Shown here: positions 1 to 64,000 of the stretch, piece by piece
How the letters are laid out: the number at the start of each line of letters is the position of its first letter
Position numbering within the stretch: position 1 is the first letter of the stretch
Source of the DNA: Sacculina carcini
Lineage: Eukaryota; Arthropoda; Thecostraca; Sacculinidae
DNA: 64,000 nt
Assembly (NCBI GenBank): GCA_916048095.2
Contig: OU696587.1
Span: forward strand, 3,913,493-3,977,492
Direction of reading: 5' to 3'
Position numbers and translations under genes: made by a program
The notes under the pieces: model-generated
The model's input: the letters and a program-made list of their open reading frames with translations, nothing else
What the model was told of the DNA's origin: nothing
The model's database searches: none

Positions 1-1334
1 CTGTTCAGAGCGTGGCAAGTGTTGAAGTTGAGAATATAAACTTGAGTTCAGGGCTAGCTGTTTCTCCAGAACGTAAACAGGTCTATCAGGAGGCAACGAA
101 CAATGATCATTCGCTCCGACAAGTAATTGAGTACACCAAATCGGGGTGGCCGTCTCGTAGATCCATGTTACCTGCTGATGTCGCTCAGTACTGGCCATTT
201 CGTTTAGAAATGACGTCCCAGGACGGATTAGCGTTTAAGTATGGTAAGCTAGTGGTTCCCAAGTCGCTACGGGCAGGTGTCCTCTCCAGGCTTCATCGCG
301 CTCATATTGGCTTGGCGTCAATCATGAGGTATGCCAGAGAGAACGTGTTTTGGCCGGGCATGGCGTCTGAGGTTAGAAACATGATATTGAACTGCACTGT
401 TTGCATGTCCTATAGACAGGAGCAACCATCTGAGCCCATGATGCCACACACTATAGCGGAACGTCCGTGGCAAAAATTAGCGGCAGATCTCTTTGAATTG
501 AGCGGAAAGTGTTATCTTGTAACCGTTGATTATTTTAGTAATTATGTAGAAGTCGATCTCCTTCATCGTGTGACAACTGCAGCAGTTGTCTCGTGTTTAA
601 CTACTCAGTTTGCTCGTCACGGGGTGCCAGAAGTATTGATCACGGACAATGGTCCACAGTTTTCGTCCCAGGAGTTCAAACAATTCATGCATCAAACAGA
701 CGTAGTACATATCACGTCAAGTCCGAGGTACCCCCAATCAAACGGGAAGGCTGAAAATGCTGTAAAAACGGTAAAACAACTCTTCCGTAAAGCCAGCGCT
801 TCTCATGAAAATCCACTTTGGGCATTGATGATCTGGCGTAACACACCCAGTGAGGGTACGAAATACTCGCCAAGTCAGATACTGTTCGGGCGTAGATGCA
901 GAACGTTACTACCGACACATCGCGATTCTCTTTCACCTGCAACGGCAGTCGGTGTGCGAGAGAAGTTAGAAGAGCAGAAAAGGCGCCAACAGCAGGCGTA
1001 CGACACTAGAGTGGGTCATCATCCGCTGGTACCACTGTCTATCGGCTCAGCAATACGAATGAAATTACCGGGTTCAACAACATGGTCTTCCGGTATTTGC
1101 CTACGTTATTTAGGACACCGTTCATATGAAGTCCTTGTGAATGGAGTAAGATACAGGCGGAATCGCAGGCAGCTGATGCTCGACAGTCAAACTCAGCCAG
1201 ATTTGTACAGTGGCGTCAGCTCTCCTGCTCAAGATATCAGTGAGCCGAAGCTGAGTCAGGTTCTTCAACGACCTGTACGAAGATCGTCGCGTCAGACCAG
1301 GCGTCCAGCGTACCTTGATGATTATGTTTGTTAA
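1..1334 (+). CDS. Ty3/gypsy retrotransposon pol 3' end: integrase (partial)
   Basis: This reading frame is open from the window edge to the TAA at 1332-1334, so the upstream gag, protease, RT and RNase H lie outside. The integrase inserts the reverse-transcribed element into host DNA. Numbering from the first in-frame GTG at 12, the N-terminal HHCC zinc finger has H95, H98, C128 and C131. The catalytic core follows: D159 in ADLFEL, D212 in TDNGPQF and E248 in KAENA, which gives the canonical D-D35-E spacing. A C-terminal tail ends in an Arg-rich stretch and RRPAYLDDYV, typical of metazoan gypsy polyproteins. No frameshift or stop is seen over 1.3 kb, so this insertion is young. It is followed by a polypurine tract and an LTR, and it sits inside a hAT transposase gene on the opposite strand. 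The true start codon is not in the window; GTG at 12 is only an in-frame codon. Confidence 0.95.
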   Translation, partial: VQSVASVEVENINLSSGLAVSPERKQVYQEATNNDHSLRQVIEYTKSGWPSRRSMLPADVAQYWPFRLEMTSQDGLAFKYGKLVVPKSLRAGVLSRLHRAHIGLASIMRYARENVFWPGMASEVRNMILNCTVCMSYRQEQPSEPMMPHTIAERPWQKLAADLFELSGKCYLVTVDYFSNYVEVDLLHRVTTAAVVSCLTTQFARHGVPEVLITDNGPQFSSQEFKQFMHQTDVVHITSSPRYPQSNGKAENAVKTVKQLFRKASASHENPLWALMIWRNTPSEGTKYSPSQILFGRRCRTLLPTHRDSLSPATAVGVREKLEEQKRRQQQAYDTRVGHHPLVPLSIGSAIRMKLPGSTTWSSGICLRYLGHRSYEVLVNGVRYRRNRRQLMLDSQTQPDLYSGVSSPAQDISEPKLSQVLQRPVRRSSRQTRRPAYLDDYVC

Positions 1335-1411
1335 ACCAATATGTGTGTGTGTGATTCATTATTTATATCAACTTGTCACTTGAAATGTTTTAAAACATAT
1401 ATGTTTTTTTT

Positions 1412-1425
1412 GGGGGAAGAGGAGA
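1412..1425 (+). promoter_or_regulatory. Polypurine tract of the gypsy element
   Basis: GGGGGAAGAGGAGA is an uninterrupted purine run 78 bp after the integrase stop and directly before a TGTGG terminus. This is the position and composition expected of the plus-strand primer for LTR retrotransposon reverse transcription. Confidence 0.75.
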
Positions 1426-1602
1426 TGTGGCATGTGTATAAGTGCTGTACCGTATGTCGTCATGTCAGAGAGTGTAGAGTGTGACAGGCTTATTCGCAGA
1501 ACTCTGTTGCAACCCGATCCTGTGCACCTGCAGCCATGTATGTCAGTATTGTATGTATGAATACCAGTCATGTGTGTGCAATAAACCAGACAACACGTTA
1601 CA
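1426..1602 (+). repeat. 3' LTR of the gypsy element (about 177 bp)
   Basis: The segment starts TGTGGC directly after the polypurine tract and ends GTTACA, giving TG...CA termini. An AATAAA polyadenylation signal lies at about 1580-1585, near the end. The right boundary is supported independently. Immediately after it, read on the minus strand, is uninterrupted hAT transposase coding sequence, so 1602/1603 is an insertion junction. The 5' LTR is outside the window and cannot be compared. Confidence 0.7.
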
Positions 1603-3430
1603 CTAGAAGCATTAGGATGCCTTCTGTTTGGCTCCAGAATGCTTCTGATAGCAAGATGCCTCGGACGGATGAATCCAGAGACGGTTCGGCGTCGTCGTTG
1701 ATGGCCAGTGCCTGAAGAGAATGCTTGTTGCCAATCACACTCCTCAGGCACTGCACGACAGATCCCCATCTGAAACAACAGAGAATACTTATGATACTAC
1801 CGAGCAGCGAATATCAACAAGTAATTGAATCCTTTCATTCATTATACATACTAATTCGCATGTATAATTGTATCAAAACTCATGAAAACTTCCAATAAAC
1901 GTTCATAGTTAGCTCATTGGCAAGTCAATGGAACGCTAAAAAGCCCAATAAATTCAGAATATTGCGTAAATATTTACCTTGTTTTCACTGGTAATTTCAG
2001 CGATTGACGATGTTCTTGCGTGGACTGCTGCTGGTGTTGCCTCAGCAGAGCACAGAGTTTCTGTGACTGTTTGATCTTCTTGCAAACAGCAACACAGTCT
2101 GACTGTACCTTGACAGCAGTGCTGATTTTATTCACATCTGTGAATACCAGTTGCAGGGCATGAGCCATGCAACCTTAGGTTCGAATATGTGGATACTCCA
2201 ACTGTATCAGTTCCCAAGCCGTTTTCATGTTGGATGCATTGTCTGTGCAGACGCCCAACACTTTCATTGGCCCAATATCGTCGATCACTTGTTTCAAGCG
2301 ATCGGCGATATACTGGCCAGTGTGGCTTTCTGCACCTGAAAATTGAACAAGACGGAATCAGATGTCGCAGCATACTTGCTAACATTGACTAAAATATGAC
2401 AGTATCAGCCCAAAATAACAATAAATTTGAAAATACGTTTTTGTAATTTTGAAATTTTATTTGTGTAATTTGTAAATGTGTGAAAATAAGACTGTGAGGA
2501 ATACTGGATCATAACATTCAATACGTGTTTTTGATCGATGCTTGACTGTCGTTCAATTGATACTAACCTGATGCAATGCTTCTCCAGAATATCGGCTTTG
2601 GCACCGTTACAATGAAGTTTGTAATCCCCTCATTCCTGTGATTCAAATATATTCAGTATATGAATGCGAAACGAATGTATTTCAATTCAAGATACATAGA
2701 GACGAATGACATTTGACAGAACATGCATTTCAAAGGCTCACCTGATGTTTGTCCAGCTGTCACACACTACTGCAACACTGGCAGCAGCTTCTACCATTTC
2801 TTTGGCAGTGACAAAACACTCCTGGTAGACCTTTTCCAGCAGATTGTTTGACAATGCATCCCGATTCGGTGGTTTAAATGAGGGCCTGATTGTCCGAAAA
2901 AAGTTCGCCCAAAGGTTGTTGTCGACGAGATTCAGTGGACACCCGCTGCCATAAATGGCCCGGGCTAATTGTAGCTGACATTCCTCCTGTAAAACAATTA
3001 TAACGGAAACTATAGTTTTCTGGGCAATAATGTGTACGCATAAATTATATTTGAATTATTGAAGATGTGTTATGGTATAATAAAAGTAGAATTATTAGAA
3101 TATTAATTAGAAAAATTAGAAGAATATTATTGTACTTACTGTTTGCGTTTCTGTCATTTTGTCGATATAAGTGAATGAAGCGATTTTCAGCTGGGATGAC
3201 TTTGCTGGAGCAGATGTTGTGAAAGACGCTGAACTGGCCACCGATTCTTCCGTTTCAGTGAAATAATCCTCTTGGCCTTTGTGCGTCTTCACCAATCTTG
3301 CCTTGGTGTTGGTGTCACATTTTGTGCACTTTGCAATGTGCTTTGCCATTCTGCTTCCATTTTTCGATAGTACCAACGAGCAGAACAGGCATTTTACTTT
3401 GGGTACTTTCGTTTCGCTTGGCACATCCAC
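1603..3430 (-). pseudogene. hAT-superfamily transposase with BED-like finger and DUF659-like region, broken
   Basis: Five coding segments join across GT-AG introns in consistent phase: 3430-3140, 2986-2742, 2635-2568, 2335-1976 and 1769-1603. Exon 1 starts MDVPSETK and carries a BED-type finger (CLFC followed by H-x3-C). The later exons read as the DUF659/hAT catalytic region, with CDSWTN, GITNFIV, VCTDNASNMK and GCMAHALQL motifs and then LKLPVKTR|WGS across an exon junction. Two lesions are visible. The TAA at 2177-2175 replaces the residue before GCMAHAL, where related proteins usually have Tyr. Exon 5 is cut at 1603 by the LTR of the gypsy element, so the C-terminal dimerisation region, if it survives, lies left of the window. 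The four introns are short and clean, so the gene was once a functional spliced transposase or a domesticated copy. The family call is firm, and so is inactivity as seen here. Confidence 0.85.
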
Positions 3431-4466
3431 GAACAGTTTGGAAACTTGTGTTTTCTTTCAGCCGGGCATTCTCTCACACTTGCTCAATACAGGACTATTA
3501 ATACAAGATACGCCAGATGCAAGCGCTGGAAACTAACTGAGCACATGGGCCAGTTGGTGATTGTGTGGTGTTTTCGCATCCGACAAATACCTGTCATCCA
3601 ACACCGAGCTGTTTGCGTACGAGTCAAAATAGTATGTGGTGGTTTACCACATGACAAAAGACCGTCATCCATCATCGAGCCGTCAATATAGACGAGTGTG
3701 TGTCGCCGTCTCTTTCACTAATCCTTTATGACCGCTTCTTGGCACGTTCATGTGTTCGCCATCGGAAGACGGACAACAAACAACTTGGGGAATATATGAC
3801 ATATTTACGCTTTAAATATTGATTTAGCAGTTTTGATTATTCAATACTTCTTATATCCTACCTTGTATTTAGCTCGCTAAATTTTTGATTTCACAATATG
3901 ATAAACTTGTTTCAATGATACACCTAGAAGAATGATAATTGAATGATACCTAGAAGTGCAGCACAGTACCGTACAAACAACTAGTATAGCTAGTATGGCT
4001 TTCAAACGCATCATAGCTATTTTATTACACATATTTAATATATTTTCAATTTGCTGGGGTAACTACTAGTGACCTCATTCATAAAAACATCATGGCTTCC
4101 TTTCATAAAAAACATATATTCCTTAAAAAATACTTGATCAATCAAATAACTTGTTTTGTTCTGCTGACAGATTATTTCAAATATCCACATCATCAAAGCC
4201 ATATTTCAATAAAAAATTGTTTTTTTCAATGAATAAAACTTGAACCACCGAGCCGGGATGTACTTTCAAACATTATCTTGGGATATTTATTGATAAATAT
4301 TTTTTTATACTATTATTAAAATAATTTTGAAATAAAACATGTAAAAAGGCACCAAACATAAATTAAAGTCATTTCTATATATGAAAATCCAATATCAGGG
4401 AACAATTGGGGCTCATTCTAAAAAAAACAAAAAAAACAAAAAAACTAAAAAAACATGTTTTTTGCA
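3431..4466. other. No gene seen; AT-rich flank between hAT and mariner copies
   Basis: This stretch would contain the upstream region and terminal inverted repeat of the hAT element, but I cannot identify a convincing terminal repeat. From about 3790 the sequence becomes strongly AT-rich. An A-rich simple stretch (runs of AAAAAAC) at 4420-4460 immediately precedes the mariner-like coding sequence and may mark its truncated 5' side. Confidence 0.5.
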
Positions 4467-5189
4467 CACAAACACCGCAACAAAAAAACGTTTTTTTTTG
4501 CATCACTAGTTGTGATGTGCCGGTGGTTCGAGAACAAGATCGAAGACGACCCTGACTTTCTTGATGATGTTTGGTTCAGCGACGAAGCTCACTTCTTGCT
4601 CTGTGATCAAGTCAACAACAAGAACAATGTGTTCTGGGGCACGCAAGCCCCAGACGAGGTGCTTCAGAGACATTTGCACTCTGTGAAATGCACGGCCTGG
4701 GTGGCCATCTCAAAACACGGGATAATCGGACCATTTTGGTTTTAAAACGCAGACGAGAAGGCAGTAACTGTTACAAAGGAGCCTTACATTATGGTGTTTA
4801 ACAACTTCTGGAGGGCACTCGAGTCACGTCGCGGTGCGACTCGAGATGTGCAATGGTTCTAACAAGATGGAGCAACTCCACATACAGCTAACATCACGAT
4901 GGAGTGGCTGGACAACCGATTCCCTGATCGACTGATCAGAAGGAGACGGGAGCTCGAGTGGTCTCCGCATTCATCTGATCTGAGCCCTCCAGATTTTTAT
5001 CTCTGGGGGTTCTTGAAGGACGACATCTATGAGAATCGTCCTCAATCCATTGCTGAACCGAAAGTGACCATCACCCAGAAGGTGCGGGCTATCAGGAAGG
5101 AATAGTGTATCAAGGTGGTTGACAACTTTGCTCGTCGGCTACAAGTGTGCCTGCAGCGCAAAAATAGTCATTTGGAACATGAGCTCTAG
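4467..5189 (+). pseudogene. Mariner/Tc1 superfamily transposase remnant, DD41D type
   Basis: The frame reads as the C-terminal two thirds of a mariner-type transposase, which cuts and pastes DNA at TA sites. The first catalytic Asp is in WFSDEAHFLL (about 4575), the second in QDGATPHTA (about 4866) and the third in LSPPDFYLWG (about 4990). There are 41 residues between the second and third Asp, which fits the DD41D group of Tc1/mariner elements rather than classical DD34D mariner. Three in-frame stops inactivate it: TAA just after GPFWF at about 4743, TAA just before QDGATPHTA at about 4861, and TAG after AIRKE at about 5103. Homology resumes in the same frame after each, so they are point nonsense changes. 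The N-terminal helix-turn-helix part is missing. A probable terminal repeat lies downstream at 5328-5341. Confidence 0.85.
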
Positions 5190-5327
5190 AAAACATGTCC
5201 TTTAAGCGAGAAACATAAAATATTCACTTCTATATTGTTATCGTATCTGCTTCCAGTAAATGTAATCATTTTTGGAGTTTCTGGTCTGAGCAATAAATTA
5301 TCTCGTTGTATTTGGGTAGCATGTATT

Positions 5328-5341
5328 GTGAAACACCCTGT
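5328..5341 (+). repeat. Probable 3' terminal inverted repeat of the mariner-like element
   Basis: GTGAAACACCCTGTA, ending at a TA dinucleotide about 140 bp after the transposase remnant, has the form of Tc1/mariner termini, which abut TA target duplications. No matching inverted copy (TACAGGGTGTTTCAC) is visible upstream, so the 5' end is lost or diverged. Confidence 0.5.
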
Positions 5342-5542
5342 ATGTGTGTGTGAGGGTGTATATATGTATGTGTGTGTGTGTGTATGTTTGTGTTTGTATG
5401 CTTTTGGGCAAGTTCACATCTGTGTGCGATTTTAATCAGTACCCGTAGACAAATCCGTGTGTGTATGCGTGTGTGTATGTGTGTGTGTATGTGTGTGTGT
5501 ATATATGTGTGTGTGTGTGTGTATGTGTGTGTGTGTGTGCTC
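5339..5542. repeat. Imperfect (TG)n/(TATG)n microsatellite
   Basis: Alternating TG with TATG and CG interruptions starts at the mariner terminal repeat and continues to about 5542, with a non-repetitive island near 5405-5455. The interruptions indicate an old, mutated tract. Confidence 0.85.
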
Positions 5543-5685
5543 GTGTTTGCACTTGATATTATCGCTGCTGCACCAGATGACAATCTACCACACTGTGTGC
5601 TCTCCGGCAGCGCTCGAAATTTGATTGCATATGAAAGGTTGAAAGGTTTCGGCACTCGTGCGTGCAATATGGCACGCCACTACTA

Positions 5686-6893
5686 ACACACCACCACTGA
5701 CACGACACCACTGACACGACACCACTGACACGTCACTACTAGCACACCACCACTGACACACCACCACTGACACACCACCACTGACACACCACCACTGACA
5801 CACCACCACTGACACGACACCACTGGCACGACACCACTGATACGACACCACTGACACGACACCACTGACACGACACCACTGACACACCACCACTGACACG
5901 ACACCACTGACACGACACCACTGACACACCACCACTGACACACCACTACTGACACCACACCACTGACACACCACCACTGACACACCACCACTGACACGAC
6001 ACCACTGATACGACACCACTGACACGACACCACTGACACCACACCACTGACACGACACCACTGACACTACACCACTGACACGACACCACTGACACGACAC
6101 CACTGACACGACACCACTGACACACCACCACTGACACACCACCACTGACACGACACCACTGACACGACACCACTTACACGACACCACTGACACGACACCA
6201 CTGACACGACACCACTGACACGACACCACTGACACGACACCACTGACACGACACCACTTACACACCACCACGGACACACCACCACTGACACGACACCACT
6301 GACACATCACCACTGAAACGACACCACTGATACACCACTGACACGACACCACTGACACACCACCACTGACACGACACCACTGACACGACACCACTGACGC
6401 TACACCACTGTCACATCACTGACACACCACCACTGACACAGCACCACTGACACACCACCACTGACACGACACCACTGACACACCACCACTGACACGACAC
6501 CACTGACACTACACCACTGACACCACACCACTGACACACCACCACTGACACAACACCACTGACACACCACCACTGACACACCACCACATACACATCACCA
6601 CTGACATATCACCACTGACACGACACCACTGACACGACACCACTGACACCACACCACTGACACACCACCACTGACACGACACCACTGACACGACACCACT
6701 GACACACCACCACTGACACACCACCACTGACACGACACCACTGACACACCACCACTGACACGACACCACTGACACTACACCACTGACACCACACCACTGA
6801 TACGACACCACTGACACGACACCACTGACACGACACCACTGACACACCACCACTGACACGACATCACTGACACGACACCACTGACACGACACC
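5686..6893. repeat. 14-bp minisatellite array 1 (about 86 copies)
   Basis: This is a head-to-tail array of a 14-bp unit, most often CACGACACCACTGA, over about 1.2 kb. Frequent variants are CACACCACCACTGA, CACCACACCACTGA and CACTACACCACTGA. The CACTGACAC core is nearly invariant while the three bases after it vary. The minus strand lacks stop codons in all three frames because 14 is not a multiple of 3 and each frame cycles through the same 42 nt, giving a Cys/Trp/Val-rich 14-residue repeat. I regard these frames as by-products. The same unit forms array 2 at 20178-21505. Confidence 0.97.
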
Positions 6894-7010
6894 AGACGGA
6901 TGCCCCTAGGGAGCGCTAGATGCGGTCTACGGGCAAATTGGTAACGCGGTCGTGACAATTGAATCATGTTTTATGACCGTCGTCCTGTAGACAGCCAATT
7001 GTGCTTGCAA

Positions 7011-7138
7011 AAACTTGTGTGTCTGTGTGTATGTAAGCGTATGTGTGTATGTATGTGTGTGTGTATGTGTGTGTGTGTGTGTGTGCGGGTGGAAGTGATC
7101 AAGTTTCGCGAGCAAGCGGTATGTGTATGTGTGTGTGT

Positions 7139-7203
<65 letters not shown>

Positions 7204-7206
7204 TGT
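7011..7206. repeat. (TG)n microsatellite, two blocks
   Basis: Imperfect TG/TATG repeats at 7011-7084 are separated by about 35 bp of unique sequence from a longer tract at 7121-7206, which includes an uninterrupted TG run of about 52 bp. It lies 120 bp right of minisatellite array 1. Confidence 0.9.
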
Positions 7207-8540
7207 AAAAGGCCAGGCCACTGGATAATGCACTGGCACAATATAATTGCCGGTGATGGTTGGTGAGTGTGGCCGATGTCGCTATTAAATACACCAGCTC
7301 TTAATGCTAGAATATAATCGTATTTTCATTAATAATTTCTTTGGCTACCGTATAAATTTGTTGCAATTTCTCTGAGCCAAAACTTTGAGGCAGCAAAAAA
7401 GCGAGTAATAAAAAATTACATATTGAATACAAATACAAACAATACACTATACAAATTACATACAATTATATACAGATAAAATATGACCGGGGATAACACA
7501 GCAGGCTTGATTTCGCATTCACATCACTGAGACAGGGCTGCATACCGTATATATTGGCTATTCTGCATTATCGGGTGTATGTCTGGGCGGGTTTGTATGT
7601 TTGATTGCACTCAGAGAACAGTTAATATCGATTCTACTGAGTCGATAACTATGGATCACGTGACCATAGCTAGTATGTACAACAATGCACTCTCGATGAG
7701 TTTCTGCATGTGTTTTTGCTGAATTCGTTCCTGTAGTTGTATGTGCGTGTGTTGTGCACATACGCATTCAGCGCAAATTCAACAGGCGTCCGATTGTTCA
7801 TGCCAGAGGGTTGCTTGTTTAACTGCAATCCACAGCCCCACCTGCTAATGATAGCTGTCTGTGTGAGTTTGTATAGTAAATGTGTGTCTCTGGAAGACTT
7901 GTATAAGAACGGAGCTAGTGTGAACGAACGAGCTAGAATAACGTTCAACATCTGTCAAAATGATGAAGTCCTTATCAAATCAATGCAACAGGGTTTTGTG
8001 TCTATAAAACACACTTTTCGATGCTGTCCCACGTGATTTGATCAATAGCAGAAGATAAATTATTTTAGAGCACTTTGACAGAGTTGGAGTCCACTATGCA
8101 CAGCATAAATCCAGTTCCTGGTGAAAATAGGCGTGATGTATAGGCGAGTCTCAGAAGTGCCTCGAGGGAAATTAGGATTTTTTGTAACTACAAAAAATTA
8201 TTAAGTCATTGAAGGGGACAACTTTGGAGTTGTGCCTTATTCAGGTGCAACTATTCATCCACGCTTACAATACGCCTCAACCACGTGTGTAGACGTTGAA
8301 AGAACTTTTCACTTCAAGTATCTGTTCTACGATCGTGGACACAATTTGACTTTTATAAATATTGAAATAATGTTTTCATGTGTGTATAACCATTGATTAT
8401 TATGTGTTAGCAACGTAATTTATCAATAATAATGTTTGTCTTAGTTTTAATAAATGCCTATATTTGCCTATTTTGCTGCCTATTTTTTCATTGTTTAGTG
8501 CCCAAACACACGGTATTTAGCTATAATCAATTAATCTGCG
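7207..8540. other. No supported gene
   Basis: This is unique-looking sequence with only short open frames and no recognisable protein, RNA gene or transposon. The segment 7560-8040 has moderate base composition and overlapping short frames on both strands, none resembling a known family. The segment 8340-8520 is AT-rich. Confidence 0.5.
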
Positions 8541-8803
8541 GCCGTTATTGCGTGGGGCGTTCTGTGCGTGTCATGCCAACGAAGTTAGAAGTATAGCCTT
8601 CAACTTGCGATACGAAGTCAATAGCAAATCGTGTTTGAGTGATACCTCAGATCGGATAATTTATATAAATAATATTTTTGAAAATATTATTGTTTCTATG
8701 AAATATTTTATTGAAAGAATTTATGCCCACTTCGATGGCTCGTCGATGGCTGGAAATCGTCGATCGTCGATCGTTGTTCGTCGGTTTCGATACATTCTCA
8801 ACG

Positions 8804-8872
8804 CTGATTGGCTGAGGCAAAATTTTGGCTCCGCCCTTTTTCGTCGTATTGACCAATCAATTGCACCAAATC
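8804..8872 (+). promoter_or_regulatory. Candidate promoter-type cluster: CCAAT boxes and a GC box
   Basis: Within 60 bp there is an inverted CCAAT box (GATTGGCTGA), a GC box (GGCTCCGCCC) and a direct CCAAT box (GACCAATCA). This arrangement is common in vertebrate and invertebrate proximal promoters. A repetitive CGTCGATCG stretch lies just upstream (8737-8780). No downstream coding exon is recognised, so this is a motif-based suggestion only. Confidence 0.25.
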
Positions 8873-9505
8873 GAACTCGCACGCATCCTAACTAAAATCT
8901 CTACATGTGTAGGCATCAATGTGTATGTGTGCGTGTAAGTATTTCTGTGTGGGTGAACTTAGCTTTGCTGAGTTGAGTTTTTGCCGAAATTTTATTGAGC
9001 TTCGCCAGGCCAAAGCGGAAAGTGTAATAGACAGCTACCGCGGCGATTGTGACAGGGGTAGTTTGTGTGCGTGTGTTTCATCTGTGGCTGCAATCGCACG
9101 GTCAGTGCACTGCCAGATTTCTGCAACATTTGCAATGCTCATAAATCAATTAATCAGATTTGTTGTAATTAATATAAAACATCATTCCAAAATATAGGAA
9201 ATATTTTAATGATTTTAAAACACATTTTCACAATTTAATTGATAATTATTATACCGTATTCTGGTTTATTTAATTCCTACGTATTTCATACATTGATTCC
9301 ATATAAGCATATATTGTCTTAATGACTACTTATTCGTGTACTTGACACATACAGTCTATATGCATACAGTCTATATGCATATGCATACATGGAAACTCAT
9401 TAAATTAAAAACCAATGTGGATGTGTTGCTTGCTTGTGCCAATTACATTACACTGTACATTACACTACACTGTACACTGTACATGGGCACATACTGCCCA
9501 CACAC

Positions 9506-9679
9506 AAATGCACACAGACACAGGCACACACACGCACGCGCACACACACGCACATACGCACGCACACACACACACACGCGCGTGTCATACAGCACCACCT
9601 CTATCGGCCTTCAGTACGATTCAGAGTGTGGTGTTACGAACACGTGTCCGTGTCCTCCGCGGCCGTTCTCTGTCCTTCT

Positions 9680-9717
<38 letters not shown>

Positions 9718-9856
9718 AGTGTGGGTGTGTGTGTGTGTGTGTGTGTGTCAGTGTGTGTGTGTATGTGTCAGTGTGGGTGTGTGTGTATGTGTCAGTGTGG
9801 GTGTGTGTGTCAGTGTGGGTGTGTGTGTCAGTGTGGATGTATATGTGTATGCGGTA
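9506..9856. repeat. Adjacent (CA)n and (TG)n microsatellites in inverted arrangement
   Basis: A CA/CG-rich tract at 9506-9585 is followed about 95 bp later by a TG tract at 9679-9856. The second contains four or more copies of a longer TG unit with GTCAGTGTGGG, making a small higher-order minisatellite at 9714-9840. The CA and TG arms are complementary and could pair in single-stranded DNA or RNA. Confidence 0.85.
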
Positions 9857-10548
9857 AATCTAAGTTTTCCGTGCTTGAATCAGATATTTCATCTGAGGTT
9901 ATTTCTTGCAGCGAGGCGAAGGAGGAAGAAGGTCTCGAGATCTGACAGTGAGTGAGCGATTGCCTTGTAAACGCACATTATCAAATATGACAAAAAGTAA
10001 AACATAATAATATTTATAACAATAGTAATAATATCATTTTGTTTCAAGTGTTTTCTATATCTATTCTGACGCTTGCAATAAAAAGTACATATTGCATTGT
10101 CATTTTTAATTATACTTGATAATATTAACACACACACACATATATTATTAGAAGGAATATACTGTGTACATAGCCAGCTGACAACTTATTTTTTTCTGTG
10201 TGTCATGTGTTGTGTGTCTTTATGAGCGCAGCATAACGGATACGTTAATGAATGCGCTAATAATTAACTCGCTAGTCAGTCGATCCATCTTTGAAGTGTG
10301 TGACAAATCGCTGTCACGTTATACTACAGCATCGGCATTGCTATGTTTGTTATAGAGAGTTATCAGAGGAGTTGCTTATTACTATACAAGAATAGCTCAA
10401 CCCTACAATATCAATATCGTGCTATTCCAAAGGTTATCAAGCCGTCGAGTCGGTTAAATTTAATTCCACACAACTACTAGTCTCTTTCAGTCGAGTTTAG
10501 GCGTTCTTAACCTGATTGTTCCATACTCCAAATGGATTGTCGAATATG
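9857..10548. other. No supported gene
   Basis: This is AT-rich unique sequence with no recognised coding or RNA feature. A short TATATATTATTA/CACACA patch lies at about 10128-10150. Confidence 0.45.
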
Positions 10549-10884
10549 GTTAAAGGTTAAAGGTTAAATGCCTAAATGGCAGCTGCTACACGGGAAGAAG
10601 CCGAAGCTTATGAACACACAGGCGTGCCCCGTGCAGCTCGCTGCCACCGCAGAACCGACCCTCTCCACGCTATGGCGCCACAAGGACGTAAGACGTATTA
10701 GAGAGGGCCACCTCCCCAGAATGCATGGCACAACTCATGACTGATATCTGGTACCATTTACTGCTGGGTTGACAGGGGCTGTGGGATTGTAGAATTCGCC
10801 CAATGAAATTCTGCTCCGCCGGGTTTCGAACCACGGACCTCCCGCTTGTGAGGCGGGTGTGCTAACAACTGCACCACGGAGCAC
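10549..10884 (-). mobile_element. tRNA-Val-derived SINE, full length, copy 1
   Basis: Read on the minus strand, the element begins with a 72-nt tRNA-like head (10882 down to about 10811). The head has an RNA polymerase III A box (TGGTGCAGTTG) and B box (GGTTCGAAACC). Its anticodon stem CCCGC...GCGGG encloses a CTCACAA loop, which gives anticodon CAC (Val). A roughly 240-bp unrelated body follows, ending in a tail of repeated TTTAACC (10549-10570). The same head, body and tail recur at 52122-52447 in the other orientation with high similarity, which defines the family. A SINE has no protein and depends on a LINE for mobilisation. Confidence 0.9.
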
Positions 10885-11520
10885 CACCTTGGTCACCTTG
10901 GTCCCATATTACCTTTACTTGACTGTTCAAATAATTATCACCAATGTAATTATTTGCCAGTGTGTCTTCCAGATCCACGAGTATTTAATTGCTTGGTTTC
11001 ACTGTACTTTAGATACGCATTACTAGGAAAAACAACCATTGCTAATTGTATTATTTATAAATCATATATAATGTATAGCGTTACTCAGAAATCGTCCCTG
11101 ACCCATGGTATTTGGTTGCCATGCTTGCAAAGGGTATGTATACCCCCGTTTAAGAACCCCAGGCCTAGTTCTCTTCGTCTCAATCTAATTTCGTCCCAGT
11201 AAAATAGTCCCAGTCCCAGTCCCTAGCACTGTCACTGTTGAACAGGAATCTAGGAGTAACCGGCGACCTCCTTTGTAATAATAGGAATAACTGGTTTTAA
11301 GTAATTCATGATATAGTTTTAATGCAATATAAGCGCTTTTTATATCATACATTTTATATTTTAATAAGTAAAATAACATTAAAAAATAGTTTATTCAATA
11401 TGAATAATATTTCTATAGCGTTTTGACATCAGTCTATATCGGTGTGGTTGTGACGTGATATCATTTGATGAGCTCAGTGTGATACAGTCTCTACCGTGTC
11501 TCTATGCCTTGCCATCTGTA
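10885..11520. other. No supported gene
   Basis: This is unique-looking sequence with short frames only. The tetranucleotide-like run TCCCAGTCCCAGTCCC is at about 11205-11222. Confidence 0.45.
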
Positions 11521-12173
11521 CTGGTGTGTGTATCTGTGTGTGTGTGTGTGTGTGTGTGTTTGTTTACGTACGTGACATATGGGTTATCAAGTTCGTTTGT
11601 GTGCGTGTGCGTGGGTGTGTTCGTGCCTGGATGAGTGGGTGAAACACTTGGCGCACAAATTGCCGACCATTATAAAATGTATGTTTTTAATTGGCAGGGT
11701 GTGATGAGTGTTTGATATCTAAACGATATTCATATGAAATCTTCTGGGTCGGACAATGCGCTATGTACCTGAAGAATTTCGAATTTCACACAGACCAAAT
11801 GTCGGTTTCCAGGCAGGTTCAGTAACTCTTACTTAGTAAACGCTTAGATACAACCAATTGTTGACTGCAGATTACACGCACTCATGGGACCATATTTTGT
11901 GTTATTTTGCTCAGTTTTTTCTCCACATACCGAAAGTGTGTGTGTATGTGTCTGTGTTTGTGTGTGATGGTGTATTTACTGAGCCTTAAAAACACATCTT
12001 CGACCGGTGTATACACTTGGACATTGTGTGTGTGTATGTGTGTGTGTATGTATGTGTGTGTGTGTGTAATTCATAGAAGGATGTCTTTCTATCTATCTCA
12101 CTGTCCATCTTTCGTCCTGCTTATCTCTGCCGTGTAAACATTGCTCTTTGCGCCGTCGCTCGTGTGTGTGTCT

Positions 12174-12210
<37 letters not shown>

Positions 12211-12236
12211 TGTGTGTGTGTGTGTGTCAACTTGTA

Positions 12237-12269
<33 letters not shown>

Positions 12270-12345
12270 CGTTCTGTCGGTGAATTCGACGGCTCTTTTG
12301 TTGCCACACGTTCACACACACACGCACACACACACACACACGCAC
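11521..12345. repeat. Cluster of (TG)n and (CA)n microsatellites
   Basis: TG-rich tracts lie at 11521-11560, 11597-11625, 11936-11967, 12026-12067 and 12161-12269, and a CA tract lies at 12313-12345. About 35 bp of unique sequence separates the last TG and CA arms, so they form a potential hairpin. No gene is seen among them. Confidence 0.85.
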
Positions 12346-12419
12346 ATAAGAGGAGGGTGGTATTCATTGAATGGCCATGCCATAATGCTTGAAGCGCTCT
12401 CTGTATGTCCGCCAGTGTT

Positions 12420-12579
<160 letters not shown>

Positions 12580-12880
12580 CGGGCTGTCACGGGTGCCAAC
12601 ATTATCAACCAAAAGAGCATTAGCGCCAGCCCATGGTTGTGTGTGTGTGTGTGTGCAGGTGCTCCCCATTTTCCACGTACACACAGACAGACAGACACAC
12701 ATACACGTGCACTCGTGTGCACAATACACTCATGTGAAGGATGAACACATGATGTGCTATGTGAACATGTCAATCACAACGCTGACATTTGCACACACAC
12801 ACACATGCACACATGCACACACACAGACATGCACACACATGCACATGCACACACACAGACATGCACACACGCTCGCGCGC

Positions 12881-14806
12881 ATATGTATTCATTCAACAAT
12901 ACGTTCCCGATGATATTGTTTAGTTTGGTGGAAATGTCATTTGTAAATGGTGCACGTTTTGATTGTATTTATGATTCACTTTGATTTTTCTATAACAAAA
13001 AATTGCCATGCATAATTTCAAACTTAAAACTGCATAATTCTATTTAATTATATATAATTTTATTTAGAGAGTAGATATTGAATTGGTTGAGTGTACAAGT
13101 GGATTATTTGTCATTCTGGCTTTCAGGAATATGGCACTAGACAATAGACATGTCAGTTTATCGTTCAGTTTTTCCATGTTTTTCAAATAAGTCTCTTCTC
13201 TAAGTGTCCCGAGAGTATGATTTTGCGCGCGGTCATTGTGTGTCGACACAAAACGCGAGTGCAAGTGAATCGAATGCGCGCGCTGAAATCCTCACAGGCA
13301 CATCCTACTCCTATCTTGTCGATCCAAAATACCAACGGAAACCACTAGCTGATAACATCGTTCTTGACGGCAAATATTGTCATAACAGCTCACAATCCCT
13401 CGTTCTTGCCACTCTCTCTCTCTCTCTTGTTCTCCGCTGCTCACAAACACCACTAGCGCAGTCTTAGTGTCCAACATGCACTCTGGTGGCACACACACAC
13501 ACACACACACACGCGCGCTTATGCGTACACGCAGAGACAGCATGTATACATGAGTTGAGTGCGTGTGCACCAGGTAAGTAGATTAGGACGCGCCTCTCGA
13601 CAATGCCTCGACAGATGGGCATCGTTAGTGGCACGATAATCCGGAGCGATGGCGGGCCGTCCGAATCACCAATACGCTCGCCGCGTTGTGTCCGTCTGTC
13701 CGTCTATCCGTGGGTCGGACTGATCCGGAGGTGCTCGGCAGGAATTTGTACCGTCCTCTAGGACCTCTTCGAGACATCGCCCTCTTGCACGCGTTCTTCA
13801 CACGTCCACCTCTGGATGCGATTTTAGGGCAGAGCACTGAAGGGGCGGAGGGGTGGATTAACACGCGTTGTTCAGCACAATTCAACGATATGCCAACAAA
13901 ACTCGCGTCGAACAAGCTCCTCCTCATTGAATAAATAACGCGCGATTGCCGAACAAATCAGCGTACAAGAGTAAGGTTCGATCCCTGAACATCAGGAACG
14001 TCACAAAACATCGCGCCAGCGGTAAAGTGTGTATGTAGAGGACAATGCTAAAAGGTAATTCGTATGTGGGAGTATTGATGCATCATTTTTCATGTCTATG
14101 ACGAACAAGACATATATGCTAAAGTTTTAGCAAATACCAAGACTGTGTTGATTAATTTGCCCTGCAGTTTTTGTTTGAGGGTGTCTCTTTGCTGAGTCTA
14201 TGGTGTTTGTGTTTGTGTGCTTATGGTGTTTGTGTGGCGGTTTATTTGACTTTGTTGAGCTGCTGTGTTATGAGTGTTGTTCATGCGCGTCGATTCACAT
14301 ATGTCTGAGCTCTACACACAAACGCGTGTACACACATACAAACGCACACACTCACAAACACACATACAGACACACACACACACACTCAAACAGACAAATC
14401 CACACGTCTATACGTTCGCTCACGCACTAAACATACAATCAAATACAAACACACACACACACACATACACATGGAGTCTATTTGAAGAAGGACAAGTTGT
14501 ACCCATATGTGTGTGTGTGTGTGTGTGTGTATGTTTGTGTGTGTGTGCACATATGTACGCCGCTTTCAGTCTTGAGTAAACATATTTCGACATATGCCGA
14601 TGTGAAGAGGATACAAACGTATGCAAATGCCTTTTAACTTGTTGACATATACTGCTTTACATCTGAGGTGCATGTATGTGTGTTTGTGTGTGTGTGTTGA
14701 GCATTGTGATAAACACGTCGATCTCGGTAATTTTTGCGTACACCAAGATTTCATATGACGAAGACCGCGGCGAAAAGTTCACGGTTCAGAAACGTTCAAT
14801 CATTGC
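12881..14806. other. No supported gene; GC-richer block at 13590-13930
   Basis: The segment 13590-13930 is GC-richer and is open on both strands (+ 13686-13934; - 13927-13625). Neither translation resembles a family I know. Microsatellites: CA at 13489-13515, CA-rich at 14330-14395 and 14447-14472, and TG at 14507-14550. Confidence 0.4.
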
Positions 14807-15088
14807 CAGTGGCGGCGCCAGGATTTGGGGTGTTGAGGGGGGGCTAAGGAAAACTTGTGGGGGCTTGGTGAATCATGAAGAGCTACACTCGAACGCTGAC
14901 TACATAATATTATAATAAGGGACGGAGACACACTGAGTCCTCGAACTTGAACCAAAATTACAGGACTTCATTTACAGTGGTAAGAAATTTTAATGTCCAT
15001 GATTATGATTTGGGGAGGGGCTTGAGGGGGGTTTGACACATTTTTGGGGGGCTCGATCCCCCCATCCCTCTCCTTGGCGTCGCTACTG
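14807..15088 (+). mobile_element. hAT-like MITE family 1, copy 1 (282 bp)
   Basis: The terminal inverted repeats are CAGTGGCGGCGCCAGG at the left and the complement of CAGTAGCGACGCCAAGG at the right. It is flanked by near-identical 8-bp sequences, ATCATTGC (14799-14806) and ATCATTAC (15089-15096), the target-duplication length of hAT transposons. It has no coding capacity. G-rich runs near both ends (GGGGGGG, GGGGGG) are conserved between copies. Related copies are at 19613-19876 and 34049-34266. Confidence 0.85.
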
Positions 15089-16084
15089 ATCATTACCCAA
15101 GTGATAGTGGCTCATTACTCGGCTTCAGTTCGCTATGTCAGTGTTTCTCAACTCGGACATTAACCCCCTTGTGGGTCGTGCGATTATTTTGAGGGGCCAC
15201 CATGTTTTCTCAGGAGCCATGGAAAATTCATCTTGAGACAATGTATTCGTATACTATACTGTTTTAGATATTGTACACTTCAATCATGTGATCGGCTGCG
15301 ATAGTTAGATCCCCGGTGTTTGCCTGGCGCGTGTACTCGATCCTCCGACGTCCGTGTGTTTCTGTGTGCTAGCCCCAGCTGTACGCGCGGTCGTGGCTGT
15401 GTTTTGGTGGTCGGTGGAAATAGTCACACACGTACATGAGCTCTGGAGAAATCGCGATGCTACAGTCCATGTGTGTACGGGGACATATGGAATTCTAGGA
15501 GGTCACGGATTGTTTCTGGAGGCCACAAGGACCCGCATTGTGAAAAACGTGCTATGATATGCTTCGACACAATCACTGGGGATAATTGACCAGCCTCTGA
15601 GAAAAAGCCAGCATTGAAAAAAACCCGGATTTCATGGTTCCACGATCTTTTCACTTGATCCGCTTCATGTTTGGGCGACATTTCACCCCGATCCTATTCC
15701 GAATAAGCCATTATTATTGTATTTATTAGATAGCATGCCAAAAATTACGCAATTAACTATGAAGCTCAATTGACTCTTATCTGTTAGATTCAGGCGAACA
15801 TCTCCACTCGCGCCACTTTCGCCAAAATATATTATCATAGAATTATACCTCCGGTTCTAGCGGAGTGTTGCAATGGACTGCAGGTGCTACTGGTGTTATG
15901 ACGACCTCGCTGACAACACAGACACTGCCTTGCATCACTCCTCGATGCCACATCGCTGCCGAGCACATCGTGTGTTCTTACTGTAGTTCACGTTCGACCA
16001 CCGCGCTTGTGTGTGCGCGTGTATATCTGTTCTGTATGTCGTCAACTTTTTGGTAGCAGTGATGCGTAGCCCAGGATCAAGGCT

Positions 16085-16120
<36 letters not shown>

Positions 16121-16543
16121 GTGATTTTAATCGTTCATTGAACGAGAGGCCAGCGTCGACAGGGCCAACTACAACAACCCTTTCACACACACACACGCAC
16201 ATATGACGTTCACATAAAAGCGCTCGCTATAAAGACCTCCCGCCGTCTGCTATCGCCGCCGCCCCACACAACGGCACAATACACTGCCCCATTCTATACA
16301 CTCCCCCCTTTCCATGCACTTCCCCCTCTTCTTCTATACACACACTGCCCTGCTGTCATCCACTTGATGCTATCACACACACGCACACACGCACTGGCGC
16401 TGCCGACCACAAAACGCTAAATGAGCATTTTTCATCTGGTTCGGCAGTTTCTCACAGGAAAACGCCAACCCTTCACCAACCCTTTCGCCTCCGTTTCTCT
16501 GCGCCTGTCAGTGTATGTATGTATGTGTATGTATGTGTGTATG

Positions 16544-16576
<33 letters not shown>

Positions 16577-19500
16577 TAACTCTTTGTATCCATACAGCTG
16601 CCTTTATTGCGGCTGACTCGCTTTAAGGTTCTCACGGTTGGCAGACGATTATATACGTATATACTGCAGTGTGTCCGTCTGTGTGTGTGTGTGTGCTTTA
16701 TCGGTATGTATGAGTATGAGTCGGGTATGTGTGATTGTACAGTAGGCGCAATTGTTGAATTCACAATTGCAGTTTTGATTTGCGCGGTTAACGGACCTCC
16801 GACATTCGTCGACGCGTCTGACCGACATCCCAGTTTTGGAGGCATTCTTCGTTTTGAGCGAGACACAATGCACTGGAGCCGACGGCCAGAAGTCGCCTCT
16901 CATGATTTCTGCGCGAGCGCATCGCGCCGCACATTTCCACGCTGTCACGCCGTATTCCGCTGCTCATCACAAGCTGATCATCCTTTCTGCTCGACTTGTG
17001 ATCTGTTCAGTTGAGTGTTCCGTACAGACGAGGAACATTTGCATGCGTGTGTGCTCGGGAATGTGGGCTGGTGGAGCGCCGTGTGTCAAACTCGACGTGC
17101 AAATCTGGCCTCTTCTCATTGAAATTGTTCATCTGATGTCAGGTCGCAATGAACAGTGAATTCTGTTCGCGATATCGTTCCTGATAGCGTACCCGAGTTC
17201 AATCACACGTCACATACAGATTCCTGCATGATAGATAGGTGAATAAACCCCCTCAGCAAGCCCAGCGACCACAGAAAAGCACCGTGGCCTCATTGTCGAT
17301 CACTGTCTAAAGATAGGCAATGTTGAATAGACATCTACAACATGCCTAATTTTTGGCGGATTCCATAGATTTCTCGTTGGTTTCATTAGGCAGGCAAGTG
17401 GGTTCTCATAGGCAAACAAGTGTACCACAAGTTAGAAATACCCCCTTATACTGGTATTTTTTGCATCTATTTGGCTGACAGCTGAAAACCAACTGACGGG
17501 GACAATAACTGTACTGGTAATGAGACACCAGGCTATCAGTATGAATTCATGTTTTTTTTAAATCTCGTTAAAGATAAGTCAATTATTAAATGACCTGTGC
17601 TGTTGTGCCTAACAGAGGCACGGCTCAATTATTGCTGGGAATTTCGGGAAAAACTCTGAAATTATTCAGTGAAATTGGGGTAAATATATTAATAATCACG
17701 GTTAATCAAACTTGGTTATCAAATCAACTGATATCAGCAGAGTGGAAAATTCGCTGTTTGCTGAGAATATCTGGCACATTTTCTCCCTCCCTCTTTCTCT
17801 GCTTCTCTCTCTCTCACGCTCTATCTCGCTGTCTGTGTGTGTGTGTGTGTGTCGGTGTGAATATGTGTGACAGCCACGTGCATCGCGAGTGCGCGCGCGT
17901 GACAATTTGTGCCACCGAGTGTGTGTATATCAGCGCTTGTGCGTGTGTGCCTGTGCGTGCGTGTGTACATGTGTGGTCGTAGATTGAGGCCAGGTGGCAA
18001 GTACACATGTACTCTTGACACCATGGTACACCGTGTGTGTGGCAATGCGACATATGTGTGTATGTGTGTGTGTGTGCGTGTGTATGTATGTGTGTCTGTG
18101 CACCCCATCAGGTCTTGTAATCACACGGATATGTCACATGCAGTGCGGTGTGCTGTGTGTGTGTGTGTTTTGTATGCACGCATTGCAGTCACCGCAAGAA
18201 AGATGCTCCTCGTTGATAAACCGCGCTAGTGTCAACAATGGAACTCGCATACGTACACACACACACACACACACACACAAACATACACACACGCACACGC
18301 ACATTTGTAGATGCGCTCAAGACAGGAGACAAAAAGGTGCGCGTGTCGAAATTGGCTCGAATAGATCAGCTTGATGTTAGCGGAGCGAGATAGTGAGATT
18401 GCAGGTGACTTATCAGCTAACTTGCACCTCCATCGTGCATTGTGCTCGTAAGAGCGTGCAATAATGTGCAATGTGGCGGTGCTGAAGGCTTAGGACAAAC
18501 TTTTACATTGGGATAATTATGCTAGCGTAGACTGTTGAGACTTTTAAGTGAAGGAACGTGAAGATGTTTGCACTGTTGGAAAAGTAGTAGTTTATCGGTG
18601 CAGAACGTGGAATTGGATAAATTTAGGTCTAACCACAGGGGCATTTCTTCAATTGGCACATGTTTTGGTTTCAGATGAAATATATTCGAAATCTGATGTC
18701 GCATCATAATGTTCATTTGAATCTGTATCATTTTGGCTTGCTGCCCATAAAGGTCTTAATTTTTCTACATTTACAACTTCTTGCGTGCTGATTAAGCTCT
18801 AGTTAATAAATTAATTAATTATCCCTAATTATTCATTCATTTTTTCATATTATTATTGTTATTCATTACAGGCAAATCCAGTAGCATGGGAAGAGTACAA
18901 GCACTATTACCACCCTAAGGTGGCCCCATGTACCGGAAGCGCCCAAATATATGAAGTTAAAAGTTTTTTGCCCATGATTTAAATGCATTTTTCACGTTGA
19001 TAGTGATTATGCTCCCCCTTCTTGAACACTGCTCAGCTACTGAATTATTGATCATCTGAGTAATTGGACAAATTGACTGGCATTTTAATTGGAGACGGTT
19101 CGATCACTTCGACACCTATAATAGCAAAAATGCACGGGCATATTTATCCGGCAGTTCCTATTACACTTGTTAGAAATAATGTAATGTATTTATCATGTAA
19201 GTAGGGCATTAAGGCATTTACACAATATGATATTTTAACATTTTTTTGGAAGAAAAGGAAATCAAATTCTGAAAGAAATACCTAAAAAATTTTCAAACAA
19301 TTTTCAGCTTTGTTCAAGCAATAAATTGACTTATCCTGTTCGTTCTAGTTGAACGCCTCTGGCCTGTCGGATTTCAAGGTCATGTGTCACGTGCCCTCAC
19401 TGTGTTCCCTCACTGTTTCGTTTCGTCGCTGATGAAAAACTTTGATCTCCGGCTTGGTAACTCTGATGATTCAACAGGCAGCCCTACAGAATGACAGCTT

Positions 19501-19612
19501 TCAGCCTTATACGGATTGGCAGCCTTAGAAACATCGATTATTCACTACGTTTAAATCCATCACAATCATTTAATTATATAGTTTCTTTTGATGGTAAATA
19601 ACCATCTAACCG
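15089..19612. other. No supported gene; microsatellites only
   Basis: I find no recognisable protein-coding exon. TG tracts lie at 16086-16119, 16507-16577, 16680-16695, 17836-17856, 17918-17975 and 18050-18100, and a CA tract at 18255-18300. The segment 16780-17160 is open in two frames on each strand with no family match. The segment 18780-19360 is AT-rich. Confidence 0.45.
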
Positions 19613-19876
19613 AACTAAGGAAAGGAAGGGGCTAAGGGCCTAAGGAAAAAGTTATGGGAACTTGGCGAAACATGAAGAGCTACACTCGAACGCTGACTAT
19701 ATAATATTGCAATAAGTGACTGGGGCACACTGATTCAGTCCTCAAACTTGAACCAAAATTACAGGGCTTCATTTACAGTGGTAAAAATTTTTAATGTCCA
19801 TGATTATGATTTTTAGGGGGGCTTGGCATATTTTGAAGGGGAGGGTCTCGAGCCCCCCCCTGGCTGCCGGCTCTGA
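19613..19876 (+). mobile_element. hAT-like MITE family 1, copy 2 (5' end truncated)
   Basis: The internal sequence matches copy 1 closely over most of its length, for example AAACATGAAGAGCTACACTC and CTTCATTTACAGTGGTAA. The CAGTGGCGG left terminus is missing and the right end is degenerate (CTGGCTGCCGGCTCTG). This is an older or truncated copy. Confidence 0.8.
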
Positions 19877-19969
19877 TTCTGTTCAGTTTGAATATTCCCC
19901 TGGCGTATTCGCACCGAAATATTGATCGCTAGGTGGCGCTAGTGCTGAGCACCGACCGAATCGTCGGTG

Positions 19970-20030
19970 TCAGCCGAGCGTTGTTATTGGTTATTGGCAA
20001 ACGATGGGCCATTAGTGGGCGGGGCTAAAT
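19970..20030 (+). promoter_or_regulatory. Candidate promoter-type cluster before minisatellite array 2
   Basis: Two inverted CCAAT boxes (TTATTGGTTATTGGC) are followed by a GC box (GGGCGGGGC) within about 45 bp, 150 bp left of the 14-bp array. No downstream exon is recognised; this is motif evidence only. Confidence 0.25.
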
Positions 20031-20177
20031 GTTGTCCGTTGAGATTAATTGCTGAGATGAATTGTTGTTGTATATTGACGTATTTGGCGCATTGCTATAG
20101 TAAAGGGCAACTGTAAAGGATTTGACTCGATTTATTTGAAGAAAATTATAATATTCAGTTTTATAATATTCAAGACA

Positions 20178-21505
20178 AACCACCACTGATACACCACCAC
20201 TGACATGACACCACTGACACACCACCACTGACACGACACCACTGACACACCACCACTGACACGACACTACTGACACTAAATCACTGACACGACACCACTG
20301 ACACGACATCATTGACACGACACCACTGACACGACACCACTGACATCACCACTGACACGACATCACTGACACGATACCACTGACACACTACCACTGACAC
20401 GACACCACTGACACGACATCACTGACACGACACCACTGACACACCACCACTGACACACCACCACTGACACACGACACAACTGACACACCACCACTGACAC
20501 TCCACCACTGACACTCCACCACTGACACTCCACCACTGACACTCCACCACTGACACTCCACCACTGACACACCACCACTGACACGACACCACTGACACGA
20601 CACCACTGACACGACACCACTGACACGACACCACTGACACGACATCACTGACACGACATCACTGACACGACACAACTGACACGACACCACTGACACGAGA
20701 CCACTGACACGGCACCACTGACACACCACCATTTATACGACATCACTGACACGACATCACTGACACGACACCACTGACACGACACCACTGACACGCCACC
20801 ACTGATACGACACCATTGACACGACACCACTGACACGACACCACTGACACGACACCACTGACACACCACCACTGACACGACACCACTGACACGACACCAC
20901 TGACACGACACCACTGACACGACACCACTGACACACCACCACTGACACGACATCACTGACACGACATCACTGACACGACATCACTGACACGACACCACTG
21001 ACACGACATCACTGACACGACATCACTGACACGACATCACTGACACGACACCACTGACACACCACCACTGACACACCACCACTGACACGACACCACTGAC
21101 ACTCCACCACTGACACGACACCACTGACACGACACCACTGACACACCACCACTGACACGACACCACTGACACTCCACCACTGACACTCCACCACTGACAC
21201 TCCACCACTGACACTCCACCACTGACACACCACCACTGACACGACACCACTGACACGACACCACTGACACTCCACCACTGACACTCCACCACTGACACTC
21301 CACCACTGACACTCCACCACTGACACACGACATCACTGACACGACACCACTGACACGACATCACTGACACGACACCACTGACACGACATCACTGACACGA
21401 CATCACTGACACGACATCACTGACACGACACCACTGACACGACATCACTGACACACCACCACTGATACGACACCACTGACACGACACCACTGACAAACCA
21501 CCAAC
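20178..21505. repeat. 14-bp minisatellite array 2 (about 94 copies)
   Basis: It has the same 14-bp unit as array 1 (CACGACACCACTGA and CACACCACCACTGA). Variants not seen in array 1 are CACTCCACCACTGA, which occurs in blocks of four to five consecutive units (about 20492-20565, 21163-21218 and 21265-21322), and CACGACATCACTGA, common at 20940-21050 and 21325-21450. Blocks of like variants imply local duplication of multi-unit segments. A few units have indels, for example near 20340, 20468 and 21325. Minus-strand open frames here are artefacts of the repeat. Confidence 0.97.
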
Positions 21506-21605
21506 ATGGTAGTTGTGTTCCCACATCGCTGAAAAACATTCATCCCCCGGCGATATGGTGGGGTCGACTGTTTGCTCATTTGCCACAAATGACCTGTCAA
21601 TAGCA

Positions 21606-21674
21606 CCTTTTCTCTCCCCCTCCCTTTCTCTCCCCCTCCCTTTCTCTCCCCCTCCCCCTCTCCCTTTCTCCCCA
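21606..21674. repeat. Polypyrimidine tract (CT)-rich, about 69 bp
   Basis: An almost pure pyrimidine strand is built from CTCTCCCCCTCCCTTT repeats. Homopurine-homopyrimidine mirror repeats of this length can form triplex DNA. Confidence 0.8.
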
Positions 21675-21709
21675 TCTGTACAAGCAGTCGCAAGTCGCGT
21701 AATGTGAGA

Positions 21710-22446
21710 ACATGCGTGTGTGCGTATGTGTGCGTATGTATGTGTGTCTGTGTGCGCATGTGTGTGTGTGTGTGTACATGGTACTTGAGAGTATGTGTCA
21801 TATATGCATATGCCGATTATTTACATTACATTGAATGTATCGTCGTCAATGTATAAATGTACATATGATTAATTATTGAATGACTGATTCATTCATGCAT
21901 ATATTATTTTTCCAGCACACAGTGATTGCACTGCGGTATAAAATATTAGTCAAAATAAACTGGAAATACAATTATTTCAGCTGGATGTCTTGTTTTGTTC
22001 AAGTGTTGAGGCATAGTCGCACACAGTTCCACACATTCCACTACATTCCAAACATCAATGAAGAAAATAACCAAATAATGAACGGAAATATTTATCTTGG
22101 ATTTTTGAAAAGTCTTCCTGAAATCTATCTCAGCAGATATCGGATAATATTTCGTAGACTATATGTATTACAACAGTTGATTCGCGTCTAATTGATCGTT
22201 TCAAACGGGATTCAGCTTTACAAAACGTAATATAATTGATGTTTTTGCGTAATATTCTATACCATTCCTGCTTTTATATCCGTCATACATGTCCTACAAA
22301 GAAGTAGTAGACAATTGGAAAATGATTGAAGTGCATGAATCGGTTCGTGCATATTTCATAAGACTATCAAAACATCTGTGAATGTCGAGTGTTCTTGGCA
22401 GCCCAACCTCGGATGTCTGATTTTTATGCCCCTGCGTACGCTGTCA

Positions 22447-22478
<32 letters not shown>

Positions 22479-23107
22479 TACATACACAAACGATTACACT
22501 GAAATGAACAGGTGACTAGCGACTGCGTGATGTCGGTGTGGTTTAAGTTGAATAATTTGATTAATGCAATTGCTCACCTATTTATATTATGCACAGAGAG
22601 CTGACATCCAGGCAACATACACACACACACGTACGTACATACATACAAGCACACACACACACACACATTTAAATGAGCTTCACAGGTGGAAACAGTGTCT
22701 GGTCTATTAATAGGAGTCATCGCTGAAAACATCATATACAAATCCAATCTCCATCTACAGGTGAAATCAGTTTGTTTGAGAAAATCTAATCCAGAAGCCG
22801 AAGTGTTTCACGTCGCTTATAAGTGGATTGCACTTTTAAGGCTGACCAAACGCTTTGGTTAAACTGCATTGGAAACGCTCTGAATATATTCTGAAAAATT
22901 AAGCTGAATATAAAGCTGCAACATTGAATGTGTTGCACACTGTAGAATCCACAGTATATCTAGGCAGAAGAACTAGTTATACTCTCTCTGGATTGGCTGT
23001 AGTGAGAACGAGAGGCAGAGTAGTGCAACAAGCATGCAGGATGTCAAATGGTCATAAAGCCAGGCTGCAGGATCTGCTAACATCAGCTGACACAACTACA
23101 ATATCAG

Positions 23108-23182
<75 letters not shown>

Positions 23183-23420
23183 ACACACACACACACATAC
23201 ACACACACACACACACACATGAATGCTGATGTTGCCCTGCTGCTCTCTATCACTTTCTCTTTCTCTCACGCTTCACACCTCCGATACGCCGATTGTGGGT
23301 GTGTGTGTGTGTGCATTTGCAATCACTCCAGATTGCACAGACACACACACACATGGTGTCTTATTGCACGATGACCATTGTTGCACTCATTGTCAGTGTG
23401 TGTGTGTGTGTGGGGGGGGG

Positions 23421-23454
<34 letters not shown>

Positions 23455-24765
23455 CTGTGTGTGCATGAGTGTGTGCATTTTGAGAGGTCATATGCATTTT
23501 CTTCCGCGTCTGTCTTGTATTGGCAGGCTGCCAAATTAGCCAGTGCAGTTACACAGGTTCAAGTTCCAATAAGATGTAACATATCGGTGAGATCATCTGA
23601 ATCGATTATTGCGTAATATTCCCGATTAGCTCGCGCCGTTCTGTTGGTTCGTACTTTTTGTAGTCTCACAGGCCGATACAAAAACACATTGTGCTAAATT
23701 TATTTGAATTTTTTTCGTAGTAACATAGAATTTTGTTCGTGGTAGAGGTTCGCGGTTCGAATCTTGGCCTGGGTTGGTGCATCAATACGTCCGCTTGAGT
23801 TCTTCGACCTACCGCTTTTGATGGGCGCACAGCGGGCCGTTATATGGTCTCAACATACCGCCGTGTACGTGCTCAATATACCTACTATCACACAGCTTTC
23901 ACGCGCGCTACCGTTCAGCAATTGGCACATATTTTAATGAGGCTGCGAGCTTTATTGGTTTTTATGTGCATTAGTAAGTGTGCGCATTATGTACTGGCAT
24001 AATATCACTTGAAGTGCGACTTGGATTGGCTTTGCACAGCACGTATTTGCAGGCATTTGCTGTCGATCAAATCGCCTGGCCACACAGAAATTCACCAAGA
24101 GAATCCTCATTGAATATCTATTTTTATCCAAGCGCGTACACAAATTTCACTTAGCCAACTAGAAATAATCTGTTTTCATTTAAACGCATCATGTTTGGTT
24201 AATGTAATTTTGTCAATAACTAGCTTCTTTTTGATCAATTTAATTAGCTGTAATTTAATTGTGCCTCGTGTACATGCTCGAATTCAACTGCTATGTTACG
24301 CGTGTTCTGATTGGCTAAGCCATTGTACGATGCGTTCTGATTGGTCCCGCACTAAATGTGCGTATGTGTGTGTGTGTGTATGCGTCAATGATTGTCACGT
24401 AAAAGACAGGCAGTACTACACCTCGGTGCGGTGGTGGTGTGCTGTCGAAGTGCTGCTGTTTTGCATGTGTAAGTGAATGTGTGTGTGTGTGTCTTCTAGC
24501 GCCTGAGTAGCAGGTGGCGTGTGTATGTGCGCGAGTGTATCGCTGTGTGTGTGTGTGGGTGCGTGCAAGTTCAGCGTATGTGGTTGTGTGTTAATGTGTG
24601 TGTGTCATGACATCTGCGGTGACGTTTAGTGCTCATTCTCTGGTTCGTAATGATCAAGTACAGCCGGCGTCTACTGATGAACACTGTTCCACACAGGTGC
24701 GGCCAATAGGGTGTTATAGTCCAAAATTATTCTGTCAACATTTGATTTATCCAAAAGAACAAGCT
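21710..24765. other. No supported gene; CA/TG microsatellites
   Basis: TG-rich 21712-21778; CA 22447-22475 and 22617-22670; a long CA tract with TACA interruptions 23109-23219; TG 23395-23465 with a run of nine G; TG 24360-24380 and 24478-24605. A tRNA B-box-like GGTTCGAATCTTGG at about 23753-23766 may mark an old SINE. Two GATTGG boxes (24308-24345) lie 30 bp apart. Confidence 0.45.
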
Positions 24766-25019
24766 CACTGGCGGATCCAGAGGGGGGCTGAAGTCCCCCC
24801 AAAATGTTTCCATCAACTCCTGATAACTAAGAAATTCACTAAAATTGGTCAAGGAAAAGTATTTTTTTTGTAGATTTTGTTGATATAAGCATTATCGCAA
24901 AGCATATTCGCGCATAATGCGTTTGTAAATGTGTATATATATCATTGACATTTTTTACAGCCCCCTCCTCGGAATTATTCAGCCCCCCCCCCCAGAATTG
25001 CACTCTGGGTCCGCTACTG
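24766..25019 (+). mobile_element. hAT-like MITE family 2, copy 1 (254 bp)
   Basis: The left end CACTGGCGGATCCAGAG and the right end (CTCTGGGTCCGCTACTG) are inverted repeats. The flanking octamers (24758-24765 and 25020-25027) agree at about six of eight positions, as expected for an old 8-bp target duplication. Inner G- and C-runs are complementary. Copies lie at 38524-38735 and 57280-57622. The ends resemble family 1, so one hAT source may have mobilised both. Confidence 0.8.
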
Positions 25020-26684
25020 AGCAACCTCTTTTAGTATGAATTGTATCAATGTTAATAAAGTACAAATATGTGCAATAGTTTGATAAAAAACGTAAATTTA
25101 CTTGTAAATGATAGGAAAGGACGGATTTTTCAGCCTATTGTATTTGTGGAACAAGCAGATCATTTGAAAAATAGTATCGACCAAAAGATCAAATTTTGGA
25201 TGGACTTATTGTACTGTAATACTGAAAACCCAGTATTTCAGGCCTGAAAAATGGCATATACTAAATGACCATGTAGGCTTAATGACCAGCACCTGCGGCC
25301 ATTTGTTATTGGAAATTTTACCATCCAATCTCATCCCTCATCTTCATCATCCCAACAGTCCACCTTTTCATCACGGTCTTCATCCATTCGTCATCATCTC
25401 TTAATCGTCTTCATCACATCGAAATTTGTCCATACTTATGAAGACCTGGCCGATTTAAGAAGACCTTCATTTTCACACACATAGGCGATGTTACATGCGT
25501 GCATATGCACATTGTGTGCATGTCCGTGCGTGTGTAGGTGTGTACTGATGTGGTTGTGTGGTTGGGTGTATAAGGAGCTCAACCTAGCAGTTGAGTGAGT
25601 GTGTGCGTGCTTGTTTATTCAACGCTGTATCGTGCTATTTGTTTTTTTAGCTGACATTAAAACACGCTTGTCAGTTGGTTTCACACTTCCATAGGCGTAT
25701 TGAATAGTAGTTTAAGCAATCACATTGTGTCTCTCTGATAAAAAAACAATATCGCATTTGTGTGTAGAAGCGACAGCTCAGTAAATTGAAACGCTCTATT
25801 TGATTTCAGCTTTTTATTGCAAAATAAGCAATACAGCAATGTGTAACTTGTTTTATGTGCATAATCAAACATAATTAGTACTGTCATTGCAACCAAGTAT
25901 GTAGGTTTGTGTTTGTCCATCGATTTGTGATGCAATCGGTTGATATTTTGCGCTTGGTATTTCCTGAGTGCGGACTGTCGATAACAGTACGCACGATTTT
26001 TCCCTTACTTCGAGTGTTTCGTATGTGTGCTTGTCTCTGTGTGTGTACTCGTATATATGTATGTATGTGTGTGTGTGTGTGTGTTTGTGTTTTGGACAGA
26101 CACAGGCTTCACTCGAGTCACTGGCCTGCAGTAACAGCATTGCCTTGCTTTCCAGGTGAGTGCATTACACGAGCATCTTAATCATTTTGCCATGTTGACC
26201 CGGAGAGCGGTGTGAGGTTGAATTAGAGACGACACATATGAAAGTCATTTCTACACGCATTGTCAATCCCTTTTTGCATACAAATCAAGCTGTTCCATCG
26301 CTCAATCATAGCTGGTTAGGGAAAAGATTAGTTCTACTCAATGAGATGTATCGGCCAATTCAATCCAGACTCGGTATTGTAGAGTGCAATTGAAGTGGGC
26401 CATTCATGTGTAATATCATTTGATTTGATTTGTTCATGAAGCTCTAGTTGTCGCAACAGTCTCTTGTTCGAGGCGAATTGCCGTGAATTTGACTAGGACT
26501 TTTTGTGCTGCATATGGTATGACCGAGTGCTGGTTTCATACGTCGTTTATATGTGCACTGTGATTGTCATTGGGTCGTGGAGTTTCAACGCTGTATCCGA
26601 GCTTTGGTGTTGTTTGATAGGTTCGAATTTATTGGACGTGTTAGAATACCAGTGTTTTATACCACGCTATCTCTACGAGATACA
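25020..26684. other. No supported gene
   Basis: This is AT-rich unique sequence. Patches of repeated CATC/TCATC occur at 25330-25430, and a TATG/TG microsatellite at 26050-26090. No recognised coding or RNA feature. Confidence 0.45.
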
Positions 26685-27475
26685 GCGGACTCTCCAAAAG
26701 CGGACATCCAAATAGCGGAATCCTCCAACTAGTGGAGTACTTCCTTGGTCCCCATCACAAGCCTATCAAATACATGTTGATTACACCCCGAATAGCGGAA
26801 TTCAAACGTCCCAGTAGCGGAAACTTGTAAGTGGCAAATAATCTATGGGTCCTCTCTCGTTTAGCATACCTCCAAATAGTGGATACCGAGACTTCTGTGT
26901 GGTGTGATGTTCTGAGGATGTAAGGAGTACACTGACTCCAGCTTGTCGACTGAGAACAGTTGACTGTTGTAAGCTGATTGGTATAGACGAGTGATTTATA
27001 AGGTCCGGCTGTAAGCATAGGCAATCTGGGCAGTCATGACATCAGATTGGTAGGAGACATCGCACAGGAATCACACCAGAATATAGGCTTTCTTATATCA
27101 TTAACAGTTGCGATTACTATTGCATCGGGGACTAATGTTGTTTTCAACGTTGATGCAACAGGAATCTTCTGCAAATTGCAGCCTAAGAAAACCATGGCGC
27201 CCAGAATATAACACTGTCCAGCTGAGTAATTTTCTTGGGTCATGAAAAAGCCCGGTAACAACATTTGAGGAAGATTCAAACTGGTAAATAATCGAAAAAT
27301 ATTGTATGAAAAATTAACGATTCAAAGGTTGATAGTCATTGCTGCACAGTACACCTTCAAATAGCATAAATCTCCAAAAATAGCGGGTTTCTCTGTTTCA
27401 TCGTGAGTTCGCCATTTCGAAGGTCGACTGTTTTATCTGGAAGACTCTAATTTATCTGGAGAACGTCTGATAGAG
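26685..27475. mobile_element. Possible degraded pogo/Tigger-like non-autonomous element
   Basis: Repeated motifs of the form AATAGCGGA with CTCC/CATCC spacers occur at 26691-26825, again as AAATAGTGGA near 26874, and as AAAATAGCGGG near 27377. Pogo/Tigger termini often carry such 'TAGCGGA' blocks. I could not define matching terminal repeats, and a short minus-strand frame (27279-27034) is not a recognisable transposase. Low confidence. Confidence 0.3.
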
Positions 27476-28644
27476 TGTGTTAGCATTTCTGTCAGCTCAT
27501 TGTCAGCTCTTGCTTATTGCCACATTCGTTGTGCAGTCGTATGCGATGCTGGATCTCGTCATCTCCCACAATATTCTGCTGTTCTTCGATGAATAATTAT
27601 TCATATTATACCGCTTTTGATACACTATTACGTCTGATTATAATCGGACGTATAATATCGAAAATCGATACTATCAAACTCTTTCAATCCAATAGACACT
27701 AATCGACGCCTTACGAAGAATGTTTTTCTATGGTATTGTCTATCGTACACTTCCTCAACGAAACCCTATACACTTGTCACAGACACGTGTTCGCATGTGT
27801 GTTCGTGTGTAGGTGCTGCTTTGTGCCTCCATGTGTGCTTCCCTCTCCTTTCGTATGTGTTCCTCCATGTGTGTGTGTGTGTATGTGTGTGTGTGGGTGT
27901 GTGTGTTCGCTTCACATTGGCTTCGTCATCTGGCGACCATGTGTACGTCACCCAGAACTTTTCACCCTATTCGTATGTATGTCTGTCTGTGTGTGTGCGT
28001 AACTTCTCACAAGGCTGTTCGTGCCAGTGTCAGCAATCGTGAGTGTGGATGTTTGTTTGTATGTATGTATGTCCGTGTGTGTGTGTGTGTGTGTGAATGA
28101 TGTTTTTGTGTTCACTTTCGTCTCCTCATTAGCACCATGTTTCTTGGTATTTTGCCTTGCGTCATTTCTTGTCATTAGTTTTGTTTTGCAGCTACAATTC
28201 TGATCTGTTCTTGTGTCGTGGTCTTCTGTGTTCTATTCTAATGTGTGCGTGTAAACACGCTCTTAAATATTTATTTTGTAGAAATGTTTTTTAGTCAATT
28301 TTGTCGTAGATCTACTATATATTGGTCGATGTTGATCGTGTGTTGATCTCAGAACACAACGTTTGTATTTAGTTCGTAACCACTTCTCCATAAGAATGGA
28401 CACCTGATGGAACAAGTGAGTTTTTTGCTTTTCTCAGCGAGAGAAAATATTATGGAGCACTGCGTTAGGTGGTCAAGCTCTACAATAACCCTCCTGCAAT
28501 CAGCCAACGCCCCTGCGAGTGCGACAACGACCCGACGGGGTGCACCCAGCTGAAAAAAAACCCACTACTCGTAAATAACACCGGTGACAGTGCGACAAAA
28601 ATGGCGCACCCGTGGCACAAACAAATTCATAGTGCACGTGTTGA

Positions 28645-28715
<71 letters not shown>

Positions 28716-28844
28716 TGTGTATGCGTGCGTGCTCGACTGTGGGAGTTCGTGTATTTTGACCCGAGAACAATGGCCAATATCGTGTCGAGCGTGTCATACA
28801 GCCCATTCCTCAGCACTATTAATAGTCCAATTGACAGCCAAACA

Positions 28845-28893
<49 letters not shown>

Positions 28894-29590
28894 TACATAC
28901 AGGCGCTTCAAACAAACATGGCGTCGATTAGTACGGGGAAATCGCTCCATTAGTCCTGTGTTGCGCGCCATATTGCAGAGATCGTTGCAGAGTGTATTGC
29001 AGAGTGTACAATACGCATATAGTGCCAACACGATATAGACAACTAGAGGTCGGAAAATATTTGGTTATTTTTCAATGTTTATGTCATTCTAATGTGATAC
29101 TTTTTTGCTGCTAAACGTGATGAAAACACGAGCTCAAATGTGCGATCAATAAGTTTATTGATTAAAAAAATTTCAAGTTTTATTTATTAAATAAATGTCA
29201 GAGTATTAAAACGCAATAACAAGATACGCAATATAAATTGATAAATATATACACAGAATGCAACATACTTTATATATTATACAGCATATTAAAATACGCA
29301 AACATGCAATATAATAGTCGTATACATAATTGTTTTAAGGAAACGAAGACGAACGATTGTATAAACAGTGTTTGTTCTTCTATTAGCATGCCTTTCCTTC
29401 TATTAGTCATGTCTAGTAGCATGACATTAACAAAACTCAACCTTTTTGTCCATATTTCGGCTTCAAACTTGTGTTTATAAGTCGGTCTATTTTAAAAAAG
29501 TATCATAAATGGAAAAATAATACACGGTACACAAGTCATTGCTTCATGAAGAAATCGTGAACTTTGTTTGCGCTTACTCAGCAAGTTTTT
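27476..29590. other. No supported gene; microsatellites in inverted pairs
   Basis: TG-rich blocks lie at 27795-27910 and 27975-28095. A TG tract at 28648-28722 and a CA tract at 28847-28900 are separated by about 125 bp of unique sequence and are mutually complementary. The segment 29100-29580 is AT-rich. No coding exon recognised. Confidence 0.5.
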
Positions 29591-30590
29591 CTATATTTTT
29601 CCCTCAATACTGCTGGATGACGAGTTCCCAAACTCCACAAAATTGTTCTCCAAGTAGGTGAATGACATCCATTGCCACATGCGCTTGCTTCGCGGTGTAA
29701 ATGGCACGTCAGTTTCACTGGCACCATCAGCCGTCCCGTCATCGTCTCCTTTGCCCCTCACTGCGCAGACGATCTCAGCATCACTCAGCTCGCCGTAGCA
29801 CTCCACTTCTACATCCAATGCTACCAACTCTTCAAACTCCGCCGTTTGCGCGAAGTCCGGCTCATCGGCATCATCGTCGTCACCGCAACTGGAAAAGTAC
29901 GACAGGAGAGTTCTGTCCACTATTCTGGGGCACCGAGGATTTTGGTGCTTGCCAACGACATATGAATGTTTTTCGCTTACATTGCTGTTTGCTAGCATAA
30001 GCACCGTCAACCGGTCCTTGGACACTTTTCCCTGCGTCGGCTTGCTGTCGCTTACTGCAAGAGTGCCTGATGGCGTCGCTCTATAGAACAGTGCCGTCTC
30101 GTCTGCATTAAAAATGTCCCTGGACACATAGTCGTCCAGTTCCTTGGGCAGCACGTTTGTCATCCATTCCTTTGCCCCCACCATATCAGCCGCCGCTTTC
30201 TCCCCTTGCGCCTTCACGAATCTGACGGTTTCCCGTTGCTCCAGCCGGTCGAGTCAGCCAATTGACGGTTCAAATGACACATCCGTCTCAACCACCAACT
30301 TCTTGGCATTTTCCATCATAAGATTTCCATTCACGGGTAGATTCTTGGCGCACATCTGGTGGAACCACATGAGCACCGCCTCATCCACCTCTGCAAGATT
30401 GTTCGATCTCTTGCGCTTCCGACTCAGATTGCTGCTGGTCACCGCAATGTCTCGAATTTTTTCGTTCGTTTTCTTTCTGCCTGATTTTTGAAATTATCCC
30501 CTTTGCAATGGTCGTTTGTTCCTTGCCAGCCTTGAGTTGGTCCAAGGTTTGCAACTTATCCTGCAGCGTGAACTCAGTACGCTTTCCCAT
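29591..30590 (-). pseudogene. Pogo/Tigger transposase, frameshifted and internally deleted
   Basis: The protein starts MGKRTEFTLQDK at 30590, a typical CENP-B/pogo N-terminal helix-turn-helix. A frameshift around 30470-30490 leads into a second CENP-B-type DNA-binding region (RKRKRSNNLAEVDEAVLMWF). The TGA at 30256-30254 falls where a Trp is usual, before LDRLEQRE. The catalytic domain begins well (IFNADETALFYR, first Asp) and continues through GKHQNPRCPRI, but the middle with the second Asp and its neighbours is absent. The frame jumps to an acidic C-terminal tail ending EGKI. It is therefore an inactive, internally deleted copy. The probable 5' end of the element is at 30780. Confidence 0.85.
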
Positions 30591-30729
30591 CACTGCTGCC
30601 TCAATCACTACGCACAAAGAATGAATATGATTTCGAATGAATGGACAAACACACAAAAAACATGAACTGGCTGGCCACAAGGGTATGACAATAACCGATG
30701 CCATTTGCATAGGCAAATGTTATACGGGA

Positions 30730-30780
30730 TCAGAAGAAGTATGGCATTAACCGAACTATGACATTAAGCGATTTTGACTG
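30730..30780 (-). repeat. Probable terminal inverted repeat of the Tigger copy
   Basis: On the minus strand the sequence CAGTCAAAATCGCTTAATG starts immediately beside a TA (30781-30782). This is the expected form for pogo/Tigger, which begin CAGT and duplicate TA. Further TTAATG/TCGGTTAATG sub-repeats follow. The opposite end is not found. Confidence 0.5.
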
Positions 30781-30782
30781 TA

Positions 30783-33075
30783 CCAACTATGATTTCTGCT
30801 TGCATTTTTCACAGAGCGCAGTAGGTCAAAATCAGGCTTTCTTGTCAGAATTGTTCGGAACTTTTCACGCAGTCGATCTCCTTTATCACTTTCCAACTAT
30901 ATAGACCATATCCTGGATGATACTTTGCGTCTTCTGTATTAATACAGCTTGGTCTGGATTGTATCAATAAATCCGACAGAGGGTGTGGACAAATGTGTGT
31001 TGGATTTTTATGTGAGATAATATATCTCCCATTTTAGGTGAAGTTTTGCTTGAAATTGCTTTTTAGGCTTCTCAACTTAAAACAGGATTTTAGGTGAAAA
31101 TATGTTACGTGATCACATAATTTTCCAACCTCTAATATACAGGCAGGTGCTGTTGATCCAACTATGTGCTATTCAAGTGTGGCTGTCTATGTGTATATTA
31201 TGTCTATGGGCGCGTGCACACTCGGTATGTCTAGCACCACACACGGACACAATGTTCACACGTCTTCCAGATACATGTTCATCGAGTTTATGTTGACACC
31301 AATCGATATATGCTGTATTGTACAACTTCATAACTAATTTTTCTGATAATATAGAATAACTGTTATAGAAGTTAAAATATATTTCCAAGCCCAAATAGTT
31401 GATATCAAGATGAAAAAATTGCACTAAAAACAAAAGTAAAACTTATAACGTCTTAAATAATCACTTCATATCATTAAAAGATTGATGTTTGGGCTTCTCA
31501 GGATGCGTAAAGTTTACGATAACTTCATTTGCAACAGAAGGCCACCCTATTGATAATTATAAGAGTAATAACAATGAAACACTGACATCTGATATCATAC
31601 CAGCTCTTATTATGTTAATGAAATGAACCATACTATAAATCAACAATAATTATTCATTGCAGGACGGAATATTGCATAATTTATTGCACACATTGCATGT
31701 TATTTAGCACCTTGAACTTGGTAGCATGAAGTAATTATAATTCTGCAGTGAAAAATCTAGCCTCATTTAGTGAAATTAACACGCTTCACTCAAACGTCCA
31801 CTGATTTGCAAAAAAAATAGTTGAAAAAAATAATTTTATGAATCATACAAGTATATACAATGCCATAAAACGCATCTGGCATATAAACATATAAACATAC
31901 TTATAATTTTTATAGATATGTATATTCACGAGAAAATATGTCAATTTGGAATTATGCAATAGCGTGTTTTTGATAAATAATGCAAGTTTTGCCTGAATCA
32001 ATTCTTTGTATTCAGTGGCGTAGCCAGGCTATGCCAGCTAATATAAGCAGGTGTAGCAGGGAGGTACATTATGTTTGCCGTCCTCCACGTGCATGCTTGA
32101 TTGTGGGTCATTTAGTCACAAGAGACTGTGTGCGCCTCAACACGACTGTAATAGGGAATTAGCAAGTCCATAGCTGTCGATTAGTTGAAAACAAGAATCT
32201 CCTATAGTAATGCATGCTTCCAGTCACCTACTCTGAGATGATTATATTTCACAGATCTTGTACTCATTCAGTTGAGATGAAAACAGTAACATATTACTTA
32301 GTATATTCAAAAATACCTTTCAAATATAACGATAATTCACCTCTAGGTGATGTGAGTTTGGCTGCCACGGGGTGCGAAAATTATTGTGGAAAATAAAAGA
32401 AAATAAATATTTTACCTGCGCTTTATTGTTTTATTCCTGGAAGATTTTTCGCTTAATCCCCTTAAATAATATAGTAATTCTGAGCCAAATATAGTTTGTA
32501 TACATACAGTTTTTTCTAAAAAGAACTTTGAGCTGTATGAAATAGTATTAAATAGTATTAAATAGCTGTGTAAAAATAATAGTATTAAATAGCTGTTAAA
32601 TATGAATATTAAATAGCATAGTTTTTGTTGTAACGTTGCTTGCGTTTTTTTTCGTGTAGCGATCAATAGTCCAGGGGGGTGCGATTACTTGGTGCTGATT
32701 TGAAAATGGTGCGAACACTGGAAAAGGATACGAAGGTTAGGAAGGTTAAGGTTCAGGCATTGCCCTGAAATGTGCCGCCCGGGCGACCTCCCTGCACCCC
32801 CACGCTATGCCGTTGATTGTATTTGAACGTGTATCAATACTTTTCGTTGCTATCAACCGAAAACATGTAGTCTCTAACCCCACATTTTTAAAACCACCGT
32901 TCGATCTGGTCTGAAGCCGAATATGGTTTGAAAACCACTGCGCTTTCGACGCACTTCTATGCTTGATTGATTAACTTGAGTACAATCGCGTTTTTGTGCG
33001 GTGGATTCGACACTTTCGTTTGCAAACTATATATTCACAAACGAATGGAACTTGTGCGGTTCTCCGCAAATTTTT
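30783..33075. other. No supported gene; AT-rich, contains a dispersed repeat
   Basis: This is intergenic sequence upstream of the EYA gene. It includes the dispersed repeat at 31185-31410 (annotated separately) and an ATTAAATAG direct repeat at about 32545-32620. A GC-richer patch with CCGCCCGGGCGACC is at about 32775. No exon recognised, although an upstream non-coding EYA exon or promoter could lie here. Confidence 0.4.
31185..31410 (-). repeat. Dispersed repeat, unclassified, copy A
   Basis: On the minus strand it matches 38093-38330 on the plus strand. The shared blocks include GCGTGTGAACATTGTGTCCG, GTGTGGTGCTAGACAT and TGCACGCGCCCATAGACAT. The two copies are inverted relative to each other, 7 kb apart, one upstream of EYA and one in an EYA intron. 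The family is not recognised. Confidence 0.75.
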
Positions 33076-35518
33076 ATGGTTTCCACGCTTGGCAAGCCAC
33101 TGAACATGAACACGTGTGTGTGCGTGCTTGTGTGTGAATTCAGAGAGAGTGTCGTATACTTGCGCGGTGCCAAATCGTCGTGTTCATCGCCGAGTGACAC
33201 GGCGGCCGACTTGGGACGGACCGACAACTGCGCTGGAGTTGGTGACTCGCCCGCACCACGCTCCTGTTCAGTGTCGTCCCCAGCAACTCCGGCGACAGCA
33301 ACTGTGGCGTCCGTTGTCGACGTGCACGGTGTGTGCGTGGTCGAGCGCGCCACTTATGTCGACAGCCAGCCGCAATTGCCGCCACACTATTCGCACCAGC
33401 ACACAGGTTTGTCGTGTGTAAATGTAATATACAATCGATTAAAAAAAAGTTGTGTGTTAGCACTAAACATCTTGATATTTTGGAATTTTATTTAAAAAAG
33501 GAAATTCGAATGTTTCACTTTTCCCTCTCCTATGGTGATGTAGTTATCTAAATTCACGTATTATTTACGTATTTACTCATTTATTCACTCACTTAACCTT
33601 GAACCTCACAGTATTCCCATATGGGAACAAGCACTGTATGCAAGATTTTCTCCCGTCATGTCTAACCAATTTCAAAAGTAAGACCATCCTCGAATAAAGC
33701 ATGAGACCGGCTCTAAGGACATATAGTTAGATTTGTTTCTTTTCTAATTATACACAGCACAGCTTTAATCCAAACTTGTCATATTTTTCATAAATTGTAG
33801 TGTGTCGTTTAGAGGCTGCAACAAAATTAGTATAAAATTAATTAATTTAACTTTCTTAAATTAGCAGCTTTAGTTAAGTCCTAAGGAAGAAATGTATACA
33901 AATAACAATGAAATTCAAATAAAAATTTACCCAAAATGTAATTCTTTCACGCAAACTAACACACGCGCACACAAACACGTCTGTACTCACTTGCACGTAT
34001 CACGCACATTCTGCCATCCCCATAGATGCACAAATGTAATATTTGAGGCAGTGGCGGCGCCAGAATTTTTCCGGTGGGGGCTGAGAGGGAGGGGGACTAA
34101 AAAAATATGCGGGGCTTGGCGAAACATACGAGGAAACGAGGAAATGCACTCGAAATGTGCATGGTGAAAATCTTTGTAGGCTCAGGGGACTCACTTTTCA
34201 GGGGACTCGGCATATTTTTGGGGCTTCAGCTCATCCAAGCTTCCCTCTCCCTTGGCGCGGCCACTGATCAGCATGTTCATGTCCACAGAATGTGATGTAA
34301 AACAAGGAGTATGCGTCAGAAAAGGAAATAAATGGCTGAAATTAAACATGTCTAATTCATATTGAATGAAAGTCTGAAGATGCATGATATCTTTCATAAG
34401 TAGCATGATATTGATGAATCAATGGTGACATTCTATGTGTTATTCAGCAAAAATGTTGATTTGTGACAAACCAATGTGTGTATATTTGGCGCCAATTATG
34501 ATGACCCACATATGCTGACAATGAGCAGAGGGATAGAACAATATCATGCCTAGTTTCCACTGGACATAAGAGTCCAGTTTTGGCTGAAATCCACCAATAT
34601 TTTCTATACCTGGGACGATAAAGGTTAATTCACTCATTCACTTTTTATTCACTGTTCACTGGGCAGTGATCGGCAAGCAGCACTCAGCTGATTGTCTCGA
34701 GGTCGAGTCACGTGACTGTCACGTGACCACCACGAGCAGCTCGCAGGTCAACGACAACACTGGCGCCCTCTATCGCGCCTTCTCCTCGCCAGCGCCTCCG
34801 CCTGCGTACTCTGCGTACCGGGCTCCGGTTACCAGCGGTGACTCCAGCGGATCCGAGCTAGTTGTCGGATCCGAATCGGAACCGCTCTCGCAGACCAGCA
34901 CCGATACTCGCATTCAACAGTACGTCAAAAGGTGGTCACCCAAACTTGTACATGCTTTCATATTATGCACCTGTGAGCGTTTTTCATTAAAACATGCGTG
35001 AGTTTATAGCTAACTTCTACACCATTCAACCATCTAATTGTAGTAAACACTATGATCTATGGAATATTATTTATGCAGACATCTAGTCTCTGGAAAGCGA
35101 TCTGAATGAGGTGGTGGGTCAAACTTGTTTCTCATGAATAACTATCAAAGTGATGAACTCATGAATAACTATCTTTTGGTGTGAATAATATTGAATTTAA
35201 TAATGATAATAATACTCATAATCATAACAGTAATTATGTGATGTATGGGAAAATGTTTGTTTTCCGTGTTGCACAGCTTGTCAATGCACACGTACGGCGA
35301 CCAGCAGACGGGAATGTGCCTTCAGCCCAGAATGTACAGTCACTATATGTACTCGGCAGGCCACGGTACTACTCTACACACAGACAGACAAACAAACATA
35401 CACATAACACATACACCTAGACAGACAGACAGATAAACAAACATAGACATAGAGAGACAGACAAACACACATATATACAGAAAAACACTCCTACACATAG
35501 ACAGACACAGACAGATAA

Positions 35519-35564
<46 letters not shown>

Positions 35565-38500
35565 CAGACACAGACAGACGCACACATATACATCTGCTCA
35601 TATTGATATTCTAAATTTATCATCCTTCAATTTTCTCATGCAAACGCTGCATATATATTCATGTATGCGTGTGTGTATGTGTGTGTGTGTGTGTGTGTGT
35701 CTGTATGTTGGGCGGGGTTCAGTGGGTGGACGAGGCTACCACCAAACACGCGCCACCACAGCCGCCACCACGCACGCCACCACGGACGCGGCCAGTTTTG
35801 TGCAGTACCAGCACTTGAGCGGCTATGGTGGCACGTCTGGTGGCGGCGGTCAATGCTCGCCTTCGTACGCGGCCGCCAATTACGGCTACACCACGGCCGA
35901 TCATGTCTCACCGCCTGGCGCCACGACACACGCCACTGTTTTCAGCAGTGGTCACGAGGTGGCGCCACAAGCGATTTTTTATCTATAATTTGTCGCCGTC
36001 ACTCACTTGATACATCGCAATCTGTCACAGGCCGGGGACTGTTCAGTTACAGACAACAATGACAACACGTTTTGCAGAAAGTTGTCAACACAACAATGGG
36101 CCGAAAATGACAAATTTTAATTTCAATTTGAGTCAACGTTCGGTTGATCACGCAAGTGAAACAATGTAGTTTCAATTCGACATGTCCTTATATGTAAAAT
36201 CGCAGATTTAAGCGTATACAATGTTGTTAATCTCTATATAGAGAACAATAACGTTACTTCAGTATTACTGTACAATTTCACAGTTTCAAATAGTGCCAAT
36301 CTCCCCACTTTTGACTGTTTGATGGCCGATGGTGTTTTACATACGTTTGTGTGCGGGTGTGTCAGAGTCGTGTGGCCGAGATGGGCGCTGGTGTTGACTA
36401 TGCCGCTTTCTCATATCCGTCGACTCAGTCATTCTACCACGGCTCAACTGCAACGCCGGCCACTGAGACAATTGCCGCCGGATTGACGGACGCGTCGAAT
36501 GCGGCGTTCTGCGGCGCCGGCGGCGCTCAGTCGTCCGTCTGCTACGGCCAGGAGGCGGTGGTTGGCTCGCCGCTTGCCGGAGCAGAGGCGGCGGCAGCAG
36601 CGGCGGCGGTCGTCGTTGAGCAGGACACTAAGAGGCTGGACCAACACGCCTGCCACGTGTCGCCTCTGCCACTCGGTGCAGAGCCGGTTTCAGGTGGGCC
36701 AGGACACGGGGTGCTACTCATTATCAACCTGGTATTAGATAAAAATCAAAGCAAAAATTGACACTAAACATTTTTACTGTGGGACAGCTAAGCAGAGCCG
36801 TAGCAACCGCCCCCCGTACCCCCCGGCCGGGGGGCCCCGAATGTTGAGGGGCCCTTTTGCTTCACGTATTATGTGATTATGTCTAATAAATACATTCATT
36901 ATTTGGTGATTTATTTATAATGGGGGCCCCAAGTGTTGTCTTCGGGGGGGGGGCATAATTCCCCGCAACGGCTCTGCAGCTAAGTGCCAGCAATCTTGTC
37001 TCAATCTCTCAATAAACCAACACGACGGGAAAGCAACGTATTTATTGATATAATTAAAGAAGTATGAGACATTGTTGATGAGTATTTGTGTGTCGTGTTA
37101 TGTTGGGCAGACGCGCTGGCAAGTGCCGACTTTCATTCTCCCTCTTCACTCAATTCGCCATCATCGGCGGTCACTTCAGGCACTCGTCGAAGACGTAACA
37201 GCAACTCAGGTCGGTTACGTCGCACACCAGCCACTTTCAGTCGCGTTTTCGTCCTTTTAATGACTTCTCTTTATTTTTCATTGAAACAGCAGCGCAAAAA
37301 CCGCATACTGTAAGCTTCACTTTGGTGTTTTCACACATGTGTGTGTATGTGTGTGTGTGTGTGTACGTTTGTCTGTGTGTACGTGCAGTATCCTCTTCAA
37401 GGCGCCGTCGCAGGGCGGATCCGTCGCCGAGCGGCGAACTCGCCACCAAAATCGACCGCATCTTCTTGTGGGACCTGGATGAAACTGTCATCGTCTTCCA
37501 TTCACTGCTCACCGGCCAATATGCGCGAGAAAATGACCGGGTAACGTGCAGACGCATTGCAAACATGCGCTGATTGATATTATGCCCGCGTTTCATTGAT
37601 CATTTGGTAAAAACATGAGGCTTTGTTTTGTTTTTCTGCTGGTAACGTCCAAGGGCTTGTTGTAACGCGTGCTCTATTTCTGCTTGCTCCTATGTTAGTG
37701 TGGTAGTTGTTCATTCTTTGGCTCAATTTCTCTACAATGCAAGATGAATGCAACAGGTGTCCCTCTAACAGATGAAGCTGAATTATTTTTGGTCCGGGGC
37801 TGCGCTGAAAATTTACCTCTGTCTATTCTAACTCGAATCGATTTCGCACGAAACAAATCACGTGCGAAATTGTCTGTACACTTGATATCTCTTTTGGGTA
37901 GCAATAATTCAATAACCATTTCACCATCATGCGCCTGTAAGCTATCATTATTAGGGTGACCTTTTTGCTCCAAATGCAGTCTTTTATCGTGAACTTTATC
38001 CATCCTGAGAAACTCAACAATCTATCCATTTTATTGATTTGAGGTAACTATTGAAGAAGTTATATATGCAATTCTTTGTTTTTGCTTAACCGTTTCATTT
38101 TGAGAGCAACTGTTTTGGGTTTAGGACAAATTTTTAACCTTCAGAACAATTGCTCTATATTATCAGGAAAAATTAGATTTAAAATTTGTACAATGTGGTG
38201 TATGTTAATGTCAACACGAACTCGATACAAATATATCTGGAAGGCGTGTGAACATTGTGTCCGTGTGTGGTGCTAGACATCCTGCGTGTGCACGCGCCCA
38301 TAGACATCATATAGACGTATATGTAGACATGTAGATGATATAATATAGACATAACACTCTGACTGATATTGCAAACATAGCCCTTTGTTAGATCAACATC
38401 ACTTGTCTATGATTGCCGCATAATCAGATGATGTTCTGGTCTGCAAACTTCCTTTAGACTTTAGAGCATTTGAGGAAATTAACACTTAATGAGTCTGCCA

Positions 38501-41500
38501 AATTATATTGTAGACTTAAATGTCACCGGCGGATCCAGAGAGGGGAGGGGACTCAGGGGGCTGAAAACCCCCAAAATGTTTCTATCAACTCCTCATAACC
38601 AAGAGGTTCACTAAATGAGGTCAATAAATTTTATTTCTGTAGAATTTGTTGATATAAGCATTATCGCAAAGACGTTGCATAATGATGCATGTACATGCCT
38701 GATCGCCCCCAAATTGCAGTCTGGATCCGCTCCTGTTGAATGTCACTGCCAGGCATCAGTGCAACATGCTAGACAAACTAGACAAGCATGTGAAACACAC
38801 AATATTAGCACAACCGCAAATGCTCAAATACAAACGAAAACGTGAAGCCCACAAAGTGTTAAGGGGTGATTTCAGTGTTGTTTTTTTATCACTCTTTGAA
38901 TTTATATTGGTGATATTATAGCGAAATATTGGGTTCAACTTTTTAGCGCGACCTTTTACGGTTTTTGGCGTACTAAAATGTCACCCTTGTCACCAGTGAG
39001 GTGACAGTTTATGAAACATTCAATCCTACCACAACTGCGAATTCTCAAAACGTATTATAGAAAATAGAAATAGTTAAAAATAGTTATTTAATGTAAAATG
39101 TTGAAATTTTGTCACAACAAGTATTTTTTCATAAATATGTGATTTTCAATACCATTTTCACGAGTTTTAGAGAAATTACTTCAAAAGTTTAGCGTAACTT
39201 TCTTGATTGTTAACGCACCAAAGGATCCCTAAACATTACTGTTGTTATCCATCTTTTTTAGCATTCGCGCCTGTATAACATTTGAGCGCCTGTATCAAAT
39301 ACATGGGTGCCCACACCCCCGACAAATGGTTGGAGGGCGCATGCAATTGACCAACTGAGTCAACTTTGAACACTAATGCATGATGGCTGTCATCCCCCCG
39401 AGCATCGACACAAATCTACGCCCTTGATCAAATATATTTTATTGTACGTGTTGTATTAAATATATTTAATATATTTTATTGTACGTATGAGTTACACACT
39501 CGTAATCCTGCCTTGTCGTAAAGTTCCTTGAACATATGCATTCATTTCTGATTGATAATTATATCTGGTAATTCTGTTCCACTGGTTGATGCATCTATCA
39601 GCGGAATATATATTTTTGGCTGTTTTTTTAGTTCATCTTATTATAAGCCGCTTGTTATTGAACCTTTTGCACGTTGCAAATTTGAATATATTTGAATTTT
39701 ATGTGTGTGTGTGTGCGTGTGTGTGTGTTTTCATCTACAGTGTGGTGTGTCTTCGTGGCTTGAACAAAAACTGAATTTGTGGGCATTTGTGCGTGTGTGT
39801 GTGTATGCATTGAGGTATGTATGTGTATGTTTGAGTGTTTACATGTGAGTACATGTGTTTGTATGTATGTATGTGTGTCTGTCTGTTTCAGAATCCGATG
39901 TTGTGCGCGCAGATCGGAGCCAGTCTAGAGACGCTGGTATTTGCACTGGGAGAAGACTTGTTCTTCCTCAAAGAACTGGACGTTGAGGTATGATCCAGGG
40001 TTGAACAGAGGCTATAGTACTGAGGGACATGGAAAAATTATCAACAGGGGCGTGGTTAAATGCTCAAATCGCTCGGAAGTCTTGATTCATCGGCTGGGTT
40101 TTGTTTTGACCAGGTTCAATATTGGCGTACGTTTTAGTTTCATATTACACTAATCTTCAAAGCTTCAGACATTCTTAGATTGCATTGGTGACGCCAACGT
40201 GTGGAGTCTAGGCCAAATTCCCTATAATAATGTTTCCAGCTCCATGAAAACACCGCCTGTACAGCCGCTATTCCGTGTAGCATTCAGCTTATATGTGTGC
40301 ATATGTTCATGTCTGTGTATGTGCGAACTTGTGCCTCTGTGTATGTGTATGTATGTGTGGGTGTTCACAGAGCCAGTACCCTACACACGTGACCAATATC
40401 GACGATTTGAACACCGAGGACAACAATCAGGACCTCAGGTATGCATATGTGTGTGTGTGTGTACGTCTTGACAATTTTATTAAAATAGATTGTGCAGATT
40501 TGTAAATATTTAGTGTAAAATTTCAATTATATCTTAGAGAACTATCATATCAGTATTTTTTACTCTCCTCGAAAGGATGGGATATTTGGCAGCCATATAA
40601 TCCTTCACTTTTGTCCCCACAATAATTACCTACCATTTGGTAAGTTTTTTGTTTTTGGAAATATCGAAATAATGTTGGAATTATTTGTTTCGGAAAATGC
40701 ATAGCTTTTTTGTTTATCGCCGAATTTTTTTTCTAAAGTTCTTGTTGTTTCTGCTGTGTCGGTCGAGCAGCAGCTACAATTTCCCTGCCGACGGGCTGGC
40801 GGCCACGCTCGGGGTGCACACCGCCTCAGGCAACGTCTATTCCAGTCTTGCACGCACCAACGTCAGCTCAGACATCGCGCGCAAAATTGCCTTTCGTCAT
40901 CGCCGCGTCAAAGAACTGTACACCATGTACCGACACAACGTGTCAGGTCGGTCCTCGGCAAACTCTGGACATTTTGATTTAAAACATTTGTGTTTTGATC
41001 AACGGCGTAGATTTGTGTCTAAAGTTGGTTCAGTTGGCCAATTGCTTGAGAGGCTAAATCATTTTCGGCCTGTTCAATAACAACTCATATACCTCAATGC
41101 GAAGTATCTTGCACTTAATGGCATGCACACGCACACACATACACACACACACAGACTTGTCGCGTATTGTAACTTTTTTGCTATGATGATTCTGATGACA
41201 ATATGCCCAATGAGCTGAACTCAGTAGAATTCTCGGGGGGATATATATTTGCATATTCATCTCCCAGCCAATTGGTCGGAGGGGTGGCATATTACCCCCC
41301 CCCCCACCCAAAAAAAACCCAGAATCCACGATTTTTCCACGAAATCCACGAAGTCCATGATTTTTCATTTAATAAATTTGCATTTTGATTTAATCCAAGT
41401 GGATTGATTTAATACACAGATCACCAGATTAGATCAGATATCTTGATTTGCACTCCGAAACGCGTGAAATAGCAACGCATTATCATTTCTCGTTCCTGAT

Positions 41501-42075
41501 TGCCCTTTTGTTCGAGTTAAGAGCGTGCACTATGAGAAAATGTACCTGTACATCGCACCGTTCTTCCATTACCTTTCTGACTTGTCTAGGAAAAAGTAGG
41601 CTGTTTTAGAAAGTTTCCCGCTGATGAAGGCATTGCATGTCAGTTTGTCTTTTCTGATTGATGCCGAAGCCAGCTAGATATGATAGCGCTGTTTTGAGCT
41701 ACACATGCACACACACATACACACGGACACACACACATACAGACAGGTATCTTATATCTATTTGCTTCTGTGTATGACTTGGTATGTTTTCATCTTATGC
41801 CGCCAGTGTATTTCTAGCGTTGATTTAATTGTCGTTTCCAAACGAGAGGTGCGTTTAGTTTGAGGTGTGATGAAGTGTAATTCAACTTTGACACGCACAC
41901 ACACACACACACGCACACATACACGTGCAGAGTTATTCCGCAGTCACATGCACGGCAGACATCCGACATTCGAGCAGAACTGGGCCAATGTGCGACACGA
42001 ACTCGAGTCTGTCACCAACAACTGGCTCAGCAAAGCAACCACGTGTCTCAAACTCATCCAGGAGAGGTGAACACC

Positions 42076-42119
<44 letters not shown>

Positions 42120-45100
42120 AGTACACACACACACACACACACACACATACATACACGCACATACACGCACATACACACACACACACACACACGGTTTAAT
42201 GTTGCGTATTTTTGTGATTTTTTATAAATCAATAATATTTTTTATCGCACAAATGTAATATAAAGTAACGCAGGAAGAGCACAAGCCTCTACACACTTTG
42301 CATGTAGAAAATATGAGAACTTGCAAGAGAGATAATGAGATAGATAGAGAGCTGAAGTATGGTATATATGAGGACAAATCATGATATCACACATATTCAG
42401 ACACCAACCAATAGAAATAATGCTAAATGATAAATAAACAAACAAGCAGTTATTGAATACGATTTTGCAGAATAAATAATATTAAATTAGTAGAAAGTAT
42501 ACTTGTGTTTGGCACCGTTGTTTGCGATTTGCTGTTTACAGCACTTGACTGAATCAGAGAATGATTGACTGAACTGAATTGTTTCAACTAGAGGCCTGAA
42601 TTTCACTGTCTTGTATTGTTCTAGCATTCCATTTGTCTAGCTGGCCAATTACAGTGTAATACTTCAATTCTCTAATAAGCATTTCAAGATGACACGTGAT
42701 ATACAGAATATATTTCTTCTTTGTTGCTATATACTGTCAGTTGTAATGTATGTGAAGTTCGTGTATATATATATGTGTGTGTGTGTATGTGTGTGTGTGT
42801 ATGTGTGTGTGTGTGTAGGAAGCAATGTGCGAGTATGTTGATCACTCGCAACATGTTGATGACAACATTCGCCAAGGCGGTCATTTTCGGTCTTAGCGAG
42901 TGCTTTGAACCGGAGAATATTTTCAGCGCGTACAAAGTCGGTGTGTGACGCACACACACACAAACACATACACACACATACATACACACACATACACACA
43001 CATACATACACACACATACACACGTGGATGAGGTTCATTTAGTCAGTTACCTGTTTATGGTTCATAATATAGTTCATTTTATTTAGTTAAGTGCATCCTT
43101 TATTATGCATGGTGTCGGTTGTAGTAACATTGCAAATATGTCAGTCTGAATCAGGTGAGACGTGATTGACGCACTTTCAAACACAACTGGTCCTACACTT
43201 GCTAGTGATAAGTCGGATATGTGATAACGACAAATCATGTAATATACAGTAGTTAAGTTCTAAATAATAAATACTGATACTAAATATGTATTGGGTTAAT
43301 TAAATAAAAAAAGTGTTTTTATTTTATTCGTAGTTAAATCTTCTTAGTTTTCATTTAATATTTTCATGATGATGTAGCATAAACCCAAACGAAAAAATCA
43401 TGATCAAATAAATGATGCAGTGTACCAGATTGGGGTAATTTTTCACTTTAAAAAATCCAAAACTGTTTATCACAGGTGTCGCCAAAGTCTAAAATAAAAA
43501 TAATTGTCAAATTTAGTATATTTACACTATGGAAAATGGCAAAAACATCGATCGTCATACATTAGAAAAGAAAAATATATTTCACGGTTAAAATTGCTAA
43601 AAATATATTGGTATACTGAATTTGTATTTGTGAAATACAAATTTGTGTTTTTTTCCATGTGTGTGTGTGTGGGGGGGGCTAGGAATTCACCGGGGGGCCC
43701 AGGGGGGCGCCAGACTGCAAAAGTTTGGCAACCACTGGAATAGCCAGTAATTTGCTAGGTCTGGTCATACACTACCACTGCGAGATACCTTGAGATATCA
43801 TTGCGTCTGTTTGTCTATCAGGTTATGAAAGTTGTGTGAACACAATTCGTCAGCGCTACACGGAGCAGCATGGCAGGGAGGTGATATGCATCATTGTGGG
43901 TAACGCCGACCACCATACTGCCTCGGGCGGTCTGGTGCCTGTCGCGCGACAGGTACTGTTATTATGACGTCATAAATATATTGTGCTTAATACTATGTAT
44001 TCTTATTGTGGTTCTGCGTCAATATATCGGTTTGTTATTGTTATCTGTGGTCACACGAGGCTAATTGTTGGCCAAGCCCACAATTGTACGGTAAAATTGT
44101 CGTCCTGAAAAACAAATTTGAATATGCTGAAGCTTTCAAGCCAAAAGGTGTGCATTTCAGCTGCTTGCCGCTAGAGGGCGCTACGTTGCCGTGCAATCTT
44201 GAAATATAATTTGAAGCGATTGAATCTTGAAATGATTGAATTCTCGCGCAAGGCAATATTTCCATCCTGAGTTTTTTTACCACATGGCGCTGAAGCAACG
44301 CGTGCAGTGAATTAATTGTTTTCCTTTTATTGTGACAATTTTATTCTTATGAGATTTGTATAATTTATTTCAATATTTTATACGTTACTATCTATTTATG
44401 GAAAAAATATTTTGTGCATTTAAAATGTAAAATTAAACGCGCAATGAAGTCCTCCAGGTAGAATTGTTCAACGGTGATGTCTCTGAGTTGAATAACAGTC
44501 CATAAATAGTTTATAATTTGATAAATAGTTTTTAATTTGATAAATACTTTATAATTTGATAAATAGTTTATAATTTGATAAATACTTTATAATTTGATAA
44601 ATAGTTTATAATTTTATAAATTGTATATAATTTGATAAATAGTTTAGAATTTGATGAATAGTTTAAAATTTGATAAATAGTTTAAAATTTGATCAACAGT
44701 TTAAATTTGATAGTAAATAATTATTTAAAAAATTAAAAATTTGTTTTATAAATTTATTTTAAAAATTATTAAAAAATTGATGAATCGATAAATAGGTAAA
44801 CAGATATGAAAGGTGCAGAATATGTTCGACATTGATCTGTATATACAAGAATCTACCTGAATTAAATATATAAGAATGCAAATGGTATAGTCAGGAGAGC
44901 GAAATATACCACACCCACGTACTCTGCACCACATCTATTGGCTTGGCTAACAATTGTCCGCTGAAAGCCAATAATTGGCTAGGTCAATAATTGGCCTGGC
45001 CAATTATTGGCTCTGTGTGATTGTGTGACCGCAACTTTAGTTACTAATTTCAATTAACTGTACCGATTATTCGTGTATATTATTAATAGAGTTGGGAATT

Positions 45101-45632
45101 TCATGTGATCACAATTTTATAAGATATTTATTTTCACATAAATTATCATGTAGAGGAAAAACATAGAATGATATTTTAACTAAATAATACTGTACAAATA
45201 TATAATTGTATATGTTGTGCTTGGAATTAATATATTCTGTTAATAATTGTAATTACACAGATCACGCATTCAACATGTTATCATACATTCGAACACTGTA
45301 TATTGGTACAATATTAAATCCTGTATTGAACTCATTTAAAATTCAAATAAATAATATTTAAATACACAAAATGAAATAATATATAATATTCCATATATTT
45401 AATGCTTTATTATACTTAATACGCTCAGTTGTATTCATCTACTGGTGGTAAAAACAAAACTAACTGGAACTAAACTAAAACTGGAAATAGCATGCGTGCG
45501 TGTGCGTGCGTGTGTATGTCTGCGTGTGTGTATGTCTGCGTGTGCGTGCGTGTGTGTATGTATGTGTGTGTGTCGGTTGAGTAGGCAGTGTGGTTTGTGC
45601 TGTCGTGTGCATCTTTGTCACCCGTAATCACT

Positions 45633-45707
<75 letters not shown>

Positions 45708-46228
45708 TTAAACATTCGCTTCACTGTTATTGCAAGCCAGTGTGTACTTGTGTGTGTGTTTGTTTGTGTGTGTATGTCTGTGTGTGTGTGTGCAACAATA
45801 ACCACGTTGTTGTGTTTCACAATGGCACAGTGATTATGAGCCCTGGTATGTTTGTGTGTGTTTGTGTGTGTGTTTGTGTGTTTGTGTGCACATGTGGCGG
45901 ACCATTTGCTTGATTTTAGTAAGCTAAATGCATGAATATGCAATGTAATTTGATCAAACACTATTTATTACTGTAATTTCATATTTTATCAATTGTTATT
46001 GTTACTGAAACGGGACTCATTCTATATGATAGCATATCGTGATTGATTGTTAACAGCATGTATATACTTGAGACGCTATGAGATTGCGTCACACAATCGG
46101 CCATATAATGAGTGTGTTATGGTTGTGTTGTATTTGTTTGTTGACAGTTCGGTATGCCGTATTTTCCCATCAATTCCGACAAGGATTTACACGCCCTGCA
46201 ATTTTTTCTACAGTACGGCTACATGTGA
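33076..46228 (+). CDS. eya: Eyes absent homologue (EYA), 14 joined exons
   Basis: EYA proteins are Six/Sine oculis co-activators with a HAD-fold phosphatase domain, acting in nucleus and cytoplasm in eye and organ development. Exons: 33076 or 33144-33406, 34667-34931, 35277-35365, 35723-35958, 36366-36693, 37111-37209, 37389-37540, 39892-39987, 40371-40438, 40771-40946, 41931-42066, 42819-42940, 43822-43952 and 46148-46228. All junctions are GT-AG and phases agree, giving 769 residues from ATG 33076. Residues 1-469 are Tyr/Ser/Thr/Pro-rich, like EYA transactivation regions. Residues 470-769 are the EYA domain: [19 protein letters not shown] with catalytic D478 and D480, [34 protein letters not shown] and a terminal GMPYFPI...YM. 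The motif usually GDG reads G726-N727-A-D, so a metal-binding Asp is replaced. The start is uncertain: ATG 33076 is in frame, but an AG acceptor at 33142-33143 would make this an internal exon of a gene starting further left. Confidence 0.93.
34049..34266 (+). mobile_element. hAT-like MITE family 1, copy 3, in EYA intron 1
   Basis: CAGTGGCGGCGCCAG at the left and CTTGGCGCGGCCACTG at the right form terminal inverted repeats like those of the copy at 14807. The G-rich left part and GGGGACTCGGCATATTTTTG block are shared. The interior is shorter and diverged. No clear 8-bp duplication remains. Confidence 0.8.
35520..35561. repeat. (CAGA)n tetranucleotide microsatellite in EYA intron 3
   Basis: About ten perfect CAGA units, with further imperfect CAGA/CACA units on both sides (35380-35580). 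It lies between EYA exons 3 and 4. Confidence 0.9.
36793..36976 (+). mobile_element. hAT-like MITE with perfect 8-bp target duplication, EYA intron 5
   Basis: The termini are CAGAGCCGTAGCAACC at the left and the complement of CAGAGCCGTTGCGG at the right. The perfect octamer CAGCTAAG flanks it on both sides (36785-36792 and 36977-36984). At 184 bp it has no coding capacity; the arms are G/C-run rich and the centre is AT-rich. The CAG-start termini plus the 8-bp duplication are diagnostic of hAT. It belongs to a different family from the CAGTGGCGG elements. The intact duplication implies a recent insertion. Confidence 0.92.
38093..38330 (+). repeat. Dispersed repeat, unclassified, copy B, in EYA intron 7
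   Basis: This is the inverted partner of 31185-31410. Similarity runs from the TTTTGGGTTTAGGAC side to the CGCGCCCATAGACATCATATAG side. Confidence 0.75.
38524..38735 (+). mobile_element. hAT-like MITE family 2, copy 2, in EYA intron 7
   Basis: CACCGGCGGATCCAGAG at the left and CTGGATCCGCTCCTG at the right are terminal inverted repeats. The flanking octamers TTAAATGT (38516-38523) and TTGAATGT (38736-38743) match at seven of eight positions. The interior matches the copy at 24766, for example GTTGATATAAGCATTATCGC. Confidence 0.88.
39293..39423 (-). mobile_element. MITE family 3, internally deleted copy, in EYA intron 7
   Basis: On the minus strand it begins GGCGTAGATTTGTGTCGATG and matches the first 90 bp of the element at 54244, then jumps to the TTTGTCGGGGG portion near the other end. 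The internal deletion is typical of non-autonomous copies. Confidence 0.75.
41003..41330 (+). mobile_element. MITE family 3, copy 2, in EYA intron 10
   Basis: It starts GGCGTAGATTTGTGTC and shares TTCAGTTGGCCAATTGC, ATACCTCAATG, CCAATGAGCTGAACTCAG and GAATTCTCGGGGGG with the copy at 54244. A CA microsatellite (41128-41153) has grown inside it. The right end is a C-run with degenerate terminal repeat. Confidence 0.75.
42078..42190. repeat. (CA)n microsatellite directly after EYA exon 11
   Basis: CA repeats with TACA and GTACA interruptions begin 12 bp after the 5' splice site of exon 11. Another short CA tract (41892-41930) immediately precedes the same exon, so the 136-bp exon is bracketed by CA-rich intron ends. 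Confidence 0.9.
42951..43024. repeat. (CACATA)n microsatellite directly after EYA exon 12
   Basis: CA/TA repeats start 11 bp after the exon 12 donor. A TG/TATG tract (42768-42816) ends at the exon 12 acceptor, so complementary TG and CA arms flank the exon. Confidence 0.9.
44505..44715. repeat. 19-bp AT-rich tandem array in the last EYA intron
   Basis: About eleven copies of TTTATAATTTGATAAATAG, with single-base variants (for example TTTTTAATTTG and ATAAATAC). Copies drift towards the right end, as in an ageing minisatellite. Confidence 0.9.
45634..45706. repeat. Pure (CA)n in the last EYA intron
   Basis: About 36 uninterrupted CA units. TG-rich tracts at 45493-45573, 45745-45792 and 45847-45890 surround it on the same strand, so long TG:CA complementary pairs exist in the pre-mRNA. 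Confidence 0.93.
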
Positions 46229-46284
46229 CGCGCTCGTGTAAAAAATATAAGAGTTTGAGTGTGTTATTTGTGTCCCAGTTTGGG

Positions 46285-47284
<1,000 letters not shown>

Positions 47285-47299
47285 ATCGCATGAATGTGT

Positions 47300-47305
47300 A
47301 TTAAA
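47300..47305 (+). terminator. Possible EYA polyadenylation signal ATTAAA
   Basis: This is the common variant hexamer, about 1.07 kb downstream of the EYA stop and just beyond the TG tract. No AATAAA lies between the stop codon and this point. A TG-rich downstream element is not obvious. Confidence 0.3.
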
Positions 47306-49840
<2,535 letters not shown>

Positions 49841-50153
49841 TACAGTTTGGAAGTTTACAGTTTGGAAGTTTACAGTTTGGAAGTTTGCAGTTTGGAAGTT
49901 TACAGTTTGGAAGTTTACAGCTTGGAAGTTTACAGTTTGGAAGTTTGCAGTTTGGAAGTTTACAGTTTGGAAGCTTACAGTTTGGAAGTTCACAGTTTGG
50001 AAGCTTGCAGTTTGGAAGTTTACAGTTTGGAAGTTTACAGTTTGGAAGTTTACAGTTTGGAAGTTTACAGCTTGGAAGTTTACAGTTTGGAAGTTTGCAG
50101 TTTGGAAGTTTACAGTTTGGAAGTTTACAGTTTGGAAGCTTGCAGTTTGGATG
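49841..50153. repeat. 15-bp tandem array (about 21 copies)
   Basis: The unit is TACAGTTTGGAAGTT, with T/C changes at a few positions (TGCAG, CTTGG, AAGCT). Since 15 is a multiple of 3, the frames stay in register. On the plus strand the frames give pentapeptides such as QFGSL. On the minus strand an ATG-started frame (50233-49814) gives repeated [T/A][V/A]NFQ. Coding status is unproven. Confidence 0.95.
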
Positions 50154-51153
<1,000 letters not shown>

Positions 51154-51420
51154 ATATAGTCGATCTTGTTTTTGTCATTGTCCACGCTTGAGGTTTATTG
51201 GTGTTATCAGTGATGGCCATATTCACTGCGGAAAAATGTCTCCGTTTTGTAAGACCCATCAGGAGAAAGCTGCTCGATGCGCCTCTGCACATCACAACGT
51301 CGGCCGACTTGTGATATAAGTGCAATTACGCTGACATTTGTGCATGGCACACACACATACACAGGCACACACACATATACAAATACACACACACAGACGG
51401 ACACACACACACACACACAC

Positions 51421-51710
51421 AAATTGACTTGCCACCGCTAGAAGAAAGAAGAAAAAGAGGATATATCATAATGATATACAAATGTTTAAGTAGAAAAGAC
51501 ACAATCCAATATGAGGGAATGTTTAAAATATCAAGATCTACCAGGGAATATGGCAATAAAACAATAAAAGGGGATATGAAAATATTTAGTTTTCCATATA
51601 GAGCTATATCAGATTGGAATAAGTTACCGGTCAATATCACAAACAAAAATACCATCAAAGGATTTAAGGACTCATTTGGTCAATGGAAGACGGGACAAAC
51701 GAACTGACTC
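51421..51710 (+). pseudogene. LINE (non-LTR) retrotransposon ORF2 C-terminal end
   Basis: The frame starts directly from a CA microsatellite and reads LPPLEERRKRGYIIMIYKCL, then FSFPYRAISDWNKLPVNI, and ends KGFKDSFGQWK before a TGA at 51705-51707. This is the conserved extreme C-terminus after the reverse transcriptase domain in LINEs of the CR1/RTE/Jockey type ('R..GD.I..YK', 'R....WN.LP'). The rest of the element is absent, as expected for 5' truncation during target-primed reverse transcription. The 3' end is followed by a CA microsatellite. Confidence 0.8.
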
Positions 51711-51736
51711 AGTCCTGCGTGCTACAATTCGTTGAG

Positions 51737-51774
<38 letters not shown>

Positions 51775-52121
51775 ACTTCGAGTGGATTAGCGTATTGTGA
51801 TCAGCGATTTCCTCTTGTTCTGGTCTTGGATCACTTGGGTGCCAGTCGTTTAATCCACCAGTGTGATCATTATGATCATTGATCATAATCAACGACGATA
51901 AGTAGTCAACTGGCGCGTTCAGCCGATTATTAGTCGAAGACAGAGCCCCCCGCCCCCCGACCCGAGGAGGGGGGGACGAGTGTTGATGGGTCCTCATAAA
52001 AGTCCCCAGGATACCGAGGGGTGATTCTTGACTGAATTTTCCCAAATTCGGAGATCAATTGAAATGACGCTCTATTTATCATACAATTGGGTTTCCCGGT
52101 GGGATCAAGTGTAATTTTGTG

Positions 52122-52447
52122 GACTCCGTGGTGTAGTGGTAGCACAACCGCCTCACAAGCGGGAGGTCCGTGGTTCGAATCCGGCGTAGCAGAATTTCAT
52201 TGGGCGAATTCTATAATCCACAGCCCCTGTCCACTCAGCAGTAAATGCTACCAGATATCAGTCATGTGTTTTGTCATGCATTCTGGGGAGGTGGCCCTCT
52301 CTAATACGTCTTACGTCCATGTGGCGCCATAGCGTGGAGAGGGTCGGTTCTGCGGTGGCAGCGAGCTGCACGGGGGCACGCCTGTGTGTTCATAAGCTTC
52401 AGTTTCTTCCCTTGTAGCAGCTTTCATTTAGGCATTTAACCTTTTAA
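52122..52447 (+). mobile_element. tRNA-Val-derived SINE, full length, copy 2
   Basis: The tRNA-like head is at 52122-52192, with A box TGGTGTAGTGG (52129-52139), B box GGTTCGAATCC (52172-52182) and anticodon loop CTCACAA (CAC, Val). The body matches copy 1 (10549-10884, opposite strand) throughout, for example CATTGGGCGAATTCTA and GAGAGGGTCGGTTCTGCGGT. The tail is ATTTAACCTTTTAAC. No CCA is encoded, and the acceptor stem is imperfect (ACTCCG/CGTAG), so it is a retroposon, not a tRNA gene. Confidence 0.92.
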
Positions 52448-54243
52448 CTAGTATTGCTTTCGGGGGCCTCATAAGATCTCGCATCGGCTCTCGCGGAAGA
52501 TTATGTTGAAGGATAGAAAATCTGCAGTGAATATGCGAGGGTTGTTCTGCGGATGCGACAAGTAGAGGTCATATCAATTCGCTCGTTCTGTACGGACTTT
52601 GTTGGATTTGACGGCATTAGCTGCAGCAGAAAGTTCGCCAGCTTTGAAACGCAGTTTTCTTTCGTGAACTTTCGCCACACGCTTGCGCTACACACACACA
52701 CACACACACACGCGCGCGCATACACACAGGTGTGTTAGCGCCCACTCGCATACTCGTATTCATACATATGCACATATATACACGCATGCACGCATACATA
52801 CATACATACATACACGCATGCACGCATACATACATACATACACGCATACATACACGCATGCACTCACGCGAGCGCGCCTTCTCATGTGCGCGCATATGTG
52901 TGTGCGTGTGCGTGCGTATGTGTGTGTGTGTATGTGTGTGTGTGTGACATACCTGCACACATGGTTGTCATGACAGAACTGAGCTGTCGGGCTTGAGTGC
53001 TGATCAATCGAGCTAAATGTTTGCGGTTCAAATCTCGGTTCGGTTCAAACTACACTCGCGACGCTCACTGCGAATCACTTGAAAGCGTGTAGTTCTCAGT
53101 TGTCTTGTACCTGGTAGATTCGGAATTCAAGCGTTACTAAACAATGAAAGTAAATAAATTTCACCTATTATAATATTGTAATTGTAAAATTAAATTCAGT
53201 GAAGTGAAATAAAATACTGAGTATTGAAATAATGGTATGCGTTGATTGTGAATCGTAATCTGAGGATGTAAATTAGGAATTGATTCGAGTCAAAATTCAC
53301 TTTAGCTTTTTGAGCTCCACCCCAGTCTAGCTTATAGTTTTTCATGTATTATTCACTTCCTCACTTCCTTATTTCACTATATTCCGTATAACTTGCGCTA
53401 TTGTCGTCGATTTCTAGTATCCTGTTTTGTGAGTTGGCATAAATTTTGTTAATAATTCAACCTGGTGTAGTTCCTGTAGTTAATCACAAATTCCTGTTGA
53501 GCGCGTATTTCCAAACAGTCTTGAGTTGACATTGTGAATGGGTCGCGGGCAAATATCTGTCTTCTCAAACTCAAACATCAGTCTTGTTGAAGGTCTTGCT
53601 GAGCTGCAATAATTGTGGCGTGAGTGTGTCATGGGTACACGTGCAATCTTTGCAGGACAGTTCCAGAATCCCACTGACCCGGGGCCGCTGAGTCTGCAGC
53701 CTCAGCAAATCAACAATTAACGGCATGCATGTATTTGGCCTCATTACTCGCTTAGTTGGTCAATGTTGCATCTATGTGTGTGTGCGCGTGTGCAAGAAAA
53801 GGAGAGGGGAAGTGTGACAAAGAGAGAGAAAGCGCGTAGTCGATGTGCATTTGTGTGTGAGTTAGTCTGTGTATTATAGCTTTGAATATTCGGCTGACGA
53901 AGCTGCATCAAGACTTAGCGAGCAAGGTCACTGCCGCCGCCACCAACCCCGCCACCAGCCACCAACCCCGCCACCAGCCAGCCACCAGCCACCATACCCG
54001 CCCCGACCGGGCAAGGAACACCGATTTTGTTGGAATGGCGACCTCGACAAATGGCGTGTTTATTAGCGGATCACGATCCAGTGTGTGTGTGTGTGTGTGT
54101 GGATGTGTGTCAGTGACCTTCAACTACAGCGACAGCGGCTCTGGTCGTTCGAAGTGGGGATTGAAGCGCACTTGTGCTGATTGGTATCCACACTGTGTCT
54201 CCAATTTGGCCATTCTTGAAGTCTTTCTCTAGTCTGTCACTCA
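52448..54243. other. No supported gene; CA/TACA microsatellites and a CCACC-rich patch
   Basis: CA 52690-52712; TACA/GCATGCA-type repeats 52765-52865; TG-rich 52895-52946. GGTTCAAATCTCGG at about 53028 resembles a polymerase III B box and may be an old SINE. A C-rich patch of CCACCAACCCCGCCACCAG units (two tandem copies plus partials) lies at 53930-54005 and contains no supported exon. Confidence 0.45.
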
Positions 54244-54597
54244 TCGGCGTAGATTTGTGTCGAGGCTCGGGGGGGATGACAGCCATCATGCATTAGTGTT
54301 CAAAGTTGACTCAGTTGGCCAATTGCGTGGTACCCTCAACTATTTTCATCCTATTCAATTACAACACACATACCTCAATGAAAAGTATATTGCTTAATAT
54401 AATTCTTCACATATTAATAATTTCTTGCATTTTTGGCCTATTGTCATTTGCCTTCTATGCTGATTTTGATGATAATATACCCAATGAACTGAACTCAGCA
54501 GAATTCTCGGGGGGTATAATTGCATATTCATACCCCCCAGCCAATTTGTCGGGGGGTATATATACCCCCCATACCCTCCAGGATTTACGCCCATGCT
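54244..54597 (+). mobile_element. MITE family 3, longest copy
   Basis: It starts near GGCGTAGATTTGTGTCGAGG and ends GGATTTACGCCC, giving short imperfect terminal inverted repeats (GGCGTARATYT). Complementary G- and C-runs (GGGGGG near 54272 and 54510, CCCCCC near 54533 and 54566) are shared with the copies at 39293-39423 and 41003-41330. It has no coding capacity. Confidence 0.75.
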
Positions 54598-55765
54598 GTC
54601 ACTAGTTTAGTTTATCTCACTCTACACTTGAAAGTTTGTGTATTGAACGCAAAATATCAGAAGAATTTAGTTCTTGTCCAAGTCGTGCTTCAAGCTGGCT
54701 TCGAAACCGCGTGCTTCACTTAATTTGACGCACGTGCAGCCAGCCCAACTCTCAGCCAGAATGCATGACGTTGTCTCCTGCCAGTGCTAATTGAGTCAAC
54801 AGGAACTGCAAGGCAAGAAGCGCACAATTGCAACATTCCGTGGCTGCGGTCGGCGAACAATGAAAGGAACCTTGAAGTGTGGCCTTTGTTCGGACATTGT
54901 CAGCAGCCACTTAATTGCTCGCTCTCTGATTAAACGACACGGGCTTAGACGAATGGCGTGCAATTTACTGGGTGAAGAGATTTGACACTGTGTGTCGCCG
55001 CAGTTTCGCTCTGATGAATTTGTTTATCTTTCATTCCTTGACTCGGTATTCATCAATGCCACGAACACTCCGGAATCCACCGGGCGCAATAACCGACGTG
55101 TGTGGCGCACTGTTTTCTGAATGTTGGGGGAATTTTCTGCAGCAGGTCATCAGATAGTTGCCCGAGGTGAACAATATTCGCATACCCAGCTGGTTTGCAA
55201 ACCACTGGATTCGTTTCACTTTCGCACGATTTCACCGAGCAATCGCCTCGGTCGTCGAAATGCCACTGCCACTGGGCGCCATTACCAGCTGCCAGTCTTG
55301 TCATTTTATCACCGGTGTTGGTATGTGCGAACACAGAAACCAAAAGTGGATAATATGATAAATCCCAAAGTCGAATGGTCAACAAATGGAATATTGAAAA
55401 TCTATATTATTCTACACGTCTAGTTTGTTCTTTGATCGATACATCATTCGTTACGTTACGGTTTCTCCTATTGAATTCAACAGTATTTTTGCATAAATCT
55501 TGGGCAACAACATCATTCTGCACCTCCCTCGTGGCAGGCTCGCTGGAGTATACACGAGCGTGGATTTTTCCTCTCCATTTCATCGATCATCTTGACTAAA
55601 GTTTGCCAAGATGGGTTTCCTTGTTGACGGGCAGTGACCGCCTGTTAACTGTGGCTGTCATAAGTGTGTTGTTTACCTGCGCCGGTCGCTTATGAGCGCC
55701 ACCACCATCTAGCCGCCACCACGCTTGTCAAGGTCAATCTATCTCGCGGCCACTGCAGTGCCGTA

Positions 55766-55802
<37 letters not shown>

Positions 55803-56771
55803 GTGTGTCCGTAGGTTTACTCTATATATGGCGAGAGGCAGTGCTGTGTAAGACAGTGTGTGCGTGTGAGGCTGTGAGGTGCGTTGTGATCGCTTATTGC
55901 TGGTGTGCGCTTGATTGCTGGTGTGCGTGCGTGTGTGTGTGCTTCGTGTGAGTGAGTGAGTGTGATTGTGTTGTTGAGCGGTTGTAGTACATGACATTGA
56001 CAGAGTTGAACCAGCTCCACAGCTGCTAATCTGTTCGTGCAGTCGGTTCGGCGCTGATCAACTTCGTGGCCCGTCGATGCAAGCATGTAAGAGTTGTACT
56101 CGTTGTTGACCTCTAGTGTTGAGTAGTTATCAATATTACATCTGTCAATGAAGGCTTCACGTGAAAGTCAATGGTACGGTAGCGTGTAGGATTAGTAGAA
56201 TTACTGGCGTATTTCGTTATGTTTCGTGTCTGTGCGTTTTTCTATGTGTGTATGTCCAAATATGTTTCTAAATGGAATTCATAAATGTTCGCGCATTAAA
56301 TTTTCCCTTCTCAATGCAAAATCAGGATTTTCGTAAGTATTTCTGAAAGTGCGCTAAATGTATTTGAAGAAAAATATACTGCGAACAAAAATTGCATTTG
56401 ATACAGGCTGGTGTTGATTACATTGGTCAACACAATTTTTCTAGCAAAAAGGTTTACCACAAATTCTGACTAAATTTGGGCTGCTGATTACCAACATTTA
56501 CTCAGATTTTTTCTACCACATCAGGATTTTGAGCTATATCAAAATCTATTTTTATGAAAATTTCTCATCAGCCTATACAACCTATATATATCGAAGGTGT
56601 CATGATCAAAGCATATTCTTTTGACAATTCATTTTGTATATCCATAATGAAGGAGTAACAAAGGTTACAAGGCTTATGTACAAAAATATAATACATTGAC
56701 GAAATTATGATATAAAACATAAAAATACATACATTTGTATGTATATTTATCATGCACAAGATCAACGGGTT
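54598..56771. other. No supported gene
   Basis: The segment 54790-55340 is GC-balanced with overlapping open frames on both strands (+ 54791-54985; - 55385-55053) and no family match. A TG tract lies at 55768-55808, with further TG-rich sequence to 55970. The segment 56100-56770 is AT-rich. Confidence 0.4.
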
Positions 56772-57382
56772 TTCTTCTGTTGTCTTCGAGATTCTGGGTT
56801 GTCTCTCATAAATCTCCTGCAGTAATCTGTCATCATATGTCAGTCCCATCGGCCTTGGTACCGATCTTCCATTGTTTTTATGTCCTGATGGAGTCGCTCT
56901 CCTTTTTCCTCGCTCACATCCCGAATGATATCCGCAAAATTGTCCAAATAACTGTGTAAATATTGAATTTTGATACTCGCCCAAGATCTTACACCCACGA
57001 TCTCGCAGACTCATAAGTAGCTCTTCCATAATCTCTTCATAGCAGTCTGATTTCTTAATCCTTAGGTAATTCTGTACCATATAACAATATGCATTCCAAG
57101 CTCTTACTTCTGTCTCATTTATCGGTTTGATAAAGTTCTGAGGCCTCTTAAGTGTTCTAATTTGAAGTTAATATAATAATCCATCCTTATTGTTCTCTTG
57201 ACTAAGATCAGAAAAAGCTGAGCAAATATATATAAAACATTATCTACTTTGATCAAGAGTTCTCACGATCTGTTCCAACCAGTAGCGTATCTAGAGTGCA
57301 ATTTTTGGCTGAATTATCTATGAGTGACTAGGTAGCATGTGAAGATCATGACTTAGGCCATTTTTCAATGATATATACACAC

Positions 57383-57461
<79 letters not shown>

Positions 57462-57690
57462 AATGTGCGAATATGCCTTGCGATAATGCTTATATCAACA
57501 AATTCAGCATACATATATTTTTCTTGACATTTTTAGTGAACCTCTTGGTCATGAGGAGTTGATAGAAACATTTGGAAGGGGGGTCCTTCATCTCCCTGAG
57601 CCCCCTTCTGGATCCGCCGGTGGCTTCATCAATCCAAGTTTTATGTGCAAATGTGGAAATAACTTCCTTCCTATCAACTAGAGTCACATT
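56772..57690 (-). pseudogene. Broken copy of a repetitive, uncharacterised metazoan gene family
   Basis: Reading leftwards, a segment near 57660-57623 reads VDRKEV and, after a frame change, PHLHIKLGLMK. It is then interrupted by the MITE at 57622-57280. Homology resumes with AFSDLSQENNKDG (about 57225) and RPQNFIKPINETEVRAWNAYCYMVQNYL. After another frame change it continues as IRDVSEEKGERLHQDIKTME, then DRYQGRWD, a TGA, and MMTDYCRRFMRD. I recognise these blocks from a multi-copy family of unnamed proteins widespread in arthropod and other invertebrate genomes, often near transposons; its function is not known to me. At least two frameshifts, internal stops and the MITE make it non-functional. 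Confidence 0.7.
57280..57622 (-). mobile_element. hAT-like MITE family 2, copy 3, inside the pseudogene
   Basis: On the minus strand it starts CACCGGCGGATCCAGAAGG and ends CTCTAGATACGCTACTG. It shares GTTGATATAAGCATTATCGC with the copies at 24766 and 38524. A pure CA tract (57383-57458) has expanded inside it. It splits the pseudogene directly after the GLMK codons. Confidence 0.88.
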
Positions 57691-59193
57691 GATGACATTT
57701 TTATCCCCAGATTCTCTCGTTTAAGCCATCCATTTTCCCACTCAATGCATTGCTGTAGCTCTACTGTTCCACTGAATTGGTGAAAATCGTCCAAATATGA
57801 TACCCACAGCGAAAAAACATGCCGTAATGGAGAAAATGTAAGAACAAATTTGAATTCATCACACTCAAATTAGTCAAAAACTGTTCTGAAACTCTATGCT
57901 AGAAACAAATATGTTGCTTGTAGACCAGTATGTGACATATAAAAATTATTTTAATAACGTCAATGACAGTTTAGCAGCTGGAAGCAATATTACAAGCGCA
58001 ACGTGAACGTTGGAAATATTTGTCGAAGAGTAAGTTATCTGACAGCACCCAGTAGAATTTCGGGTCATGTTAGAGTTGAGTGCGTGAAAATGAAATGATC
58101 ACGTGATGTTGACATTGAAAATATCGTGCGATAAACGCGATGCTTGCACTCGCACGAATTGTACTTAGAAACACAGACAAGGTTTTTTAATTGATTATAA
58201 ATATACTTGATACAATATATGAAAATTACAGGTGTGTAGTAAAAGGATTAATGTCGCGTGCAAATTTAGAAATATTTCTCATTTTTACCATTATTTATAT
58301 TTCTTAACTGTTCGGTCTTTCTCTTTCTGTGCGTGTGTTCTTGCTGCATTCTACATATTCTCCGCTGTGCGCCCTTGATTTGTTACTCTCCTCTATTTGC
58401 AACACAAAGACAATGCTAAGAAGGTCACTATCAAATGCAAATGGCAAGCATCTCTCGTTCTTACACACATACACACACACACACACGCATGATTCGTCAA
58501 TCATATATATTCTGCGTTGTCATTGGGTTGGCGTTGTCACGTATCGGCGATGGAGTGTGTGTGGCGTGGCTGTGAGTCGACGTGACTCCTCTCCTTCGTT
58601 CTTGGCCATCAGAACGTTCATGCATAATTTTTGTATTTGTCGATAATTGACTGGTTGATGTGTGCGTGTTTTTATGCGCACGTGCTCGAGGGTCGGCCGC
58701 GGCAGTTGTGAAACACGTGCCAACATCAAGGACCCGAGAGTGCCGAACATAACCAGCGTCCACCAAACAGCTCATCTGCCTTGTTTCTATCCCTTCTCCT
58801 CGTCTTCAAGCTTGGCTGGCGCGCCGGTCACAGACTGTTTGTGCGTGCGTTATGACGCGTCACCTCTGACCTGGCACGGCGCTCTCATCACTCGCGCCCT
58901 GACCTACCGACACTGACCCACGATGACCTTGCGATGGTCGGCGGCGGTGACCCGACTCCAGGTGACGTCATCCTCACGCCGATGACCACTCGGCACTCGG
59001 TCATGTCACGCTGTGTGTCGATTTCGACAGCGCGCGTGTGCAATTGGGGCGGCGATGTGTGCGCTTGCACGAGCTTGTGCATGCATGTGTATGTGTGTGT
59101 GTGTGTTTGAATGTGACGATGTGTTGATGGCGGGCTGTTAGAGCGCTGAGTGTTGTTTGGTTTTACTGACATGTCCAACACACGCAGACCGCG
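57691..59193. other. No supported gene
   Basis: AT-rich to about 58320. A GC-richer part at 58500-59180 is open in overlapping frames with no family match. Short CA (58463-58487) and TG (59090-59106) tracts. Confidence 0.4.
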
Positions 59194-59297
59194 CTCTGGT
59201 CAGTGGTCTGGGTCAGTGGTTTGGGTCAGTGGTCTGGGTCAGTGGTCTGGGTCAGTGGTCTGGGTCAGTGGTCTGGGTCAGTGGTCTGGGTCAGTGA
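59194..59297. repeat. 14-bp minisatellite array 3 (about 7 copies, inverted relative to arrays 1 and 2)
   Basis: The unit is GGTCTGGGTCAGTG in tandem. Its reverse complement, phased as CCCAGACCACTGAC, matches the array 1/2 unit phased as ACGACACCACTGAC at 11 of 14 positions, including the contiguous CCACTGAC. It has the same period and the same core in the opposite orientation. Confidence 0.9.
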
Positions 59298-59675
59298 TTT
59301 GCTTGAGCAGTCAATGAACGCTCTCTGCTTGAATTTCTAGTCATCTCGTCATCTTGTTTGTCTTATTGGTGCTTATGGAGTTGACCGATCTCGGCTTTTA
59401 CACGGCTCCAATTGGCTGACATTTGGGAAACGTGTACAAAGTACAGGGCCTGTCCAAAGTGTTTCAACTGTTTTCAGCCGACAACATGGCACATAATCAG
59501 TGTGAGAAGATAGAATATCACGCTTTCCAATCAAATGTCCGCCACGCAAACTGACAGTCATGTAACCCTGACACTGACAGTGAGCAATGCTGACACTGAC
59601 CATCAGTATTCATACATTGCACCTGCAAACCCTGCTTGTGGTTACGTGCGCATACACGTGTATGTTTATGGGTAT

Positions 59676-59680
59676 ATATA

Positions 59681-59715
<35 letters not shown>

Positions 59716-59717
59716 CT

Positions 59718-59761
<44 letters not shown>

Positions 59762-59860
59762 ACTCGTTGATAATCTACTTTCCTTGTTTATCTAATGCTC
59801 TTCATTTTCCTCCTCTATAATTCTCCATTTTGTGCGCATGACATGTGTATGCTTGTGTAA

Positions 59861-59923
<63 letters not shown>

Positions 59924-60028
59924 AGTTTGAATGTGTGTGTAGATGTACATGTCTTGTCAAAACCAGAACAGCACACACACGCACACACACACGCACACAC
60001 AAGCACACACACGCACACAAATACACAT

Positions 60029-60069
<41 letters not shown>

Positions 60070-60390
60070 GTACAGAAGCAAAGAATGCAGTTTTTACCTT
60101 TGACTCGGCCTATGCGTATGACATCATATCTTTGCCTGCCAAACTCCATTGCATGACTATGCGCGCGTTTGTGCGTGTGTGTGTATGTGTGCGTGCGTGT
60201 GTGTGTGTATATGTGCGTGCGTGTGTATGTGTGTGTGTGTGTTTGTGCTTGCGCTCTGGATTAGTATTCCACATCGCTATATCGACTCATGTATTAATTA
60301 AACACGTACGAGCCAATGCACACATTACCGAGCGCTATAGTAGTTTTCTGTCGATATGTGTGTGTGTGTGTGTGCGTGTGTGTGTGTCGA

Positions 60391-60422
<32 letters not shown>

Positions 60423-60445
60423 TGTGCGTGTGTGTGTGTGATTGG
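59676..60445. repeat. Compound microsatellite cluster: (TG)n, (TA)n, (CA)n, (TG)n
   Basis: TG 59681-59712 and 59721-59757; pure (TA)n about 59863-59904 running directly into TG 59905-59922; CA-rich 59972-60066, including a pure tract 60029-60066; TG-rich 60171-60243 and 60357-60440. Alternating complementary arms on one strand. Confidence 0.92.
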
Positions 60446-60587
60446 ATTACGTAACGTACACAAGCAACATGCCCCATCTACTAATCATTAATTGCCAATG
60501 ACTTTGGCTTATTAATGACTACACTCGCCAATGTGGCTGGTTTTATCAGGCGAATTTTCTCAGGGGCACTTGCTCTTTGCTCTCTCC

Positions 60588-60602
60588 TTTCTCTCCCCCC
60601 CC

Positions 60603-60665
<63 letters not shown>

Positions 60666-60683
60666 ATAATTTGAATGTATGTA

Positions 60684-60756
<73 letters not shown>
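60588..60756. repeat. Compound microsatellite (CT)n-(TA)n-(TG)n
   Basis: A C/CT-rich tract (60590-60615) runs directly into a pure TA tract of about 45 bp (60616-60661). After 20 bp, TATG units run into a TG tract of about 70 bp (60685-60754). Confidence 0.92.
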
Positions 60757-62167
60757 CTGTGTGTATTTACTCCACTTTCCTGGGTCATGGACCCAATGAC
60801 AGCCCATTGAGATCAATATGGTATTCACAATTGCGTCTGCAAGCATTCACGAAACAATCACACACACGCACACACACACGGGTGTGTTCTATTATTTTTT
60901 TCTATTGAACCACTGTTTATTGTGTGGTCGGCGTGTTGTTCACTGCCAGTCACTGTGGTTCCTCATCTGATGCTGCTTATGACGTTTGTTTCGTGTGCAG
61001 CGTGTGTATATGACAGCTGAACAAGTGTTGAGTGTGATGTACGCCGTCAAACATCACCTCCAAACGCGTCATGTTGATTCCCAGCGCCATTTCAACCATT
61101 TTCTTGAATCAACATGTGTTTTTTGCTTGAGTGTAATTGTTAAAATTTCCTATTTGGAGTTCACAGATAGCTGACCATATTTTTCCAGACCATATTCAAC
61201 ACATTGAAATCAGCTTGGTCAATCTGCGTCTGTCAAGCGATGTTTGCTATTGCATAATTTACTTAATCACTGTGCAAATCACAATCAAAATGTTATCGAA
61301 CGATTCATTCATTAGTTAATTCATGTCTTGCTTGTTGAACGAGGCGCTAGATGTGTTGATAACTAATAGGTGTTTGATGGGTGACCGATTTGATGCCTGA
61401 TATTGTGTTTTCACTATTCACAACGTCAAGAAATAAGGAACATTTTCCACTTCTTCAAACACACATAGAACAACTCAAACTTGATATTCCTTGTTGAAGC
61501 GCCTGTCGCAGCTACAGTAACGGTGCAAGAACGTGTCATTGAACCAAAGTCTCGTGCATGTTGCAATAATGGTGGATTGGTAAATACTCTGATGAGCCGT
61601 CTGTTTGTTTTCCAATCACAAACACAAAGATAATGTCTAGCCGGCTTGTTTGTCGCCGAAAACTTGCAATCTTTCATCAGGCGCGCCTACTAAACGATTG
61701 CACAATGTTCCTCTTGCATATTTGCGGCGGGATTTGTCTTCGTGCCGAGTCTCAACAGATCTGTGACCGCCTGCTGGGTGGCGCTGGTCTTTACAACACC
61801 TACAACGTCGGGGCCACGGCTAACTGACGCTCTGAACAAGCTGGCGTGCGTGTTTGTGTCAGCAGGGTCACCGAACCAAGGTCGCAACTGTTTCGTCTCG
61901 CGCCACATCAATATGTCGCCGTCGCTGCGTCTCGAACCTGGGCTGTTTGAGTGTGCTTGCACACCATAGAATTATTCACGAGAGATGCACACAATTTGAC
62001 CAGTGTACCGGCTCATCGTGCGGGTGCTGATAAAAAAAATGTTCTATCGGTCAAGCGGTCATTATACTTTCGTGTGTGTAGCGGCGTTTAGAAGGTCGGT
62101 GATTTTAGCCAATGTTGACTGAATGGTGTCAGGAGAGAACTGGGGTTATTTTCGGTGAGGCACGACA

Positions 62168-62208
<41 letters not shown>

Positions 62209-63250
62209 CCATTTGTATTATATCACCTCGCACGACAACACAATGACAGATACTTTGATGTGTGCGTGCGCAGATGCGTAAATCTTATTGCACAATTCTA
62301 ACCTGTGCGGGTCAAGCAGACACACACACATACACACACATACACACACATACACACACACACACACACATACATACACATACACACATACACACACGCA
62401 CACATACACACACACATTCATAGTGCATTCAGATAAGATTGTGTTTTGATGACAAGGGAATATTTCTGTCAATGGCTGGTACACTGGAGATAGCACAAAT
62501 GAAGATGATAGTGTGGTGTTAGTGCGGTGTGCACAATTGCAGTCTCCGAGGTGTTCAAGTGATGGAGTGGTGTGTGTGTTTGTTTGCTTGCTTGGTATGT
62601 TGTTCGTGTCACAGACCATATCTTTCATCTCACAGACCGTTTCATCTCACTGCCGCTCACCAGCAATACTTGGTCTGAGAACAAGCCGAAATTCTTCTTG
62701 ACAAATTGAGACTTTATATTTGTGTGAATGAATATAGTTTATTTTATAATTATAACTGAATTCAAGCACTCAAACGATAAATAAACACAACGCCATGTCA
62801 TGTTATATTTCCTAATCAGGTCTTCGAACTATTCTGATGTCGAATTTTGCACAATGTTTTTTATTTCGTTCACATTCGTCTACTGACACACACACACATA
62901 CACACACACACACACACACACAAATCTTTCTTGTGCTCACTGTGCATATTACAATCACAAAAACCAACTACATCAAGACAGCGTGTGTGTATGTGTGTAT
63001 GCTCCGTACATGCACGAAATGGCCGTCGTATTCACACCCAGAGGCGCAAAGATTTGCACCGTCCAGCGTATACGACAAAGTACTACCTGCTCCGCATAAT
63101 CATAACAATGGTGCATTCTCTGGCTTGCAATCTCTAGATCTTGCAGACTTCATGCTACGCTGATTAGGGTGTGATGGTGTGTCTGTCTGTGTACATGTAT
63201 GCTTGTGTGTGTGTACGATGTCTCGTATGTGTGTGTGTGTGTGGATATTC
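60757..63250. other. No supported gene; CA microsatellites
   Basis: CA tracts at 62169-62206, 62320-62415 (with TACA) and 62887-62922. AG acceptors preceded by TG-rich sequence at about 61000 and 61866 each open a short frame (VYMTAEQVLSVMYAVKHHL; SPNQGRNCFVSRHINM), but I recognise neither and find no donor partner. Confidence 0.4.
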
Positions 63251-63255
63251 TCTCT

Positions 63256-64000
63256 TGTAAGGATGTTGTTATCATTCAACTGGACTTCTCTGCAGCTTTT
63301 GACACTGCTGATCATCTAATTCTACTCAATACTCTATCCAACCTAGGTATTAGGGGTGCTGCACTATCATTCTTCCGCTCTTATCTCTCTACTCGGTCTC
63401 AGTTTGTTTGTACTATTGATTCTCGTAGTGAGTCTTTCCCACTCTCATACGGTGTCCCACAGGGATCCGTTCTAGGCCCTCTCCTTTTGAATATTTACTT
63501 AACCTCCATTGGTGCAATCCTTCATCTTCATGATATCACTTTCCAAATATTTGCGGATGACATTCAAATTCTTCTCTTGTCTGATACTATTTCCCAATCT
63601 TCTGTTTCTTCTCTCTTGGATGACATTGAAACTTGGTTTTTTCCCACCATCTTAAGCTCAATCCTGATAAGACAAACTATATCCTTTTTCAATCATTTAG
63701 AAGCTTAACTTCTCTATCTGTTCATCTCTCTAACTCTGTAGCTTAGGTGTTTCACTTGATGATTCTCTTTCTTTGGATCTATACATCTCTGATATTATTA
63801 GGGTCTGTAACTTTCATATTAGGCGAATTTATTCTATCCGTAGATATTTAACTGTCTCTGCTGCCTTTAAACTAGCTAATTTTTCCATTCTTAGTAGGAT
63901 TCAATATTGTTGCTCGCTTTTTCTTTCTCTTAACCACCGCCAGCTTCGCAAACTTCAATCTGTTATCAATAAAACCTGTCGTCTAATTTACAATCTCCCT
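63256..64000 (+). pseudogene. LINE (non-LTR) reverse transcriptase, 5' truncated, frameshifted, runs off window
   Basis: The homology starts abruptly beside a TG tract, at palm motif A (QLDFSAAFDTADH). It continues through GVPQGSVLGPLL and the catalytic FADD box (FQIFADDIQ; most LINEs have YADD or FADD). Near 63640 a one-base shift in a T-run moves the frame to KLNPDKTNYILF, and near 63740 another change leads to LGVSLDD and then a thumb-like region up to the window edge. Upstream fingers and endonuclease are missing, consistent with 5' truncation on insertion. The 51421-51710 fragment could come from a related family, but they do not overlap. Reverse transcription of its own RNA was the ancestral function; this copy is dead. 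Confidence 0.88.

Follow-up and report, generated by a model that had tools for sequence, protein, structure and literature searches.

A divergent EYA homologue of Sacculina carcini with an altered motif IV and a possibly weakened phosphatase site

The window, by which we mean the whole stretch of 64,000 nucleotides that was analyzed, contains an EYA gene whose EYA domain is encoded by eight exons on the + strand between positions 37389 and 46228. Joined across GT-AG introns, these exons provide 318 open, in-frame codons.

37389..37540, + strand, EYA-domain exon with the HAD motif I WDLDET (nucleophile Asp codon at 37472), from tblastn of EYA2/EYA3
39892..39987, + strand, EYA-domain exon, from the spliced gene model
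40371..40438, + strand, EYA-domain exon, from the spliced gene model
40774..40946, + strand, EYA-domain exon, from the spliced gene model and tblastn of EYA2/EYA3
41931..42066, + strand, EYA-domain exon, from the spliced gene model and tblastn of EYA2/EYA3
42819..42940, + strand, EYA-domain exon with motif II LITRN (Thr codon at 42844), Phe in the column of EYA3 Y508, and a Lys codon at 42934 common to EYA2 and EYA3
43822..43952, + strand, EYA-domain exon with the altered motif IV GNADHH (43899-43916), Cys in the column of EYA3 Y532, and the insertions TEQH and GGLVPV
46148..46228, + strand, last coding exon of EYA, with MPYFP and the stop codon (46226-46228)

The exon carrying motif IV is bordered by the acceptor tatcag/GTTATG and the donor GACAG/gtactg (the slash marks the junction), and the codon of its first Gly is interrupted by the intron. 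An earlier examination of this DNA had read the motif as GNADHH, and we recovered the same residues codon by codon: G at 43899 (GGT), N at 43902 (AAC), A at 43905, D at 43908, and H at both 43911 and 43914. Upstream of the domain, an open stretch near 36366-36693 looks rich in Tyr, Ser, and Thr by eye. Some 60 bases past the EYA stop codon, an almost uninterrupted (TG)n array of roughly 1 kb begins (46287-47283), one of many (AC)n/(TG)n arrays in the window. A tandem repeat at 49840-50150 with a unit of about 15 bases (TTTACAGTTTGGAAG) is open in several frames. Judging by their translations, other open frames look like a Ty3/gypsy-type integrase (12-1334, + strand), a DDE/Tigger-type transposase (29591-30217, - strand), and a reverse transcriptase (63199-63708, + strand).

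We compared the spliced EYA domain with PDB sequences using phmmer. The best match was EYA2 (E 2.2e-54, query residues 5-317), EYA3 was matched at 5.7e-50, and the sole matches under E 0.001 were four distinct sequences, three from EYA2 and one from EYA3. Identity reached 39% with EYA2 (111/284 aligned residues) and 37% with EYA3 (105/284). The NCBIfam EYA model TIGR01658 scored 157.2 bits (E 6.9e-46), below its curated cut-off of 195.3 bits; since this is an equivalog-domain cut-off, kinship with EYA is firm but equal function is not given. A Pfam search of the protein matched no EYA model and produced two chance-level matches only. Based on these comparisons, we regard the protein as a divergent EYA member, a variant of a known protein rather than a new kind. 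Where EYA2 and EYA3 are identical to each other, the protein kept 90 of 189 columns overall. Exon by exon, the motif I exon retained 19/29, the motif IV exon 9/24, and the exon with the smallest share 5/22. Conservation in the exon that carries motif IV falls short of the overall share, yet another exon is lower.

The genome searched comprised 264 Mb in 43 contigs, with the window on contig C22. Family-model and domain searches found one EYA gene; as they work exon by exon, such counts are lower bounds. The domain search returned nine matches, eight of them to the window gene and one on contig C6. We rejected the latter as a second EYA copy, given that only the last exon and the intron before it (window 45992-46240) have been copied. 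This partial copy (L015 4257-4493; C6:10922256-10922492, minus strand) is 86% identical to the corresponding window sequence, and its exon part has 64 of 69 aligned bases identical, a 12-base in-frame deletion, and a retained stop codon. By tblastn, the 9 kb around it held no other credible EYA exons (next best E, 0.12). Pattern searches for EYA relatives gave 52 matches in viral contigs and 50 in prokaryote contigs, none of which was confirmed. Four SIX-domain matches were found in the genome, among which we read SIX1/2, SIX3/6, and SIX4/5-like genes. Two SIX-domain genes or fragments, L005 and L006, lie about 0.5 Mb apart on contig C2; the weaker of these, L006 (81 bits), is possibly a fourth, divergent SIX gene. 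The SIX1/2 gene on contig C21 keeps the stretch FGFTQEQVACVCEVLQQ, which we take to be the N-terminal EYA-binding helix of SIX1, with 17/17 residues identical to SIX1 in the SIX1-EYA2 crystal (PDB 4egc). SIX1 is described as interacting with EYA mainly through one helix (PMC10361970).

Relative to EYA2 and EYA3 of known structure (PDB 4egc, 3geb, 3hb0, and 9n0y), the EYA domain is nearly full length and shares the ESC, MP, and other invariant columns. It also shares motif I, which reads an intact WDLDET, as the original prediction had it. In contrast, motif IV, GDGxxE in those proteins, is GNADHH here. Both phmmer (against the PDB sequences of EYA2 and EYA3) and MAFFT aligned the G-N of GNADHH onto the G-D of GDG, upholding the claim that the metal-binding motif of this EYA homologue is altered. 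The metal-ligand column (EYA2 D502, EYA3 D537) is occupied by N276, in numbering along the spliced domain, and the +4 column (EYA2 E506, EYA3 E541) by H280. Two tyrosine columns have also changed, from EYA3 Y508 to F243 and from EYA3 Y532 to C271. The replacement of the +4 Glu by His and of these two tyrosines, both required by EYA3, goes beyond what had been noticed before. In the MAFFT alignment, the loop between the Gly of motif IV and the Met of MP has 21 residues compared with 15 in EYA2/EYA3; it is indeed longer, by six residues rather than the approximately five first estimated, and an additional four-residue insertion (TEQH) precedes the strand. The change of MPFWR to MPYFP, likewise reported earlier, lies in the last exon.

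EYA2 numbers given here assume a chain offset of 244, which yields D274 and D502. Motif II has two neighboring Thr candidates: the column of EYA2 T447 is kept as T217, and that of T448, which we take to be the catalytic motif II Thr, is R218. Similarly, among the Lys candidates for motif III, the column of EYA2 K477 is kept as K247, and that of K480, presumably the motif III Lys, is Y250. In human EYA4, T548 is named as a motif II residue, deafness variants include G604 (motif IV), W619, and T548 (motif II), and metal sites are predicted at residues 375, 377, and 603 (PMC7148344). If EYA4 runs 101 residues ahead of EYA2, as the pair D375/D274 suggests, then residue 603 falls in the column of N276, and T548 equals EYA2 T447. 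With the same offset, G604 (the second Gly of GDG) is Ala here, W619 (the Trp of MPFW) is Phe, and the deafness column of T548 is kept as T217.

Studies of other EYA proteins indicate how much these positions can matter. Partly from protein lengths, we identified mouse Eya3 E478 and fly E728 as residues of the +4 Glu column: mouse Eya3 presumably has 510 residues, which makes its E478 equivalent to human E541, and we assume a fly isoform of 760 residues for E728. Equal stretches of 110 residues in human and fly (PMC5811557) fit the placement of E728 if the fly isoform is 6 residues shorter. Mouse Eya3 E478Q, the equivalent of fly E728Q, was reported to have severely decreased activity in vitro (PMC3595212) or no measurable activity in vitro (PMC5673202). 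The EYA3 substitutions Y508F and Y532F are catalytically inactive, and the equivalent tyrosines are not needed by EYA1 (PMC5811557). Acidic residues of motif IV hold Mg2+ in HAD phosphatases, and in EYA the Asp of this motif is a metal ligand (PMC8069645). In flies, Eya carrying both D493N and E728Q still rescues the eye and viability (PMC3595212), so loss of the phosphatase can be tolerated.

Based on the combined changes, we favor, with a probability of roughly 0.55, a protein whose tyrosine-phosphatase activity is weak or absent and whose role as a SIX coactivator is kept. Because the ligand Asp and the +4 Glu are gone and two supporting tyrosines are changed, weak or absent activity is the likeliest outcome. 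Mg2+ would be held poorly or differently at the remodeled motif IV, tyrosine-phosphatase activity would be weakened or lost as a result, and the domain would be retained for binding SIX proteins and acting as a transcriptional coactivator. The retained EYA domain and the unchanged SIX1/2 stretch would fit such a coactivator, lending indirect support to the earlier suggestion that the SIX role persists. The companion suggestion of weak or altered phosphatase activity probably holds for the whole set of changes, which appears to be a stronger argument for loss than the Asn alone. A more far-reaching version would have the sole EYA found serve only as a SIX coactivator, its tyrosine phosphatase lost and motif I preserved for the sake of folding or partner binding; in our estimation, this falls a little short of even odds.

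The change from Asp to Asn was dropped as an argument in its own right because of yeast Pah1, an active HAD enzyme in which motif IV reads G529-N530-xxx-D534 and Asn530 is the predicted metal ligand; the general form given for the motif is G(D/N)XXXD, and it is said to vary more (PMC12357310). We claim no special kinship with Pah1/lipin phosphatases; the likeness is that of an Asn at the predicted metal-ligand position. Asn is thus a natural motif IV residue in a working phosphatase, and, by analogy, the most serious alternative is that the enzyme is still active, with Asn276 binding Mg2+ in the way predicted for Asn530 of Pah1 and with Asp278 or a loop residue replacing the second acid, perhaps for other substrates. 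We rate this at about one chance in three, behind loss of activity. A loss of catalysis would not lead one to expect the perfect conservation of motif I that is seen. D278, which the original prediction numbered 729 and suggested as a compensating residue, is two residues beyond N276 and could help, and the longer loop could supply other ligands. Beside a six-residue insertion, the +4 assignment itself could shift. In addition, the equivalents of Y508 and Y532 are dispensable in EYA1, and the whole domain is divergent, with a motif IV exon that is not the least conserved. The +4 position speaks both ways: Pah1 D534A showed no activity in extract yet mostly restored growth (PMC12357310), so that cells may depend less on the +4 acid, whereas Pah1 has Asp at +4 and this protein has His. 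The loss of both tyrosines that EYA3 needs also weighs against continued activity.

Ordinary divergence of a fast-evolving EYA without a functional switch, in which the site drifted after the phosphatase was already dispensable, seems improbable to us. The keeping of only 90 of the 189 shared columns would suit it, as would the dispensability indicated by the fly rescue (PMC3595212). So would the variation in other lineages: a review describes a less conserved motif IV for choanoflagellate EYA, and of five fungal EYAs it describes one in which the motif is missing or incomplete (PMC8069645). Those proteins resemble the one described here in keeping motif I with an altered motif IV, a comparison that follows the statement of that review rather than residue letters; this genome differs in having several SIX genes. 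Against drift, neither WDLDET nor the SIX1/2 stretch has changed at all, which means that any drift was not uniform.

Splicing was considered as a source of the unusual motif, since the original prediction had named transcripts using an internal GT, together with an unseen mini-exon supplying GDG, as a way in which it could fail. This GT, at 43900, could serve as a donor; its use, however, would require a mini-exon starting with GD. We scanned the intron after 43905 for mini-exons of 2-119 nt that had an AG acceptor and a GT donor and were in phase with both the internal donor (43899) and the last exon, and 0 of 82 phase-compatible open candidates begin with GD. In the three + frames, the introns at 42941-43821 and 43953-46147 contain no GDG, and their only GD is in FNGDVSE at 44473. 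The donor at 43952 scores 6 of 9, equal to three other GT sites in the same exon, and was chosen because ARQ matches AKQ/AKK; it also fits a human EYA4 exon border between codons 612 and 619, if the table in PMC7148344 gives exon numbers. The scored GT sites beyond 43916 leave GNADHH in place. A single-base error at the Asn (N727 in the earlier numbering), the other proposed failure, would restore the Asp alone and leave the +4 His, the changed tyrosines, and the loop length as they are. An artefact from a wrong splicing model, a sequence error, or a decaying gene is therefore highly improbable, the undistinguished donor score at 43952 being outweighed by the outcome of the mini-exon scan, by eight exons that stay open, and by changes that one base cannot explain.

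In the titles and abstract openings of the literature matches listed, we found no animal EYA with this motif IV change. Variation in motif IV is already known from choanoflagellate and fungal EYAs (PMC8069645), and this animal form is a further variant. The role of the EYA phosphatase in development is disputed, having been judged dispensable by genomic rescue in flies (PMC3595212) and to have an effect when flies carrying E728Q are sensitized (PMC5673202); the latter result implies that phosphatase loss may cost something. As the sole EYA found, changed at four positions that matter in studied EYAs, the Sacculina carcini protein would be a natural test of the need for the phosphatase and also of the possible ways of rebuilding HAD motif IV. 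If phosphatase activity has indeed been lost, this protein would parallel, in nature, the phosphatase-dead Eya of flies.
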